From NCBI RefSeq assembly GCF_005403045.1, contig NZ_BJCL01000002.1:310001-374000 (forward strand): a stretch of DNA of 64,000 bases. The letters run 5' to 3'. The translations under genes and the position numbers were made by a program. The notes under the pieces were generated by a model, which saw only the letters and a list, made by a program, of their open reading frames with translations, ran no database searches and was not told the origin of the DNA. Origin of the DNA: Pseudaquabacterium pictum (GTDB lineage: Bacteria > Pseudomonadota > Gammaproteobacteria > Burkholderiales > Burkholderiaceae_C). Shown piece by piece: positions 1 to 64,000 of this stretch. Numbering within the stretch: position 1 is the stretch's first letter; each line of letters begins with the position of its first letter.

Positions 1-1339
1 CCAGGAAGTACATCCGGAACGAGTAGAACGCGGTGACGAACACGCCGGCCACCACCGCGAAGTAGGCCCAGCCGGCCGCCGGCAGCTGGCTGGCACCCAC
101 GGCCAGGATGATGCTGTCCTTGGAGTAGAAGCCCGAGAAGAACGGCGTGCCGATCAGCGCCAGGCTGCCCAGCAGCGAGGTGATCCAGGTGATGGGCATG
201 TACTTCCGCAGGCCGCCCATGTTGCGGATGTCCTGGTCATGGTGCATGCCGATGATCACCGACCCGGCGCCCAGGAACAGCAGCGCCTTGAAGAAGGCAT
301 GGGTCATCAGGTGGAACACCGCCACGCTGTAGGCCGACACGCCCAGGGCCACCGTCATGTAGCCCAGCTGGCTGAGGGTGGAATAGGCCACCACGCGCTT
401 GATGTCGGTCTGGATGATGCCCAGGAAGCCCATGAACAGCGCGGTGATGCTGCCGATCACCAGGATGAAGTTCAGTGCGGTCTCCGACAGCTCGAACAGC
501 GGCGACATGCGCGCCACCATGAAGATGCCCGCCGTCACCATGGTGGCGGCGTGGATCAGCGCGGAGATGGGCGTCGGGCCTTCCATCGAATCGGGCAGCC
601 ACACATGCAGCGGGAACTGCGCGCTCTTGCCCATCGCGCCGATGAACAGGCAGATGCAGGTGACCGTGATCAGCATCCAGGTGGTGCCGGGGAAGGTCAG
701 CTTGGCCAGCTCGTCCGCCTTGGCGAAGGTCTCGGCATAGCTCAGGGTGCCGGCGTAGGTGACGATCAGGCCGATGCCCAGGATGAAGCCGAAGTCGCCG
801 ACCCGGTTCACCAGGAAGGCCTTCATGTTGGCGAAGATGGCCGTGGGCTTCTTGTACCAGAAGCCGATCAGCAGGTAGCTGACCAGGCCCACCGCCTCCC
901 AGCCGAAGAACAGCTGCAGGAAGTTGTTGCTCATCACTAGCATGAGCATGCTGAAGGTGAACAGGCTGATGTAGCTGAAGAAGCGCTGGTAGCCCGGGTC
1001 CTCTTCCATGTAGCCGATGGTGTAGATGTGCACCATCAGCGAGACGAAGGTGACCACCACCATCATCATCGCCGTGAGGCCATCGACCAGGAAGCCGACT
1101 TCCATCTTCAGGCCGCCCAGCACCATCCACTCGTAGATGGTGGCGTTGAAGCGGGCGCCGCCGATGACGTCGATCAGCACCGACACCGAGATCAGGAACG
1201 CGACCAGCACGCCCAGGATGGTGACGGTGTGGGCGCCCTTGCGGCCGATGGCCTTGCCGAAGAAGCCGGCGGCAATGGCGCCGGCCAGCGGCGCCAGCGG
1301 GACCGCCAGCAGCAGGTTCTGAGAGAGTTGTGCAGCCAT
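1..1339 (-). CDS. nuoL: NADH-quinone oxidoreductase subunit L (partial, C-terminus off window)
   Basis: Antiporter-like proton-pumping membrane subunit of respiratory complex I. The frame opens at an ATG at 1339 (MAAQLSQNLLLAVPLAPLAG) and stays open to the left edge, giving 446 codons of a protein that is usually about 670 residues. The visible part has consecutive hydrophobic helices and the family signature HVWLPDSMEGPTPISALIHA, which holds the conserved Lys/His-lined proton channel region of the Nuo L/M/N family. It is the most distal visible gene of the nuo operon, 22 bp after nuoK; nuoM and nuoN are expected just outside the window. Identity is secure; only the C-terminal third is missing because of the window boundary. 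Confidence 0.97.
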   Translation of the reverse strand, partial: MAAQLSQNLLLAVPLAPLAGAIAAGFFGKAIGRKGAHTVTILGVLVAFLISVSVLIDVIGGARFNATIYEWMVLGGLKMEVGFLVDGLTAMMMVVVTFVSLMVHIYTIGYMEEDPGYQRFFSYISLFTFSMLMLVMSNNFLQLFFGWEAVGLVSYLLIGFWYKKPTAIFANMKAFLVNRVGDFGFILGIGLIVTYAGTLSYAETFAKADELAKLTFPGTTWMLITVTCICLFIGAMGKSAQFPLHVWLPDSMEGPTPISALIHAATMVTAGIFMVARMSPLFELSETALNFILVIGSITALFMGFLGIIQTDIKRVVAYSTLSQLGYMTVALGVSAYSVAVFHLMTHAFFKALLFLGAGSVIIGMHHDQDIRNMGGLRKYMPITWITSLLGSLALIGTPFFSGFYSKDSIILAVGASQLPAAGWAYFAVVAGVFVTAFYSFRMYFL

Positions 1340-1361
1340 GTTGTAGTCGTCCGTCCCGGCG

Positions 1362-1679
1362 TCAGCCCTTGAGCGTGTCGAGCTCTTCGACGTTGATGGT
1401 CGAGCGGTTGCGGAACAGCACCACCAGGATCGCCAGGCCGATGGCGGATTCCGCCGCGGCCACGGTGAGGATGAAGAAGACGAACACCTGGCCGCCCAGA
1501 TCGCCCAGATAGTGGGAGAAGGCGATGAAGTTCAGGTTGACGGCGAGCAGCATCAGCTCGATGGCCATCAACAGCACGATCAGGTTGCGGCGGTTCAGGT
1601 AGATGCCGATGACGCTGAGGGCGAACAGCATGCCGCCCAGCGACAGGTAGTGCCCGAGGGTGATGGGGCCGAGGCTCAT
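1362..1679 (-). CDS. nuoK: NADH-quinone oxidoreductase subunit K
   Basis: Small membrane subunit of complex I, related to MrpC antiporter subunits, with three predicted transmembrane helices in 105 residues (usual family length about 100). Conserved acidic residues sit inside the membrane helices: Glu in the segment [16 protein letters not shown] and Glu in [12 protein letters not shown]. In E. coli these glutamates are needed for proton translocation. The start ATG at 1679 overlaps the nuoJ stop by 4 bp (ATGA), so translation of the pair is probably coupled. Confidence 0.97.
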
Positions 1680-2338
1680 TTCTTGTCTCCACCGGCGGGC
1701 GCGGCCGGGGCTGCGGGGGGTGCGGGCGGCGCAGAAGGCAGGTCCAGCACCGGGTCCATCTTGACCACGCGCAGGCGGTCGGCCTTCTTGGCCAGCACCT
1801 GCTGCGACGGGTCCTGCGAGCGGCTGTCCTTGCGCTTGCGCAGCGTCAGCGCGATGGCCGCGATGATGGCCACCAGCAGCAGTACCGCCGCGAGCTGCAC
1901 CGGGTACAGGTACTTGGTGTAGATCTCGATGCCCAGCAGCCGCGAGTTGCCCAGCTTGGCCAGCTGCGGATCGGGCGCTGGCACATCGGTCAGGCGGAAG
2001 CCGCCCATCAGCACCAGGGCCATCTCCAGCGCGATCACGGCACCGATCAACCCTGCCAAGGGCAGGTGCTTCCAGAAGCCGTCGCGGAAGTCATCGCTGT
2101 TCAGGTCCAACATCATCACCACGAACAGGAACAGCACCATCACAGCGCCCACGTAGACCAGCACCAGCGCAATGGCGAGGAACTCCGCCTTCAGCAGCAT
2201 CCAGATGACCGCCGCGTTGGCGAAGGCCAGCACCAGGTAGAGCGCCGCATGCACCGTGCTTCGCGCCGTGATGACACGGAACGAGGCAAACAGCAGCACG
2301 GCCGCGAAAAAGTAGAAGAGTGCGCCGGTGGTCGTCAT
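1676..2338 (-). CDS. nuoJ: NADH-quinone oxidoreductase subunit J
   Basis: Membrane subunit J of complex I, 220 residues. The N-terminal 170 residues hold five predicted transmembrane helices, including the conserved segment [19 protein letters not shown], which is the pi-bulge helix region of the family. After the last helix there is a soluble tail: a basic stretch [20 protein letters not shown] followed by a Pro/Ala-rich end ([17 protein letters not shown]). The tail is longer than in E. coli NuoJ and may be loosely conserved. A 72-bp gap separates it from nuoI, the largest space between nuoI and nuoL. Confidence 0.96.
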
Positions 2339-2410
2339 GGTTGTTGTTGCGCGAGCGGTTCGCAGGTGGGCTGAGTTGCAACGGGCCGGGGCCCGGTGCT
2401 CAGCAGTGGC

Positions 2411-2911
2411 TCAACGGTATTTGGCGTCAGCCGCCTTGTTGGCTGCGATCTCGGTCTCGTAGCGGTCGCCCACGGCCAGCAGCATGTCCTTGGTGAAGTA
2501 CAGGTCGCCGCGCTTCTCGCCGTGGTATTCGAAGATGTGGGTCTCGACGATGGAATCGACCGGGCAGCTCTCTTCGCAGAAGCCGCAGAAGATGCACTTG
2601 GTGAGGTCGATGTCGTAGCGGGTGGTGCGGCGGCTGCCGTCATCGCGCACGTCGCTCTCGATGGTGATGGCCATGGCCGGGCACACCGCTTCGCACAGCT
2701 TGCAGGCGATGCAGCGCTCTTCGCCGTTCTCGTAGCGGCGCAGCGCATGCAGGCCGCGGAAGCGCGGACTCAGCGGCGTGCGCTCTTCGGGAAACTGCAC
2801 CGTCAGCGTCTTCTGGAAGAAGTGCCGGCCGGTGAGCTTCAGCCCCTTGAGCATCTCCAGCAGCAGGAAGCTGTAGAAGAATTCCTTGAGTGATGCGGTC
2901 TGAGCTGCCAT
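2411..2911 (-). CDS. nuoI: NADH-quinone oxidoreductase subunit I (2x[4Fe-4S] ferredoxin-like)
   Basis: Peripheral-arm subunit carrying clusters N6a and N6b, which pass electrons towards cluster N2 in NuoB. Two complete CxxCxxCxxxCP motifs are visible: Cys67, 70, 73, 77 ([13 protein letters not shown]) and Cys106, 109, 112, 116 ([13 protein letters not shown]). The 166-residue length is normal for proteobacteria. The N-terminal approximately 30 residues form the amphipathic helix that sits against the membrane arm. The ATG at 2911 lies 1 bp after the nuoH stop, so the two genes are tightly linked. Confidence 0.98.
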
Positions 2912-2912
2912 G

Positions 2913-3986
2913 TCACTTCCAGATGTTGAAGGGCGTCTGCATCCAGAGGCCGACGACGACCAGCCAGATCAGCGTGATGGGGATGAAGATCTTCCAGCCC
3001 AGGCGCATGATCTGGTCATAGCGGTAGCGCGGGAAGCTAGCCCGCACCCACAGGAACATGGTGACGACCACGAACACCTTGATTGCCAGCCAGATCCAGC
3101 CGGGGATGAAATCCAGGAAGGCGAAGGGCGGCAGCCAGCCTCCCAGGAACAGCAGCACGCACAGCATGCTGACCAGGATCATGTTGGCGTACTCGGCCAG
3201 GAAGAACATCGCGAACGACATGCCCGAGTACTCGATCATGTGGCCGGCAACGATCTCCGATTCGCCTTCCACCACGTCGAACGGATGGCGGTTGGTCTCG
3301 GCCAGACCGGCGATGAAGTAGACGATGAACACCGGGAACAGCGGCAGCCAGTTCCAGCTGAAGATGCCCATGCCGGCGCTGGCCATCATGCCCTGCCCCT
3401 GGCTGGAGACGATCTCGCTCAGGTTCATCGAGCCCGCCACCATCAGCACGACCACCAGGCAGAAGCCCATCGCGATCTCGTAGCTGACCATCTGCGCCGA
3501 CGCACGCAGCGCGCCCAGGAAGGCGTACTTCGAGTTGCTGGCCCAGCCGGCGATGATGACGCCGTAGACCTCCAGCGAGGTGATGGCCATCAGGAACAGC
3601 AGGCCGGCATTGATGTTGGCCAGCGCCACCTCGGGGCCGAAGGGGATCACCGCCCAGGCCGCCAGGGCGGGCATGATGGTCATGATCGGGCCCAGGAAGA
3701 ACAGGCCCTTGCTGGCCGCGCTGGGGCGGATGATCTCCTTGAAGATCAGCTTCACCGCATCGGCGATCGGCGTCAGCAGTCCGTAGGGGCCGACGCGGTT
3801 GGGGCCCGGGCGGATCTGGGTGAAGGCGATGCCCTTGCGCTCCCACAGCGTGAGGTAGGCCACGCAGCCCAGCAACGGCAGCACCACCGCCACGATCTTG
3901 ATCAGGCTCCAAATCACCAGCCAGGCATAGGGCCAGACCGGGCCGCCGAACAGCGAGCCGCCGAATTGGTTGATGTGGTCGACCAT
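2913..3986 (-). CDS. nuoH: NADH-quinone oxidoreductase subunit H
   Basis: Membrane subunit that joins the peripheral arm to the pump modules and forms much of the quinone chamber. It has 357 residues with eight or so hydrophobic helices. Conserved family stretches are visible: [21 protein letters not shown] (loop lining the quinone tunnel), the acidic [18 protein letters not shown] segment, and [27 protein letters not shown] near the C-terminus. The gene ends 1 bp before nuoI and begins 5 bp after nuoG, as expected in this operon. Confidence 0.98.
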
Positions 3987-3991
3987 GGGGA

Positions 3992-6316
3992 TCAGGCCTT
4001 CTCGACGGTGATGGCACCGAACATGGCGCCCAGCGTGGCGGTCTCGGCCAGACCGGCTGGCACGCGCACCACGTTGGCGGCCAGGCTGGCATCCAGCCGC
4101 GCCGGCAGCACAGCACGGGCGCCGCCTTGGGCCACGCGCACGTGGTCACCGGCGGCCAGGCCCAGCTGCTGCCACAAGGCGGCCGGCAGGCTGGCCTGCG
4201 GCGCCAGCTTGGCATCGGCGGTCAGCTGCAGCGACGGCGCACGCCGCACCAGCGCATCGGTGGCGTAGATCGGCACGTCGGCCAGTCGCTGCAGACCGTC
4301 GGTGGCGGCCGGCAGCGCGATGGCAGCGGCGCTGGTGTTGTCCAGGCGCATGGCCAGCTTGGCCGCATCGCCCAGGGCTTCGGCACGCACGTCGTCGACC
4401 GTCTCCTGCTGGAAGCCCGACAGGCCCAGCAGATTGGCCAGCACACGCAGCACCTTCCAGGCGGGGCGGGCCTCGCCGGCGGGTTGCACCACGCCGGTGA
4501 AGCTCTGCAGCCGGCCTTCGGCATTGACGAAGCTGCCGGCAGTCTCGGTGAACGGGGCGATGGGCAGCAGCACGTCGGCGTTGGGCACGGCGGCATCCTG
4601 GAACGACGTCAGCGCCACCACCAGACCGGAACCGGCCAGTGCGGCCTGCGCGGCAGCGGCATCTGCCGCGTCGTGCGGCGGCTCCACATCCAGCAGCAGC
4701 AGCGCCTTCATCGGCTGGCCGAGCATCTGGCCGGCGTTCAGGCCGCCGGCACCCGGCAGGGCCTTGACCAGCTGGGCGCCGACGCTGTTGGCAGCCTCGC
4801 CCAGGTAGCCCACGGTGGCGCCAGTCTGCGCGGCGATCCAGCTGGCCAGGGCCAGCAGCGTGGTGGCCTGCGGATGCTGCGCGGCGGCGTTGCCCAGCAG
4901 GACAGCCTTGCGCTCGCCCGACAGCAGGGCCTGGGCGATGGCCTCGGCCTCGGCACTGACCAGGGCCGGTGCCGGTGCGTCCACGCCCTTGGCGGTGGCG
5001 ACGTATCCAGCCACATCGGCCAGCGCCTGGGCCCAGGCGGACGGCGCCGCGGTGATGCTGGCGGCCACCGGCATGGCCCAGTCGTCCTGCACCGCGTGCA
5101 GGCTCAGCAGGGCACCACCCTTGCGCACCGCCTGGCGGATGCGCAGCGAGAACAGCGGATGGTCCTTGCGCAGGAAGCTGCCGACCACGAAGGCGCGGTC
5201 CAGGCTGGACAGCGACGCGATCGACGTGCCCAGCCAGCGCGCCTTGCCCGCCGCGGCGGTGTTGGCGAAATCGGCATGGCGGGTGCGGGTGTCGATGCTC
5301 TCGCTGCCCAGGCCGCGCACCAGCTTGGCCAGCAGGTGCAGCTCTTCCACCGTGCGGTGGGCGCTGGCCACGGCGCCGATGCCCACCACGCCGTGCTCGG
5401 CCTTGATGCGCTTGAGGCCGTCGGCCACATAGCCGAGTGCCGTGTTCCAGTCGACGGCCACCCACTGGCCGCCCTGCTTGACCATCGGCGTCTTCAGCCG
5501 CTGGTCGCTGTTCAGCGCCTCGTAGCTGAAGCGGTCGCGGTCGGCGATCCAGCATTCATTGACGTCGTCGTTCTCCAGCGGCACCACCCGCAGCACCTGC
5601 TTGCCCTTGACCTGGACGACCAGGTTGGCGCCGGTGCTGTCATGCGGGCTCACGCTCTTGCGGCGCGACAGCTCCCAGGTGCGGGCGCTGTAGCGGAAGG
5701 GCTTGCTGGTGAGCGCGCCGACCGGGCAGATGTCGATCATGTTGCCCGACAGCTCGCTGTCGATGGTGCGGCCCAGGAAGGTGGTGATCTCGCTGTGCTC
5801 GCCGCGGTGCTGCATGCCCAGCTCCATCACGCCGGCCATCTCCTGGCCGAAGCGCACGCAACGGGTGCAGTGGATGCAGCGGCTCATCTCCTGCATCGAG
5901 ATCAGCGGTCCGACGTTCTTGTGGAAGACGACGCGCTTCTCTTCCTGGTAGCGGCTGGCACTGCCACCGTAGCCCACGGCCAAGTCCTGCAGCTGGCATT
6001 CACCGCCCTGGTCGCAGATCGGGCAATCCAGCGGATGGTTGATGAGCAGGAACTCCATCACCGACTTCTGCGCCTTGATGGCCTTGTCGGACTTGGTGCG
6101 CACCACCATGCCTTGGGTCACCGGCGTGGCGCAGGCCGGCATGGGCTTGGGCGCCTTCTCGATGTCGACCAGGCACATGCGGCAGTTGGCCGCGATGCTG
6201 AGCTTCTTGTGGTAGCAGAAGTGCGGGATGGTGGTGCCGGCCGCGTCGGCCGCATGCATCACCATGCTGCCTTCGGCGACGCTGACCTTCTTGCCGTCGA
6301 GTTCGATTTCGATCAT
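3992..6316 (-). CDS. nuoG: NADH-quinone oxidoreductase subunit G
   Basis: Largest peripheral subunit of complex I, 774 residues. The N-terminus is a [2Fe-2S] ferredoxin domain with Cys34, 45, 48 and 62 (cluster N1b). Next come His94, Cys98, 101, 107 (cluster N5, one His ligand) and Cys147, 150, 153, 197 (cluster N4). The remainder is a molybdopterin-oxidoreductase-like fold that is degenerate and has no cofactor-binding role in complex I. No CxxCxxxC motif follows Cys197 where E. coli and Thermus NuoG carry the extra N7 cluster (here the segment is [14 protein letters not shown]). This version therefore lacks N7, as expected outside those groups. Confidence 0.98.
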
Positions 6317-6331
6317 GTTCTAGCCCGGCTC

Positions 6332-7689
<1,358 letters not shown>

Positions 7690-7693
<4 letters not shown>

Positions 7694-8211
7694 TGGGCTT
7701 GCGCCTTCAGCGTGTCGACCAGGTCATCGAGCCGGTCGTTGTGCATGAAGCTGACCATCTGGCGGTCATTGACCAGCAGGACCGGCGCATCGGCGCAGGC
7801 CCCCAGGCATTCACAGGGCTGCACGGTGAACAGCCCATCGGGCGTGGTGCCGCCGGGCTCGATGCCCAGCTTCTGGCACAGGTGCTCCAGCGCCGCCTGG
7901 CCGTTGCGCAGCTGGCACGGCAGGTTGGTGCAGACGTTGAGCTTGAACTGGCCCACCGGCTGCTGGTTGTACATGTTGTAGAACGTGGTCACCTCGCGCA
8001 CCGCGATCGGCGCCATGTCCAGGTAGGCGGCGATTGCCGCCTCACTCTCGGGCGAGACCCAGCCCTGCTCCTGCTGGGCGATCGACAGACAGGCCATCAC
8101 CGCGCTCTGCTTCTGGTCGGCCGGGTACTTGGCCACTTCGCGGGCGAAGCGGGCGTAGGCCGCGTCGCTCAGCGGGCCGGTCTTGGGAAGGGAGGACATG
8201 GGGCCGCTCAT
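7690..8211 (-). CDS. nuoE: NADH-quinone oxidoreductase subunit E
   Basis: 24-kDa-type thioredoxin-fold subunit that carries the [2Fe-2S] cluster N1a beside NuoF. The four ligands are visible as Cys94 and Cys99 (VCTNLPCQ) and Cys135 and Cys139 ([10 protein letters not shown]). At 173 residues it has the normal size, with an N-terminal helical bundle before the thioredoxin fold. It overlaps nuoD by 4 bp upstream and nuoF by 4 bp downstream. Confidence 0.98.
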
Positions 8212-9461
8212 CGATCAATCTCGCCAAACACGATGTCCATGGTGCCGATGATCGCCACCGCGTCGGCAATCATGTGGCCGCGCGACATCTCGTCCATGGC
8301 CGACAGGTGCGCGAAGCCGGGCGCGCGGATCTTCAGCCGGTAGGGCTTGTTGGCCCCGTCGCTGACCAGGTAGATGCCGAACTCGCCCTTCGGATGCTCG
8401 ACGGCGGCATAGGCCTCGCCCTCGGGCACATGGAAGCCTTCGGTGAAGAGCTTGAAGTGGTGGATCAGCTCCTCCATGTTGCTCTTCATGTCCACCCGCG
8501 GCGGCGGCGCCACCTTGTGGTTGCTGGTGATCACCGGGCCGGGGTTGGCACGCAGCCACTGGCTGCACTGCTGGATGATGCGGTTGCTCTGACGCATCTC
8601 CTCCACCCGCACCAGGTAGCGGTCGTAGGTGTCGCCATTCACGCCCAGCGGCACGTCGAAGTCCATCTTGTCGTAGACGTCGTAGGGCTGGGTCTTGCGC
8701 AGGTCCCAGGCGATGCCCGAGCCGCGCAGCATCGGGCCGGTGAAGCCCAGGTTCAGCGCCCGCTCGGGCGTGACCACGCCGATGCCCACGGTGCGCTGCT
8801 TCCAGATGCGGTTGTCGGTCAGCAGGGTTTCGTACTCGTCGACCTGCTTCGGGAAGCGGCGGGTGAAGTCGTCGATGAAGTCCAGCAGCGTGCCGCTGCG
8901 GTTGGCATTCATCGCCTTGATCGCGGCCTCGTTGCGCAGCTTGTTGACCTTGTACTGCGGCAGGCTGTCGGGCAGATCACGGTAGACGCCGCCCGGGCGG
9001 AAGTAGGCCGCGTGCATGCGCGCACCGCTCACCGCCTCGTACATGTCGAACAGGTCTTCACGCTCGCGGAAGCAGTAGATGAAGATGTTCATCGCACCGC
9101 AGTCCAGCCCGTGCGCGCCCAGCCACATCAGGTGGTTCAGCAGGCGGGTGATCTCGCTGAACATCACGCGGATGTACTGCGCACGCTCGGGCACGTCGAT
9201 GCCCATCAGCTTCTCGATGGCCAGGCAGTAGGCGTGCTCGTTGCACATCATCGAGACGTAATCCAGCCGGTCCATGTAGGGCAGGCTCTGGATATAGGTC
9301 TTGCTCTCGGCCAGCTTCTCGGTGGCGCGGTGCAGCAGGCCGATGTGCGGGTCGGCGCGTTGGATGACCTCGCCATCCAGCTCCAGCACCAGGCGCAGCA
9401 CGCCGTGGGCGGCCGGGTGCTGGGGGCCGAAGTTCAGGGTGTAGTTCTTGATCTCGGCCAT
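8208..9461 (-). CDS. nuoD: NADH-quinone oxidoreductase subunit D (49-kDa subunit)
   Basis: Quinone-site subunit of complex I, descended from the large subunit of [NiFe] hydrogenases. The start is placed at ATG 9461 ([20 protein letters not shown]), because the conserved N-terminus [13 protein letters not shown] follows directly; the frame is open further upstream but overlaps nuoC. The length is 417 residues, as in other bacteria. The conserved segments [14 protein letters not shown] and the C-terminal DIVFGEIDR are present. NuoC and NuoD are separate genes here, unlike the fused NuoCD of E. coli. Confidence 0.97.
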
Positions 9462-9463
9462 GG

Positions 9464-10063
9464 TCAGTGCAGTCCGCCGTAGTTGTCTTCGCGGATGATG
9501 CGCGGCGTGATCTCGCGCGGCTCGATGCTGACCGGCTGGTAGATCACGCGCTTCTTCTCGGCGTCGTAGCGCATCTCGACATGGCCCGACACCGGGAAGT
9601 CCTTGCGCAGCGGATGGCCGATGAAGCCGTAGTCGGTCAGGATGCGGCGCAGGTCGACATGGCCGTCGAAGATCACGCCCACCATGTCGAAGGCCTCGCG
9701 CTCGAACCAGTTGGCGCCGGCCCACAGGTCGCTCAGCGAGGCCACCACCGGCACGTCGTCATCGGTGGCGAACACCTTGAGGCGCACCCGCCAGTTCAGG
9801 CTGACGCTCAGCAGGTGGCTGACCACGCAGTAGCGCGGGCCATCCCAGGGCTGGTCCTTCCAGCTGCTGTAGTCGAGCGCGCAGAGGTCGATCAGCTGCT
9901 CGAACTTCAGTGTCGGGTGGTCGCGCAGCATGGTGGCCACAGCCAGGTAATTGGCGGCGGTCACCGTCAGCGTGATCTCGCCGCGGGCACGCACACAGGT
10001 CTTGATCTTGTCGCCGAGGGCCGCGTCCAGCGCCGCCTGCAGCTTGTCCAGTCGTTGGGTCAT
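9464..10063 (-). CDS. nuoC: NADH-quinone oxidoreductase subunit C (30-kDa subunit)
   Basis: Peripheral-arm structural subunit, 199 residues, without cofactors. The 30-kDa family signature is visible near residues 130-160 as [21 protein letters not shown] followed by [20 protein letters not shown]. It ends 2 bp before nuoD and begins 15 bp after the nuoB stop. As a stand-alone gene it shows the unfused nuoC/nuoD arrangement. Confidence 0.97.
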
Positions 10064-10078
10064 GGAGCGTGGGCGGGC

Positions 10079-10558
10079 TCAGGCCCGGGCAATCGTGTTT
10101 TCGCGGCGGATCTTGGCCTGCAGCTGCAGGATGCCGTAGAGCAGCGCCTCGGCCGTGGGCGGGCAGCCCGGCACGTAGACGTCCACTGGCACGATGCGGT
10201 CACAGCCGCGCACCACCGAATAGCTGTAGTGGTAGTAGCCGCCGCCATTGGCGCAGGAGCCCATGCTCAGCACCCAGCGCGGCTCGGCCATCTGGTCATA
10301 CACCTTGCGCAGCGCCGGCCCCATCTTGTTGCACAGCGTGCCGGCCACGATCATCAGATCGCTCTGCCGCGGGCTGGGCCGGAACAGCATGCCGAAACGG
10401 TCGATGTCATAACGCGCCGCGCCGGCGTGCATCATCTCCACCGCGCAACAGGCCAGGCCGAAGGTCATCGGCCACAGCGAGCCGGTCTTCGACCAGTTGA
10501 TCAGCTTGTCGACCGAGGTGGTGACAAAGCCCTCTTTCAGGACGCCTTCAATGCCCAT
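10079..10558 (-). CDS. nuoB: NADH-quinone oxidoreductase subunit B (cluster N2)
   Basis: Carries [4Fe-4S] cluster N2, the last electron carrier before ubiquinone. The four ligands are visible: the tandem Cys37-Cys38 (LACCAVEMM), Cys102 (MGSCANGGG) and Cys132 (VPGCPPTAE). The length of 159 residues is normal. It is separated from nuoA by 33 bp and is tightly followed by nuoC. Confidence 0.98.
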
Positions 10559-10591
10559 GGGATTCCTCGTGTGTTCCAGTGCGGTGCGCCA

Positions 10592-10951
10592 TCATTCCCA
10601 GTCCAGCGCGCCCTTCTTCCACTCGTAGACAAAGCCCACCACGAGGATGGTGAGAAAGACCATCATCGCCCAGAAGCCTGACGCCCCGATGTCGCGCAGC
10701 GCGACCGCCCAGGGGAACAGGAAGGCGATTTCCAGGTCGAACAGGATGAACAGGATGGCCACGAGGTAGTAGCGCACGTCGAATTTCATGCGCGCGTCCT
10801 CGAAGGCTTCGAAGCCGCATTCGTAGGGGCTGTTCTTGGCCGCATCGGGCCGCTGCGGACCGAGCAGGTAGCCCAGCAGCTGGGGTGCCACACCAACCGC
10901 CACACCGACCAGGATGAACAGGATGACAGGGAGGTACTGTTGCAGGTCCAT
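10592..10951 (-). CDS. nuoA: NADH-quinone oxidoreductase subunit A
   Basis: First gene of the nuo operon, a small membrane subunit with three predicted transmembrane helices in 119 residues. The conserved loop [10 protein letters not shown] (residues about 42-51) contains the Cys that reports the active/deactive transition in mitochondrial ND3, and [20 protein letters not shown] is the family signature helix. The start at ATG 10951 ([15 protein letters not shown]) gives the standard N-terminus; the frame is open upstream through non-coding DNA up to the tRNA. Only 166 bp separate it from tRNA-Leu, and that gap holds a strong terminator-like hairpin. Confidence 0.96.
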
Positions 10952-10989
10952 GGTGTCGGCGGCAGTGATCGAAGCAGTCTCATCCGGCC

Positions 10990-11042
10990 AAAAAAATGGC
11001 GCGCCGCCCGCAACCACCATGTGGCTGCCTGCGGTGCGCGCC
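10990..11042 (-). terminator. Rho-independent terminator or attenuator between tRNA-Leu and nuoA
   Basis: Read on the minus strand, a long GC-rich stem (outer arms GGCGCGC / GCGCGCC, middle arms CCGCA / TGCGG, inner hairpin CCAC-ATG-GTGG) is followed by A and seven T (10996-10990). It lies downstream of tRNA-Leu and only 39 nt before the nuoA ATG. It could end the secG-tRNA transcript or act as a conditional terminator for nuo. The structure is read directly from the sequence; activity is inferred. Confidence 0.75.
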
Positions 11043-11116
11043 GCTCGTGCTCCCTGCAGTGACGGAGGGCGCGCAAGCCAGTGCCGGATGAGGGGCTGGC
11101 TTGCCAGGATCTGTGT

Positions 11117-11201
11117 TGGTGCCGTCGGCGAGACTCGAACTCGCACAGCTTTCGCCACTACCCCCTCAAGATAGCGTGTCTACCAATTTCACCACGACGG
11201 C
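11117..11201 (-). tRNA. tRNA-Leu (anticodon GAG)
   Basis: Long-variable-arm (class II) tRNA of 85 nt including an encoded CCA (11119-11117). The acceptor stem GCCGTCG (11201-11195) pairs with CGACGGC (11127-11121), with discriminator A at 11120. The anticodon stem CTATC/GGTAG encloses the loop TTGAGGG, which gives anticodon GAG and reads CUU/CUC leucine codons. The T arm contains the GTTCGAGTC core. Placement between secG and nuoA is, as far as I know, characteristic of Burkholderiales. Confidence 0.95.
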
Positions 11202-11278
11202 ACAGTTGCCAGACCGAAGCCTGACCCACTGCATGACTGCTCAACGTGCATGAGGCATTGCTTGTTGAACAGCCTTGA

Positions 11279-11307
11279 ATTCTATCTCGGAAATCCCCAC
11301 ATCTGAG
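11279..11307 (-). promoter_or_regulatory. Possible promoter for tRNA-Leu
   Basis: On the minus strand TAGAAT (11284-11279) is a 5/6 match to a -10 box. It is preceded at 17 bp by CTCAGA (11307-11302), only 3/6 to a -35 box. The predicted start near 11272 would leave a leader of about 70 nt before the tRNA. It is the most AT-rich patch between secG and the tRNA, but the -35 match is poor. Confidence 0.3.
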
Positions 11308-11367
11308 GGTTTGTGCGGAGCTTCAGTCGGGTTCTTGCACCAGCATGCGGCGCCAGCCACCCGGCGG

Positions 11368-11748
11368 TCACTTCGTGGGGATGGTGCCTGGTGCCGACGC
11401 AGCGGCCGGTGCCGGCACGGCCGGGATCATTGCGCCGCTGGCTGCTGGTGCGCTGGCCGGCGCTGCCCGCTCCAGGATGCTGCTGCCTTCCGTGGGCGCG
11501 CGGCCGGCCACGCTGTTGGACATGTAGGCCAGCGACAGCGTGCACAGGAAGAACACTGCGGCGCAGACCGCGGTGGACCGCGACAGGAAGTTGGCACTGC
11601 CGGTGGCACCGAACAGGCTGCCCGAGGCACCACTGCCGAACGAGGCGCCCATGTCGGCACCCTTGCCGTGCTGCACCAGCACCAGGCCGATCATCGCGAT
11701 GGCGGCCAGCAGCTGCACCACCAGCACGAGGTTCATCCAAACTTGCAT
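11368..11748 (-). CDS. secG: Preprotein translocase subunit SecG
   Basis: Accessory membrane subunit of the SecYEG translocon. The start is placed at ATG 11748 (MQVWMNLVLVVQLLAAIAMI), giving 126 residues; the longer open frame upstream runs back into tpiA in another register. Two transmembrane helices flank the conserved cytoplasmic loop VLVQHGKGADMGASFGSGAS (residues about 23-42), the family signature. A Pro/Ala/Ser-rich tail follows, commonly long in betaproteobacteria. It lies 44 bp after tpiA in the same direction. Confidence 0.96.
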   Translation of the reverse strand: MQVWMNLVLVVQLLAAIAMIGLVLVQHGKGADMGASFGSGASGSLFGATGSANFLSRSTAVCAAVFFLCTLSLAYMSNSVAGRAPTEGSSILERAAPASAPAASGAMIPAVPAPAAASAPGTIPTK

Positions 11749-11792
11749 GACTTGATTGCTCCAGATAACTTGGGTTCTGCGCGGCCGGGCGG

Positions 11793-12533
11793 TCAGCCCG
11801 CTGCGCGGCAGATGGCGACGAAATCGGCCGCCTTCAATGCGGCGCCGCCGATCAGGCCGCCGTCGATGTCGGGCTGGGTCAGCAGGCTGGCCGCGTTGTC
11901 GGGCTTCATGCTGCCGCCGTAGAGGATCTGCATCGCATCGGCCTTGGGCGTGGCTGCCTTCAGCTGCGCACGCAGCAGCGCGTGCACCGCCTGCGCCTGC
12001 TCGGGCGTGGCCACCTTGCCGGTGCCGATGGCCCACACCGGCTCATAGGCCACCACCATCTCGCCGGCGCAGTGCGCCAGGGCATGGATGACGGCCGACA
12101 GCTGGCGCTTGACCACCGCCTCGGTCTCGCCGGCCTCGCGCTGGGCCAGGGTCTCGCCCACACACACGATGGGTGTCACGCCCTTGGCCAGTGCGGCCTT
12201 GGCCTTGTCGGCCACCAGCTGGTCGGTCTCGCCGTGGTACTGGCGGCGCTCGCTGTGGCCGACGATCACATAGCGGCAGCCGAACTCCGCCAGCATGCCG
12301 ACCGACACTTCACCGGTGTAGGCGCCCGACGCATGCACCGAGCAATCCTGCGCGCCCCAGCGCACGTCGCTGCCGGACAGGGCCACGGCCGCCTCGGACA
12401 GATAGGGAAACGGCACGCAAACCGCCACATCGCAGCCGAACGGCCGCGCCGCGGTGATGCCGGCCAGCAACTCGGCATTGGCGGCATGGCTGCCGTTCAT
12501 CTTCCAGTTGCCGGCGACGAATTTGCGACGCAT
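11793..12533 (-). CDS. tpiA: Triosephosphate isomerase
   Basis: Interconverts dihydroxyacetone phosphate and glyceraldehyde 3-phosphate in glycolysis and gluconeogenesis. Visible hallmarks of the TIM-barrel enzyme are NWKMNGS at residues 8-14 (substrate-binding Asn and Lys), the catalytic His in [10 protein letters not shown], and the catalytic Glu with phosphate loop in [19 protein letters not shown]. The start is set at ATG 12533 because an AAGGA ribosome-binding site precedes it at the right distance and the protein then has the usual 246 residues; an upstream in-frame ATG at 12554 adds seven residues. The gene continues the pnp-to-secG run on the minus strand. Confidence 0.97.
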
Positions 12534-12557
12534 GGTGTCGGTCCTTGCTTGCACTGC

Positions 12558-13550
12558 TCAGACGGTCCAGTCGAGCATGATCTTGCCCACATGCTGGCTG
12601 GTTTCCATCAGCGCATGGGCCTGGGCGGCCTGGGCCGCGGGAAACACGGTGTGGATGACCGGCTTGATGCGGCCGGCATCGATCAGCGGCCAGACATGGT
12701 GGCGCAGCGCTGCGGCGATGGCGCCCTTGAAGCGGACAGGCCGCGGGCGCAGCGTGCTGCCGGTGATGGTGAGCCGGCGGCGCAGCACCTCGCCGGCATT
12801 GACGGCGCAGTTGACGCCGCCCTGCACCGCGATGATGACGATGCGGCCGTCGTCGGCCACGCACTGCAGCTCGCGCGCCAGGTAGTCGCCCGCCACCATG
12901 TCGAGCACGACGTTGACGCCCTGCCCGCCGGTGGCGGCCTTGACCTCGGCGACGAAGTCCTGCGTCTTGTAGTTGATGCCCACATCGGCACCCAAGGCGA
13001 TGCAGGCGGCCACCTTGTCGTCGTTGCCGGCGGTGACGATCACCTTGCTGCCCATGGCCTTGGCCAGCTGGATGGCGGTGACGCCGATGCCGCTGGACCC
13101 GCCCTGCACCAGCAGGGTGTCGCCGGGCTGCAGGCGGCCGCGGTCCCAGACGTTGGACCACACGGTGAAGAAGGTCTCGGGCAGGCTGGCCGCCTCGATG
13201 TCGGTCAGGCCCGTGGGCACCGGCAGGCACTGCGGGATGGGCGCGGTGCAGCGCTCGGCATAGCCGCCGCCGGCCACCAGCGCGCACACCCGGTCACCCA
13301 GCTTGAAGCCGGCCGCGGCCAGCTCGGCCGCATCGCCGCCGATGATGGTGCCGGCGATCTCCAGGCCCGGCAGGTCCGACGCGCCGGGCGGGGGCGCGTA
13401 GGCGCCCTTGCGCTGCAGCACGTCGGGCCGGTTCACGCCGGAGGCGCTCACCTGCACCAGCAGTTCACCAGCGGCCGGCACCGGGTCGGGACGGGTGGTC
13501 TCGACCAGGACTTCCGGGCCGCCGGCGGCGGTCATGGCAATGGCGCGCAT
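12558..13550 (-). CDS. NAD(P)H-quinone oxidoreductase, PIG3 (TP53I3) type
   Basis: 330-residue zinc-independent medium-chain dehydrogenase/reductase. The N-terminal GroES-like half carries SGVNRPDVLQRKG, a signature of the PIG3/QOR branch. The Rossmann half has LVQGGSSGIGVTAIQLAKAMG (NADPH-binding glycine motif) and VNVVLDMVAGDYL. There are no structural zinc cysteines. The substrate cannot be fixed from sequence; family members reduce quinones by one or two electrons. It lies 24 bp upstream of tpiA and 29 bp downstream of pnp, a position where I recall it being common in Burkholderiales. Confidence 0.92.
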   Translation of the reverse strand: MRAIAMTAAGGPEVLVETTRPDPVPAAGELLVQVSASGVNRPDVLQRKGAYAPPPGASDLPGLEIAGTIIGGDAAELAAAGFKLGDRVCALVAGGGYAERCTAPIPQCLPVPTGLTDIEAASLPETFFTVWSNVWDRGRLQPGDTLLVQGGSSGIGVTAIQLAKAMGSKVIVTAGNDDKVAACIALGADVGINYKTQDFVAEVKAATGGQGVNVVLDMVAGDYLARELQCVADDGRIVIIAVQGGVNCAVNAGEVLRRRLTITGSTLRPRPVRFKGAIAAALRHHVWPLIDAGRIKPVIHTVFPAAQAAQAHALMETSQHVGKIMLDWTV

Positions 13551-13579
13551 GGGGTGCTCCTGGGGCCGTGCGGGGGCGA

Positions 13580-15901
13580 TCAGGCCTGGCCGGTGCCGCT
13601 GTCGGCAGCCGGGGCGGCCGGGGCCGGTGCAGCGGCCGGTGCGTCAGCAGCCGGTGCGGCATCGGCAGCCGGGGCATCGCTGCGCTCCGGGCGCTCGCTG
13701 CGCTCACGGCGCGGCGGGCGGTCGCCACGGTCACCGCGGGGGCCGCGGTCCGGGCGGTCGCCGAACTCGCGGCGCGGGCGCTCGAAGCGCTCTTCTTCCA
13801 TGCCTTCGGGCCGCTCGATCAGGGCCTTCATGCTCAGCTTGATGCGGCCCTTCTCGTCGGTCTCCATGACCTTGACCTTGACGACCTGGCCTTCCTTGAG
13901 GAAGTCGGTCACGTTCTCCACGCGCTGGTGGGCGATCTGGCTGATGTGCAGAAGACCATCTTTGCCGGGCAGGATGTTGACCAGGGCGCCGAAGTCCAGG
14001 ATCTTGGTGATCGGGCCCTCGTAGACCTTGCCGATCTCGGCCTCGGCGGTGATCTCGGCGATGCGCTTCTTGGCGAACTCGGCCTTCTCGCCGTCGGTGC
14101 TGGCGATGGTGATGGTGCCGTCTTCGCCGATGTCGATGGTGCAGCCGGTCTCTTCGGTCAGCGCGCGGATGGTGGCGCCGCCCTTGCCGATCACGTCGCG
14201 GATCTTCTCCGGATTGATCTTCATGGTGTACAGGCGCGGGGCGAACTGGCTGACCTCGGCCTTGGCCTCGCCCACGGCGCCCTGCATCACGCCCAGGATG
14301 TGCAGGCGGGCTTCCTTGGCCTGGGCCAGTGCCACCTGCATGATTTCCTTGGTGATGCCCTGGATCTTGATGTCCATCTGCAGGGCGGTGATGCCGCCGG
14401 TGGTGCCGGCCACCTTGAAGTCCATGTCGCCCAGGTGGTCCTCGTCACCGAGGATGTCGGTCAGCACCGCGAAGCGGTTGCCGTCCTTGATCAGGCCCAT
14501 GGCGATGCCGGCCACATGGGCCTTCATCGGCACGCCGGCGTCCATCAGCGCCAGGCAGCCGCCGCAGACCGAGGCCATCGACGAGGAGCCGTTGGACTCG
14601 GTGATTTCCGACACCACACGGATGGTGTACGGGAAGTCTTCCTTGCTGGGCAGGGCGGCGATCAGCGCGCGCTTGGCCAGGCGGCCGTGGCCGATTTCGC
14701 GGCGCTTGGGGCTGCCCACGCGGCCCGTTTCGCCGGTGGCGAACGGGGGCATGTTGTAGTGCAGCATGAAGCGGTCTTCGAAGTCGCCGGCCAGGGCGTC
14801 GATGCGCTGGGCGTCACGGTCGGTGCCCAGGGTGGCGATCACCAGGGCCTGCGTCTCGCCGCGGGTGAACAGCGACGAGCCGTGGGTGCGCGGCAGCACG
14901 CCGTTGCGGATCTCGATGGGGCGCACGGTGCGGGTGTCGCGGCCGTCGATGCGCGGCTCGCCGGCCAGGATCTGGCCACGCACGATGCGGGCTTCGATCT
15001 CGAACAGCAGGCCTTCGACTTCCACCTTGTCGAAGGTGGTGCCGTCGGCCTTCAGTGCGGCCATCACGTTGCTGGTGACCTCGCGGCAGGCCTGGGTGCG
15101 GGCCTGCTTGCTGCGGATCTGGTAGGCGGCGCGCAGCGGGCCTTCGGCCAGCTCGGTCACGCGGGCGATGAACGGCTCGTTCTTGGCCGGGGCGGCCCAG
15201 GTCCACTCGGGCTTGCCGGCGTCGCGCACCAGCTCGTGGATGGCATTGATGGCGATCTTGCCCATGTCGTGGCCATAGACCACGGCGCCCAGCATCACCT
15301 CTTCGCTCAGCTGGTTGGCTTCGGATTCGACCATCAGCACGGCGGCTTCGGTGCCGGCCACCACCAGGTCCATCTGGCTGTTGGCCAGCTCGGTCTTGCC
15401 CGGGTTCAGCACGTACTGGCCGTTGACGTAGCCCACGCGGGCGGCGCCGATCGGGCCGGTGAACGGGATGCCGGAAATCGACAGCGCGGCGCTGGTGCCG
15501 ATCATCGCGGCGATGTCGGCCTGCACCTCGGGGTTCAGGCTCAGCACATGCACCACCACCTGGACTTCATTGAAGAAACCCTCGGGGAACAGCGGGCGGA
15601 TCGGGCGGTCGATCAGGCGGCTGGTCAGGGTCTCCAGCTCGCTGGGGCGGCCTTCACGCTTGAAGAAGCTGCCGGGAATCTTGCCGGCGGCGTAGGTCTT
15701 CTCGATGTAGTCGACGGTCAGCGGGAAGAAATCCTGCCCGGCCTTGGCCTCGGTCTTGGCCACCACGGTGGCCAGCACCACGGTGCCTTCGATGTCGACG
15801 ATGACGGCGCCGCTGGACTGGCGGGCGACTTCGCCGGTTTCCATCACGACCTGGTGGTTGCCCCAGGTGAAGGACTTGGTGACTTTGTTGAACAGACCCA
15901 T
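13580..15901 (-). CDS. pnp: Polyribonucleotide nucleotidyltransferase (PNPase)
   Basis: Phosphorolytic 3'-5' exoribonuclease of the RNA degradosome, 773 residues. Two RNase PH-like domains (about 1-220 and 300-540) are followed by a KH domain ([21 protein letters not shown]) and an S1 domain ([30 protein letters not shown]). The start is at ATG 15901, preceded by the strong site AAAGGAGATGATTCC; an in-frame upstream start adds ten residues that would cover this site. After S1 there is an unusual tail of about 75 residues, first Arg/Asp/Glu-rich ([19 protein letters not shown]), then Ala/Pro-rich. It lies downstream of rpsO, as in most proteobacteria. Confidence 0.98.
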
Positions 15902-15983
15902 GGAATCATCTCCTTTGGTTGTCAGGCGCACTTGCGGTGGCGCCGATGGAAACCGGGAGCGGAGAGCCTCGTGGGCGGGATGC

Positions 15984-16019
15984 CATTCCAGTGATGTCCA
16001 CCAGGACGCCGTTGGAATG
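15984..16019 (-). promoter_or_regulatory. Stem-loop in the pnp mRNA leader
   Basis: On the minus strand a 7-bp outer stem CATTCCA / TGGAATG encloses a smaller hairpin GTCC-TGGT-GGAC. It sits 82 nt or more before the pnp ATG and after the rpsO terminator. In E. coli a double-stranded pnp leader is cut by RNase III and PNPase itself to autoregulate pnp; this stem is in the right place for such a role. The structure is read directly; the function is inferred by analogy. Confidence 0.5.
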
Positions 16020-16056
16020 ACACAGCACTGCCGTTGACGAAGCGGAGTTCAGCTCC

Positions 16057-16100
16057 AAAACAAGAAGAGCCTGTGCTGGGGAATGCCAGACAGGCTCTTC
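16057..16100 (-). terminator. Rho-independent terminator between rpsO and pnp
   Basis: On the minus strand an 11-bp perfect stem GAAGAGCCTGT / ACAGGCTCTTC (16100-16064) is followed by TTGTTTT. It lies 14 bp after the rpsO stop. Partial read-through would supply some pnp transcript, as known for E. coli rpsO-pnp. Confidence 0.85.
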
Positions 16101-16114
16101 ATCGTGTCAACACC

Positions 16115-16384
16115 TTACTTGCGCAGGCCCAGCTTGGCGATCAGCGCGGTGTAGCGCTCGGGCGCCTTGCCCTTCAGGTAGTCCAGCAGCTTGCGGCGGC
16201 GCGAGACCATGCGCAGCAGGCCGCGGCGGCCGTGGTGGTCCTTCAGGTGGGTCTTGAAGTGGGGCGTCAGGTCGTTGATGCGGGCGGTCAGCAGCGCCAC
16301 TTGCACTTCGGGGCTGCCGGTGTCGGCGGTGCCGCGGGCGTTGTTGCTGACGATGTCGGCGCGGATGGCCTTGTCGATGGACAT
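16115..16384 (-). CDS. rpsO: 30S ribosomal protein S15
   Basis: 89-residue primary 16S rRNA-binding protein of the small subunit platform. It matches the S15 family along its whole length: [35 protein letters not shown] is the conserved three-helix region (written here as the [11 protein letters not shown] and [11 protein letters not shown] signatures), ending [10 protein letters not shown]. The start is ATG 16384. It sits between an upstream promoter with a perfect -10 box and a downstream terminator, then pnp. Confidence 0.98.
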
Positions 16385-16535
16385 GGTGTTTCCTGTTGGA
16401 ATGGAAGCCGCCGTCTCCAGCCATTTCCGATGCTGGGGCGGTTTCCGGTTTTGACTTGCGGTCGCGGGTGAAACCAACCTGCGCCGTGCTGTGTTCCACG
16501 CACCAAGGCAGGGCCCCAGCGCGCAAAACCGGCGG

Positions 16536-16541
16536 ATTATA
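16536..16541 (-). promoter_or_regulatory. -10 box of the rpsO promoter
   Basis: Perfect TATAAT on the minus strand in the context GGCTATAATCC. It overlaps the TAA stop codon of the aminotransferase gene (16539-16537). The -35 region therefore lies inside that coding sequence, where no good TTGACA match is visible at 15-18 bp. The predicted start near 16529 leaves a leader of about 145 nt for rpsO, room for the S15 autoregulatory site known in other bacteria. Confidence 0.6.
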
Positions 16542-17688
16542 GCCTGAGCGCGTGCTTCAGCCGGTCCACGCCGGCCAGCAGGCGCGCCGTGTCCTGTGAC
16601 GCAAAGCACCAGCGGAGCCAGCCTTCGCCCTCGGGCCCGAAGGCGGCCCCTGGCGCCAGACCCAGGCCGTGATCGGCCACCAGGTGCTTGGCAAAGGCCA
16701 GCGAATCGCCGGCGCCCGGCGCGCGGAACCAGGCATACATGCCGCCGTCCGGCGTGGCCGACTGCACGCCCGGCAGCGCCGCCAGCGCCGGGCACAGCGC
16801 ATCGCGCCCGGCGCGCAGCCGCGCCACCAGCGGCGGGACGAAGTCATCGGCCATCGCCAGCGCCTGCAGCCCGCCGCGCTGCACAAACACCGGCGCGCAG
16901 CTGCTGTTGAATTCGATCAGCTTGCCCACCGCGTCCAGGTGGCCGGCGGGCAGCAGCAGCCAGCCCAGGCGCCAGCCGGTCATCAGGAAGCTCTTGGAGA
17001 AACTGTGCACGACGATCAGGCGGTCGTCGGGGGTGCTGATGTCGGAGAAGCTGGGGGCAGCACGGCCGGCGCCGAACCAGACACGGTCATAGACCTCGTC
17101 GGCCACGATCCAGGTGCCGGTGCGGCGGCAGTGGGCCAGCAGCGCCTGCTGCTCGGTGCGGCTCAGCGCCCAGCCGGTGGGGTTGTTGGGTGCGTTCAAC
17201 AGCAGCACCCGGGTGGCCGGTGTCACCGCGGCCAGCAGGCGGTCGAGGTCCAGCCGCCAGGCGCCGGCGGCATCGGGTGCCAGCGGCACCCGCACCACGT
17301 TCGCGCCCAGGATGGCCGGCTGGGCCGGCAGGTTGGGCCACACCGGCACCACCACCACCACCTCGTCGCCGGCATCCACCAGCAGCTGCATCGCGGTCAT
17401 CAGCGCGGTCACGCCCGACGAGGTGACGGCGATGCGGTCGGGCCCGGGGTCGCCATGCAGGCCGGCGGTGTAGGCGCGCAGGGCCTCGCGCAGTTCCGGC
17501 ATGCCCAGGTTGTGGCTGTAGAAGGTCTCGCCGCGCTGCAGCGACTCAGCGGCCGCCTGGCGCACCTCTGCGGGCGTCACCTCGTCGCTCTCGCCGAACC
17601 AGAAGGCCAGCACATCGGGCCGGCCCAGGCCGGCGTTGGCGACGTCGCGGATCTTGCTGCCGGGCAGCTGGGCGATGGTGGAGCGCAT
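16537..17688 (-). CDS. Pyridoxal-phosphate-dependent aminotransferase (class I/II)
   Basis: 383-residue fold-type I PLP enzyme. Visible landmarks are [11 protein letters not shown] (PLP and substrate contacts), [11 protein letters not shown] (Asp that holds the pyridine nitrogen), [16 protein letters not shown] (Schiff-base lysine in the SFSKS motif) and a C-terminal Arg in EGWLRWCFA. Substrate specificity cannot be read; aspartate or branched/aromatic amino acids are possible. The start is set at ATG 17688 ([13 protein letters not shown]). A GTG at 17736 would add 16 residues but starts inside the T-run of a hairpin, so it is less likely. The gene stands alone upstream of rpsO. Confidence 0.85.
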
Positions 17689-17736
17689 GGTGGTCAGGGC
17701 TGGCGATTTCAAGGGTGCGGCGGCTTGCGCCAGCAC

Positions 17737-17762
17737 AAAAAATGGCCTCTTGAAAGAGGCCG
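17737..17762 (-). terminator. Terminator-like hairpin, minus strand, overlapping the hsp20 promoter region
   Basis: Perfect 8-bp arms GGCCTCTT / AAGAGGCC (17744-17761) separated by 2 bp are followed on the minus strand by ATTTTTT. No minus-strand gene ends just before it. It could stop antisense transcription that has run from tsaD through hsp20, or act in the leader of the aminotransferase. The plus-strand copy of the same palindrome contains a sigma-32 -35 motif. Confidence 0.5.
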
Positions 17763-17776
17763 CGGCGGGGTCAATT
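17749..17776 (+). promoter_or_regulatory. Candidate sigma-32 heat-shock promoter of hsp20
   Basis: CTTGAAA (17749-17755) is a perfect heat-shock -35 element. After a 13-bp spacer the -10 region GGTCAATT (17769-17776) is only a partial match to CCCCATNT. The expected start near 17783 gives a 66-nt leader. The position in front of a small heat-shock gene supports it. Confidence 0.45.
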
Positions 17777-17848
17777 CAGGGGCATGGGCAGCACGGCGGA
17801 CACCCGCCACGCACCGCCCGACACCCGCAACCAATCCAGGAGTTGACC

Positions 17849-18283
17849 ATGTTTCTCGTGCCCCTGACCCGCCACAGCGCCGACCTCGCCCGCAGCTTCG
17901 ACCGCCTGTTCGACGAGAACCTGTTCGGCGTGCCCAGCCGCGCCGAGGCCCCCGCCACCCGCAGCCCCGCGCTGGACGTGGCCGAGACCGAGCGCAGCTA
18001 CACCGTCAAGCTCGACCTGCCTGGGGTGACCAAGGAAGACGTGAAGATCGCCATCGAGGGCCGCCGCGTCACCGTGGAAGCCAGCACAGTGCAGAGCAGC
18101 GAGAAGAAGGATGGCGAGCGGGTGCTGTACGCCGAGCGCTCGGTGGCCAGCTTCGCCCGCAGCTTCACGCTGCCGGTGGAGGTGGACCAGGCCGAGTCCA
18201 GCGCAAAGATGGAGCACGGCGTGCTGACGCTGCAGCTGGCCAAGCGCGGCGCGGTGCGCGCCACGCAGCTGACCGTCAACTGA
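17849..18283 (+). CDS. Small heat-shock protein, Hsp20/alpha-crystallin family
   Basis: ATP-independent holdase chaperone of 144 residues. The alpha-crystallin domain spans about residues 38-135, with [30 protein letters not shown] at its start (signature LDLPGV.KEDVKI) and [11 protein letters not shown] near its end. The C-terminal I-x-I anchor is not obvious; the protein ends ATQLTVN. The start ATG 17849 has a clear AGGAG site seven bases upstream; the frame extends further upstream only by reading through non-coding DNA. Its end overlaps the tsaD end by 8 bp, tail to tail. The N-terminal arm [13 protein letters not shown] is typical of class A proteobacterial Hsp20. Confidence 0.93.
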
Positions 18284-19334
18284 CGCGCGGGGCTGCCGGG
18301 CTGTCGATCTGGTCCAGCGGCCAGCGCGGCCGCACGTCGAAGGCATGGTCCATCGACGCCTGGCCGGCGCCGGCCTGCAGCCGCATCGCCGCGGCCAAGG
18401 CGATCATGGCGCCGTTGTCGGTGCACAGCGCCAGCTCGGGGTAGTGCACACGCCAGCCGCGCTTCAGTGCGGCGGCATCCAGCTGGCGGCGCAGCTCGGC
18501 ATTGGCGCCCACGCCGCCGGAGACCACCAGCCGCCGCAGGCCGGTGGCCTTCAGCGCGGCGATGGATTTCTTCACCAGCACCTCGACGATGGCCGCCTGG
18601 GTGCTGGCCGCCAGGTCGGCCAGCTGCGCCGGCGTGGGTGCGTCCCCCAGCTTGCGGTGCTGGGTGAGCACCGCCGTCTTCAGGCCGGCGAACGAAAAAT
18701 CCAGGTCGCCGCTGTGCAGCAAGGGCCGCGGCAGGGCAAACGCATCGGCACGGCCGGTGATGGCCAGCCTGGACAGCGCCGGCCCGCCCGGGTAGCCCAG
18801 GCCCATCAGCTTGGCACTCTTGTCGAAGGCCTCGCCGGCGGCATCGTCGATGCTTTCGCCGAGCAGGGTGTACTGGCCCACCGCGTCCACCCGCATCAGC
18901 TGGGTGTGGCCGCCGGACACCAGCAGCGCGACGAACGGAAACTCCGGCGGGTCGGCTGACAGGAAGGGCGACAGCAGGTGCCCCTCCAGGTGGTGCACGC
19001 CCAGCACCGGCTTGCCCAGCGCCGCGGCCAGCGCGCAGGCCACGCCTGCGCCCACCAGCAGCGCACCGGCCAGACCCGGGCCGCGGGTGAAGGCCACCAC
19101 GTCGACGTCGGCCAGCGTGGCGCCGGCCTCGTCCAGCACCTGCCGGGTGAGCGGCAGCACCCGGCGGATGTGGTCGCGCGAGGCCAGCTCGGGCACCACG
19201 CCACCGTAGGCCTGGTGCATGGCGATCTGGCTGTGCAGGGCATGGGCGCGCAGCTCCGGCGTGCCGACGGCGCGGGTGCGCACCAGGGCCACGCCGGTTT
19301 CGTCGCAGGAGGATTCGATGCCCAGCACTTGCAT
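18276..19334 (-). CDS. tsaD: tRNA N6-threonylcarbamoyladenosine transferase subunit TsaD
   Basis: Catalytic ASKHA-fold subunit that moves the threonylcarbamoyl group onto A37 of ANN-decoding tRNAs. It has 352 residues; the start at ATG 19334 ([18 protein letters not shown]) gives the invariant N-terminus. The metal-binding HxxxH motif is visible as HHLEGHLL, plus VSGGHTQL and the nucleotide-binding [19 protein letters not shown]. Its partner TsaE is also in this window at 25482-25982, not adjacent. Upstream of the ATG is a -10-like TACACT at a leaderless distance. Confidence 0.97.
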
Positions 19335-19342
19335 GGCGGCGG

Positions 19343-19348
19343 AGTGTA
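19343..19348 (-). promoter_or_regulatory. -10-like box at leaderless distance before tsaD
   Basis: TACACT on the minus strand (4/6 to TATAAT) ends 8 nt before the tsaD ATG at 19334, so transcription would begin at or next to the start codon. No ribosome-binding site is visible. This is one member of the recurrent pattern described in the findings. Confidence 0.4.
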
Positions 19349-19493
19349 CGGGCCGACCCGGCGCCAGCCGGCAGGCCGCCTGGCGGTGCGGGCGCACTGG
19401 AATGCGGCGCCGTGGTGCGAAATTTCAGCCGCAGGCATCCGCCTTTGGTGCATCGCAGCATGTCCGGGCCGGTCCGTCCCCGGGCCAAGGCCC

Positions 19494-19508
19494 TGGCACA
19501 GGGTTTGC
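19494..19508 (+). promoter_or_regulatory. Sigma-54 promoter of the nitrate-type ABC importer operon
   Basis: TGGCAC (19494-19499), five bases, then TTGC (19505-19508): the GG and GC dinucleotides have exactly the 10-bp separation needed by RpoN. The predicted start is near 19520, leaving a leader of about 150 nt before nrtA. It lies in the 333-bp gap 19335-19667 between the divergent tsaD and nrtA genes; nothing coding is visible there. A single GGTGC half-site at 19447-19451 is all I see of a possible NtrC box. Control by nitrogen limitation is inferred from the promoter class and the gene function. Confidence 0.8.
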
Positions 19509-19667
19509 GAGAGGATGGGCATGAAGGTCAACGACGGCCTTCCCTGATCTGCCGCCGGCGCCCTGTGCGCGCCCGACCGGCACCGGACGATGGCGTCCCC
19601 ACCTTTGGCTCTGCAGAGCTGCCCGGTGCGGACGCCTTTTCATTTGTCTCCACGGAAAGCCCGCCCC

Positions 19668-20945
19668 ATGACCGCCCTGCCCCCGACCCCGACCCCCGCG
19701 CCCACCGATGCCGGTGTGGACACCGGCCGCCGCAGCCTGATCCGCGCCGGCGCGGCGCTGGGCGCCACCGGGTTGATTCCCGGCCTGCAGGCCGCCGTCT
19801 ATGCCCAGGGCTCGGACAAGCCCGAGAAGGAGGAGGTCAAGATCGGCTTCATCCCGCTGACCGACTGCGCCAGCGTGGTGATGGCCAGCGTGCTGGGCTT
19901 CGACAAGAAGTACGGCGTGAAGATCATCCCCACCAAGGAAGCCAGCTGGGCCGGCGTGCGCGACAAGCTGGTCAACGGCGAGCTGGACATGGCCCATGTG
20001 CTGTACGGCCTGGTCTACGGCGTGCACCTGGGCACGGCCGGCCCCAAGAAGGACATGGCCGTGCTGATGAACCTGAACCACAACGGCCAGGCCATCACGC
20101 TGTCCAAGAAGCTGGCGGACAAGGGCGCGGTCGACGGCCCCAGCCTGGCCAAGCTGATGGCCAGCGACAAGCGCGACTACACCTTCGCCCAGACCTTCCC
20201 CACCGGCACCCACGCGATGTGGATCAACTACTGGCTGGCCGCCGCCGGCATCAGCCCGGTCAGCGGCGCCAAGCTGATCACCGTGCCGCCGCCGCAGATG
20301 GTGGCCAACATGCGGGTGGGCAACATGGACGGCTTCTGCGTGGGCGAGCCCTGGAACCACCGCGCCATCATGGACGGCATCGGCATCACCGCCAACACCA
20401 CCCAGGACATCTGGAAGGACCACCCCGAGAAGGTGCTGGGCACCACCGGCGACTTCGTCAAGAAGTATCCCAACACCACGCGCGCGGTGATGATGGCCGT
20501 GATCGAGGCCGGCCGCTGGATCGACGCCGGCCTGCAGAACAAGATGAAGATGGCCGAGACGGTGGCCGACAAGAGCTACGTCAACACCAGCGTCGACGCG
20601 ATCAACCAGCGCATCCTGGGCCGCTACCAGAACGGCATGGGCAAGACCTGGGACGACCCCAACCACATGAAGTTCTTCAACGACGGGCTGGTGAACTTCC
20701 CGTTCCTGAGCGACGGCATGTGGTTCCTCACCCAGCACAAGCGCTGGGGCCTGCTGAAGGACCACCCCGACTACCTCGCGGTGGCCAAGCAGGTCAACCA
20801 GGTCGACCTCTACAAGCAGGTCGCCTCGGCGATGAAGATCAGCGTGCCCAAGGACGTGATGCGCAGCACCAAGATGATCGACGGCGTGGTCTGGGACGGC
20901 AAGGACCCGGCCAAGTACGCCGACGGTTTCAAGATCAAGGCCTGA
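19668..20945 (+). CDS. nrtA: Nitrate-type ABC transporter, periplasmic substrate-binding protein (NrtA/NasF family)
   Basis: 425-residue solute-binding protein of the NMT1/NrtA family. The N-terminus has a twin-arginine signal (RR at 21-22, GRRSLIRAGAALGATGLIPG), so export by Tat is likely. The mature part begins near VKIGFIPLTDCASVVMA, the family opening, and contains FPTGTHAMWINYWLAAAGI and the PPPQMVANMRVGNMDGFCVGEPWN region (key contacts VGNMDGFCVGEPWN) typical of nitrate/nitrite binders. The start at ATG 19668 is chosen because it opens the Tat signal; longer frames upstream cross the promoter. First gene of the importer operon, behind a sigma-54 promoter. Cyanate or bicarbonate cannot be excluded as ligand. 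Confidence 0.88.
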   Translation: MTALPPTPTPAPTDAGVDTGRRSLIRAGAALGATGLIPGLQAAVYAQGSDKPEKEEVKIGFIPLTDCASVVMASVLGFDKKYGVKIIPTKEASWAGVRDKLVNGELDMAHVLYGLVYGVHLGTAGPKKDMAVLMNLNHNGQAITLSKKLADKGAVDGPSLAKLMASDKRDYTFAQTFPTGTHAMWINYWLAAAGISPVSGAKLITVPPPQMVANMRVGNMDGFCVGEPWNHRAIMDGIGITANTTQDIWKDHPEKVLGTTGDFVKKYPNTTRAVMMAVIEAGRWIDAGLQNKMKMAETVADKSYVNTSVDAINQRILGRYQNGMGKTWDDPNHMKFFNDGLVNFPFLSDGMWFLTQHKRWGLLKDHPDYLAVAKQVNQVDLYKQVASAMKISVPKDVMRSTKMIDGVVWDGKDPAKYADGFKIKA

Positions 20946-20982
20946 GGCCGGCGCGCCCAGCCACCGCATGAAGGAGCCCCCC

Positions 20983-21927
20983 ATGGTCAGTGCCGTCTTC
21001 CACACCCCGCTCGAGGCTGCCGCGGCAGCCGAGCCCCGCCTTGCTGCCGCGGCCGCCACCGAGCCCCGTCCCGCCACCGAGTCCCCGCCGCGTGCAGCGG
21101 CGACGCCCGCGGCCACGCCGGCCGAGCGGCCCGCCAAGCCGCCGCGCGAGCCCTTCGACTGGCGCGAGCTGACGATGCGGGTGCTGCCACCGGTGCTGGG
21201 CATGGCCCTGCTGGTCGGCGTCTGGGCGCTGCTGACGATGAACAGCACCAGCTTCCCGTCACCGGCCAAGACCTTCGACGCCGCGGTCAAGCTGTTCGCC
21301 GACCCTTTCTACAGCAAGGGCCCGAACGACCAGGGCATCGGCTGGAACATCCTGTTCAGCCTGCAGCGGGTGGCCATCGGCTTCGGCCTGGCGGCGCTGG
21401 TGGGCATTCCGCTGGGCTTCATCATCGGCCGCTTTGAGTTCTTCAGCCGCATGTTTTCGCCGCTGATCAGCCTGCTCAAGCCGGTGAGCCCGCTGGCCTG
21501 GCTGCCGATCGGCCTGCTGGTGTTCCAGGCGGCCAACCCGGCCGCCATCTGGACCATCTTCATTTGCAGCATCTGGCCGATGGTGGTGAACACCGCCGTG
21601 GGCGTGCAGCGCGTGCCGCAGGACTACCTGAACGTGGCGCGGGTGCTGAACCTCAGCGAGTGGAAGATCATCACCCGCATCCTGTTCCCCGCCGTGCTGC
21701 CCTACATGCTGACCGGCGTGCGCCTCTCCGTGGGCACGGCCTGGCTGGTGATCGTGGCCGCCGAGATGCTGACCGGCGGCGTGGGCATCGGCTTCTGGGT
21801 GTGGGACGAGTGGAACAACCTCAACGTCCAGCACATCATCATCGCCATCTTCGTGATCGGCATCGTCGGGCTGCTGCTCGAGCAGATGCTGATGCTGGTG
21901 GCCCGCCGCTTCTCCTTCGACGACTGA
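20983..21927 (+). CDS. nrtB: Nitrate-type ABC transporter, permease (NrtB family)
   Basis: 314-residue membrane permease. The start is placed at ATG 20983, because GAAGGAG lies just before it; an ATG at 20968 would read through that site. After an Ala/Pro-rich N-terminal arm of about 55 residues come a first helix (VLPPVLGMALLVGVWALL) and a binding-protein-dependent transport domain. The EAA-type coupling loop is visible as LNVARVLNLSEWKIITRILFPAVLPYM. The signature EMLTGGVGIGFWVWDEWNN is characteristic of NrtB/SsuC-type permeases. It is flanked by nrtA (37 bp) and the ATPase gene (10 bp). Confidence 0.9.
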   Translation: MVSAVFHTPLEAAAAAEPRLAAAAATEPRPATESPPRAAATPAATPAERPAKPPREPFDWRELTMRVLPPVLGMALLVGVWALLTMNSTSFPSPAKTFDAAVKLFADPFYSKGPNDQGIGWNILFSLQRVAIGFGLAALVGIPLGFIIGRFEFFSRMFSPLISLLKPVSPLAWLPIGLLVFQAANPAAIWTIFICSIWPMVVNTAVGVQRVPQDYLNVARVLNLSEWKIITRILFPAVLPYMLTGVRLSVGTAWLVIVAAEMLTGGVGIGFWVWDEWNNLNVQHIIIAIFVIGIVGLLLEQMLMLVARRFSFDD

Positions 21928-21937
21928 GGACAGCACC

Positions 21938-22738
21938 ATGACCAGCCAATTCATCGAAGTGCAGAACGCCGAGATGGTGTTCACCACCCGCAAGGGCCGC
22001 TTCCATGCGCTGCGGGAGATCCACCTCACCGTGGCCAAGGGCGAGTTCGTCACCCTGATCGGCCACTCGGGCTGCGGCAAGAGCACGCTGCTGAACCTGA
22101 TCGCCGGCCTGACCCTGCCCAGCAGCGGCGTGCTGATCTGCGACAACCGCGAGATCGCCGCGCCCGGCCCGGAGCGGGCGGTGGTGTTCCAGAACCACAG
22201 TTTGTTGCCCTGGCTGACCTGCTTCGACAACGTCTACCTCGCGGTGGAGCGGGTGTTCGGCGCCACCGAGCCCAAGGCCCGGCTGAAGGAGCGCACCGCC
22301 GCCGCGCTGGCCCTGGTGGGCATGGGCCATGCGCTGCACAAGCGGCCGCACGAGGTGTCGGGCGGCATGAAGCAGCGGGTGGGCATCGCCCGTGCGCTGG
22401 CCATGGAGCCCAAGGTGCTGCTGATGGACGAGCCCTTCGGCGCGCTGGATGCGCTGACCCGCGCCCACCTGCAGGACGAGCTGCTGAAGATCGTGGCCCG
22501 CACCCAGAGCACGGTGGTGATGGTCACGCACGATGTGGACGAGGCGGTGCTGCTGAGTGACCGCATCGTGATGATGACCAACGGCCCCGCCGCCACCATC
22601 GGCGAGATCCTCCCAGTGCACCTGCCGCGACCGCGCAACCGGGTGGAGCTGGCCGAAGACCACGACTACGTGCACTGCCGCAAGCAGGTGCTGGACTTCC
22701 TCTACACCCGCCACGGGCATGTGGAGAAGGCCGCCTGA
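21938..22738 (+). CDS. nrtD: Nitrate-type ABC transporter, ATP-binding protein (NrtC/NrtD family)
   Basis: 266-residue ATPase. Walker A is GHSGCGKST, the Q-loop is VVFQNHSLLPWLTC, the ABC signature is VSGGMKQRVGIARAL, Walker B is VLLMDEPFGALDA and the switch His is in VTHDVDEAVLL. It contains only the ATPase domain and lacks the NrtA-like C-terminal regulatory domain of cyanobacterial NrtC, so it resembles NrtD. A GAGGACAG site precedes the ATG. It closes the importer operon; no nitrate reductase gene follows within the window. Confidence 0.9.
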   Translation: MTSQFIEVQNAEMVFTTRKGRFHALREIHLTVAKGEFVTLIGHSGCGKSTLLNLIAGLTLPSSGVLICDNREIAAPGPERAVVFQNHSLLPWLTCFDNVYLAVERVFGATEPKARLKERTAAALALVGMGHALHKRPHEVSGGMKQRVGIARALAMEPKVLLMDEPFGALDALTRAHLQDELLKIVARTQSTVVMVTHDVDEAVLLSDRIVMMTNGPAATIGEILPVHLPRPRNRVELAEDHDYVHCRKQVLDFLYTRHGHVEKAA

Positions 22739-22757
22739 GCGGCATCAGCCAGCCGGC

Positions 22758-22773
22758 GGGCACGGCGCTTGCT
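22758..22773 (+). promoter_or_regulatory. Second sigma-54-type promoter, directed at the intergenic RNA
   Basis: GGGCACG (22758-22764), four bases, then TTGCT (22769-22773). It differs from the consensus TGGCACG-N4-TTGCW only in the first T. GG (22759-22760) and GC (22771-22772) are exactly 10 bp apart. It lies just after the ATPase stop codon and points away from the operon, with a predicted start at about 22784. Confidence 0.6.
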
Positions 22774-22783
22774 GTTGAAGGCT

Positions 22784-22875
22784 CGACACTCTGCAACAGT
22801 GTCTGTCTATCTCCTCAGCAGGGCGCAGGCCCTTTGGTCCAACCCCTCGGCGTGTTGCGTCGGGGGGTTTTTTTT
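22784..22875 (+). ncRNA. Candidate sigma-54-dependent small RNA behind the nitrate importer
   Basis: A segment of about 92 nt with no plausible reading frame begins 12 bases after the -12 element of a sigma-54-type promoter and ends in a strong terminator. Three stems can be drawn: GACACT-CTGCAAC-AGTGTC (22785-22803), AGGGC-GCAG-GCCCT (22820-22833) and the 12-bp terminator stem (22841-22869). The linker between the first two stems contains CTCCTC (22811-22816), complementary to Shine-Dalgarno sequences and exposed for base pairing. It lies in the 254-bp gap before the histidine phosphatase gene. It may instead be only the operon's 3' untranslated region. Nitrogen-regulated RNAs behind RpoN promoters are known in Pseudomonas (NrsZ, NalA); homology is not claimed. 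Confidence 0.5.
22841..22875 (+). terminator. Rho-independent terminator after the nitrate importer / candidate sRNA
   Basis: A 12-bp stem AACCCCTCGGCG / CGTCGGGGGGTT (two G-U pairs) with loop TGTTG is followed by six further T. It is one of the strongest terminators in the window and closes the importer operon, the candidate small RNA, or both. Confidence 0.92.
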
Positions 22876-22978
22876 CTCTGCGCCGGCTGACTTGCACCAG
22901 CCTGGCGCAGGACGCCGCACCAAGCTGGTGAGCCGGCGTCCGGTCGCCGCCGCGACAAAGGCGCTCCGGGCCGCTGGC

Positions 22979-22984
22979 CACAAT
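22979..22984 (+). promoter_or_regulatory. -10-like box at leaderless distance before the histidine phosphatase gene
   Basis: CACAAT (4/6 to TATAAT) ends 8 nt before the ATG at 22993. No Shine-Dalgarno sequence precedes the ATG. Part of the recurrent pattern in the findings. Confidence 0.4.
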
Positions 22985-22992
22985 CCCGCGCC

Positions 22993-23661
22993 ATGGGAAC
23001 CCTCTACCTCGTGCGCCATGGGCAGGCCTCGTTCGGCGCCGACAACTACGACCAGCTGAGCCCGCTGGGGGTGCAGCAGTGCACCCAGCTGGGTCGCTAC
23101 TTCGCCACCAAGGGAAGGCGCTTTGCGGCGGTGCTGACCGGCACGCTGCAGCGCCAGATCCAAAGCTACGACGCCATCGCCGAAGGACTCGGCCAGCGCC
23201 AGGCCACGCTGCAGCTGCCCGGGCTGAACGAGTACGACAGCCATGCGGTGATCGCCGCCATCCACCCGCAGCCGTTGGCCAAGGCCGACACGCCCGAGGC
23301 CTACCGCCAGCACTTCCGCATCCTGCGCGACGGCCTGGCCGCCTGGATGGCCGGGCGCACCCAGCCGCAGGGCATGCCCAGCTACGCCGACTTCGTGGGC
23401 GGCATCCACGATGCGCTGGCCCGGGTTCGGGCGGTCCCCGACGGTGACGTGCTGATCGTCAGCAGCGGTGGGCCGATTTCAACCGTGGTGGCCCAGGTGC
23501 TCGGCGCGCCGGCCGAGACCAGCATCGAGCTGAACCTGCGCATCCGCAACAGCGCAGTCAGTGAATTTGCGGTCAACCCCAAGCGGCTGGCGCTGGTCAC
23601 CTTCAACACCCTGCCCCACCTGGACAGTGCCGAGCACGCCAGCTGGGTGACACACACCTGA
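22993..23661 (+). CDS. Histidine phosphatase family protein (phosphoglycerate-mutase-like)
   Basis: 222-residue cytosolic protein. The catalytic LVRHGQA motif (phospho-accepting His) is at residues 6-12, and an Arg in LTGTLQRQIQS and the second catalytic His region (LIVSSGGPISTV) follow. In the second motif the usual His of the SHG triplet is replaced by SSGG, so phosphatase activity may be altered or the second His supplied elsewhere. Substrate unknown; the family includes broad phosphatases and cobalamin enzymes. It stops exactly where the convergent SOUL gene ends (no gap). It has its own -10-like box just before the ATG. Confidence 0.85.
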   Translation: MGTLYLVRHGQASFGADNYDQLSPLGVQQCTQLGRYFATKGRRFAAVLTGTLQRQIQSYDAIAEGLGQRQATLQLPGLNEYDSHAVIAAIHPQPLAKADTPEAYRQHFRILRDGLAAWMAGRTQPQGMPSYADFVGGIHDALARVRAVPDGDVLIVSSGGPISTVVAQVLGAPAETSIELNLRIRNSAVSEFAVNPKRLALVTFNTLPHLDSAEHASWVTHT

Positions 23662-24270
23662 TCAGGCGAGATCGATCCAGATCTCGTTGCGGCGCAGGAA
23701 CCAGGGCGTGATCGGCGGGTTGTAGCGCGACAGCACCGGCTCGCCGGCCGGCTGCAGGCCGGCGGCGCGCATGGCCGCGGTCAACTTGGCCAGGTGCTCG
23801 GCATAGTTGGCCTGGTTCCAGAAGCCGGAGAAGCGCACCGCCGCCAGCCGCCGTGGCGGCACGTCGCGCAGGCGCACCCGGGCATCGTTGGGCACCGGCG
23901 CGTTCTCGGCGGTCACGCCCTTGGGCAGCACGAACTGCACCACATGGTTGTCGCCCGCCGCTGTCTGGGTGACGGGCGCGGTCATCGCCAGCTTCTGCGG
24001 CGCCTGGGTGACCGGGGCCGTCATCGCCAGTTTGCGGGACCCCTGGTTGCCGCCGAAGATGTAGCCGGCCAGGATCGGGAAGGCGGTGTTGCCGGCGCTG
24101 TCGGCCGGGCCGGGAACAGTCACCTCGGCCACCGCATAGCCGGCGTAGCGGCGCAGCTCGATGGCATTGCCGGCATCCAGCGTGCGTTCGACGGTGTAGT
24201 CGGGTTCCTCGACGGCATGGGACATGGCGGGGCTGGCAGCCAGGGCCAGCAGGACAAGTCGGCGTTGCAT
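23662..24270 (-). CDS. SOUL family heme-binding-like protein, exported
   Basis: 202 residues from ATG 24270. The N-terminus MQRRLVLLALAASPAMSHAV looks like a cleavable signal peptide, so the protein is probably periplasmic. The SOUL/HBP family signatures are visible: VERTLDAGNAIELRRYAGYAVAEV near the start, the KLAMTAPVTQ hallmark and YNPPITPWFLRRNEIWIDL at the end. The hallmark KLAMTAPVTQ occurs twice in a row, 13 residues apart, whereas family members have one copy. An ATG at 24300 would add ten residues before the signal and is less likely. Heme binding is known for animal relatives; the bacterial role is unknown. Confidence 0.88.
   Translation of the reverse strand: MQRRLVLLALAASPAMSHAVEEPDYTVERTLDAGNAIELRRYAGYAVAEVTVPGPADSAGNTAFPILAGYIFGGNQGSRKLAMTAPVTQAPQKLAMTAPVTQTAAGDNHVVQFVLPKGVTAENAPVPNDARVRLRDVPPRRLAAVRFSGFWNQANYAEHLAKLTAAMRAAGLQPAGEPVLSRYNPPITPWFLRRNEIWIDLA
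23965..24033 (-). repeat. 39-bp tandem repeat inside the SOUL gene
   Basis: Two near-identical 30-nt blocks (23965-23994 and 24004-24033) spaced 39 bp start to start encode KLAMTAPVTQ twice. They differ at about five positions, so the duplication is not brand new. The repeat keeps the reading frame. Confidence 0.8.
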
Positions 24271-24347
24271 GGATGGCGGGCGCGGAAGCTCGGGGAGCAC
24301 GATGATCGCAGCGCCACCGCCGCCCTGTCGGTGCGGTGGACATCGGA

Positions 24348-25502
24348 TCAGACCGCCGGCAGGGCGCGCTGGGCCAGTGCCCAGCCGATGTGCTCGGCCA
24401 GCAGCGCATCGGCCGCCGGCAGCGCGTGCTGCAGCGCGTCGGCCAGCGCCGCATCGCCGGTGGCCCGCCAGGCGTTGCCCAGCGCCACCGCCAGGTTGCG
24501 CCGCCAGCGCCCGATGCCGATGCGGCGGATGGCGCTGCCTTCGGTGTGGCGCAGGAAGGCGGCCTCATCCCAGTCCCACAGCTGCAGCAGGCTGGCGCTG
24601 CCCAGGCCATGGCGCTCATCAAAATCCGGCAGCGGGCTGCGCTGGGCGAACTTGTTCCAGGGGCAGGCCAGCTGGCAATCGTCGCAGCCGTAGATGCGGT
24701 TGCCGATGGCAGCGCGGAATTCGGCCGGGATCGCCCCGTCCAGCTCGATGGTGAGGTAGCTGATGCAGCGGCGCGCATCCAGCCGGTGGGGCGCCACGAT
24801 GGCCTGGGTGGGGCAAGCAGTGATGCAGGCGCTGCAGGCGCCGCAATGGCCGCTCACCGGCGGCGTCAGCGGCAGGGCCAGGTCGATGTAGATCTCGCCC
24901 AGGAAGAACATCGAGCCCGCCTCGCGGTGCAGCAGCAGGGTGTGCTTGCCACGCCAGCCGATGCCGCTGCGCGCGGCCAGCTCGACCTCCAGCACCGGCG
25001 CCGAGTCGGTGAACACCCGGTGGCCCACCGGCCCCACCGCCTGCTGCAGCTGGTCGGCCAGGGTCTGCAGGCGCTGGCGCAGCACCTTGTGGTAGTCCCG
25101 CCCGCGGGCATAGACCGAGACCACCGCCTGCTGCGGCTGGGCCAGGCGGGCGGCCTCCTGCGCTTGCCAGTCATCGGCGGTGATGTTGTTGGTGGTGCGG
25201 GGCAGGTAGTCCATGCGGGCGGTGATCACCCGCAGCGTGCCGGGCACCAGCTCGGCCGGGCGGGCGCGCTTCAGGCCGTGGGCGGCCATGTAGGCCATGC
25301 GGCCATGGTGGCCGGCGGCCAGCCAGGCCAGCAGGCCGGGCTCGGCGCTGGCCAGGTCCACGTCGGCCACACCGATCTGTGAAAATCCCAGCGCCTGGCC
25401 CCAGGCCTGCACCTGCAGCAGCAGCGCGGCCGGGTCCACGGGCGGCCGCGACCGCTCCACCTCCACCGGCCCTGCCTGCCCTTGACCACGCCTGTCGCCC
25501 AT
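24348..25502 (-). CDS. queG: Epoxyqueuosine reductase QueG
   Basis: Cobalamin-dependent iron-sulfur enzyme that reduces epoxyqueuosine to queuosine in tRNA, 384 residues. Two [4Fe-4S] cluster motifs are visible: CGACSACITACPTQAI and CDDCQLACPWNKF, the second ending in the family signature CPWN. The cobalamin-binding and substrate region RVITARMDYLPRTTNN is near residue 90, and the C-terminal HEAT-like helices follow. The start at ATG 25502 is supported by a -10-like TAGAAT exactly at leaderless distance. This start lies inside the opposite-strand tsaE gene by 21 bp. Confidence 0.96.
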   Translation of the reverse strand: MGDRRGQGQAGPVEVERSRPPVDPAALLLQVQAWGQALGFSQIGVADVDLASAEPGLLAWLAAGHHGRMAYMAAHGLKRARPAELVPGTLRVITARMDYLPRTTNNITADDWQAQEAARLAQPQQAVVSVYARGRDYHKVLRQRLQTLADQLQQAVGPVGHRVFTDSAPVLEVELAARSGIGWRGKHTLLLHREAGSMFFLGEIYIDLALPLTPPVSGHCGACSACITACPTQAIVAPHRLDARRCISYLTIELDGAIPAEFRAAIGNRIYGCDDCQLACPWNKFAQRSPLPDFDERHGLGSASLLQLWDWDEAAFLRHTEGSAIRRIGIGRWRRNLAVALGNAWRATGDAALADALQHALPAADALLAEHIGWALAQRALPAV

Positions 25503-25982
25503 CTGCCGATTCTAGAAACCCGGGTCCTGACCTGGGACGACGAGCCCGCCTGCGCGGCCTTTGCCGCCGGCCTGGCGGCACAACCTGGCATCACCGCAGC
25601 GTTCATCACCCTGCACGGCCCGCTGGGTGCCGGCAAGACCACGTTCGTGCGCCACCTGCTGAGCGCGCTGGGCGTGCAGGGCCGGATCAAGAGCCCCACC
25701 TATGCGGTGATGGAGCCGCACGGCCTGCCCGGCGGCGGCGAGGCAGCGCACTTCGACTTCTACCGCTTCACCGACCCGCGGGAGTGGGAGGACGCCGGCT
25801 TCCGCGATGTGTTCGCCCGCCCGGGCCTGAAGATCGCCGAATGGCCCGAGCAGGCCGCTGGCCTGCTGCCCGTGCCCGACCTGGACCTGGCCATCGCACC
25901 GCTGGACGATGCCCTGCGCCAGGTCACCGCCACCGCCCACACGCCGCGGGGCGTGGCCCTGCTGGCGCCGCGGTCGGCATGA
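25482..25982 (+). CDS. tsaE: tRNA threonylcarbamoyladenosine biosynthesis ATPase TsaE
   Basis: 166-residue ATPase that works with TsaB and TsaD in t6A37 formation. The P-loop is HGPLGAGKTTFVRHLL (residues about 45-60), and SPTYAVMEPH and HFDFYRFTDPREWEDAGF are family signatures. No ATG occurs before the conserved core; the TTG at 25482 is the only usual alternative start in frame, so the start is uncertain. If right, the first 21 bp overlap the start of divergent queG. The end overlaps the amiC ATG (ATGA), the well-known tsaE-amiC order. Confidence 0.93.
   Translation: MTTPVAHLPILETRVLTWDDEPACAAFAAGLAAQPGITAAFITLHGPLGAGKTTFVRHLLSALGVQGRIKSPTYAVMEPHGLPGGGEAAHFDFYRFTDPREWEDAGFRDVFARPGLKIAEWPEQAAGLLPVPDLDLAIAPLDDALRQVTATAHTPRGVALLAPRSA
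25509..25514 (-). promoter_or_regulatory. -10 box at leaderless distance before queG
   Basis: TAGAAT (5/6 to TATAAT) ends 6 nt before the queG ATG at 25502, inside the opposite-strand tsaE coding region. It is half of the palindrome TTCTAGAA. No ribosome-binding site is present, so a leaderless mRNA is predicted. Confidence 0.5.
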
Positions 25983-27385
25983 AGGACGCCACCACACGCC
26001 GCCAGGCGCTGCTGCAGATGGGCACCCTGGCGCTGGGCCTGGGCGCGGCCGACATCGCCTTCGGCGCCAGCATCGTCGGCGTGCGGGTCTGGCCGGCGCA
26101 GGACTACACCCGCGTCACCATCGAGAGCGACCAGGCCCTGGCCGCACGGCAGTTCCTGGCCGAGAACCCGCCGCGCCTGGTGGTCGACATCGACGGCCTG
26201 GAGCTGAGCCCGGCGCTGCGCGAACTGGTGGGCAAGGTGCGCAGCGACGACCCGTTCATCGCCGGCGTGCGGGTGGGCCAGAACCAGCCGCGGGTGGTGC
26301 GCCTGGTGATCGACCTGAAGCAGCCGGTGGCACCGCAGCAGCTGACGCTGGCGCCGGTGGCGGCCTACCAGCACCGGCTGGTGTTCGACCTGTTCCCCAC
26401 CGAGGCGCGTGATCCGCTGCTGGACCTGATCAACCAGCGCGAGGCGGCCACCGGCCAGGCCGAACGCGGGCTGGACGATGCGCTGGGCAGCTTCATCGCC
26501 CGCATCGAGCAGCCCGCGCCGGTGTCGGCCCAGCCCGCGTCGGGCCCGCTGCGGCCGGCGCCGGCGCCGGTGGTGGCCACAGCGCTCGCTGCAGCACCGG
26601 CGCCCACGCCGCCGCAGATGACCGCCGCCCCGGCCCACACGCCGCTGGCGCCCGACGAACAGCGCCGCATCGACCGCCTGGTGGTGGTGGCCATCGATCC
26701 CGGCCATGGCGGTGAGGACCCCGGCGCCATCGGTCCCACCGGCCTGCGCGAGAAGGACGTGGTGCTGGCCGTGGCACTGAAGCTGCGCGACCGCATCAAC
26801 AGCGTGCCCGGCATGCGCGCGATGCTGACCCGAGATGCCGACTACTTCGTGCCGCTGGGCGAACGGGTGCGCAAGGCCCGGCGGGTGCAGGCGGACCTGT
26901 TCGTGTCCATCCATGCCGATGCCTTCTTCACGCCGCAGGCGCGGGGCGCGTCGGTGTTCGCGCTGTCGTCCACCGGCGCCAGCAGCGCGGCGGCGCGCTG
27001 GATGGCCAACAAGGAGAACGCCGCCGATGTGGTGGGCGGCGTCAACACCGTGGCGGTGAAGGACGCCCAGGTGCTGCGCGCGATGCTGGACATGAGCACC
27101 GACGCGCAGATCAAGGATTCACTGAAGATCGGCCGCGAGGTGCTGGAGCGCATCGGCAAGGTGGGCACGCTGCACAAGCGCAGCGTCGAGCAGGCCGGCT
27201 TCGCGGTGCTGAAGGCGCCCGACATCCCCAGCATCCTGGTGGAGACGGCCTTCATCTCCAACCCCGACGAAGAGGCCAAGCTGCGCAGCGAGGCCTACCA
27301 GGACCAGCTGGTGGAGGCGCTGCACACCGGCATCCGCCGGTACTTCGCGCGCAACCCGCCGCTGGCACGCCAGCGGGCGCTGTAG
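25979..27385 (+). CDS. amiC: N-acetylmuramoyl-L-alanine amidase, AmiC type
   Basis: 468-residue periplasmic peptidoglycan amidase used in daughter-cell separation. The order is a twin-arginine signal (RR at 7-8, TTRRQALLQMGTLALGLG), an AMIN domain (about 30-140) that targets the septum, a Pro/Ala linker (about 175-225), and an Amidase_3 catalytic domain. Zinc ligands and catalytic residues are visible in AIDPGHGGEDPGAIG, the Glu of GLREKDVVL, VSIHADAF and the C-terminal LVETAFISNPDEE. The start ATG 25979 overlaps the tsaE stop by 4 bp; longer frames upstream run across tsaE. EnvC/NlpD-type activators are known partners of the family and are not in this window. Confidence 0.96.
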   Translation: MKDATTRRQALLQMGTLALGLGAADIAFGASIVGVRVWPAQDYTRVTIESDQALAARQFLAENPPRLVVDIDGLELSPALRELVGKVRSDDPFIAGVRVGQNQPRVVRLVIDLKQPVAPQQLTLAPVAAYQHRLVFDLFPTEARDPLLDLINQREAATGQAERGLDDALGSFIARIEQPAPVSAQPASGPLRPAPAPVVATALAAAPAPTPPQMTAAPAHTPLAPDEQRRIDRLVVVAIDPGHGGEDPGAIGPTGLREKDVVLAVALKLRDRINSVPGMRAMLTRDADYFVPLGERVRKARRVQADLFVSIHADAFFTPQARGASVFALSSTGASSAAARWMANKENAADVVGGVNTVAVKDAQVLRAMLDMSTDAQIKDSLKIGREVLERIGKVGTLHKRSVEQAGFAVLKAPDIPSILVETAFISNPDEEAKLRSEAYQDQLVEALHTGIRRYFARNPPLARQRAL

Positions 27386-27391
27386 CCAGCC

Positions 27392-27904
27392 TCAGTCGAC
27401 GAGCCGGATCTCGACGCGGCGGGCCTCGTCGGCCGGGCCGTCGACGGCTGTCTGCTCGGGCTTGCGCAGTGCCACGCGGGCGGCGTCCACACCCTGCGAG
27501 GTGATGGCCGCGCGCACGGCCTTGGCGCGGTTCTTGGCCAGCTCGTGGTTGACGGCAGGGTCGCCGCTCGGGTCATGGAAGCCGGCAATCACCAGCTTCT
27601 TGCCGGGATTGGCGGCCAGCGCCTGCAGCACGGGCGCCAGCGCCGCGGTGGCATCGGCCGGCAGCTCGGCCTTGGCCACCTCGAAGAACAGCTTGCCGAC
27701 GATCTCACCGGCCAGCGGGCCTTCGATCAGCACATCGACCACCACGGCCACGGCCGGTGCGGCAGCCGCAGCCGGCGCGGGCGCCTTCTTGGCCTGCATG
27801 GCGCGGAAGCCCAGGCCGAAGATCAGCCCGAACAGCAGCAGCGTGATGATGCCCAGCACCACCCACAGGCCCACGCGGGCGCCATCGTCGTTCTCGTCCA
27901 TCAT
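27392..27904 (-). CDS. OmpA/MotB-domain membrane protein
   Basis: 170-residue protein with a short acidic N-terminus, one transmembrane helix (VGLWVVLGIITLLLFGLIFGLGF) and a periplasmic OmpA-like domain. The peptidoglycan-binding region is visible as IAGFHDPSGDPAVNHELAKNRA and VAL..P, with the usual Asp and Arg positions (HDPSGD, NRAKAVR). It is shorter than OmpA porins and resembles Pal-like anchors held in the inner membrane. The start at ATG 27904 has an AGGGA site; the next codon is also ATG. It converges with amiC (6 bp gap), which suggests a cell-envelope context, and is divergent from ggt. Confidence 0.85.
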   Translation of the reverse strand: MMDENDDGARVGLWVVLGIITLLLFGLIFGLGFRAMQAKKAPAPAAAAAPAVAVVVDVLIEGPLAGEIVGKLFFEVAKAELPADATAALAPVLQALAANPGKKLVIAGFHDPSGDPAVNHELAKNRAKAVRAAITSQGVDAARVALRKPEQTAVDGPADEARRVEIRLVD

Positions 27905-27959
27905 GGTGTGGTTCCCTCGTCGCGCCGCGTGGTCGCGGGCTGGTTGATGCAAAACCCGG

Positions 27960-27992
27960 CATTCTGCCAGCGCGCACTGTGCCGGCAGAATG
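27960..27992. promoter_or_regulatory. Divergent promoter palindrome between the OmpA-like gene and ggt
   Basis: A perfect 9-bp inverted repeat CATTCTGCC / GGCAGAATG (27960-27968 and 27984-27992) places CAGAAT, a 4/6 -10 box, on both strands. Predicted starts are near 27998 for ggt (28-nt leader with GGAG) and near 27954 for the OmpA-like gene (50-nt leader with AGGGA). The repeat could also be an operator. Confidence 0.5.
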
Positions 27993-28025
27993 ACAGCGCC
28001 CCCCAACCCCGCACCGGAGCCCCGC

Positions 28026-29630
28026 ATGATCCACACCCACACCGCCCTGGGCGGCATGGTGGTCGCCCCCCACCATCTGGCTGCCCAGGCCGGCCGCGAC
28101 GTGCTGCGCGACGGCGGCACCGCGGTGGAGGCGATGGTGGCAGCGGCCGCCACCATCGCCGTGGTCTACCCGCACATGAACGCCATCGGCGGCGACGGCT
28201 TCTGGCTGATCCATGATCCCGCGCAAGGCAGCGCCCCGCCGCTGGCCATCGATGCCTGCGGCCCCGCCGCCGCGGCGGCCGACATCGGCTGGTATGCCCG
28301 CCAGGGCCACACCCAGGCCATCCCCAGCCGCGGCCCGCTGGCCGCACTGACGGTGGCCGGCACCGTGGGCGGCTGGGCCCGGGCCCTGGCCAGCACCGCC
28401 GGCTGGCAGGCGCCGCTGCCGCTGGCCCGGCTGCTGGCCGACGCCATCCGCCATGCCGAGCAGGGCTGCACCGTCAGCGTCAGCCAGCACGGCCTGAACC
28501 ACCAGAAGCTGGCAGAGCTGCGGCCCCAGCCTGGATTTGCCGACACCTACATGCCGGGCGGCACCGTGCCGGCGGTGGGCAGCCTGCTGCGCCAACCGGC
28601 GCTGGCCGCCACGCTGCAGGCCCTGGCCCAGGACGGGCTGGACAGCTTCTACCGCGGCACGCTGGCCGCGCGCATCGCCGCCGGTCTGGCCAGCGTGGGC
28701 AGCCCGGTGACGGCCGCCGATCTGGCCGCCTACAGTGCCCTGCTGGTGGCGCCGCTGCGGGTGCAATTGCAGGAGGCCGAGGTCTTCAACCTGCCGCCGC
28801 CGACCCAGGGCCTGGCGGCGCTGCTGATCCTGGGTTTGTTCGACCGGCTGAGCGTGCAGCAGGCCGAGGGCTTCGACCACCTGCACGGCCTGGTGGAAGC
28901 CACCAAGCAGGCCTTCCTGGTGCGCGACCGGGTGGTGACCGACCGTGGCCGCCTGCCGGCCGACCCGCAGAGCTATCTGGAACCTGGTGCGCTGGATGCG
29001 CGGGCACGCCCCATCGACATGCAGCGCGCCCTGCCCTGGCCGCAGCCGGCGGCACCGGGCGACACCATCTGGATGGGTGCCATCGACGGCCAGGGCCGGG
29101 CGGTCAGCTTCATCCAGAGTGTCTACTGGGAATGGGGCTCGGGCGTGGTGGTGCCGGACACCGGCATCTGCTGGCAGAACCGCGGCATCAGCTTTGCGCT
29201 GGATCCGAAGGCGCTGAACCACCTGCAGCCCGGCCGCAAGCCCTTCCACACGCTGAACCCGTCGCTGGCCCGCTTTGCCGATGGCCGGGTGATGCCGTAC
29301 GGCACCATGGGTGGTGAGGGCCAGCCGCAGACCCAGGCCGCGGTCTACACCCGCTATGCCCGTTTTGGCCAGCCGCTGCAGCAGGCGGTGAGCGCACCGC
29401 GCTGGCTGCTGGGCCGCACCTGGGGCGACGTGTCGACCAGCCTGAAACTGGAGCCACGCTTCGACCCGTCCCTGGTGTCACAACTGCGCGCTGCCGGCCA
29501 CACGGTGGAACTGGTCGCCGATGCCTTCAGTGACACCATGGGCCACGCCGGTGCATTGGTGCGCCATCCCGACGGACGCATCGAGGGCGCCTTTGATCCA
29601 CGCAGCGATGGGGCAGCGGCTGGTTGGTGA
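28026..29630 (+). CDS. ggt: Gamma-glutamyltransferase family protein
   Basis: 534-residue Ntn-hydrolase precursor. The N-terminal family opening GGMVVAPHHLAAQAGRDVLRDGGTAVEA (key GGTAVEA) and the active-site loop YPHMNAIGGDGFW are present. The autocatalytic cleavage site and nucleophilic Thr are in PGDTIWMGAIDGQG near residue 350, and the oxyanion/substrate loop is YGTMGGEGQPQ. No signal peptide is visible, so a cytoplasmic location is likely, unlike classical periplasmic glutathione hydrolases. The substrate may be another gamma-glutamyl or cephalosporin-like amide. The start at ATG 28026 is preceded by GGAG; an earlier ATG at 27990 lies within the promoter repeat region. Confidence 0.88.
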   Translation: MIHTHTALGGMVVAPHHLAAQAGRDVLRDGGTAVEAMVAAAATIAVVYPHMNAIGGDGFWLIHDPAQGSAPPLAIDACGPAAAAADIGWYARQGHTQAIPSRGPLAALTVAGTVGGWARALASTAGWQAPLPLARLLADAIRHAEQGCTVSVSQHGLNHQKLAELRPQPGFADTYMPGGTVPAVGSLLRQPALAATLQALAQDGLDSFYRGTLAARIAAGLASVGSPVTAADLAAYSALLVAPLRVQLQEAEVFNLPPPTQGLAALLILGLFDRLSVQQAEGFDHLHGLVEATKQAFLVRDRVVTDRGRLPADPQSYLEPGALDARARPIDMQRALPWPQPAAPGDTIWMGAIDGQGRAVSFIQSVYWEWGSGVVVPDTGICWQNRGISFALDPKALNHLQPGRKPFHTLNPSLARFADGRVMPYGTMGGEGQPQTQAAVYTRYARFGQPLQQAVSAPRWLLGRTWGDVSTSLKLEPRFDPSLVSQLRAAGHTVELVADAFSDTMGHAGALVRHPDGRIEGAFDPRSDGAAAGW

Positions 29631-29642
29631 TCCGGCAACTTT

Positions 29643-29715
29643 GGGCTCGTAGCGGTCTTCGGGTTCTGCGCGATCGCGCTGAAGATGGCGAACCGGCAAG
29701 TTCCGCAACGAGCCC
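29643..29715. repeat. Nested inverted repeat between convergent ggt and dedA
   Basis: Outer arms GGGCTCGT (29643-29650) and ACGAGCCC (29708-29715) are perfect. Inside lie GCGGTCTTC / GAAGATGGC (8 of 9 paired) and the 12-bp palindrome GCGCGATCGCGC. It fills the 94-bp gap between two converging genes but lacks a T-run on either strand. It may be a bidirectional transcription barrier or an RNA structure. Confidence 0.6.
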
Positions 29716-29724
29716 GCAGCAGCC

Positions 29725-30369
29725 TCAAGCCACAGCCGCACGCCGCGCCTTCCAGGCGCCGAAGATCGCGATCAGGCCGGGGATGATGATCATGGCCCAG
29801 ATGATCTTGCTGAGGTTGGCCTGCACCCAGGGCACGTTGCCGAAGACATAGCCAGCCGTCACGAGGCCGACCACCCACAAGATGGCGCCGGTGATGTTGT
29901 AGAAGCTGAACTTGCCGCGGCTCATCTCGGCCACGCCGGCCACGAAGGGCACGAAGGTGCGCACGAACGGCATGAAGCGCGCCAGCACCAGCGTGATGCC
30001 GCCGTACTTCTCGTAGAAAGCATGGGCCTGCTCGAAGGCGCGGCGGTTGAACCAGCGGGAGTCCGGCCAGGCGAAGACCTTCGGGCCGAAATAACGGCCG
30101 ATGCTGTAGTTGACCTGGTCGCCCGCCACCGCGGCCACCAGCAGCAGGGCCATCACCAGCGGGTAGTTCAACAACCCGGCACCGGCCAGCGCACCCACCA
30201 CGAACAGCAGCGAATCACCCGGCAGGAAGGGCATCACCACCAGCCCGGTCTCGACGAAGATGATCAGGAACAGCAGCGCGTAAACCCAGCCACCGTAGGC
30301 GTCGACAAATTCTTTCAGGTGGCGGTCGACATGCAGGATGAAGTCGACCAGGGTCATGATGGCGTCCAT
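29725..30369 (-). CDS. DedA family membrane protein (undecaprenyl/C55 lipid flippase-like)
   Basis: 214-residue inner-membrane protein with five or six hydrophobic helices. DedA signatures are visible: FVETGLVVMPFLPGDSLLFVVG (first family block), GDQVNYSIGRYFG and FYEKYGGITLVLARFMPFVRTFVPFVAG (with the essential Arg residues of RFMPFVRTF). DedA proteins in other bacteria maintain membrane potential and translocate undecaprenyl phosphate; which role applies here is not known. The start at ATG 30369 lies 8 nt after a GATAAT -10 box, suggesting a leaderless message. It is divergent from mutL. Confidence 0.93.
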   Translation of the reverse strand: MDAIMTLVDFILHVDRHLKEFVDAYGGWVYALLFLIIFVETGLVVMPFLPGDSLLFVVGALAGAGLLNYPLVMALLLVAAVAGDQVNYSIGRYFGPKVFAWPDSRWFNRRAFEQAHAFYEKYGGITLVLARFMPFVRTFVPFVAGVAEMSRGKFSFYNITGAILWVVGLVTAGYVFGNVPWVQANLSKIIWAMIIIPGLIAIFGAWKARRAAVA

Positions 30370-30375
30370 GGCGGC

Positions 30376-30421
30376 GGATTATCCGGGGCCGGGATGACGC
30401 GCCACCCGCCCCGGATAATCC
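30376..30421. promoter_or_regulatory. Divergent leaderless promoter palindrome between dedA and mutL
   Basis: A perfect 14-bp inverted repeat GGATTATCCGGGGC / GCCCCGGATAATCC (30376-30389 and 30408-30421) fills the whole gap. Each arm carries GATAAT, a 5/6 -10 box. On the plus strand it ends 6 nt before the mutL ATG, on the minus strand 8 nt before the dedA ATG. No ribosome-binding site fits for either gene. No good -35 element is visible in the 18-bp centre. Confidence 0.65.
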
Positions 30422-30425
30422 GGTC

Positions 30426-32318
<1,893 letters not shown>

Positions 32319-32355
32319 ATCGGCATCAACCGCCGAAACGCGGGATTCGCGGTAT

Positions 32356-32383
32356 CTGACAAACATGCCATAAACGGTGAGAT
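32356..32383 (+). promoter_or_regulatory. Possible promoter of the haloperoxidase gene
   Basis: CTGACA (32356-32361, 5/6 to a -35) is followed after 16 bp by TGAGAT (32378-32383, 4/6 to a -10); an alternative -10 is CATAAA at 32369-32374. The patch is noticeably richer in A and T than the surrounding DNA. It lies in the 106-bp gap after mutL. Confidence 0.35.
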
Positions 32384-32424
32384 GGAGTGCCAGCCCTGGC
32401 CCTCCGCTGTCCAGGGTCACCCGC

Positions 32425-33837
32425 ATGCACCGTCGCGACTTTTTCACCCGCACCGCGGCCGCAGGCGCCGCGCTCGCCGCCACAGGTCCGGCCCATGCCA
32501 CCAGCACCCCCAGCATCGTGGTGCAGTGGAACCGCGTGATGCTGCAGGCCGTGCAGAACACGGTGATGCCGGTGACCATCGCCGCCCGGTCGCTGGCCAT
32601 GGTGCACGAGGCCATCTACAACGCCTGGGCCCACTACGACGCCTGGGCCTACTTCACCCAGCCCGGGCTGTCCAGGCGCTTGGCGCTGGAATGGAACAGC
32701 ATCAACAAGCGGGTGGCCATCAGCCATGCCGCCCACGGCGTGCTGACCGAGCTGTTCCCCACCCAGGTCTCGCTGTTCGATCCGCTGCTGCAGTCCAGCA
32801 TCAGCGACGCCTGGCTGTCGCTGGGCGGCTTGTCGGCCGGCTCCGTCGGCCGCAATGTGGCGGGCAAGGTGATCGCGTCGCGCAACAACGACGGCGCCAA
32901 CATGCGCGGTGACCTGGCCGTGGGCGCCTACAGCGACTGGACCGGCTACCAGAGCGTCAACACGCCCGATCTGGTGACCGACATCGACCGTTGGCAGCCG
33001 CTGCGCCTGCCCAATTCCGCCGGCGTCCTGACGGTGCAGAAGTTCCTCACCCCGCACTGGGGCCGGGTGCGGCCATTCGCGCTGAGTTCGGGATCGGTCT
33101 TCCGGCCATCGCTCAGCCCCCGTGGCGCCACCCAGGCCGAGATCGACGAGGTCCTGCACCTGAGCGCCACGCTGGATGACCGCAGCAAGGCGCTGGGCGA
33201 CTTCTTTGCGCAGAACCCGGGCGCCGTCACACCGCCCGGCCAATGGCTGCAGATCGCCGAGCAGGTGTCGCAGATCGACTGCAACGACCTGGACCGCGAC
33301 GTGAAGTTGTTCTTCACCACGTCCCAGGCCGGTCTGGACGCCAGCATCGCCGCCTGGGATGCCAAGCGCTTCCACGACCAGGCGCGGCCGGCCTCGGTGA
33401 TTCCGGTCCGCTTCCGCGGCCAGTCGATCCGCGCATGGGGCGGCCCGGGCAAGGGCACGCAGACCATCTTAGGCGAGAACTGGATTCCCTGGCAGCGGCC
33501 GTCCAACCGCTCACCGCCGTTCCCTGACTTCGTCTCCGGCCACAGCACCTTCAGCGCCGCCTGTGCCACGGCGATTGCCCGGGTGCGCGGCAGCGATGTG
33601 ATCACGCTGACTGCCACCGTGCCCAAGGGCGCCTTCCGCACCGACCCCGGCCTGCCGGCCACGGACATCACCTTCGTCTGGCGCTCGCTCAGCGAGGCGG
33701 CCGACGCTGCCGGCTTCTCGCGCCGGGTGACCGGCATCCACTGGGAGCGCAGCGACCTGAGCGGCCGCGCACTGGGCCGCCAGGTGGGCACCGCAGTGGC
33801 CAACAAGGCGCTGGAACTGATCGACGGGCCCTGGTGA
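32425..33837 (+). CDS. Vanadium-dependent haloperoxidase / PAP2-superfamily protein, Tat-exported
   Basis: 470 residues. The N-terminus HRRDFFTRTAAAGAALAAT is a twin-arginine signal (RR at 3-4). The oxyanion (vanadate/phosphate) pocket of the superfamily is visible in order: KRFHDQARP (Lys/Arg region), DFVSGHSTFSAACA (Ser-Gly-His-Ser with the acid-base His) and RVTGIHWERSDLSGR (Arg and the His that binds the metal). Whether it oxidises halides or acts as an acid phosphatase cannot be decided from sequence. The start ATG 32425 opens the signal peptide; upstream frame extension runs into the promoter patch. Export by Tat fits a protein folded with a cofactor before transport. No halogenation pathway genes are adjacent. 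Confidence 0.85.
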   Translation: MHRRDFFTRTAAAGAALAATGPAHATSTPSIVVQWNRVMLQAVQNTVMPVTIAARSLAMVHEAIYNAWAHYDAWAYFTQPGLSRRLALEWNSINKRVAISHAAHGVLTELFPTQVSLFDPLLQSSISDAWLSLGGLSAGSVGRNVAGKVIASRNNDGANMRGDLAVGAYSDWTGYQSVNTPDLVTDIDRWQPLRLPNSAGVLTVQKFLTPHWGRVRPFALSSGSVFRPSLSPRGATQAEIDEVLHLSATLDDRSKALGDFFAQNPGAVTPPGQWLQIAEQVSQIDCNDLDRDVKLFFTTSQAGLDASIAAWDAKRFHDQARPASVIPVRFRGQSIRAWGGPGKGTQTILGENWIPWQRPSNRSPPFPDFVSGHSTFSAACATAIARVRGSDVITLTATVPKGAFRTDPGLPATDITFVWRSLSEAADAAGFSRRVTGIHWERSDLSGRALGRQVGTAVANKALELIDGPW

Positions 33838-33853
33838 GCCCCCAACTGGGGCT
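33837..33853. terminator. Short hairpin between convergent haloperoxidase and tyrosine phosphatase genes
   Basis: AGCCCC-CAACT-GGGGCT forms a 6-bp perfect stem in the 22-bp gap between converging genes. No T-run follows on either strand, so a role in termination is uncertain. Confidence 0.3.
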
Positions 33854-33859
33854 GGCCGC

Positions 33860-34609
33860 TCAGGCCGGCTGCAGGTAGCGCGCCCGCAGCGCTGCCAGTG
33901 CCGCCGGGCCCAGGCCCAGGCGCTTGTCCAGGTAGGCCGGCAGGCCGCCTGGCTGGGCGTCGATGGTCTGCAGCGCGGCCTGCAGAAACATGTCGTCCAC
34001 CCGCCACAGCACCTTCAGCACCTCGATCGGGGTCTCGGTCTGCGGCAGCGCCGGATGGCGGTAGTGCTGGTTGGTCAGCAGGTAGTCGGCCAGCACCACG
34101 TCACGCGGCACGCCCAGGGCCAGCAGGATCAGCGCGGCGGCCACGCCGGTGCGGTCTTTCCCGGCGGTGCAGTGGAAGACCACCGGCGCCTGTGCGTCCA
34201 GCAGGTGGGCGAACAGCTCTTCAAAGCGGTGGGCCTGGTCCAGCACCAGGGCGCGGTACAGGTCGGCCATCAGGTCCTGCACCACCGGCACCGTCACGCT
34301 GCTGCCGGCAGCCGCCAGCGCCTGCAGGCGCTGCACCACCGTGGGCTCGATCGACAGCGGGTGCTGCACGGCACCTGGCAGCTCGTAAGGCGTGGCGGCG
34401 CGCTCGGCCACGCCGCGGAAGTCGAAGCTGCGGGCAATGCCCAGCGCCGCCAGCTGGGCGCGGTCGGCCTCGGTCAGCGCGCCGAAATGGTCGCTGCGGA
34501 ACAGCCGGCGCCAGCGCAGCGGGCGGCCGCCGTCACCGGCATAGCCGCCCAGGTCACGGAAGTTGCTGACGCCTTGCAGCGGGATCAGACGGTCGGGGTG
34601 GTGGGGCAT
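33860..34609 (-). CDS. Tyrosine-protein phosphatase (Y_phosphatase3 / LipA-like family)
   Basis: 249-residue cytosolic phosphatase. The P-loop [17 protein letters not shown] contains the catalytic Cys and Arg of the CX5R signature, in the version typical of the bacterial protein-tyrosine/lipid phosphatase family. The N-terminal substrate motif [13 protein letters not shown] is the other family mark, and a general-acid Asp lies in the middle region. The start at ATG 34609 is chosen because [22 protein letters not shown] begins the domain and a -10-like CACAAT lies 7 nt upstream; a longer frame would overlap the divergent pseudouridine synthase gene. Confidence 0.87.
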
Positions 34610-34616
34610 GGGCTGG

Positions 34617-34634
34617 ATTGTGGCGTGGTCCAAT
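34617..34634. promoter_or_regulatory. Back-to-back leaderless-type -10 boxes (phosphatase and pseudouridine synthase)
   Basis: On the minus strand CACAAT (34622-34617) ends 7 nt before the phosphatase ATG at 34609. On the plus strand TCCAAT (34629-34634) ends 7 nt before the synthase ATG at 34642. The 32-bp gap has no space for ordinary leaders or ribosome-binding sites. Confidence 0.45.
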
Positions 34635-34641
34635 TGCCGCC

Positions 34642-35433
34642 ATGAGTACACAGCAATCCGGGCCCGACGCGCCGCAGGGCGACGGCGTGCGCCTGTCGAA
34701 GGTGATGGCCGAGCGTGGCCTGGCTTCGCGCCGCGAGGCCGATGAATGGATCGAGGCCGGCTGGGTGCGGGTGAACGGCCAGGTGGCCGTGCTGGGCCTG
34801 CGCGTGGCGCCCGATGCGCGCATCGACATCGACCCGCTGGCGCGCACCCAACAGGCGCAGCGGGTCACCGTGCTGCTGAACAAGCCGATCGGCTATGTCT
34901 CGGGCCAGGCCGAGGACGGCTACCAGCCGGCCGTCACCCTGGTCACCGCCGGTAACCGCTGGGCCGAGGACAAGACACCGCTGAAGTTCCACCACGGCCA
35001 CCTGCGCAGCCTGGCACCGGCCGGCCGGCTGGACATCGATTCCACCGGCCTGCTGGTGCTGACCCAGGACGGCCGCGTGGCCAAGGCGCTGATCGGCGAG
35101 GACAGCCCGGTGGAGAAGGAATACCTGGTGCGGGTGCGGCCGCTGCGGCCGGCGCCGCAAGGCGAACCCTGGCTGAACGGCGAGGCCATGCGCGCCCTGC
35201 ACCACGGGCTGGAGCTGGACGGCCGGCGGCTGAAGCCCGCGCGGGTCAGCTGGGCCAACGAGGACCAGCTGCGCTTCGTGCTGCGCGAGGGCCGCAAGCG
35301 CCAGATCCGCCGCATGTGCGAGCTGGTGGGCCTGGAGGTGACCGGCCTGAAGCGGGTGCGCATCGGCAGCGTGGTGCTGGGCAAGCTGCCGCCCGGGCAG
35401 TGGCGCTACCTGCGGCCCGACGAGCGCTTCTGA
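34642..35433 (+). CDS. RNA pseudouridine synthase, RsuA/RluB/E/F family (RluF-like)
   Basis: 263 residues. An N-terminal S4 RNA-binding domain ([31 protein letters not shown], key [12 protein letters not shown]) is followed by the catalytic domain with [11 protein letters not shown] and the active-site motif [19 protein letters not shown], whose Asp is the nucleophile. The ending [27 protein letters not shown] is the family C-terminal block. Spacing and the insert after GYVSG resemble RluF (23S U2604), but the exact target base is not certain. It begins the operon synthase-MFS-miaA-ABC ATPase with 1-4 bp overlaps. Confidence 0.9.
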
Positions 35434-36695
35434 TGCCGGCGGCCGATTCCGCATCGGTGCCGGGCGCGCCGGTGGTCCGCATGTCCCATGGGTTCGCCGC
35501 CATGGTGCTGGCCCTGCTGATGGGCCTGCAGCCGATCACCACCGACCTGATGCTGCCCGCCCTGCCCGCGCTGGCGGCCGATCTGCAGGCGCCGATGGCG
35601 CCGGTGCAGCTGACGATGTCGGCGCTGATCCTGGCCTTCGGCCTGACCCAGCTGGTCTGGGGCCCGGTGGCCGACCGCTTCGGCCGCCGGCCGGTGCTGC
35701 TGCTGGGCCTGGCGCTGTACACCACGGCCAGCGTGTTCGCCGCGCTGGCCGACAGCGTGGGTGCGGTGGTGCTGGGCCGGGCGCTGCAGGGCGCGTCGCT
35801 GTCGGCTGTGGTGGTGTGCGGCCGCGCGATGGTGCGGGATCTGTACGAGCCGCAGGAAGGCGGCATGGTGATGGCCCGGGCGCTGACCGGCATGGGCGCG
35901 CTGGCGATTGCCAGCCCGCTGATCGGCGGCGCGCTGGTGGCCGGCTTCGGCTGGCGCGCTGCGGTGGCCGGCATGGCAGTGGCCGCTGCGGCCACGGGTC
36001 TGTTCGTCGCGCTGAAGGTGCCCGAGACCGCGCGCCACCGCCATGCCGATGCCACCCGCCCCGGCCCGCTGCTGCGGCAGATCGGCGCCACGCTGCGGCA
36101 CCCGGGCTTCCGGGCCTGGGCCGCGCTGGTGGGCTGCACCTACGGCGGGCTGTTCATCTTCCTGGCCGGCTCGGGCTTCGTGCTGATCGGCGCGCTGGGC
36201 CTGTCGCCGGCGGCCGCCGGCGCGGTGATGAGCGCCTGCGCCGTGGCCTACATCGCCGGCACGCTGCTGTGCCGGCGCTGGATTCCGCGGCTGGGCCTGG
36301 CGGGCTCCGTCGGCCGTGCCGCCTGGATCACCCTGGCCGCCTGCGTGGCCCTGGTGCTGCTGGCGCAGCGGCGTGATCCGTCCGTGCTGGCGGTGATGGC
36401 GCCGGTGTGCCTGTACGCGCTGGGCCACGGCGTGCACATGCCCTGCGGCCAGGCCGGCGTGGTGGGGCCGTTCCCGCGGGCCGCGGGGCTGGTGTCGGCG
36501 CTGGCGGGCTTTGCGATGTCGGCCGTGGCCTTCGGCATCGGCCTGTGGCTGGGCCAGGCGCTGGCGCCCGGGGCCGCCGGCGCCGCCGGCACGGTCCGGG
36601 CCTTTGCACTGGGCATGGCCGCTGCCGCGCTGGCCACGGTGGGCGTGGCCTGGACCCTGGTGCACCGCCACGGCGACAGGCTGCAACCGGCATGA
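35433..36695 (+). CDS. Bcr/CflA-type multidrug efflux MFS transporter
   Basis: 420-residue proton-driven exporter with 12 predicted helices. The MFS loop 2-3 motif is visible as [20 protein letters not shown], and motif-C-like segments [20 protein letters not shown] follow, characteristic of drug/H+ antiporters of the Bcr/CflA branch (N-terminal [16 protein letters not shown] with embedded Asp). Its ATG shares the A of the preceding stop codon (TGATG), and its stop overlaps miaA by 4 bp. Substrates are unknown. It is odd but common for this type of exporter to sit inside an RNA-modification operon. Confidence 0.9.
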
Positions 36696-37659
36696 CACGC
36701 CCGGCGGCGATCCCCCGCGCGATTGGCATCGCCGGCCCCACGGCCAGCGGCAAGAGCGCACTGGCCCTGGCCGCGGCCCAGCGCTGGCCGGTGGAGATCA
36801 TCAGCGTCGACTCGGCCCTGGTCTACCGCGGCATGGACATCGGCACCGCCAAGCCCAGCGCCGCCGAGCGCGCCGCCGTGCCGCACCACCTGATCGACGG
36901 CATCGACCCGACACAGGCCTACTCGGCCGCGCAGTTCTTGGCCGATGCCACCCGGCTGGTCGCCGAGATCGCCGAGCGCGGCCGCACCGCGCTGCTGGTG
37001 GGCGGCACCATGCTGTACTTCAAGGCCCTGGCCGACGGCCTGGATGCAATGCCGCCGGCCGATGCCGCGGTGCGCGCCGCGCTGGACGCCCGCGCCGCCG
37101 CCGAGGGCTGGCCGGCGCTGCATGCCGAGCTGGCCAGCGTCGACCCCGCCACCGCCGCCCGCCTGCCGCCCGGTGATGCCCAGCGCATCCAGCGGGCGCT
37201 GGAGGTGTTCCAGCTGACCGGGCGGCCGATCTCTTCCTTCCACGGCACGGGCCGCAGCACCGGCCTGGCCCTGCCGCTGCTGGCGCTGGAGCCCGGTGAC
37301 CGCGCCTGGCTGCATGGCCGCATCGCCGAACGCTTCGACGCGATGCTGGCTGCCGGATTCATCGACGAAGTGCGCGCCCTGCGCGCCCGCGGCGACCTGC
37401 ACCCAGACCTGCCTGCGATGCGCTGCGTCGGCTACCGCCAGGCCTGGGCCGCGCTGGAGGCCGACGGCGACGCGCTGGCCCCTGGCAGCCCGGCCTGGGG
37501 CGCGCTGCGCGACCAGGGCATCGCCGCCACCCGCCAGCTGGCCAAGCGCCAGCTGACCTGGCTGCGCGGCATGCAGCGCACCGTGGTGACCTGCGATGCG
37601 CCCGATGCCACAGCCCAGGGCCTGGCCGCCATCGGCCGCCTGCTGCAAGGAGATGGCGC

Positions 37660-37663
<4 letters not shown>
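36692..37663 (+). CDS. miaA: tRNA dimethylallyltransferase
   Basis: Adds the dimethylallyl group to A37 of tRNAs reading U-starting codons; 323 residues. The P-loop is [14 protein letters not shown], followed by the signature [18 protein letters not shown], the catalytic Asp region HHLIDGIDP, and the tRNA-binding RCVGYRQAW. The start ATG 36692 overlaps the MFS stop. MutL lies 4.4 kb upstream, unlike the adjacent mutL-miaA of enterobacteria, so the usual pair is separated here by haloperoxidase, phosphatase, pseudouridine synthase and MFS genes. Confidence 0.97.
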
Positions 37664-38382
<719 letters not shown>

Positions 38383-38390
38383 ACCACGGC

Positions 38391-38396
38391 CAGAAT
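38391..38396 (+). promoter_or_regulatory. Leaderless-type -10 box before a displaced ATG
   Basis: CAGAAT ends 6 nt before an ATG at 38403, the spacing seen at many genes here. That ATG opens only a 25-codon frame through the following repeat element, ending in TGA at 38478-38480, just before the AAA ATPase start at 38483. The promoter may still transcribe that gene. Confidence 0.35.
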
Positions 38397-38403
38397 CACG
38401 CCA

Positions 38404-38480
38404 TGCTGCCCCCACGCTCTCTTCGTTCGCTGCCCCCCGAGGGGGCTGTCAGTCCCTTCGGAACGGCCGGGCGGGACTGA
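38404..38480 (+). repeat. Burkholderiales-type dispersed intergenic repeat
   Basis: The element contains a CCCCCCGAGGGGG core (38433-38445) and an 8-bp inverted repeat TCAGTCCC / GGGACTGA (38449-38456 and 38473-38480) around a GGAACGGCCGGGCGG loop. I recall very similar strings scattered between genes in Comamonadaceae-like genomes, but cannot search here and see only one copy in this window. It separates the -10 box at 38391 from the AAA ATPase gene. Confidence 0.5.
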
Positions 38481-38482
38481 CG

Positions 38483-39802
38483 ATGCCCACCCCCGCCCAA
38501 GCCGAGGCCCTGGCCACCCTGCTCGACACCCAGACGCCGCTGGTGGTGGTCGAGACGCATGAAGAGAAGCGCCTGGTCGCGCTGGCCGACGCGGTGGCCC
38601 GGCGCAGCCAGCGCGCGCTGTGGGCCTGGTCGGCCAGCAAGGGCCTGCGCGGCCTGCACGGCATGAAGCTGGCCCTGGTGGGCCAGGCGGTGCCCGTGCC
38701 GCCCGAGCTGGCACCCTGGTCCAGCCGCTTCGCGCTGGAGGCGATGACGCCGCAGCGGGTGCAGCAGATGTTGCGCGAGGAGATCAGCCGCCAGCGCCTG
38801 CGCGCCGGGCAGGACGTGACCGGCTGCGCCCGCACGCTGGACAGCCTGCAGCGCCACCTCGCAGGCCTGCCGGAATCGGCGGTGCGCCACCTGGCCCGGC
38901 TGGCGCTGGGCGATGGCGAGATCACCACCGCCGACCTGGCCCAGGTGCTGCAGGCCAAGCAGGCCTCGCTGGGCGCGGCCGAGCTGCTGGTCTTCGAGCA
39001 GCAGCTGCCCACCATGGACGAGGTGGCCGGCCTGCAGGCCCTGAAGCGCTGGCTGGCGCTGCGCCGCGCGCCGCTGCTCGACGGCACCGACACCGGCCTG
39101 CCACCGCCGCGCGGCGTGCTGCTGCTGGGCGTGCAGGGCGCCGGCAAGAGCCTGGCCGCCAAGGCCACGGCGGCGGCCTGGCAGCTGCCGCTGTTCCGCA
39201 TGGATTTCGGCGCGCTGTACGACAAGTTCCAGGGCGAGAGCGAGCGCAAGCTGCGCGAGGCCCTGCGCATGGCCGACAGCATGCAGCCCTGCGTGCTGTG
39301 GATGGACGAGATCGAGAAGGGCCTGGCCGGCACCCAGGGTGATGGCGACGGCACCGGTGCCGCCCGCCGCCTGCTGGGCACGCTGCTGACCTGGATGGCC
39401 GAGCGGCGCAGCCGCGTCTTCCTGGTGGCCACCGCCAACGACATCGAGGCCCTGCCGCCCGAGCTGCTGCGCAAGGGCCGCTTCGACGAGATCTTCTTCA
39501 TCGACCTGCCGGGCGAGGCCGCCCGCGCCGCGCTGCTGCGCATCCACCTGGGCAAGCTGAAGATCGTCTGCGGCGAGGCCGAGCTGCCGGCCCTGGTGGC
39601 GGCCAGCGCCGGCTTCTCGGGCGCCGAGGTGCAGGCCGCCGCGGTGGCCGCCCGCTACGAAGCCCTGGCCGCCGGCCGTGGCGCGGTGGCCGCCGACGTG
39701 CTGGCCGAGCTGCGCCGCACCCGGCCGCTGTCGGTGACACGGGCCGAGGCCCTGGCCGCGCTGCGCGCCTGGGGCGCCGAGCGCGCCGTGGCTGCCGATT
39801 GA
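38483..39802 (+). CDS. AAA family ATPase (Ycf46-like)
   Basis: 439 residues. An N-terminal helical region (about 1-175) is followed by one AAA module: Walker A GVQGAGKS at 216-223, Walker B CVLWMDEIEKGL, sensor 1 VATAND, and arginine-finger-like RKGRFDEIFFIDLP. The pattern resembles Ycf46 proteins, which in cyanobacteria affect CO2 uptake and photosynthesis; its role in proteobacteria is unknown to me. The start ATG follows a dispersed repeat and has no clear ribosome-binding site. An EamA permease gene follows after 1 bp, so the two are probably cotranscribed. Confidence 0.85.
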   Translation: MPTPAQAEALATLLDTQTPLVVVETHEEKRLVALADAVARRSQRALWAWSASKGLRGLHGMKLALVGQAVPVPPELAPWSSRFALEAMTPQRVQQMLREEISRQRLRAGQDVTGCARTLDSLQRHLAGLPESAVRHLARLALGDGEITTADLAQVLQAKQASLGAAELLVFEQQLPTMDEVAGLQALKRWLALRRAPLLDGTDTGLPPPRGVLLLGVQGAGKSLAAKATAAAWQLPLFRMDFGALYDKFQGESERKLREALRMADSMQPCVLWMDEIEKGLAGTQGDGDGTGAARRLLGTLLTWMAERRSRVFLVATANDIEALPPELLRKGRFDEIFFIDLPGEAARAALLRIHLGKLKIVCGEAELPALVAASAGFSGAEVQAAAVAARYEALAAGRGAVAADVLAELRRTRPLSVTRAEALAALRAWGAERAVAAD

Positions 39803-39803
39803 C

Positions 39804-40682
39804 ATGGTGGCCGCGCCCCACCTGCTGCGCACGGCTGCCCTCACCTGTCTGGCGTTGCTGGCCTTTGCCGGCAACAGCCTGCTGTGCCGGCTGGCCTTGA
39901 AGCACACCGCCATCGACCCCGCCAGCTTCACCAGCATGCGCCTGGCCTCGGGCGCGCTGGTGCTGGCGCTGCTGGTGGCCTGGCGCGGCCGCGGCCGGCC
40001 CGGCGCGGGCGCGCCCTGGGCGGCCGGCGACTGGACGGCGGCGCTGGCGCTGTTCGTCTATGCCGCGGGTTTCTCCTTCGCCTATGTCAGCCTGAGCGCG
40101 GCCACCGGGGCGCTGCTGCTGTTCGGCGTGGTGCAGACCACGATGATCGGCTGGGGCCTGTGGCGGGGTGAGCGGCTGCGGCCGCTGCAATGGTGGGGCC
40201 TGGCCGCCGCCAGCGCCGGCCTGGTGGCGCTGCTGCTGCCGGGGCTGGCCACGCCGTCGCTGTCGGCCGGGCTGCTGATGGGCAGCGCCGGCGTGGCCTG
40301 GGCGGTCTACACCCTGCGTGGCCGCACCGCGGGTGGTGATCCGACGGCGGTGACGGCCGGCAACTTCATTCGTGCCACGCCGATGGCGCTGGTGGTGAGC
40401 GCATTGCTGGCCGGCCAGGCGCGCTGGGATGGCGCTGGCCTGGGGCTGGCCATCGCCTCGGGCGCGCTGGCCTCGGGCGCCGGCTATGCGGTCTGGTACA
40501 CCGCGCTGCGTGGGCTGACCGCCACCCGCGCGGCCATCCTGCAACTGGCGGTGCCGGTGCTGGCCGCCGGCGGCGGCGTGGCCCTGTTGGGCGAACCGCT
40601 CACGCCGGCGCTGCTGGGCGCCTCGCTGGCGGTGCTGGGCGGGGTGCTGCTGGTGATCCTGGCGCGGGCACCGGCGCGCTGA
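39804..40682 (+). CDS. EamA/DMT family permease
   Basis: 292-residue inner-membrane protein with about ten hydrophobic helices arranged as two EamA repeats; FAGNSLLCRLALKHTAIDPASFT begins repeat one and ATPSLSAGLLMGSAGVAWAVYTLRGR begins repeat two. The conserved TATRAAILQLAVPVLAAGGGVALLGE ending of EamA domains is visible. Family members export amino acids, purines or sugars; the substrate cannot be assigned. It starts 1 bp after the AAA ATPase stop. A hairpin GGGGA-TGCGTG-TCCCC lies about 16 bp downstream but without a T-run. Confidence 0.87.
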   Translation: MVAAPHLLRTAALTCLALLAFAGNSLLCRLALKHTAIDPASFTSMRLASGALVLALLVAWRGRGRPGAGAPWAAGDWTAALALFVYAAGFSFAYVSLSAATGALLLFGVVQTTMIGWGLWRGERLRPLQWWGLAAASAGLVALLLPGLATPSLSAGLLMGSAGVAWAVYTLRGRTAGGDPTAVTAGNFIRATPMALVVSALLAGQARWDGAGLGLAIASGALASGAGYAVWYTALRGLTATRAAILQLAVPVLAAGGGVALLGEPLTPALLGASLAVLGGVLLVILARAPAR

Positions 40683-40800
40683 CACCATCATCCGAAGAGG
40701 GGATGCGTGTCCCCTGGATGCAGGCCGCCTCGGCGTTGCGGCGCAGTCCCTTCCTCCCCACACTCCATCAGCGGCCACATCGGACGCATGGAGCCACGAC

Positions 40801-41439
40801 ATGTCGCACACGTCTCTTCGGCACCTGGCCACCCTGGGCCTGGCCGCCATGGGTGGGCCGGTGCTGGCCAGTGTCATCACCTTCACTGGCGCGCTCGGCG
40901 ACAGCACCAACACGGCCCTGGTGGCGTCTGACCTGGGGGCGGCGCAGTTCACCGACGACGCGGCCGTGGCCAACAACGTGGCCCTGCACGCACTGCATCT
41001 GGCCGTGGGCGGCCAGGTCCGGATCGAGAGCACCGGCCACGCGCTGGGCGGCATCGACCCCTACGTCACGCTGTTCAGCGGCACCAACCCGGCCACGGCC
41101 ACCTGGCTGGACTCGAACTACCTGCAGGCCTTCAGCGTGGGCGGCGACTTCATGCTGGCCCCGGTGCTGACCGCAGGCGACTACCTGCTGGCCATCGGCG
41201 TCTTCGCCAACATGTCGGTGGCCGAGAACAGCGGCGGCGTCCTGTCCGATGGCTTCACCGGCCTGGGCGTGCCGCTGTACCTGGGCGACAGCCGCTATGC
41301 CCTGCGCATCACCTTGCCCGACACCGGCACCGTGCCCGAGCCGGGCAGCGCCGTGCTGGCCCTGACGGCGTGGCTGGCTGCCGCCGCAGCCCGCCGGCAC
41401 CGCCGCGCCCCTGCCCAGACCACCCAAGGAGACCGTTGA
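40801..41439 (+). CDS. PEP-CTERM sorting-domain exported protein
   Basis: 212 residues. A signal peptide (HLATLGLAAMGGPVLAS) leads a beta-rich domain of unknown function with an Asp/Gly pattern (GGIDPYVTLFSG). The C-terminus is a classic PEP-CTERM tripartite tail: VPEPG at 178-182, a hydrophobic helix SAVLALTAWLAAAAA and a basic end RRHRR, recognised by exosortase. The tail here is followed by an extra hydrophilic APAQTTQGDR. PEP-CTERM proteins are typical of exopolysaccharide-forming Gram-negatives; exosortase must be elsewhere in the genome. The stop overlaps the next gene's ATG. Confidence 0.85.
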   Translation: MSHTSLRHLATLGLAAMGGPVLASVITFTGALGDSTNTALVASDLGAAQFTDDAAVANNVALHALHLAVGGQVRIESTGHALGGIDPYVTLFSGTNPATATWLDSNYLQAFSVGGDFMLAPVLTAGDYLLAIGVFANMSVAENSGGVLSDGFTGLGVPLYLGDSRYALRITLPDTGTVPEPGSAVLALTAWLAAAAARRHRRAPAQTTQGDR

Positions 41440-41951
41440 TGACACAGCACCGCTTCCCCATCCGATGCCTGCGGGCCGCGCTCGCCGTGGCCGCAGCCAG
41501 CCTGCTGGGCGCGCTGCCCGCGCAGGCACAGACCCGCGCCGCCCTGGTGCAGTCGATCGACGAACCAGGCCGCAGCCCCTTCCAGGAAACCCTGTCCGAC
41601 CTGGGCTGCCGCACCACCACGGTGTGCAGCTTCAACTTCAGCACGGTGCCGGCAGGCAAGCGCCTGGTGGTCACCCACATCGCCGGTTATGTGGACACTG
41701 GCGCCGGCACCCTGCCCAACGGCTTCTTCCAGTCCAGCTTCGGCGGCTCGGGCTATGCCACCCTGCCGTTCACCGGCGTGCGCGGGCCCAGCAGCGCCCT
41801 GGGCGTGCGCATCTTCATCAACCACGATGTGCTGGCCTTCTTCGGCCCTGGCGAAAGTCCGCGTGGCGTGTACCACGTCAACGGCTCGGGCGACACGATG
41901 TCGGGTGGCGCGCTGATGATGGTGACGGGCTACTACGTCAACCTGCCCTGA
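41439..41951 (+). CDS. Secreted protein of unknown function
   Basis: 170 residues; function not recognised. The N-terminus [26 protein letters not shown] is a clear signal peptide with an AQA cleavage site. The mature part of about 140 residues appears beta-rich and has two close cysteines ([10 protein letters not shown]) that may form a disulfide. The start at 41439 shares its A with the TGA of the PEP-CTERM gene and has AAGGAG upstream. The two genes are thus probably cotranscribed and may act together at the cell surface. The end overlaps convergent dusC by 14 bp. Confidence 0.75.
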
Positions 41952-42900
41952 CCGGCGCCGCCGGCCCGAACAGCGCCGCCTGCACCGCGGCAGGGTCGGT
42001 GATCGGTCGCACGGTGTCGAAGGCGGCCTGGGCCTCGGGGTAGCGGCGGCGCAGCAGGTTCAGCCACTGCTTGAGCCGCCCGGCGCGGTGGCGCGGTGCG
42101 GCCTGCAGGGCCACCAGATCCCAGAACCGGGCCAGCCCGGGCAGCAGCTCGGCCCAGGTCACCAGGTGCGGCGGTGCGCCGTCGGCCGCACGCAGGGCCC
42201 AGGCCAGGCCGGGGTCGGCCACCTGGCCGCGGCCCAGCATCAGGCCGTGGCAGCCGGATTCGGCCCGCGCACGCTGGGCATCGGCCACCGTCCAGATCTC
42301 GCCGTTGGCAATGACCGGGATGGCCACGGCCGCGCGGATGTCGGCCACCTTGTGCCAGAAGGCCGGCGGCCGGTAGCCCTGCAGCTTGGTGCGGGCATGC
42401 ACCACCAGTTCACCCGCGCCGCCGGCGGCCAGGGCCTGGGCGGCGTCGATGCGGCCGTCGTCGTCGCGGTGGCCCAGGCGCATCTTGGCCGACACCGGCA
42501 GGTGCGCCGGCACCGCCCGCCGCACCGCGGCCAGGATGTCATGCAGCAGGTCGGGCTCGTCCAGCAGCACCGCGCCGCCGCGGTGGCGGTTCACCGTCTT
42601 GGCCGGGCAGCCGAAGTTCAGGTCGATGCCCTCGGCACCCAGCTCGGCCAGGCGGGCGGCGTTGTCGGCCAGGCAGGCCGGGTCGCTGCCGAGCAGCTGG
42701 GCCCGCACCGGCGTGCCGGCACGGGTGCGGCTGCCGTGGCGCAGCTCGGGCATCACCCGGGTGAACACCTTCTCGGGCAGCAGCTGGTCGGTGATGCGGA
42801 TGAACTCGGTGACGCAGCGGTCGATGCCGCCCACCGCCGTCAGCACCTCGCGCAGCGGATGGTCGAGCAGGCCCTCCATGGGCGCGAGCAGGATGGTCAT
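41938..42900 (-). CDS. dusC: tRNA-dihydrouridine synthase (DusC)
   Basis: 320-residue FMN-dependent enzyme reducing a uridine of tRNA (U16 in E. coli DusC). The opening [17 protein letters not shown], the motif [21 protein letters not shown] with the catalytic Cys, [11 protein letters not shown] and VIANGEIWT are all visible. The start at ATG 42900 gives the family N-terminus; the longer frame upstream is in the azlD region. The [11 protein letters not shown] variant (rather than the DusA/DusB form) supports the DusC branch. Confidence 0.92.
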
Positions 42901-42934
42901 GGGGCGCGCAGTGTCGCTGGTCGGCAGCCGCCGG

Positions 42935-43288
42935 TCATGGCCGCAGCGGCCCTGCCAGCAGGAAGGTGCCGATGCCCGCCAGCAAGCCCCACAGGGTGCT
43001 GCGGGTGGCCCGCACCACCGCCACCAGCACCAGCGCCGACAGCAGCCGTGCATCGGTGGCCACGGCCCAGAGCGGCTGCGGCTGCTGCCAGGCGGCGGGC
43101 AGCTGGCGCGTCACCTCGGGCACGGTGATGGCCAGCAGCGCCACCAGCGGTGCGTGGCGCAGCGCCTGCTCCACCCGGCCGCGCGGCTGCCAGCGCCGCG
43201 GCAACAGCACGAAGAAGCTGCGCGCGCCCAGCGTCACCAGCGCCAGCAGGCCGATCAGCAGCCACAGTTCGAGCGGGCTGTAGTGCAT
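42935..43288 (-). CDS. azlD: AzlD-type branched-chain amino acid transport small subunit
   Basis: 117-residue membrane protein with four predicted helices. The family pattern [30 protein letters not shown] is visible (Arg-Pro rich cytoplasmic loop, then PLVALLA). With AzlC it forms a small exporter for branched-chain amino acids or analogues. It lies 3 bp after azlC and 34 bp before dusC. Confidence 0.9.
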
Positions 43289-43291
43289 GGG

Positions 43292-44026
43292 TCAGCCAGC
43301 CTGCTCCGGCTGCGCCTGTGGTGCCGCCGGCGGGCGGGGCGACATCCACAGCGCCGCCGCCACGCCAGCCAGCACCGCGGCAAAGGTGCCCAGGCGGTGC
43401 GGCCAATCGGCGGCCGCCACGGCCACCGCCACGCTGGCCACGGCGGCCGACCAGGCGGGCCGCCCCTGCAGCATCGGCACCGCAAAGGCCAGCAAGGCGA
43501 GCACGGCCAGGAAGCCCAGCTCCGGCCCCAGCGGCAGCAACGACGCCAGCGCGATGCCCAGCACCGAACTGCCACACCACACCGCTGCGGTCACCAGGTT
43601 GGCGCCGTTCAGCAGGGCCACGCGCTGCACCAGCGTCCCGCGGGCCTGGGCCTGCATCAGCACGGCCAGCGGCCCGTCGATGGTGAGGAAGCAGGTGCCC
43701 AGCCGCAGCGGCAGCGGTACCCGCGCCAGGTGGCGCGACAGCACCGCGCTGTAGACCACGAAGCGCAGGCCGGCCAGCGCGGCGGCCAGCACCATGGTCA
43801 GCACCGCGGTGCCGGTGGCCATCAGCGGCAGCACCGCCAGCTGCGAGGTGCCAGAGTAGACGATGAAGGTCATGCCCAGCGATGTCGCCAGCGCCAGGCC
43901 CAGCTTGACCATGGCCACGCCGGTGACCACGCCCCACACCGCCACGGCCGGCAGGCTGGGCAGCGCCGCCCGCGCGCCCGCCGCCAAGGCGGCGCGGCGG
44001 GCCGGATGCCGGCGCCGGCGGCTCAC
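43292..44026 (-). CDS. azlC: AzlC-type branched-chain amino acid permease large subunit
   Basis: 244-residue inner-membrane protein. AzlC/YgaZ signatures are visible: VVTGVAMVKLGLALATSLGMTFIVYSGTSQLA (core SGTSQLA) and LAGLRFVVYSAVLSRHLAR, followed by FLTIDGPLAV. The ATG overlaps the stop of the metallo-hydrolase gene by 4 bp. The two proteins may be made together, with the exporter possibly handling a product linked to the periplasmic hydrolase; this is inference from the operon only. Confidence 0.9.
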   Translation of the reverse strand: MSRRRRHPARRAALAAGARAALPSLPAVAVWGVVTGVAMVKLGLALATSLGMTFIVYSGTSQLAVLPLMATGTAVLTMVLAAALAGLRFVVYSAVLSRHLARVPLPLRLGTCFLTIDGPLAVLMQAQARGTLVQRVALLNGANLVTAAVWCGSSVLGIALASLLPLGPELGFLAVLALLAFAVPMLQGRPAWSAAVASVAVAVAAADWPHRLGTFAAVLAGVAAALWMSPRPPAAPQAQPEQAG

Positions 44027-44817
44027 CGCGCAGCCGCGGGGAAGGCAGGCAGCTTGTCGATGTCGCGCGGGTCGTGCTGGATGATCACCGTCGCCTTCAG
44101 GTTCTTCTGGATCTCCTGCATGCGCTGGATCGAGGCCAGGGTCTGCGCCCGGTCGACATTGAAGCCGGGCACGCCGAAGCCGGTGTAGTTCTCGATGAAG
44201 TGCACCGCATCGCCGCTCAGCAGCACCGGCCCCATCTCCTTGAGGCGCACCAGCAGGATGCTGTGGCCGGGCGTGTGGCCGGGCGCGCGCAGCACCACCA
44301 CGCTGCCGTCGCCGTACACGTCCTTGTCACCGGTCAGCGGCTCGACCTTGCGCTTCTCGGCGATCCACTCGGCAAAGCCCTTGACGTTGGCACCGGCCAT
44401 CGGCGGGGTGGCGGTGATGCCGTCCCAGTCGCCCTTGCCGATCAGCAGCGTGGCGTTCTTCAGCACCGCCAGCTGGCCGGTGTGGTCGGCATGGAAGTGG
44501 CTGATGCCCACATGCTTCACATCATCGGGGTTGACGTTGGCCTGCCTCAGCAGGTCGGCCAGCGGCTTGTTGGTGGCGTTCGGCGTCGAGCCCGGCAGGA
44601 AGCCGGTGTCCCAGACCATCACGTCGCTGCCGCGTCGGATCAGGTAGCAGCTGAAGGTGAAGGGCCTGCTCGTCTCGGTGTAGGCGAAGGTGTCGGTGAA
44701 GCGCCGCGGGTCGTTGGTGCCGCTGCCGCAATCCAGCCGGGTCAGCGTGACTTCCTGCGCGACCGATGCGAACGACAGCAGCAACGCGCCCATTGGCAAC
44801 CAATGTCGGAAGGGCAT
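44023..44817 (-). CDS. Exported metallo-beta-lactamase-fold hydrolase (AHL-lactonase-like family)
   Basis: 264 residues from ATG 44817. The signal peptide LPMGALLLSFASVAQE suggests a periplasmic enzyme. The di-zinc motif HFHADH gives His107, His109, Asp111 and His112; further ligands are in PGHTPGHS (His) and SGDAVH (Asp), and the C-terminal His is in IIQHDPRD. The pattern, including CYLIRRGSDVMVWDTGF, matches proteins commonly labelled N-acyl-homoserine lactonase family. Real lactonase activity cannot be read from sequence. It is the first gene of the operon with azlC and azlD and is divergent from the RIO kinase gene. Confidence 0.8.
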   Translation of the reverse strand: MPFRHWLPMGALLLSFASVAQEVTLTRLDCGSGTNDPRRFTDTFAYTETSRPFTFSCYLIRRGSDVMVWDTGFLPGSTPNATNKPLADLLRQANVNPDDVKHVGISHFHADHTGQLAVLKNATLLIGKGDWDGITATPPMAGANVKGFAEWIAEKRKVEPLTGDKDVYGDGSVVVLRAPGHTPGHSILLVRLKEMGPVLLSGDAVHFIENYTGFGVPGFNVDRAQTLASIQRMQEIQKNLKATVIIQHDPRDIDKLPAFPAAAR

Positions 44818-44914
44818 GGCTTCTCCTCGTGGTGGGTGGACAAGGCACCGATGCTGCCTCATTCCCGCGCCTGGTGCCCAGCGGGCACCCGGGACTGCCG
44901 CCAGGCCGGCCGGC

Positions 44915-44920
44915 GACAAT
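44915..44920 (+). promoter_or_regulatory. Leaderless-type -10 box before the RIO kinase gene
   Basis: GACAAT (4/6 to TATAAT) ends 6 nt before the ATG at 44927. There is no purine-rich ribosome-binding site. Part of the recurrent pattern in the findings. Confidence 0.4.
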
Positions 44921-44926
44921 GCCGCG

Positions 44927-45775
44927 ATGAAAACCCCCTCGCGGCTGCAGCCGCTGCTGGACGAAGGCCTGATCGACAGCGTGCAGCGCCAGCTGATGAG
45001 CGGCAAAGAGGCGATGGTCTTCGTGGTGCAAAGCGGCGGCGAGACGGTGTGCGCCAAGGTCTACAAGGAAGCCACCCACCGCAGCTTCCGCCAGGCGGTG
45101 GACTACACCGAGAACCGCAAGACCAAGAACAGCCGCCAGGCCCGCGCCATGGCCAAGGGCACCAAGTTCGGCCGCCAGGCGATGGAGGCCGCCTGGCAGA
45201 GCGCCGAGGTGGATGCGCTCTACCGCCTGGCCGCCGCCGGCGTGCGGGTGCCGCGGCCGATCAATTTCCATGAAGGCGTGCTGCTGATGGAGCTGGTGTG
45301 CGATGCCGCCGGCGATGCCGCGCCGCGCCTGAACGACATGGCCTTCACGCCCGACGAGGCCCGCGCCCACCATGCCACCCTGGTGCGCGAGGTGGTGCGC
45401 ATGCTGGCCGCCGGCGTGGTGCATGGCGACCTGAGCGAGTTCAACATCCTGGTCGGCGCCGACGGCCCGGTGATCATCGACCTGCCGCAGGCGGTGGATG
45501 CCGCCGGCAACAACCACGCCAGCGCGATGCTCGAGCGCGACGTGGCCAACCTGCGGCACTACTTCGGCCGCTTTGCGCCCGAGCTGCTGGCCACCGACTA
45601 CGGCCGCGAGATCTGGGCGCTGTACGAGAAGGGCCTGCTGCAGCCGGACAGCCCGCTGACCGGCCACTTCGCCGCGCCGAAGACACCCGTGAACCTGGGC
45701 GACGTGCTGGCCGTCATCGACGATGCCAAGGCCGAGGAAGCCGCCCGCCAACTGAGGATGCAGACCCCGCGATGA
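44927..45775 (+). CDS. RIO1-family serine protein kinase-like protein
   Basis: 282-residue atypical kinase. ATP-contacting lysines lie in SGKEAMVFVVQSGGE and CAKVYKEATHRSFRQAVDY. The catalytic loop is VVHGDLSEFNILVG (Asp and Asn) and the metal-binding Asp is in VIIDLPQAVD, a RIO-type variant of DFG. RIO1 proteins act in ribosome assembly in archaea and eukaryotes; the bacterial RioA/YrrC-like members are little known. It begins an operon with a DUF1415 gene (4-bp overlap) and a Cys-rich mini-protein gene. Confidence 0.9.
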   Translation: MKTPSRLQPLLDEGLIDSVQRQLMSGKEAMVFVVQSGGETVCAKVYKEATHRSFRQAVDYTENRKTKNSRQARAMAKGTKFGRQAMEAAWQSAEVDALYRLAAAGVRVPRPINFHEGVLLMELVCDAAGDAAPRLNDMAFTPDEARAHHATLVREVVRMLAAGVVHGDLSEFNILVGADGPVIIDLPQAVDAAGNNHASAMLERDVANLRHYFGRFAPELLATDYGREIWALYEKGLLQPDSPLTGHFAAPKTPVNLGDVLAVIDDAKAEEAARQLRMQTPR

Positions 45776-46365
45776 CCCCCGACGACCAAACCCGCGTGCT
45801 GGCCGAGACCCGTGCCTGGGTCGACCGTGCCGTGATCGGCCTGAACCTGTGCCCGTTCGCCAAGGCGCCGCAGGTCAAGGGCCTGGTGCGCTACGTGGTG
45901 AGCACCGCCACCGACCCCGCCGCCCTGCTGGCCGACCTGATCACCGAACTGGAGCGCCTGGCAGAAGCCAAGCCCGACAAGCTGGAGACCACGCTGCTGA
46001 TCCACCCGCTGGTGCTGACCGACTTTGCCGACTACAACGACTTCACCGCCGTGGCCGAAGACACCGTGGCCGAGCTGGACCTGGAAGGCGTGCTGCAGGT
46101 GGCCAGCTTCCACCCGCAGTACCAGTTCGACGGCACCGAGGTGGACGACGTGACCAACGCCACCAACCGCTCGCCCTACCCCACCCTGCACCTGATCCGC
46201 GAAGACAGCATCGACAAGGCCGTCGAGGCCTTCCCCGAGGCCGAGCAGATCTACGAGGTGAACATGGCCACGATGGAACGTCTGGGATCGGCCGGCTGGG
46301 CGGCACTGCAGCAGCAATGCCGCGATGATGCGGGCCCTTCCAACGCCCCGGAGACACCGGCATGA
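45772..46365 (+). CDS. DUF1415 family protein
   Basis: 197 residues, soluble, no signal. The DUF1415 pattern is visible: VDRAVIGLNLCPFAKAPQVKGLVRYVVS at the start (key LNLCPFAK), then HPLVLTDFADYNDF and FHPQYQFDGTEVDDVTNATNRSPYPTLHLIREDSI (key FHPQYQF, NRSPYP). Function is unknown. It overlaps the RIO kinase stop and the next gene's ATG by 4 bp each, so the three products are likely made in a fixed ratio. Confidence 0.9.
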   Translation: MTPDDQTRVLAETRAWVDRAVIGLNLCPFAKAPQVKGLVRYVVSTATDPAALLADLITELERLAEAKPDKLETTLLIHPLVLTDFADYNDFTAVAEDTVAELDLEGVLQVASFHPQYQFDGTEVDDVTNATNRSPYPTLHLIREDSIDKAVEAFPEAEQIYEVNMATMERLGSAGWAALQQQCRDDAGPSNAPETPA

Positions 46366-46550
46366 ACGACGACCCGCGCTGCTGCGGCACCGGCACCTGC
46401 ATCATCAACGCCGACGGCCAGTGCTGGTGCGGCCAGCAATGGGATGGCGAGAAGATGTGCCGGCCGCCGCTGCAGGCCTTCACCGCGGCGTCGGCACCGT
46501 CCACACCGGCCGCCGCCCCGGCCAGCCCGCCACCACCACCCGCGGACTGA
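46362..46550 (+). CDS. Cysteine-rich mini-protein of unknown function
   Basis: 62 residues. The first 33 residues contain six cysteines in the pattern CC-x4-C-x7-C-x-C-x9-C (RCCGTGTCIINADGQCWCGQ...MC), suitable for metal binding or disulfides; the last 25 are Pro/Ala low-complexity. The ATG overlaps the DUF1415 stop (ATGA), arguing that it is translated. Function not known; a similar short protein near this gene pair in other Burkholderiales is my recollection, not checked. Confidence 0.7.
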   Translation: MNDDPRCCGTGTCIINADGQCWCGQQWDGEKMCRPPLQAFTAASAPSTPAAAPASPPPPPAD

Positions 46551-46623
46551 CGCCCAGGCGACGGCCGTGCGCGCAGCTGGCGCTAACCTCGCGCCAGCAC
46601 CCCAACGCGCCCGGAGACCCGCC

Positions 46624-47223
46624 ATGCCCGCCAAGACCCTGGAGTTCCATTTCGACTTCGGCAGCCCCACCGCCTACCTGGCCGCCACCCAGGTGCAGCG
46701 CATCGCCGACGACACCGGCGCCACGCTGGTCTGGCACCCGATGCTGCTGGGCGGCGTGTTCAAGGCCACCGGCAATGCCAGCCCGGTCAGCGTGCCGGCC
46801 AAGGGCGCCTGGATGAATGCCGACATCCCGCGCTGGGCCCGGCGCTGGGGCGTGCCCTACCAGCGCAACCCGTTCTTTCCGATCAACACGCTGACGCTGA
46901 TGCGCGGCGCAGCGGGCCTGCTGCTGCGCCAGCCGGGCGATTTCCAGCGCTATGCCGATGCTGTCTGGCACGCGATGTGGGTGGCACCACGCAACCTGGG
47001 CGATGCTGCCGAGCTGGCCGCGGTGCTGCAGGCGGCCGGCTTCGACCCCGCCGCCTTCCTGGCCCTGGTGGGCGATGCCGAGGTGAAGGCGGCGCTGGTG
47101 GCCAACACCGAGGCCTCGGTTGCCCGCGGCGTGTTCGGCGCGCCCACCTGCTTTGTCGGCGACACCCTGTTCTTCGGCCAGGACCGGCTGGATTTCGTGC
47201 GCGAGGCACTGGCCGCGGCCTGA
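46624..47223 (+). CDS. DsbA-fold 2-hydroxychromene-2-carboxylate isomerase family protein
   Basis: 199 residues. It is a kappa-class glutathione-transferase/DsbA-like thioredoxin fold: FHFDFGSPTAYLAATQ carries the Ser that replaces the CxxC active site, WHPMLLGGVFKATGN and FPINTLTLMRGA are typical, and the cis-Pro motif is GVFGAPTCFVGDTLFFGQDRL. Enzymes of this family isomerise hydroxychromene carboxylate in naphthalene breakdown, but most genomic copies have no such pathway nearby, as here. The start ATG 46624 has CGGAG upstream; a longer frame runs over the Cys-rich gene. Confidence 0.88.
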   Translation: MPAKTLEFHFDFGSPTAYLAATQVQRIADDTGATLVWHPMLLGGVFKATGNASPVSVPAKGAWMNADIPRWARRWGVPYQRNPFFPINTLTLMRGAAGLLLRQPGDFQRYADAVWHAMWVAPRNLGDAAELAAVLQAAGFDPAAFLALVGDAEVKAALVANTEASVARGVFGAPTCFVGDTLFFGQDRLDFVREALAAA

Positions 47224-47265
47224 CGCCGGCTGGCCGCGCGGCGCGGAAGGTCGGCGCCTGCCCCG

Positions 47266-47271
47266 TACCAT
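47266..47271 (+). promoter_or_regulatory. Leaderless-type -10 box before the FtsX-type permease gene
   Basis: TACCAT (4/6 to TATAAT) ends 7 nt before the ATG at 47279, with no ribosome-binding site. Part of the recurrent pattern in the findings. Confidence 0.35.
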
Positions 47272-47278
47272 CGCGCCG

Positions 47279-49855
47279 ATGTGGCGCCACCTGTTCCAGC
47301 TCTCCCTCGCCGAATGGCGCCACCACCCGTGGCGCCACGGCGTGGCGCTGCTGGCCGTGGCCCTGGGGGTGGCGCTGGCCAGTTCGGTGCAGATGATCAA
47401 TGCCTCGGCGCTGGCCGAGTTCGCCCAGGCGGTGCGCTCGGTCAACGGCCAGCCCGATGCCACGGCCGCTGCCAGTGGCACCGAGGGCTTCGACGATGCC
47501 CTCTACGCCCGCCTGGTGCTGGATGCCGCCGTCGCCCAGGCCAGCCCGGTGCTGGAACTGGACGTGCGCGGCTGGCGCGAAGGCGCTGACGACCCGGCCG
47601 GCGCCCCGGTGGCACCCGAGCCTGGCCTGCGCCAGGCCGGCGTGGCACTACGCCTGGCCGGCGTGGATGCGCTGACCATCGCCAGCGTGGCACCCGACCT
47701 GCTGCCGCGGCCCGATGCCGGGGCAGCCGACGGCGGCCGCAGCGGCTTCCTGTCACCCGACGCCGCCTTCCTGAACCCGGCCGCGCTGAAGGCCCTGGGC
47801 CTGCGCACCGGCGGCCGGCTGGTGCTGCCCACCGCGGCCGGCCCGCAGGTGTTCACCGTGGCCGGCACGGTGGCGGCGGCCGGGCGGGCGCTGGTGGTGG
47901 TCGACATCGCCGCCGCCCAGGCGCGCTTCGACCGCGCCGGCCGGCTCTCCCGCATCGACCTGAAGCTGCAGCCGGGCACCGACATCGGCGCCTGGCAGGC
48001 CGCCACCGCCCTGCCCGCCGGTGTGCGCTGGGCCCAGGCCGATGACGCGGTGCAGCGGGTCTCCAACCTGTCGCGGGCCTACCGGGTGAACCTCGGCGTG
48101 CTGGCCCTGGTGGCGCTGCTCGTGGGCGGCTTCCTGGTGTATTCGGTGGTCTCGCTGTCGGTGGCACAGCGCACGCCGGCCCTGGCCCTGCTGGGCGTGC
48201 TGGGCCTGGCCGCGCGGGACCGCCGCGCCCTGGTGCTGGCCGAAAGCGCGGTGGTGGGCCTGGCCGGCAGCGCGCTGGGCCTGGCCGGCGGCGCCGGGCT
48301 GGCGGCGCTGGCGCTGCGCCTGCTGGGCGGTGACCTGGGCGGCGGCTACTTCGGCGGCGGTGCGCCGGCACTGGCCTGGCCGCCGCTGGCGCTGACAGCC
48401 TGCTTTGCGCTGGGCACGGCGGCGGCGGTGGCGGGCGCGTGGTTCCCGGCGCGGCAGGCCGAGGCGCTGTCGCCGGCGCTGGCCTTGAAGGGCCTGGGCG
48501 GGCACGACAGCGGCGCCGCGCCGGTGTGGCCCGGCCTGGCGCTGCTGGCCGCTGGCGGCGTGCTGGCCCTGCTGCCGCCCGTGGGCGGCCTGCCGCTGGC
48601 GGCCTATGCAGCCGTGGCCGCGCTGCTGGCCGGTGGCGTGGTGCTGGTGCCGGCCGCCGTGCAGGCCCTGCTGGCGCGGCAAGGCGCGCTGGCGTCGCCG
48701 GTGCTGCTGCTGGCGCTGCGCCGCGCCCGCTTCGCCCGCCAGACGGCCAGTGCCACGGTGGCCGGCGTGGTCGCCAGCCTGGCGCTGAGCGTGGCCATCA
48801 CGGTGATGGTGGCCAGTTTCCGCGAGGCCGTCAGCGCCTGGCTCGACACCGCGCTGCCCGCCGACCTGTATGCCCGCGCCAGCGGCAGCGGCAGCCTGGC
48901 CGATCCGGTCTTCCTGCCACCCGCGCTGGTGACACAGGCCGCCACGCTGCCCGGCGTGGCCCGGGTGGTGGCCACCCGCCAGCGGCCGCTGGTGATCGAC
49001 CCGCAGCAGCCGGCGCTGACACTGCTGTCGCGCCCGCTGGGCGCCGATGGCAGCAGCCTGCCGATGCTGGGCGCGGTGCTGCCGGTGCCGGCGGATGCGT
49101 CCGGGCTGGTGGGCGCCTTCGTCAGCGAACCGGCGTCGGCCATCCACGGCTGGCAGCCCGGCCAGACCATCACCCTGACCCTGCCCGGCGCCGGTCCCGT
49201 GCGCTTCTTCGTGCGCGGCATCTGGCGCGACTACGCCCGCCAGTTCGGCGCGGTGGCGATCGAGGCGGCCGACGACCAGCGGCTGACCGGCGACACCCGC
49301 GTCAACGACCTGGCGCTGTGGCTGGCGCCCGGCGCCGCACCTGCGGCGGTGGAGGCGGCGCTGCAGCAGGCCGCCGGCAGCGCCCTGCCGCTGGACATCG
49401 CCAGCACCAGCAGCCTGCGGGCGCTGTCGCTGAAGATCTTCGACCGCAGCTTCGCCGTCACCGTCTACCTGCAGGCGGTGGCCATCGGCGTGGGGCTGGT
49501 GGGCGTGGCGGCCAGCCTGTCGGCCCAGGTGCTGGCCCGCCGCAAGGAGTTCGGCCTGCTGGCCCACCTGGGGCTGACGCGCCGCCAGGTCATCGCCCTG
49601 GTGGGCGCCGAGGCGGCTGCCTGGCTGGCCGCCGGCGCGCTGATCGGCCTGGCCCTGGGTCTGGCGATGGCGGTGGTGCTGGTGCATGTGGTCAACCCGC
49701 AGAGCTTCCACTGGACCATGCCGCTGTCCGTGCCGGTGCCGCGGCTGGCGGCGCTGGCCGGCGCGGTGCTGGCCGCCGGTGTGGCCACCGCGCTGTGGAG
49801 CGCCCGCCGCGCGGCCGGCCGTTCGGCCGTGCTGGCCGTGAAGGAGGACTGGTGA
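47279..49855 (+). CDS. FtsX/MacB-type ABC transporter permease
   Basis: 858-residue inner-membrane protein with two FtsX domains. An N-terminal helix (HGVALLAVALGVALASSVQM) is followed by a periplasmic domain of about 220 residues. Next come three helices with FtsX motifs (LVGGFLVYSVVSLSVAQRTPALALLGVLGL), then a second half ending in EFGLLAHLGLTRRQVIALVGAEAAAWLAAG. This topology is that of lipoprotein or hydrophobic-substrate extractors. Such genes usually follow their own ATPase gene; none is adjacent here, and the LolD-type ATPase at 37660 is the obvious unpaired candidate. The start ATG is 47279; the lipocalin gene follows with an overlap. Confidence 0.9.
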   Translation: MWRHLFQLSLAEWRHHPWRHGVALLAVALGVALASSVQMINASALAEFAQAVRSVNGQPDATAAASGTEGFDDALYARLVLDAAVAQASPVLELDVRGWREGADDPAGAPVAPEPGLRQAGVALRLAGVDALTIASVAPDLLPRPDAGAADGGRSGFLSPDAAFLNPAALKALGLRTGGRLVLPTAAGPQVFTVAGTVAAAGRALVVVDIAAAQARFDRAGRLSRIDLKLQPGTDIGAWQAATALPAGVRWAQADDAVQRVSNLSRAYRVNLGVLALVALLVGGFLVYSVVSLSVAQRTPALALLGVLGLAARDRRALVLAESAVVGLAGSALGLAGGAGLAALALRLLGGDLGGGYFGGGAPALAWPPLALTACFALGTAAAVAGAWFPARQAEALSPALALKGLGGHDSGAAPVWPGLALLAAGGVLALLPPVGGLPLAAYAAVAALLAGGVVLVPAAVQALLARQGALASPVLLLALRRARFARQTASATVAGVVASLALSVAITVMVASFREAVSAWLDTALPADLYARASGSGSLADPVFLPPALVTQAATLPGVARVVATRQRPLVIDPQQPALTLLSRPLGADGSSLPMLGAVLPVPADASGLVGAFVSEPASAIHGWQPGQTITLTLPGAGPVRFFVRGIWRDYARQFGAVAIEAADDQRLTGDTRVNDLALWLAPGAAPAAVEAALQQAAGSALPLDIASTSSLRALSLKIFDRSFAVTVYLQAVAIGVGLVGVAASLSAQVLARRKEFGLLAHLGLTRRQVIALVGAEAAAWLAAGALIGLALGLAMAVVLVHVVNPQSFHWTMPLSVPVPRLAALAGAVLAAGVATALWSARRAAGRSAVLAVKEDW

Positions 49856-50961
49856 GCCCGCGGCGGCGGCGGTTGCTGGCCTGGCTGGCAGGCGCACCCG
49901 CACTGGCGGCCTCCCGGCCGGCTCGCGCCACAGCGGAAGAAGACCGCATCGCTGCCGGCCGCCAGCTGCGCTTCCCGCGTGACCACGGTGCCCACCCTGG
50001 CGCGCGCATCGAATGGTGGTATGCCACCGGCTGGCTCACCGGCAGCGGCGGCGCACTGCTGGGCTGGCAGGTCACCTTCTTCCGCAGCCGCACCGGCGTG
50101 GCGGGCGATCTGCCCGGCCGCTTTGCGCCGCGGCAGTTGCTGTTCGCCCATGCCGCGGTGACCGACGTGACCGCCCAGCGCCACGACCATGCCCAGCGCA
50201 TCGCCCGCTGGTCAGGCGACGAGGCCCTGCCCGAGGCCCGTGCCGCCCGCGCCGACACCCGCGTGGCCCTGGGCCGCTGGACTTTCGTGCGCGATGCCGC
50301 CAGCGGCGCCTACACCGCCGCCCTGCCGGCGCCCGAAGCCGGCATCGCGCTGGACCTGCAGCTGACGCCCAGCCAGCCGCTGCTGCTGCAGGGCGACGCC
50401 GGCTTCTCCCGCAAGGGACCGCAGCCGCAGCAGGCCAGCCACTACTACACCCAGCCGCAGCTGGCGGCGCGCGGCCGCCTGCGGCCCGGCGGGCCGGTGC
50501 TGGACGGCCGCGGCTGGCTGGACCATGAATGGAGCGATGAACTGCTGGCCCCCGGCGCGGTGGGCTGGGACTGGATCGGCATCAACCTGGCCGATGGCGG
50601 CGCGCTCACCGCCTTCCAGCTGCGCCGGGCCGATGGTTCGGTGGTCTGGGCCGGCGGCAGCCACCGGCCGGCGGGCGGCGCAGTGCGTGCCTTCGCGCCT
50701 GAGGAGGTGGTGTTCACCGCACAGCGGCGCTGGGCCAGCCCGGCCACCGGCGCCAGCTACCCGGTGGACTGGGCGATCAGCACGCCGGCCGGCCGCTTCA
50801 CGCTGCGTGCGCTGCTGGATGCGCAGGAGCTGGACAGTCGCGCCAGCGTGGGCACGGTGTACTGGGAAGGCTTGGCCGAGCTGCTGGCGCCGGGTGGTGC
50901 CCGCGCCGGCCTGGGCTACCTGGAGATGACCGGCCGGGTGCAGGCGCTGCGCCTGGGCTGA
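49852..50961 (+). CDS. AttH/CrtC-like lipocalin-domain exported protein
   Basis: 369 residues from GTG 49852, which overlaps the permease TGA by 3 bp and is preceded by AAGGAGG, so a GTG start is well supported. The N-terminus RRRRLLAWLAGAPALAASRPARA is a signal peptide. The CrtC/AttH domain is visible as FPRDHGAHPGARIEWWYATGWL (key EWWYATG), TFFRSR, RKGPQPQQASHYYTQPQL (key ASHYYT) and LDHEWSDELLAPGAVGWDWI (key DHEWS). Such proteins sit in operons with an FtsX permease and an ATPase and may receive lipids. No carotenoid genes are nearby, so hydratase activity is unlikely. Confidence 0.88.
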   Translation: MSPRRRRLLAWLAGAPALAASRPARATAEEDRIAAGRQLRFPRDHGAHPGARIEWWYATGWLTGSGGALLGWQVTFFRSRTGVAGDLPGRFAPRQLLFAHAAVTDVTAQRHDHAQRIARWSGDEALPEARAARADTRVALGRWTFVRDAASGAYTAALPAPEAGIALDLQLTPSQPLLLQGDAGFSRKGPQPQQASHYYTQPQLAARGRLRPGGPVLDGRGWLDHEWSDELLAPGAVGWDWIGINLADGGALTAFQLRRADGSVVWAGGSHRPAGGAVRAFAPEEVVFTAQRRWASPATGASYPVDWAISTPAGRFTLRALLDAQELDSRASVGTVYWEGLAELLAPGGARAGLGYLEMTGRVQALRLG

Positions 50962-50968
50962 GTGTGGC

Positions 50969-51919
50969 TCAGCCTGCCGACCGCGCCGGCGTGTGGTTCT
51001 GCCGCGGCGGAATGGGCGCGGCGCGCACGCAGTTGCGGCCGGCGCTCTTGGCCTCGCGCAGCGCGGCACCGGCATCGCCGATCACGGCGTCCAGCCCGGC
51101 ATGGGCGGCGCCGATGCCGGCCACGCCGACGCTGATGGTGGCCTTCACGCTCTTGCCCTGCCAGGCCAGGCGCAGACCGGCCACCCGCTCGCGGATGCGC
51201 TCGGCCACGTCCAGCGCACCCAGCGGATCGGTGTGCGGCAGGTAGACCACCAGCACGCCGCCGCCGAAGCGCGACAGCAGGTCGTACGGTCGCAGCGTCG
51301 ACGAGGCCAGGCGGGTGATCTCGACCAGCATGGCATCCCCGGCGGCGGTGCCGTGCTCGTCGTTCAGGCGCTTGAAATGGTCGACATCGACCATCAGCAG
51401 CGCCGCATCTTCGCCATGGCGGCGGATGCGCGACCACTCGCGGTCGGCGGCGGCGACGAAATGCTGCTGGGTGTAGGCGCCGGTCAGCGCGTCGCGCGCC
51501 GGGGCCTGGGCATCACCCGGGGCCACCAGCGGTGCCGGGGCGGTGTCGGCCGCCGGCACCGGGCGCAGCCGGGTGACCGTGGCCGGGGCGGCCGGCGCAG
51601 CAGGCTTGGCAGGCCGGGCCTCGGGCCTGGGCAACGCCGGCGCCACGATGCGGATGGCCGCCCAGCCGACCAGCGGCACCAGCACCGCCGACACCGCCGC
51701 ACCCACCAGCGCCGGCAGCGCGGCGGACCAGCCGGTCGGCAGCTGGGCGGTCAGGCTCTGGCCCAGGCCGTGGCCCAGCATCGCGCCCAGGCCGACAGCG
51801 CCGAGACCGGTCACCGCCAGGCTGATGGCGCGGCGGCGCTGCAGCGCCTGGGCAGCGGTGATCGCCGCGGGAGCGGCAGGCTTGGAATCAGGCGTCATGG
51901 CAGGCACGATGGTTTGCAT
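50969..51919 (-). CDS. GGDEF-domain membrane protein with degenerate active site
   Basis: About 316 residues. Two hydrophobic helices (AISLAVTGLGAVGLGAMLG and ALPALVGAAVSAVLVPLVGWAAI) anchor it. An Ala/Pro linker leads to a GGDEF domain (about 143-310) with a normal Mg-binding first half (LMVDVDHFKRLNDEHGTAAGD). The signature itself reads GGGVL at 219-223 instead of GG(D/E)EF, losing the acidic residue needed for catalysis. It is probably not an active diguanylate cyclase and may bind GTP or partners instead. The start is uncertain (ATG 51919 or 51898); neither has a good ribosome-binding site. It converges with the lipocalin gene (7-bp gap). Confidence 0.82.
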   Translation of the reverse strand: MQTIVPAMTPDSKPAAPAAITAAQALQRRRAISLAVTGLGAVGLGAMLGHGLGQSLTAQLPTGWSAALPALVGAAVSAVLVPLVGWAAIRIVAPALPRPEARPAKPAAPAAPATVTRLRPVPAADTAPAPLVAPGDAQAPARDALTGAYTQQHFVAAADREWSRIRRHGEDAALLMVDVDHFKRLNDEHGTAAGDAMLVEITRLASSTLRPYDLLSRFGGGVLVVYLPHTDPLGALDVAERIRERVAGLRLAWQGKSVKATISVGVAGIGAAHAGLDAVIGDAGAALREAKSAGRNCVRAAPIPPRQNHTPARSAG

Positions 51920-52082
51920 CGATTCAAACACAAAGCCTGCCGCCGCGGGGGCCACAGAGCGGAGCCCGGACGGGACGACTGCGCACTTTTGGCCGCCCCG
52001 GCGGCGCTTGCCCAAGGTCAAGCCGCATCACCCCGCGCCGGGCGAGACTGGCGGCAGCAACCACCACGACCCGGAGACCGCC

Positions 52083-54233
52083 ATGCCCACGCCCCGCGTG
52101 ATCGACCACCTCGAAGCCGCCGTGGAGGCGGTGCTGGCCGCCGTGCCGGGCGACATCGTGCTGGGCATTCCACTGGCCATCGGCAAACCCAATGCCTTCG
52201 TCAATGCGCTGTACCGCCGCATCGCGGCCACCCCCGGCCGCCGGCTGACCATCGTCACCGCGCTGAGCCTGGAGAAGCCGGTGGGCAAGAGCGATCTGGA
52301 ACGCCACTTCCTGGAGCCGCTGGTCGAGCGGGTGTTCGGCGACTACCCCGACCTGGACTACGTCAAGGCGCTGCGCGGCGCCGGCCTGCCGCCGAACATC
52401 GAGGTCCGGGAGTTCTTCCTGAAGACCGGCGACTACCTCACCAACCCGGTGGCGCAGCAGGGCTACATCTCCACCAACTACACCTTCGTGGCCCGCGACA
52501 TGCTGCTGCAGGGCATGAACGTGATCGCCCAGGCGGTGGCCGAACAGGGCACGGGCGACGGCTGGCAGCTGTCGGTCAGCAGCAATCCCGATGTGGTGTT
52601 CGAGGTGGTCGAACGCTTCGCCGCCGAGGGCGTGCCGCTGCTGAAGGTGGGTGTGGTGAACCGGCAGATGCCGTTCATGCCCAACGGCGCGGCGGTGGCG
52701 CCGGGCTTCTTCGACATCGTGGTGACCGACCCGGCCGCCACCCACCGGCTCTTCGGCCCGCCCAACGGCAAGGTGAGCACCGCCGACTACGCCATCGGCC
52801 TGCATGCCAGCAGCCTGGTGGCCGATGGCGGCACGCTGCAGATCGGCATCGGCTCGCTGGGCGACGCCATCGCCCAGGCCCTGCTGGTGCGCGAGCGCCA
52901 TGGCGACGAATACCGCGCCATCCTGCAGCGCCTGTGCCCCGACGGCCTGGACGGCCTGAACGGCACGCCACCGCGCCAGACCGGCCGCTTCGACCGCGGC
53001 CTGTACGGCTGCTCCGAGATGTTCGTCAACGGCTTCCTGCAGCTGATCGACGCCGGCATCGTGCGGCGCGAGGTGTTCGCCGATGCCGTGCTGCAGCGCC
53101 TGCTCAACAGCGGCGCCATCGCCGACGAGACGGTGACGCCGGCCACGCTGGCGGCGCTGCGCAGCGCCGGGCGCATCCAGTCGCCGCTGCGGGCGGCCGA
53201 TGTCGACTTCCTGCTGCACTTCGGCGTGTTGCGCCCGGGGGTCCGGCTGGAAGGTCGGCAACTGGTGCTGGGCACGCACCGCTGCAGCACCGACCTGGAT
53301 GACCCGCAGGCCGTCGGCACCCTGTGCAGCCACCTGCTGGGCGCGCGGCTGGCGCACGGCATCGTGATGACCGGCGGCTTCTTCCTGGGGCCGAATGCCT
53401 TCTATGAGCGGCTGCGCAGCATGCCGCCGCAGGAACTGGCGCGCATCGACATGACCCGCATCGACGTGATCAACCAGCTCTACGGCGGCCATCCGGGCGA
53501 TGCCGAGCTGAAGCGGGCGCAGCGCATCCACGCCCGCTTCATGAACACCACGATGAAGGTGACCCTGCTCGGCGCGGCGGCCAGCGACGCGCTGGAGAAC
53601 GGCCAGGTGGTCAGCGGCGTGGGCGGGCAGTACAACTTCGTGGCCATGGCCCATGCGCTGCCCGATGCACGCTCGATCCTGATGCTGCGCGCCACCCACG
53701 ACAACGCCGACGGCCTGCACAGCAGCATCGTCTGGAACTACGGCCATGTCACCATCCCGCGCCACCTGCGCGACATCGTCATCACCGAGTACGGCGTGGC
53801 CGACCTGCGCGGCCAGGTCGACAGCGAGGTGGTCAAGCGGCTGATCGCCATCGCCGACAGCCGCTTCCAGGACGGCCTGATCCGCGAAGCCCAGGCCCAC
53901 GGCAAGCTGCCCGCCGGCTGGGTGCTGCCCGAGCGTTACCGCCACAACCTGCCGGCCGCATTGGACGACATCCTGCACCCTTGGAGCGAGGCCGGCCTGC
54001 TGCCGGCCTTCCCGTTCGGCACCGACCTGACGGCCGACGAACTGCACATCGTCACCGCGCTGAAGCGCCTGAAGCGCGCCACCCAGCACCCGGTGGAGCT
54101 GGTGACGCTGGCGGTCAAGAGCCTGTGGGAAGGCAAGGAGGCGCCGCCGGCCTACCTGCAGCGCCTGGGGCTGGACGAGGCCACCAGCTTCAAGGCGATG
54201 TTCATCCGCAAGCTGTTTGCCGGCAACCTGTGA
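52083..54233 (+). CDS. Acetyl-CoA hydrolase/transferase family protein
   Basis: 716 residues, soluble. The C-terminal acetyl-CoA hydrolase/transferase domain is visible with GVGGQYNFVAMAHALPDARSIL (key GVGGQYNF), HGHVTIPRHLRDIVITEYGVADLRG (key VITEYGVADLRG) and the following lysine/arginine-rich end. The protein is longer than the usual approximately 500-residue CoA transferases because of extra N-terminal and C-terminal helical parts, a type common in betaproteobacteria. The catalytic Glu is probably the one in the EYGVADL block or near GSLGD; I cannot fix it. The start ATG 52083 has CCGGAG upstream; longer frames cross the divergent GGDEF gene promoter. Confidence 0.85.
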   Translation: MPTPRVIDHLEAAVEAVLAAVPGDIVLGIPLAIGKPNAFVNALYRRIAATPGRRLTIVTALSLEKPVGKSDLERHFLEPLVERVFGDYPDLDYVKALRGAGLPPNIEVREFFLKTGDYLTNPVAQQGYISTNYTFVARDMLLQGMNVIAQAVAEQGTGDGWQLSVSSNPDVVFEVVERFAAEGVPLLKVGVVNRQMPFMPNGAAVAPGFFDIVVTDPAATHRLFGPPNGKVSTADYAIGLHASSLVADGGTLQIGIGSLGDAIAQALLVRERHGDEYRAILQRLCPDGLDGLNGTPPRQTGRFDRGLYGCSEMFVNGFLQLIDAGIVRREVFADAVLQRLLNSGAIADETVTPATLAALRSAGRIQSPLRAADVDFLLHFGVLRPGVRLEGRQLVLGTHRCSTDLDDPQAVGTLCSHLLGARLAHGIVMTGGFFLGPNAFYERLRSMPPQELARIDMTRIDVINQLYGGHPGDAELKRAQRIHARFMNTTMKVTLLGAAASDALENGQVVSGVGGQYNFVAMAHALPDARSILMLRATHDNADGLHSSIVWNYGHVTIPRHLRDIVITEYGVADLRGQVDSEVVKRLIAIADSRFQDGLIREAQAHGKLPAGWVLPERYRHNLPAALDDILHPWSEAGLLPAFPFGTDLTADELHIVTALKRLKRATQHPVELVTLAVKSLWEGKEAPPAYLQRLGLDEATSFKAMFIRKLFAGNL

Positions 54234-54300
54234 GGGCGTGCCTGGGCGGCGCACAATCGTCGCAGCGCGGAGACACCGCGCACCCAGGGAAGATCTGCCG

Positions 54301-56319
54301 ATGGCTTGGTGGTCCGCCGCGCGCGCGGTGCTGCGCTATGAATGGCTGCTGCTGACCACCCACCGCAAGCTGGCGGTGGCCGCGGTCGGCCTGCTGTTCG
54401 TGCCGGCCCTGTATGCGCTGATCTACCTGTGGGGCATGTGGGACCCGGCGGCCCACACCCGCGCCCTGCCGGCCGGCCTGGTCAACCTGGACACCGGCGC
54501 CAGCTACCGCGGCCGCGACCTGAACATGGGCGCCGAGGTGCTGGCCGCCATCGAGCGCCACGGCCAGTTCAGCTACCGCCGCTACACCGATCCGGCCGAC
54601 GCCCGCCGCCGCGTGCGCCAGGGCGAGCTGGCCTTCGTGCTGGAGGTGCCGGCCGATTTCAGCCGCCAGGCCGTGCCCGGCGAGGCGCCGGGCGCGGCCA
54701 AGCTGGGCATCTACACCTCGGAGGGCAACAACTACAGCAGCGCCGGGTTTGCGCGCCGGTTTGCGCCCGAGGTGGCGCAGCGCGTCAACACCATGCTGGC
54801 CGAAGCGCGCTGGGAACTGGTGCTCACCACGGCCGCCGGCTCGCAGCGCAACCTGGACTCGCTGCGCACCGCGCTGGCCGATCTGCACCAGGGCTCGGCC
54901 GAGCTCACCGAGGGCCTGCGCAAGGCGCGCGACGGCGGCCAGTCGGTGGCGGCGGGCGGCCGCAGCGCGGCCGATGCGGCCGGCAAGCTGCGCACCGGCG
55001 CCGCGCAACTGGCCGAAGCCGCCCCCCAGCTGACCAGCGGCATCCGGCAGGTGGGCACGCAGCTGCGCGGCATCGACGCCCGGCGCCCCGCCGACACCGA
55101 GCTGGCGGCGCTGCGCCAGGGCGCACGGCAGCTGGCCGACGGCCAGCGCGAGCTGGCCCGCGGCATCGAGGCCCTGGCCGCCGGCAGCCGCGAGCTGGCC
55201 GGTGGCCTGGACCAGTACAAGTCGGCGGTGGACGAGGTGCCGCTGTTCGGCAGCCGGCTGCTCGAGGGCCTGGCCCCGATCGAACTCGGCAGCCGCCAGC
55301 TGGTGGCGGGCCTGGACGCCGCGCGCGACGGCAGCAGCCGCCTGCAGGTGGGCGCGCAGCGCATGGACGAGGCCATGGCCGCGCTCACCGAGGGCACCCA
55401 GCGTGCGGGAACGGCGGCCTCGTCGCTGGCCGCACGCCTGCTCGACGAACCACGGCTGGACAGCTTCGTCGACGGCGTGCGCGAGCTGTCGCGTGGCAGC
55501 GATGCCCTGCAGACCGGCGTGCGGCAACTGGCGCTGGCGCAGGACACGCTGCAGACCGGACTGGACCGCCTGCTGGACGGCGCCGGGCGGCTGGGCGTGG
55601 GCCTGCAACTGCTGCACGACAGCCTGCCACTGGCGGTGGACGCGCCGGGCGGCAGCGCGCAGGGCCTGGCGCTGTCGGTCGAGCCGGTGGTGGAGGTGGT
55701 GGCGCCGGTGCCCAACAACGGCACCGCGCTCACGCCCAACTTCGTGCCGCTGGCGCTGTGGGTGGGCGCGGTGATGGCGGCCTTCCTGGTGCACTTCCGG
55801 CGCATCGTCGAGCCGCTGGCCGGCCTGCCGCGCACCGCGCAGGTGGCCGGCAAGCTGGCCCTGCCGGTGCTGGCGGTGCTGCTGCAGGCCCTGCTGATGC
55901 TGGCCATGCTGGTGGGCGTGCTGCAGGTGCCGCTGCCGCAGCCGGGGCTGTTCGCCCTCACGCTGCTGAGCGCCTCGCTGACCTTCCTGCTGCTGGTCTT
56001 CGCGCTGGTGCGGCTGCTGGGCGACCTGGGCAAGGCGGCGGCGGTGCTGCTGCTGATCGTGCAGGTGTCGGCGGCCGGTGCGCTGCTGCCGATCGAGCTG
56101 AGCGACGACGTCTTCCAGACCATGCACCCGTATGTGCCGCTGACCTGGGTGGTGTCGGCCTTCCGGGCCAGCCTGTTCGGCGCCTACGACGGCGTGTTCT
56201 GGCCGCAGCTGGGCGTGGTGCTGGCCATCGGCGCCGGCTCGCTGGTGCTGGGCACCTGGGCGGGGCGCTGGCGCCTGGTGCCGGTGGCGCAGTGGCGGCC
56301 GCCGCTGGACATCGAATGA
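54301..56319 (+). CDS. YhgE/Pip-domain membrane protein
   Basis: 672 residues. One N-terminal helix (LAVAAVGLLFVPALYALIYLWGMWDP), a large extracytoplasmic part and a C-terminal ABC2-like membrane domain with about five helices make the YhgE/Pip layout. The extracytoplasmic part (about 190-430) is built from heptad-like repeats of the type (A/G)xxLxxGxxxLxxG, such as GARQLADGQRELARGIEAL and GSRQLVAGLDAARDGSSRL, expected to form a long coiled-coil stalk. Gram-positive relatives serve as phage receptor or secretion-system parts; the role in proteobacteria is unknown. AGGGAAG precedes the ATG at 54301. Confidence 0.87.
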   Translation: MAWWSAARAVLRYEWLLLTTHRKLAVAAVGLLFVPALYALIYLWGMWDPAAHTRALPAGLVNLDTGASYRGRDLNMGAEVLAAIERHGQFSYRRYTDPADARRRVRQGELAFVLEVPADFSRQAVPGEAPGAAKLGIYTSEGNNYSSAGFARRFAPEVAQRVNTMLAEARWELVLTTAAGSQRNLDSLRTALADLHQGSAELTEGLRKARDGGQSVAAGGRSAADAAGKLRTGAAQLAEAAPQLTSGIRQVGTQLRGIDARRPADTELAALRQGARQLADGQRELARGIEALAAGSRELAGGLDQYKSAVDEVPLFGSRLLEGLAPIELGSRQLVAGLDAARDGSSRLQVGAQRMDEAMAALTEGTQRAGTAASSLAARLLDEPRLDSFVDGVRELSRGSDALQTGVRQLALAQDTLQTGLDRLLDGAGRLGVGLQLLHDSLPLAVDAPGGSAQGLALSVEPVVEVVAPVPNNGTALTPNFVPLALWVGAVMAAFLVHFRRIVEPLAGLPRTAQVAGKLALPVLAVLLQALLMLAMLVGVLQVPLPQPGLFALTLLSASLTFLLLVFALVRLLGDLGKAAAVLLLIVQVSAAGALLPIELSDDVFQTMHPYVPLTWVVSAFRASLFGAYDGVFWPQLGVVLAIGAGSLVLGTWAGRWRLVPVAQWRPPLDIE

Positions 56320-56341
56320 CCGCGCCGGCAGCGCCCCCGGT

Positions 56342-57232
56342 TCAGCGCCGGCGCTGCTGCCAGACCATCGCCAGGCCGGCGGCCACCAGGCACACCATGC
56401 CCACCCAGGCCAGCAGGTTGGGCACGTCGCCCCAGACCACCCAGCCCAGCAGCAGGGCCCACAGCAGGCCGACGTAGCGGAACGGCGCCACCACCGACAG
56501 CTCGGCCTGGCGGGTGGCGGCGATGATGGCGAAGTAGCCGGTCGACAGGAACACCGCTGCCAGCGCCAGCAGGCCGATGTCGCGGCCGGCCATCGGCACC
56601 GGGCCCTGCACCAGCAGCACCGCGCAGGCCAGCGCCCACACCGTGCCGGCGGTGGCCAGGGTGACCAGGATCGACGGCACGGCCGGCGGCAGGCTGCGGG
56701 TGAGCAGGTCGCGCACCGAGTACAGCACCGTGGCCGCCACCGCCAGCCAGGCATGCTGGTTGAACTGGCCCGCCTGCGGCTGCACCACCAGCAGCACGCC
56801 GATGAAGCCGCCGCCGATGGCCGCCCAGCGGGACCGGTGCACCGCCTCGCCCAGCAGCAGCCAGGCCAGCAGCGCGACAAACAGCGGCGCCGACAGGTTG
56901 ATCGCCGTCACATTGGCAAGCGGCAGGTTGAACAGCGCCGCCAGGTACAGGAAGGTGCCGGCGCCTTCGCAGGCCGCACGCCCCAGCACGCCGCGGTGCA
57001 ACAGGCTGCGCACCTGGCCCAGCACGCCCATGCGCCAGGCCACCAGGCAGATCAGGCTGATGGCGACCATGCCGCGCACCACGATCAGCTGCGCCGCCGG
57101 CACCCGCGCACCCACTGCCTTGACCAGCGCATCGTTGGCCATGAAGGCGGTCATGGCCAGCAGCATCCACCCGATGCCCTGGCGGTTGATGCGGTGGCGG
57201 TCGTCCGGCGCCAGGCCGGGGGGCTCAGTCAC
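56342..57232 (-). CDS. EamA/DMT family permease (second copy)
   Basis: 296-residue inner-membrane protein with ten hydrophobic helices in two EamA repeats. GIGWMLLAMTAFMANDALVKAVGARVPAAQ opens repeat one and AWLAVAATVLYSVRDLLTRSL opens repeat two. It is closer to the SAM/RarD-like exporters than to the first EamA gene at 39804. Its ATG lies inside the 3' end of the patatin gene (8-bp overlap), so the two are cotranscribed. Substrate unknown. Confidence 0.88.
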   Translation of the reverse strand: MTEPPGLAPDDRHRINRQGIGWMLLAMTAFMANDALVKAVGARVPAAQLIVVRGMVAISLICLVAWRMGVLGQVRSLLHRGVLGRAACEGAGTFLYLAALFNLPLANVTAINLSAPLFVALLAWLLLGEAVHRSRWAAIGGGFIGVLLVVQPQAGQFNQHAWLAVAATVLYSVRDLLTRSLPPAVPSILVTLATAGTVWALACAVLLVQGPVPMAGRDIGLLALAAVFLSTGYFAIIAATRQAELSVVAPFRYVGLLWALLLGWVVWGDVPNLLAWVGMVCLVAAGLAMVWQQRRR

Positions 57233-59120
57233 CCGTGCCGGCGGTGGCCGCAGCGGGGTCCAGCGCGCCCAGCACCTGCTGGCCGTGGGCCAGGCCCTGG
57301 GCCACGATGCTGTCGAAGCGGTGCCACTGCAGCATGCCCACCCGGTGCAGCGGCGGGTTGAAGTACAGGTCGGTCTGCTGGCGCGCCAGCCGCTGGCGCG
57401 AGCTGCTGTAGAGGATGGTGACGTTCATCAGGTACGCCACCAGCGACGGCAGCCGGTAGCGCCGCTTGCGCTTGCCGCGCAGCCGGTCGCGCAGCAGCGC
57501 CCAGGTGCCGGGCACTTCCTGCAGCTCGATGCGGCGGGGCGCATTCTGGCTCAGGTCGACGCCGATGACCTGGCCCACGCCGCGCTGGTTGCGCATCACG
57601 TCGACCGGGAAGTTGTTGAAGGTGCCGCCATCGCAGAGCAGTTCGCCGTCGTGCAGCACCGGCGGCAGCGCACCGGGGATGGCCACGCTGGCCAGCAGCG
57701 CGCGCTGCAGCGGGCCGCGACTGATGACCTGCTCGCAGGCGCGGCTGTAGTTGCTGGCCACGCAGTAGAAGGTCTTCCACAGGTCTTCGGTGTCGATCGG
57801 CGCGCCGGCCAGCGACTCGATCGCGGTGTGCACCACCCGGCGCAGCCGCCGCCCGGCGATCAGCGAGACCAGCGGCAGGAAGTTGAAGTCACCGGTGGGG
57901 TTGCCGCGGAACGCGGTGCGGGCCACCGCCAGGGTCTCGTCCAGCGGCCGGTCCAGCGCCGTCAGCGCGGCCATCACGCCGCCGATGCTGGTGCCGCCCA
58001 CCACGTCGATCTCGATGCCGCGTTCCTGCAGCGCCTGCAGGATGCCCAGGTGGGCCAGGCCGCGGGCACCGCCGCCGGCAAACACCAGGCCCACCGCGGT
58101 GCGCGCCTGCAGCCGGGCCAGCCGGGCCATGTCGCGCGGCAGCGCCGGGCGGATGTGCAGGTGGCCGGTGAGCGGGCGCCGGTCCAGCCAGCGGTGGGTG
58201 TGCAAGGGGCTGCGGCGCTCGGCCGGGTGCAGCAGCACCAGGGTCTGGGCGGCCTCGCTGCGCTGCGCGCCGCTGCCGTCGGCCGGCATCAGGAAGCGGG
58301 TCTCGCTGTCGTGCAGCTGCGGCGGCGCGTCGGCATCGGCCAGCAGCAGCAGTTCATCGCAGCGGCGGCTGCAGCGCTGCGTCCAGGGCGTGGCCTGGTC
58401 GTCGGCCAGCAGCAGCACCAGGTCGTGCGCGGCTTCCAGCGCATCCAGCGCGGCGCTGATGCGCTGCTCGGCCTGTGCATCGGCACCCACGGCGCTGCGT
58501 GCCAGGCCGGGCTGGCCCAGTTGCCGGTCGAGCTCGGCCGCATCCACCAGGCACACGCCGGCCGGCCGGCCATCGCTGCCGGTGGCCTGGGTGGCCAGCT
58601 GCGCCGCCAGGCTGGCGGCAAAGCCGGGCAGATCGATGCCGGCGGTGATCGGCAGCAGCGCCAGCACCACCGGGCGGGACTGGTCGGCACGGGGCGCCGG
58701 CGCCTGCAGGCGGTGGATCAGCTGGCGGGTCATCAGCATCGACAGCCGCGGGCTGCTGGACAGCAGCGTGTGGAAGGCCGCCTTGTCCAGCCGCACCAGC
58801 ACCGAATCACGGATGGCCACCACCGTGGCCGAGCGCGGCTGGTCGGTGTAGAGGCTCATCTCGCCGATGATCTGGCCGCGGGCCATCTCGCGCACCACCT
58901 GCTCCTGGCCGTCGTCGCCGCGCACATAGGCGCGCAAGCGGCCGCTGATGGCGAGGTACATCGCATCGCCCAGGTCGCCCTGGCGCATCAGCGTCTGGCC
59001 GCCCGGCACGGTGAGCCATGCGAGGCTGCGTTCCAGCAGCGCCAGGGCATCGGGTTCCAGGGGGCCCAGCAGGGCATGGAGATGGCGGTGGAGCAGGTCG
59101 TCCTGGAACTTCGGATGCAT
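57225..59120 (-). CDS. Cyclic-nucleotide-sensing patatin-like phospholipase (NTE family)
   Basis: 631 residues. A cNMP-binding domain (about 20-130; MYLAISGRLRAYV and GEMSLYTDQPRSATVVA) is followed by a region of about 190 residues resembling the SAM-like/ATPase-like linker of NTE proteins. The patatin domain follows, with oxyanion loop GGGARG at 349-354, catalytic Ser378 in GGTSIGG, and catalytic Asp in CDGGTFNNFPVDV. It is a serine lysophospholipase/esterase expected at the inner membrane. The residue set for cAMP (RSA in the phosphate-binding cassette) is present. It is 57 bp after emrB. Confidence 0.9.
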   Translation of the reverse strand: MHPKFQDDLLHRHLHALLGPLEPDALALLERSLAWLTVPGGQTLMRQGDLGDAMYLAISGRLRAYVRGDDGQEQVVREMARGQIIGEMSLYTDQPRSATVVAIRDSVLVRLDKAAFHTLLSSSPRLSMLMTRQLIHRLQAPAPRADQSRPVVLALLPITAGIDLPGFAASLAAQLATQATGSDGRPAGVCLVDAAELDRQLGQPGLARSAVGADAQAEQRISAALDALEAAHDLVLLLADDQATPWTQRCSRRCDELLLLADADAPPQLHDSETRFLMPADGSGAQRSEAAQTLVLLHPAERRSPLHTHRWLDRRPLTGHLHIRPALPRDMARLARLQARTAVGLVFAGGGARGLAHLGILQALQERGIEIDVVGGTSIGGVMAALTALDRPLDETLAVARTAFRGNPTGDFNFLPLVSLIAGRRLRRVVHTAIESLAGAPIDTEDLWKTFYCVASNYSRACEQVISRGPLQRALLASVAIPGALPPVLHDGELLCDGGTFNNFPVDVMRNQRGVGQVIGVDLSQNAPRRIELQEVPGTWALLRDRLRGKRKRRYRLPSLVAYLMNVTILYSSSRQRLARQQTDLYFNPPLHRVGMLQWHRFDSIVAQGLAHGQQVLGALDPAAATAGTGD

Positions 59121-59139
59121 GGGGTACGGAATGGTCAGG

Positions 59140-59162
59140 GCATGCGGGCAACAACCGCATGC
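59140..59162. terminator. Stem-loop between emrB and the patatin gene
   Basis: GCATGCGG / CCGCATGC form an 8-bp perfect stem with a 7-nt loop in the 57-bp gap. There is no T-run on either strand, so it may be an mRNA-stabilising or processing structure, or a weak terminator for the efflux operon. Confidence 0.35.
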
Positions 59163-59177
59163 CGCATTGGAACGGAT

Positions 59178-60740
59178 TCAGCCGGGCTTGCCAGCCGGGA
59201 TTGCCACGGGGGCCACCGGCGCGGGCCGGCGGGTCAGCCAGATCAGCGCGATCAGGCCCAGGAACAGCCAGGCCGAGACCAGGAAGATGTCGTCGGCCGC
59301 GCGGGTGTGGGCCTGCTGGTCGATCAGCCGCGTGACCTGGGCCAGCGCGGCGGCCTCGCTCAGGCCGGCGGCCTGCAGCCCGGCCAGCGCGCTGGCCAGC
59401 GCGGCGCTGCCCGGCTGCAGCTGCTCCACCAGATGGGCGTGGTGCATGACGGCGCGCGACTCCCACACCGTGGTGGCGATCGACGCCCCCATCGCGCCGG
59501 AGGCGATGCGCACGAAGGTGGACAGCCCCGCCGCAGCCGGCAGCCGTGCCTGCGGGATGCCGGCCAGGCTGATGGTGGTGAGCGGGATGAAGTAGAACGC
59601 CAGCCCCGCACCTTGCAGCAGGGTGGGCACCATGATGGTGGCGATGTCGGTCTGCGGCGTGAAGCCCGAACGCATCCACATCACCACGGCGAAGACCACG
59701 AAGCCGGCCGTGGTCATCCAGCGCGGATCCCACTGCGTCACCTTGCGGCCTGCCAGCGGCGACAGCAGGATGGCCAGCACGCCCACCGGCGCCAGCGCCA
59801 TGCCGGCCTGGGTGGCGGTGTAGCCCATCCACTGCTGCAGCCACAACGGCAACAGCACCACATTGCCCAGGAACAGGCCGTAGCCGATGCCGGTGACCAG
59901 CACGCCGACGCAGAAGTTGCGCTGCCCGAACAGCCGCAGGTCGACCACCGGATGGGCGTCGGTCAGCTCCCAGGCGATGAACACCGCCAGGCCGATCACC
60001 GCCACCACCGCCAGCACCACGATCTCGGTGCTCTCGAACCAGTCGGCCTCGGGGCCCAGGTCCAGCACCAGTTGCATCGCGCCCACGCCCAGCACCAGCA
60101 GGGCCAGCCCGATGGTGTCGATCGGCAGGCGGCGGGTAGGGGTTTCGCGCGCGCGGTACAGGCCCCACCCCACGGCAGCCGCCAGCAGGCCCACGGGCAG
60201 GTTGATGAAGAAGATCCAGGGCCAGCTGAGGTTGTCGGTCAGCCAGCCACCGAGCAGCGGGCCGACCACCGGCGCCACCAGGGTGGTCATGCCCCAGAAG
60301 GCCAGCGCGCGGCCGGCCTGCGCGCGCGGATAGCTGGCCATCAGCAGCGTCTGCGACAGCGGCATCAGCGGGCCGGCCACTAGGCCCTGCAGCACCCGGG
60401 CGGCCACCAGCATCTCCAGCGAGGTGGCGAGGCCGCAGAGCATGGAGGCCAGCACGAACAGCAGCACGCTGGTGGTCCACAGCCGCACCGCGCCGAAGCG
60501 CTGGGTCAGCCAGCCGGTCAGCGGCACGGCGATGGCATTGGCCACGCCGAAGCTGGTGATCACCCAGGTGGCCTGCGACGGGCTGGCGCCCAGGTCGCCG
60601 GCGATCGCCGGGATCGACACATTGGCGATCGACGAATCGAGCACGTTCATGAAGGTGGCCAGCGACAGCGCCACCGTGCCCAGCACCCGCGCGCTGCCCT
60701 GCAGCGGCGGGTGTTCCACCGGAACCGGCGGGGCGGCCAT
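59178..60740 (-). CDS. emrB: Multidrug efflux MFS transporter EmrB (DHA2 family)
   Basis: 520-residue inner-membrane proton/drug antiporter with 14 predicted helices. DHA2 signatures are visible: ATFMNVLDSSIANVSIPAIAGDLG (motif D1), WLTQRFGAVRLW (motif A), and ASYPRAQAGRALAFWGMTTLVAPVVGPLLGGWLTD (motif C, key APVVGPLLGG). The ATG shares its A with the emrA stop (TGATG), so translation is coupled. With EmrA and a NodT outer-membrane factor it makes a tripartite pump across both membranes. Confidence 0.95.
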   Translation of the reverse strand: MAAPPVPVEHPPLQGSARVLGTVALSLATFMNVLDSSIANVSIPAIAGDLGASPSQATWVITSFGVANAIAVPLTGWLTQRFGAVRLWTTSVLLFVLASMLCGLATSLEMLVAARVLQGLVAGPLMPLSQTLLMASYPRAQAGRALAFWGMTTLVAPVVGPLLGGWLTDNLSWPWIFFINLPVGLLAAAVGWGLYRARETPTRRLPIDTIGLALLVLGVGAMQLVLDLGPEADWFESTEIVVLAVVAVIGLAVFIAWELTDAHPVVDLRLFGQRNFCVGVLVTGIGYGLFLGNVVLLPLWLQQWMGYTATQAGMALAPVGVLAILLSPLAGRKVTQWDPRWMTTAGFVVFAVVMWMRSGFTPQTDIATIMVPTLLQGAGLAFYFIPLTTISLAGIPQARLPAAAGLSTFVRIASGAMGASIATTVWESRAVMHHAHLVEQLQPGSAALASALAGLQAAGLSEAAALAQVTRLIDQQAHTRAADDIFLVSAWLFLGLIALIWLTRRPAPVAPVAIPAGKPG

Positions 60741-62017
60741 CAGCGGCGCGCCGGGCCTGCGGCGCGCGCCGCCGGGCCGCCGTGGGCGGCGATGATGCGG
60801 GCCACCTCGGCATCGGCCGCGGCGGTGAGCACGTCGAACACCGCGGTCTGGGCCACCGGCACACTGCGGGCGGCGGTGGCCAGCGTTGCGCCGGCAGGGT
60901 CGGACACATCCACCGACACCAGCATCGACAGGCCCAGCCGCAGCGGGTGCCTGGCCAGCTCGGCCGCATCCAGCGTGATGCGCACCGGCACCCGCTGCAC
61001 CACCTTGATCCAGTTGCCGGTGGCGTTCTGCGCCGGCAGCAGCGCAAAGGCCGCGCCGGTGCCGGCGCCCAGGCCGGCCACCCGGCCGGTGTACTGCACC
61101 TGGCGGCCGTAGACATCGGCCGTGAGGGTGGCGCGCTGGCCGATGCGCAGCCGCGCCAGCTGCGGCTCCTTGAAGTTGGCGTCGACCCACAGCTGGTCCA
61201 GTGCCACCACTGTCATCAACGGCGTGCCGGCGGCCACCCGCTGGCCGATCTGCACCTGGCGCTTGGCCACCACGCCGGCCAGCGGCGCCGGCAGCGTGCT
61301 GCGGCGCAGCGCCAGGTAGGCCTCGCGCACCCGGGCGGCGGCCTCGGCCACCGCCGGCTGCTGGGCCAGGGCCACCCCCTCGGTCTGGGTCTGCTGCGCG
61401 GCCAGGGCTTCGCGGGCGGTGGCCAGCGCGGCCTGGGCCGCGGCCTGGCTGCTGCGGGCGGCGGCCAGCTGGGCCTGGGCATGGGCGAACTCTTCCTGGC
61501 CCACCGCGCCGCTGGCCACCAGCGGCGCCCGGCGGGCCACGTCGGCCTGGGCGCGGGCCAGCTCGCTGGCGGTGCGCGCCAGCTCGGCCTCGCGCTGGCC
61601 GATCTGCGCGGCCAGGGTGGCGCTGTTGGCATAGGTGCCGCGCAGGCCGCGCACCGTCTGCGCCAGCTGCGCCTCGGCACGGGCCAGCGCCACCTGGGCA
61701 TCGGCGGCATCGAGCCTGACCAGCGGCGCACCAGCGGTCACCGGGTCGGTCTCGTCGGCCAGGATGGCCACCACCGTGCCGGCCACCTGCGGCGTGATCT
61801 GCACCACATTGCCCTGCACATAGGCGTTGTCGGTGGTCTCGTTGTGGCGGCCTTCCAGCCAGTGCCAGGCGGCCCAGCCGGCGCCGGCCAGCAGCACGGC
61901 CAGGCCGATCAGGCCCAGCACGCGGCGGCGGGTGGCGGGTGCGGCCTGCGGCGGCGAAGCGCCCGGTGTGGCGCTGGGCGCGGCGGGGGCGGCAGGTGCG
62001 GGGGCGGTGTCGGCCAT
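60740..62017 (-). CDS. emrA: EmrA-type membrane fusion (periplasmic adaptor) protein
   Basis: 425 residues. A cytoplasmic Pro/Ala-rich start, one transmembrane helix (VLGLIGLAVLLAGAGWAAWHWL), then the adaptor fold: a biotinyl-lipoyl-like half motif TDNAYVQGNVVQITPQVAGTVVAIL, a long coiled-coil hairpin (about 95-220, rich in Ala/Gln/Glu heptads), and the second half APLAGVVAKRQVQIGQRVAAGTPLM. The TDNAYV signature is characteristic of EmrA/FarA. It starts 35 bp after the outer-membrane factor gene and couples to emrB. Confidence 0.95.
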   Translation of the reverse strand: MADTAPAPAAPAAPSATPGASPPQAAPATRRRVLGLIGLAVLLAGAGWAAWHWLEGRHNETTDNAYVQGNVVQITPQVAGTVVAILADETDPVTAGAPLVRLDAADAQVALARAEAQLAQTVRGLRGTYANSATLAAQIGQREAELARTASELARAQADVARRAPLVASGAVGQEEFAHAQAQLAAARSSQAAAQAALATAREALAAQQTQTEGVALAQQPAVAEAAARVREAYLALRRSTLPAPLAGVVAKRQVQIGQRVAAGTPLMTVVALDQLWVDANFKEPQLARLRIGQRATLTADVYGRQVQYTGRVAGLGAGTGAAFALLPAQNATGNWIKVVQRVPVRITLDAAELARHPLRLGLSMLVSVDVSDPAGATLATAARSVPVAQTAVFDVLTAAADAEVARIIAAHGGPAARAAGPARR

Positions 62018-62052
62018 GGGAGCTTGGAGGGGGCGTGGCGCGGCCGCTGGCG

Positions 62053-63507
62053 TCAGCGGCTGGCGGTGTGGGTGGTGGCGGGCACGGCCGCGGCGGTGGC
62101 CGGGCTGTCGGCCCAGCCGCCGCCCAGGGCCTGGGCCAGGGCGGCCTGGGCCTCCAGCTGGCGGGCCTGCAGATCCAGCGCCTGGGCCTGCTGGGCCAGC
62201 AGCAGCGCATCGGCCTGCAGCACCGGCAGGCGGTTGCCGAGACCGGCGGCAAAGCGCTGCTGGGCGATGGCGCGGGCATCGGCCAGCGCAGCCTGGGCCT
62301 GCGCCTGCTCGGCCTGCTGCTGGGCCAGGCTGCGCAGGCTGGCGGCGGCATCGGCCACCTCGCGGGCGGCATCCAGCACCGCGGCGTTGTAGGCGGCCAC
62401 CGCGGCATCGGCCTCGGCGGCGCGGCCGCGCAGCTGGGCGCGCAGCACGCCGCCGTCGAACAGCGGCAGGCGCAGCGCCGGGCCGACGCTGAGCTGGCGG
62501 CTGCCCAGGTTCAGCAGCCGGTCCAGGCCCAGCGCGTTCAGGCCGACGGCGGCATTGAGGTTGATGTCGGGGTAGAAATCGGCCCGCGCGGCGGCCACGC
62601 CCTGGGCGGCAGCTTCCACCCGCCAGCGGGCGGCCACCACATCGGCGCGGCGGCCCAGCAGGTCGGCGCCCAGGTGCGCCGGCGGCAGCGCCAGGCGCAG
62701 CGCGGCCAGCTGCGGCGCGGCGGCATCCAGCGCCTGCGGCGCCTGGCCGCTGAGGGCTGCCAGCCGGTGGCGGGCAGCGGCGATCTGGCCATCCAGTGCG
62801 GCGATCTGGCCGCGGGCTTCAGGCACCGGGCCGTCGGCGCTGCGCAGGGCGCCCTGGGTGTCGAGCCCGGCGGCCACCCGCTGGGCCGTCAGGTCCCGCA
62901 GGGCCTGGCGCTGGGCCTGGGCCTGGGTGGCGATGTCGCGCTGGGCCAGCAGCCGGGCCAGGCCCACCCAGGCCTGGGTGAGCTGGGCGGCCAGCAGGCT
63001 GCGCGCAGCCTGGGCCTCGGCGGCGGCGGCGCGATGGCGGCCGATGGCGGCGGCCAGCGCCGCATCGTGCTTGCCGAAGAAATCCAGCGCCAGGTGGCCA
63101 CTGGCCTGGATGCTGGCGGTGTTGCGCACGCTGCCGGCCACCGCCGGCGGGATCAGCCCGTTACCGCTGAAGCGCTGGCGGGTGGCATCGGCCGACAGCC
63201 CGGCCTGCGGGCCCTGACCGCCCTGCACCAGGGCCACCGCGGCATCGGCCACGGCCAGCCGGGCGGCGGCGGCCTGGAGGCCGGGCTGGCCGGCCAGGGC
63301 GGTGTCGACCAGGGCATCCAGTGCCGGGTCGCCCAGCGCCGTCCACCAGCGGGTGTCGGGAAAGGCGCCGGCCGCGTCGCCCAGGCCGGCGGCCGACGGG
63401 GCCAGCAACGGCGCCTGGGCGATGGGCGGGCCGGGCTGGGCGCAGCCGGCCAGCAGCGCCGCAGCAGCCAGTGCGGTCGCCAGGGTCTGGCGCGGGGCAG
63501 CTGTCAT
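62053..63507 (-). CDS. NodT-family outer-membrane efflux lipoprotein
   Basis: 484 residues. A lipoprotein signal with lipobox LLAGC (Cys22) is followed by the WWTALGDPALDALVDTALAGQPGL start typical of NodT/OprM factors. Two OEP repeats form the beta-barrel and alpha-barrel channel; the conserved ADLLGRRADVVAARWRVEAA (key LLxRRPDV-like, here LLGRRADV) begins the second repeat. The start at ATG 63507 overlaps the marR stop by 4 bp. It provides the exit duct for EmrA-EmrB. Confidence 0.93.
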   Translation of the reverse strand: MTAAPRQTLATALAAAALLAGCAQPGPPIAQAPLLAPSAAGLGDAAGAFPDTRWWTALGDPALDALVDTALAGQPGLQAAAARLAVADAAVALVQGGQGPQAGLSADATRQRFSGNGLIPPAVAGSVRNTASIQASGHLALDFFGKHDAALAAAIGRHRAAAAEAQAARSLLAAQLTQAWVGLARLLAQRDIATQAQAQRQALRDLTAQRVAAGLDTQGALRSADGPVPEARGQIAALDGQIAAARHRLAALSGQAPQALDAAAPQLAALRLALPPAHLGADLLGRRADVVAARWRVEAAAQGVAAARADFYPDINLNAAVGLNALGLDRLLNLGSRQLSVGPALRLPLFDGGVLRAQLRGRAAEADAAVAAYNAAVLDAAREVADAAASLRSLAQQQAEQAQAQAALADARAIAQQRFAAGLGNRLPVLQADALLLAQQAQALDLQARQLEAQAALAQALGGGWADSPATAAAVPATTHTASR

Positions 63508-63989
63508 GCCGGCTCCCGCAGCGTGTCGCCATTGGCCAGCAGGCGGTGCAGCAGGCCGATCAGCTGCTGCCACTCGGCCGGGCTGAAGCCGGCCAGGTGG
63601 GCATTGAGCACCTGCACGGCCACCGGCGGCACCAGTGCGGCGGCGGCACGCCCGCTCTCGGTCAGCACCAGGGTGACGACACGGCGGTCGGCCGCCGAGC
63701 GCTCGCGCCGCAGCAGGCCCTTGGCCTCCAGCCGGTCGACGGCGCGGGTCATCGCGCCGGGGTCGATGGCCTGGTCGCGCGCCAGTGCGGCGATGGTGGT
63801 GCAGCCGCCATGGGCGATGCGCACCAGCGGCAGCCACTGCGCCTGGGTCAGGTCATGCGGTGCCAGCTCGCGGTCGATGGTCTGGCGGATCGACTGCAGG
63901 GCCCGCTTCATCAGCAGGCCGATGTTGTTGTCAGGCCGGATCGTCTCGGGCGTGTAGAAGGCGGCGGTGGTCGGGGCAGGATCGGCCAT
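63504..63989 (-). CDS. MarR-family transcriptional regulator of the efflux operon
   Basis: 161-residue winged-helix regulator, first gene of marR-nodT-emrA-emrB. The DNA-binding region is visible as TTIAALARDQAIDPGAMTRAVDRLEAKGLLRRERSAADRRVVTLVLTESG, with the recognition helix MTRAVDRLEAKGL and the wing RSAADRRVV. By analogy with EmrR it probably represses its own operon until a drug-like ligand binds. The start ATG 63989 lies 5 nt after AATAAT, which is at the window end and could be a -10 box. The operator would lie outside the window. Confidence 0.93.
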   Translation of the reverse strand: MADPAPTTAAFYTPETIRPDNNIGLLMKRALQSIRQTIDRELAPHDLTQAQWLPLVRIAHGGCTTIAALARDQAIDPGAMTRAVDRLEAKGLLRRERSAADRRVVTLVLTESGRAAAALVPPVAVQVLNAHLAGFSPAEWQQLIGLLHRLLANGDTLREPA

Positions 63990-64000
63990 CGCACATTATT

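Follow-up and report, generated by a model that had tools for sequence, protein, structure and literature searches.

Behind the genes of a nitrate-type importer in Pseudaquabacterium pictum, the 64,000-nt stretch of DNA analysed here (the window) holds a short segment that can be read either as the 3′ end of the importer operon or as a gene of its own. A preliminary description favoured the second reading, a regulatory RNA with its own promoter, and the question is whether related genomes bear this out. We consider the best explanation, at a probability of roughly 0.72, to be a stand-alone, trans-acting small RNA (sRNA) with a sigma-54 promoter, most probably activated by NtrC and acting by anti-Shine-Dalgarno (anti-SD) repression. 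The features of the locus are collected in Table 1.

Table 1 Features of the RNA locus and the importer operon (positions in the window)
Feature	Position	Strand	Remarks
Sigma-54-like promoter of importer operon	19494..19509	+	TGGCACAGGGTTTGCG, 10/12
nrtA-like substrate-binding protein	19668..20945	+	Pfam NMT1_2; no NCBIfam model above cut-off
nrtB nitrate ABC permease	20968..21927	+	TIGR01183 above cut-off
nrtC nitrate ABC ATPase	21938..22738	+	TIGR01184 above cut-off; ends 19 nt before RNA promoter
Sigma-54 (RpoN) promoter of RNA	22758..22773	+	GGGCACG (22758-22764), N4, TTGCT (22769-22773); 11/12 consensus positions, GG/GC spacing correct
Predicted small RNA, ~92 nt	22784..22875	+	start (~22784) predicted from promoter, end from terminator
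Hairpin 1, 6 bp	22785..22803	+	covarying, changes on both sides at 6/6 pairs
Linker TGTCTATCTCCTCAGC, mostly unpaired	22804..22819	+	CTCCTC anti-Shine-Dalgarno at 22811-22816
Hairpin 2 (AGGGC...GCCCT)	22820..22833 (stable part); 22815-22837 (whole)	+	nearly invariant
Intrinsic terminator, 13-bp stem (22841-22869) and U tail	22841..22875	+	stem letters vary, compensating changes on both sides at 11/11 modelled pairs
NtrC-like dyad TGCACCAGCCTGGCGCA, 11/12	22893..22909	.	~+109 from predicted start; putative function

Taken alone, the window offers little. The RNA promoter is the only one of 15 sites with at most two mismatches to TGGCACGNNNNTTGCW that has a single mismatch, but shuffled versions of this G+C-rich 64-kb window are expected to hold 18.0 such sites, so that the match by itself proves little. 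The minimum free energy of 22784-22875 is -39.5 kcal/mol, against -27.9 (s.d. 3.2) in shuffles, and this z-score of -3.64 is probably what many stretches with a strong terminator would give. Since neither the fold nor the promoter match is remarkable by itself, the claim had to be tested by comparison. The minimum-energy fold does contain the three stem-loops that had been drawn, as two hairpins and a terminator, the last with 13 pairs (12 bp in the preliminary description) and its run of T. The CTCCTC hexamer lies where it had been placed but is not wholly unpaired as claimed: four of its six bases are free in this fold, and the last two pair in a weakly held extension of hairpin 2.

When 60 relatives were searched at the DNA level, 14 genomes matched. 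The match covers the RNA in seven genomes of the same genus besides its own, and in the rest it is confined to brief stretches, the end of nrtC for example. All eight same-genus sequences (window included) keep a GGCA-N6-TTGCT promoter, a hairpin, TCTATCTCCTCAGC, a GGGC/GCCC hairpin, GTCC and a terminator, the sequence of which varies. A model that contains the promoter (R1), built from eight sequences, matches 13 of the 21 genomes of the genus at E<=0.01; with the weaker matches dropped, nine of the 21 are counted as carriers (E<=1.4e-20), eight of which had been used to build R1. RNAalifold on the first alignment (A1) had proposed a helix between the -12 box and CAGC, also present in R1; as the -12 box lies outside the transcript, this helix was discarded. 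A second model (R2) was therefore built from the transcript only, using an alignment (A3) of seven of the eight sequences and leaving out L006, which had been misplaced in alignment A2.

Searched against the family (399 genomes, 141 genera) at E<=0.001, this promoter-blind covariance model finds a match in 35 genomes from 14 genera, one in each carrier genome. Thirty of the 35 loci were examined for seed and promoter, four of them (the window and the loci of G012, G003 and G004) being known from the first DNA search. CTCCTCAG is present in every one of the 30, and so is a sigma-54 site of at least 10/12, which ends 34-41 nt before CTCCTCAG and has the exact GG/GC core in 29 loci; an earlier scoring had covered 29 of the 30, one model match having started within its promoter. 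Control windows reach this sigma-54 score in only 4 of 1,191 cases (in 34 loci). A conserved -24/-12 element at a fixed distance is what a sigma-54-dependent sRNA should have, and the near-perfect RpoN promoter with exact spacing that had been described thus finds firm support in the relatives.

An exact-pattern scan of genome contigs returned 58 stretches, 53 of them credible. When 43 of the 58 were run against R2, 37 matched; five without a match (from Salinicoccus, Amaricoccus, WOR-3, Chthonomonas and Ruminococcus) were dropped as chance, and L103, likewise without a match, was kept for its nrtABC context. The carriers among the 53 loci belong to Rubrivivax (among them R. gelatinosus and R. 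benzoatilyticus), Aquabacterium, Piscinibacter, Rhizobacter, Methylibium, Azohydromonas, Aquincola and Albitalea, the others being Burkholderiales or Betaproteobacteria without a genus name. Because 15 of the pattern stretches are already among the R2 or R1 matches, the 53 loci and the R2 family loci overlap and are not independent sets. Elsewhere in the order, no credible carrier was found among 300 genomes searched with R2 and 399 searched with model R3, under strict filters that lose weak matches. Four R2 matches outside the family were rejected as look-alikes with no sigma-54 site above 7/12, and the same applies to six further R3 matches, five outside the family (three of these at loci that R2 had already matched) and one within it (G171). 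One look-alike, L312, has CTCCTCAGAAGGGC but neither a T run nor a promoter.

For the structure, 65 sequences, of which 62 are distinct, were aligned to R2. They give a covariation score of 0.558; shuffles give 0.188 (s.d. 0.010), and slid partners 0.05-0.13, never above 0.127. Being fitted to the model, the alignment leans towards the structure, and relatedness can lift sequences above shuffles even where no structure exists. Bases pair in 96.7% of the cells of the alignment and in 98.4% of those of hairpin 1, and in individual folds the letters and loop lengths of hairpin 1 differ between genera. Of the three stems for which covariation had been proposed as a check, hairpin 1 and the terminator covary strongly; hairpin 2 is too invariant to say much. 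Among the folds of the 62 distinct relatives (window included), 34 leave the whole CTCCTC hexamer unpaired and 52 leave at least five of its six bases free, hence the predicted RNA has the invariant, exposed segment to be expected of a trans-acting anti-SD sRNA. Across 54 loci, mean pairwise identity peaks in the core (0.86) and the promoter (0.72), two values inflated because the collection pattern required parts of both. It is 0.40 for the spacer with hairpin 1 and 0.43 for the remainder of hairpin 2 with the linker, and falls to 0.27 over the 60 nt ahead of the promoter and 0.22 downstream.

A leader, a cis-regulator or a small open reading frame serving the downstream gene is a scarcely credible alternative. 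Mechanically called reading frames do overlap the RNA, but it ends in an intrinsic terminator, its downstream neighbour varies from locus to locus, and its length differs among relatives, which speaks against a conserved reading frame.

The neighbourhood bears on a second alternative, in which the segment would be merely the terminator or 3′ UTR of the importer operon and the promoter fortuitous. Such a reading would suit the position of the RNA right behind nrtC and the strong terminator at its end, and nrtC does lie upstream in 30 of the 53 credible loci (25 directly, within 120 nt, and 5 farther away). However, in 17 of the 53 the upstream gene is a divergent tsaD (15 directly, 2 farther away) and the importer is not there; the remaining six have other contexts, two of them with less than 100 nt of upstream sequence. 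Since the promoter is still in place in the tsaD loci, the RNA gene keeps it apart from the importer, and hairpin 1 and the seed are conserved as well. Comparison thus already contradicts the 3′ UTR reading, and we consider it very improbable, even though an additional, processed form of the RNA may arise from nrtC read-through. The conservation of promoter, hairpin 1, anti-SD core and terminator together, and their occurrence away from the importer, strongly favour a regulatory RNA gene over a plain 3′ end, in line with the preliminary description.

The importer is of the nitrate type, its permease and ATPase passing the NCBIfam cut-offs of ntrB and ntrCD. The sigma-54 promoter that had been noted for this upstream operon is conserved: in all 17 loci with sufficient upstream sequence, the 320 nt preceding the nrtA match contain a site scoring 10/12 or better. 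An NrtA-like protein (E<=1e-60) occurs in 38 of 40 carrier genomes, the two without a match being G002 (86% complete) and G102 (99% complete); within the genus it occurs in 8 of 9 carriers and 5 of 12 non-carriers. In G124 the NrtA-like gene and the RNA share a contig but are some 1.5 Mb apart. The association between importer and RNA is real but not obligate. The earlier suggestion that both form one module hence holds as an association, and is weakened as a claim of a single unit by the tsaD loci and by the 2 of 40 carriers that lack an NrtA match. In three loci (L100, L112 and L136), a protein of about 310 aa, GAF-like by eye, is encoded between an ABC ATPase and the RNA.

The activator was sought through NtrC-like dyads, scored against what we take to be the NtrC consensus. 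In the window, the dyad behind the RNA (Table 1) is followed by a weaker one (9/12) at about +132 from the predicted RNA start. Across 59 loci (the window and all 58 pattern stretches, the five chance loci included) 17 dyads score 10/12 or better where shuffles would predict 5.15, a count that overstates independence because the loci are related. All but one of the 17 fall between +86 and +150, immediately beyond the RNA terminator. A position control at 10/12 finds a dyad at +105 to +220 in 12 of 52 loci, whereas each of the other bins has one in 0-3 loci of about 50; when the threshold is lowered to 9/12, this bin (19/52) hardly differs from the following one (17/52). Over the whole window, NtrC-like dyads are no commoner than chance (8 found, 11.2 expected). 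At the importer promoter the best dyads, 9-10/12 in 17 loci, are scattered, and they are not counted as evidence.

Sigma-54 serves many enhancer-binding proteins, and the RNA could be a sigma-54 sRNA under another of them, responding to carbon, redox or envelope stress and not to nitrogen. This would fit the finding that 15 of the 59 loci have a dyad of at least 10/12 and 44 do not, and also the neighbours, given that neither tsaD upstream nor the HscA-like protein (judged by eye) encoded downstream in 10 of 16 loci is a nitrogen gene. We nevertheless hold a different activator to be unlikely: the dyads cluster at one place, the importer lies upstream in many loci with a conserved sigma-54 site before nrtA, and nearly all carriers have an NrtA-like protein. 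NtrC is therefore the favoured candidate for the activator, and the sigma-54 type of promoter together with the dyads suggests that the RNA is probably under nitrogen control.

In Rfam, neither the window RNA nor five other members have a match at gathering; the sole match of the window at that level is a tRNA gene (11120-11201, minus strand), and the general scan gave no NrsZ match. Below threshold the window RNA scores 19.6 bits with NsiR1 and 19.6 bits with ncS037, both chance-level families, and 17.3 bits with RF02278 (gathering score 50). The last of these raises the possibility of a diverged member of RF02278, the Betaproteobacteria toxic sRNA or double-hairpin RNA, which we regard as quite improbable. 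The RF02278/double-hairpin RNAs of Burkholderia cenocepacia (ncS03, ncS05, ncS27 and ncS62) have the same exposed CU-rich segment with UCUCCUC, a short hairpin and a terminator, and R3 recognizes 10 of 30 loci brought in by RF02278 (24 of the 30 above its cut-off) at E<=0.02, which points to distant kinship or to convergence. However, the score is far below gathering and not the best of the subthreshold families, and neither the own locus nor any of the five other members reaches the cut-off, whereas a full RF02278 copy elsewhere in the same genome, outside the window, scores 67.6 bits (G000:C15:68334-68395, L021). The RNA has UCUCCUCAGYAGGGC...GCCC in place of the UGUCUCCUCCACC...GGUGGAUU-type hairpin of RF02278 loci, without GGUGGAUU, and carries a covarying 5′ hairpin and a sigma-54 promoter. 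Within 150 nt upstream of 27 RF02278 RNAs, a sigma-54 site of 10/12 occurs once and is absent from 26. Copy number differs too, with several homologues per Burkholderia genome against one match per genome here (35 genomes). Filing the RNA under RF02278 thus fails, and given the missed cut-off and the weak cross-recognition by R3 we file it as a separate sRNA family. The family is apparently undescribed: among the titles and opening lines of abstracts searched in the open literature, none describes this RNA.

The sRNA released from the 3′ UTR of glnA mRNA in Enterobacteriaceae, presumably the one named GlnZ, contrasts with this RNA and its independent promoter. That sRNA is reported to belong to nitrogen limitation and to adjust the carbon/nitrogen balance (PMC9731577). 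RNAs that depend on RpoN and NtrC have a precedent in NrsZ of Pseudomonas aeruginosa, described as an sRNA of nitrogen limitation dependent on NtrB/C and RpoN, but unlike the RNA found here it is about 226 nt long, is processed and activates rhlA (PMC8395346). NcS25 of Burkholderia cenocepacia is closer in size and presumed action, an 84-nt sRNA thought to occlude the Shine-Dalgarno sequence and tied to nitrogen metabolism, although it is reported to have no sigma-54 motif upstream and unchanged expression on nitrogen depletion (PMC10117139). ncS27 is a 92-nt RNA with a 5′ extension and a CU-rich region (PMC5688073); like S17 of Bordetella pertussis it acts, or is presumed to act, at ribosome-binding sites (PMC5688073, PMC11722255). 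S17 represses its target through Site 1, as compensatory changes have demonstrated, and a target of S17 is a sigma-54 activator (PMC11722255). S17 and S17S resemble the present RNA in coming from Betaproteobacteria and in offering a short single strand to ribosome-binding sites, a pairing that is proposed here; by its description in the same source, S17 differs in having a sigma-A promoter and a short form made by RNase E processing (PMC11722255).

In the mechanism that we favour, sigma-54 RNA polymerase would transcribe the RNA, with NtrC most probably switching it on under nitrogen limitation. The 5′ hairpin would present the UAUCUCCUCAG segment largely unpaired; behind it come a short hairpin and a terminator with a U tail, which is probably a site for Hfq. 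The exposed UCUCCUCAG is complementary to strong Shine-Dalgarno sequences, and we infer that the UAUCUCCUCAG segment pairs with the purine-rich Shine-Dalgarno regions of target mRNAs and represses their translation, on the model of the double-hairpin RNAs in Burkholderia and of S17 in Bordetella.

The preliminary description had also called for mRNA targets of the CTCCTC linker to be predicted, and here the comparison was unproductive. In the own genome, the complement of the entire linker has 16 sites with up to three mismatches (that of the RNA itself included) against 6 for the reversed pattern, a result counted against the best explanation. CTGAGGAGA-N-ATG occurs at 94 places in 12 carrier genomes, two of these places being the complement of the RNA itself, and the proteins at the other 92 (30 + 62 loci) were inspected. 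Two candidates recur and were followed. An ABC binding-protein gene (type assigned by eye, NCBIfam giving no family) appears in three genomes with differing spacers; the protein was found in 23 of 30 genomes, with a start that is readable in 15 (9 carriers and 6 non-carriers). It was rejected: its Shine-Dalgarno region matches the linker over 7-10 nt in the nine carriers and over 9-11 nt, so no less well, in the six non-carriers. Cyanase recurs in four genera and was found in 26 of 53 genomes, with readable starts in 11 carriers and 5 non-carriers; CTGAGGAGA is kept in 4 of the 11 and in none of the 5, which is not convincing. Neither candidate supports a conserved complementary target tied to the presence of the RNA, and the candidate genes may instead be targets of an RF02278-type RNA such as the full copy in the own genome. 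The cyanase genes of the four genera (L183, L194, L198 and L237) have a common Shine-Dalgarno context, CTGAGGAGAATYGCATG. An elongation-factor-like protein appears as a CTGAGGAGA match in two genomes of the same genus, and in the own genome an enoyl-CoA-hydratase-like gene has a 10-nt match at the Shine-Dalgarno sequence (L156, L177).

With this RNA, the anti-SD sRNAs of Betaproteobacteria would gain a family under sigma-54 control, and nitrogen shortage would have a possible, testable route to resetting the translation of other genes in common environmental bacteria. With a covariance model and a strict promoter the RNA is easy to find, and to test in culturable carriers such as Rubrivivax gelatinosus. 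A bolder reading, which we put forward tentatively and think somewhat doubtful, is that this new sRNA family of the Rubrivivax/Aquabacterium/Rhizobacter group feeds nitrogen status, through the UCUCCUC seed that it shares with the widespread RF02278/S17-type RNAs, into their anti-SD regulon, and that some members of the group activate it from NtrC sites downstream of its own terminator.

A locus in another family of the order (L047, in G051) has an RF02278-like match at 1501-1564 with a sigma-54-like site, TGGCACAACCCGTGCT (10/12), a hairpin, UCUCCUCC and a terminator. Its architecture is the same in other letters, and it is perhaps an independent sigma-54 anti-SD RNA.
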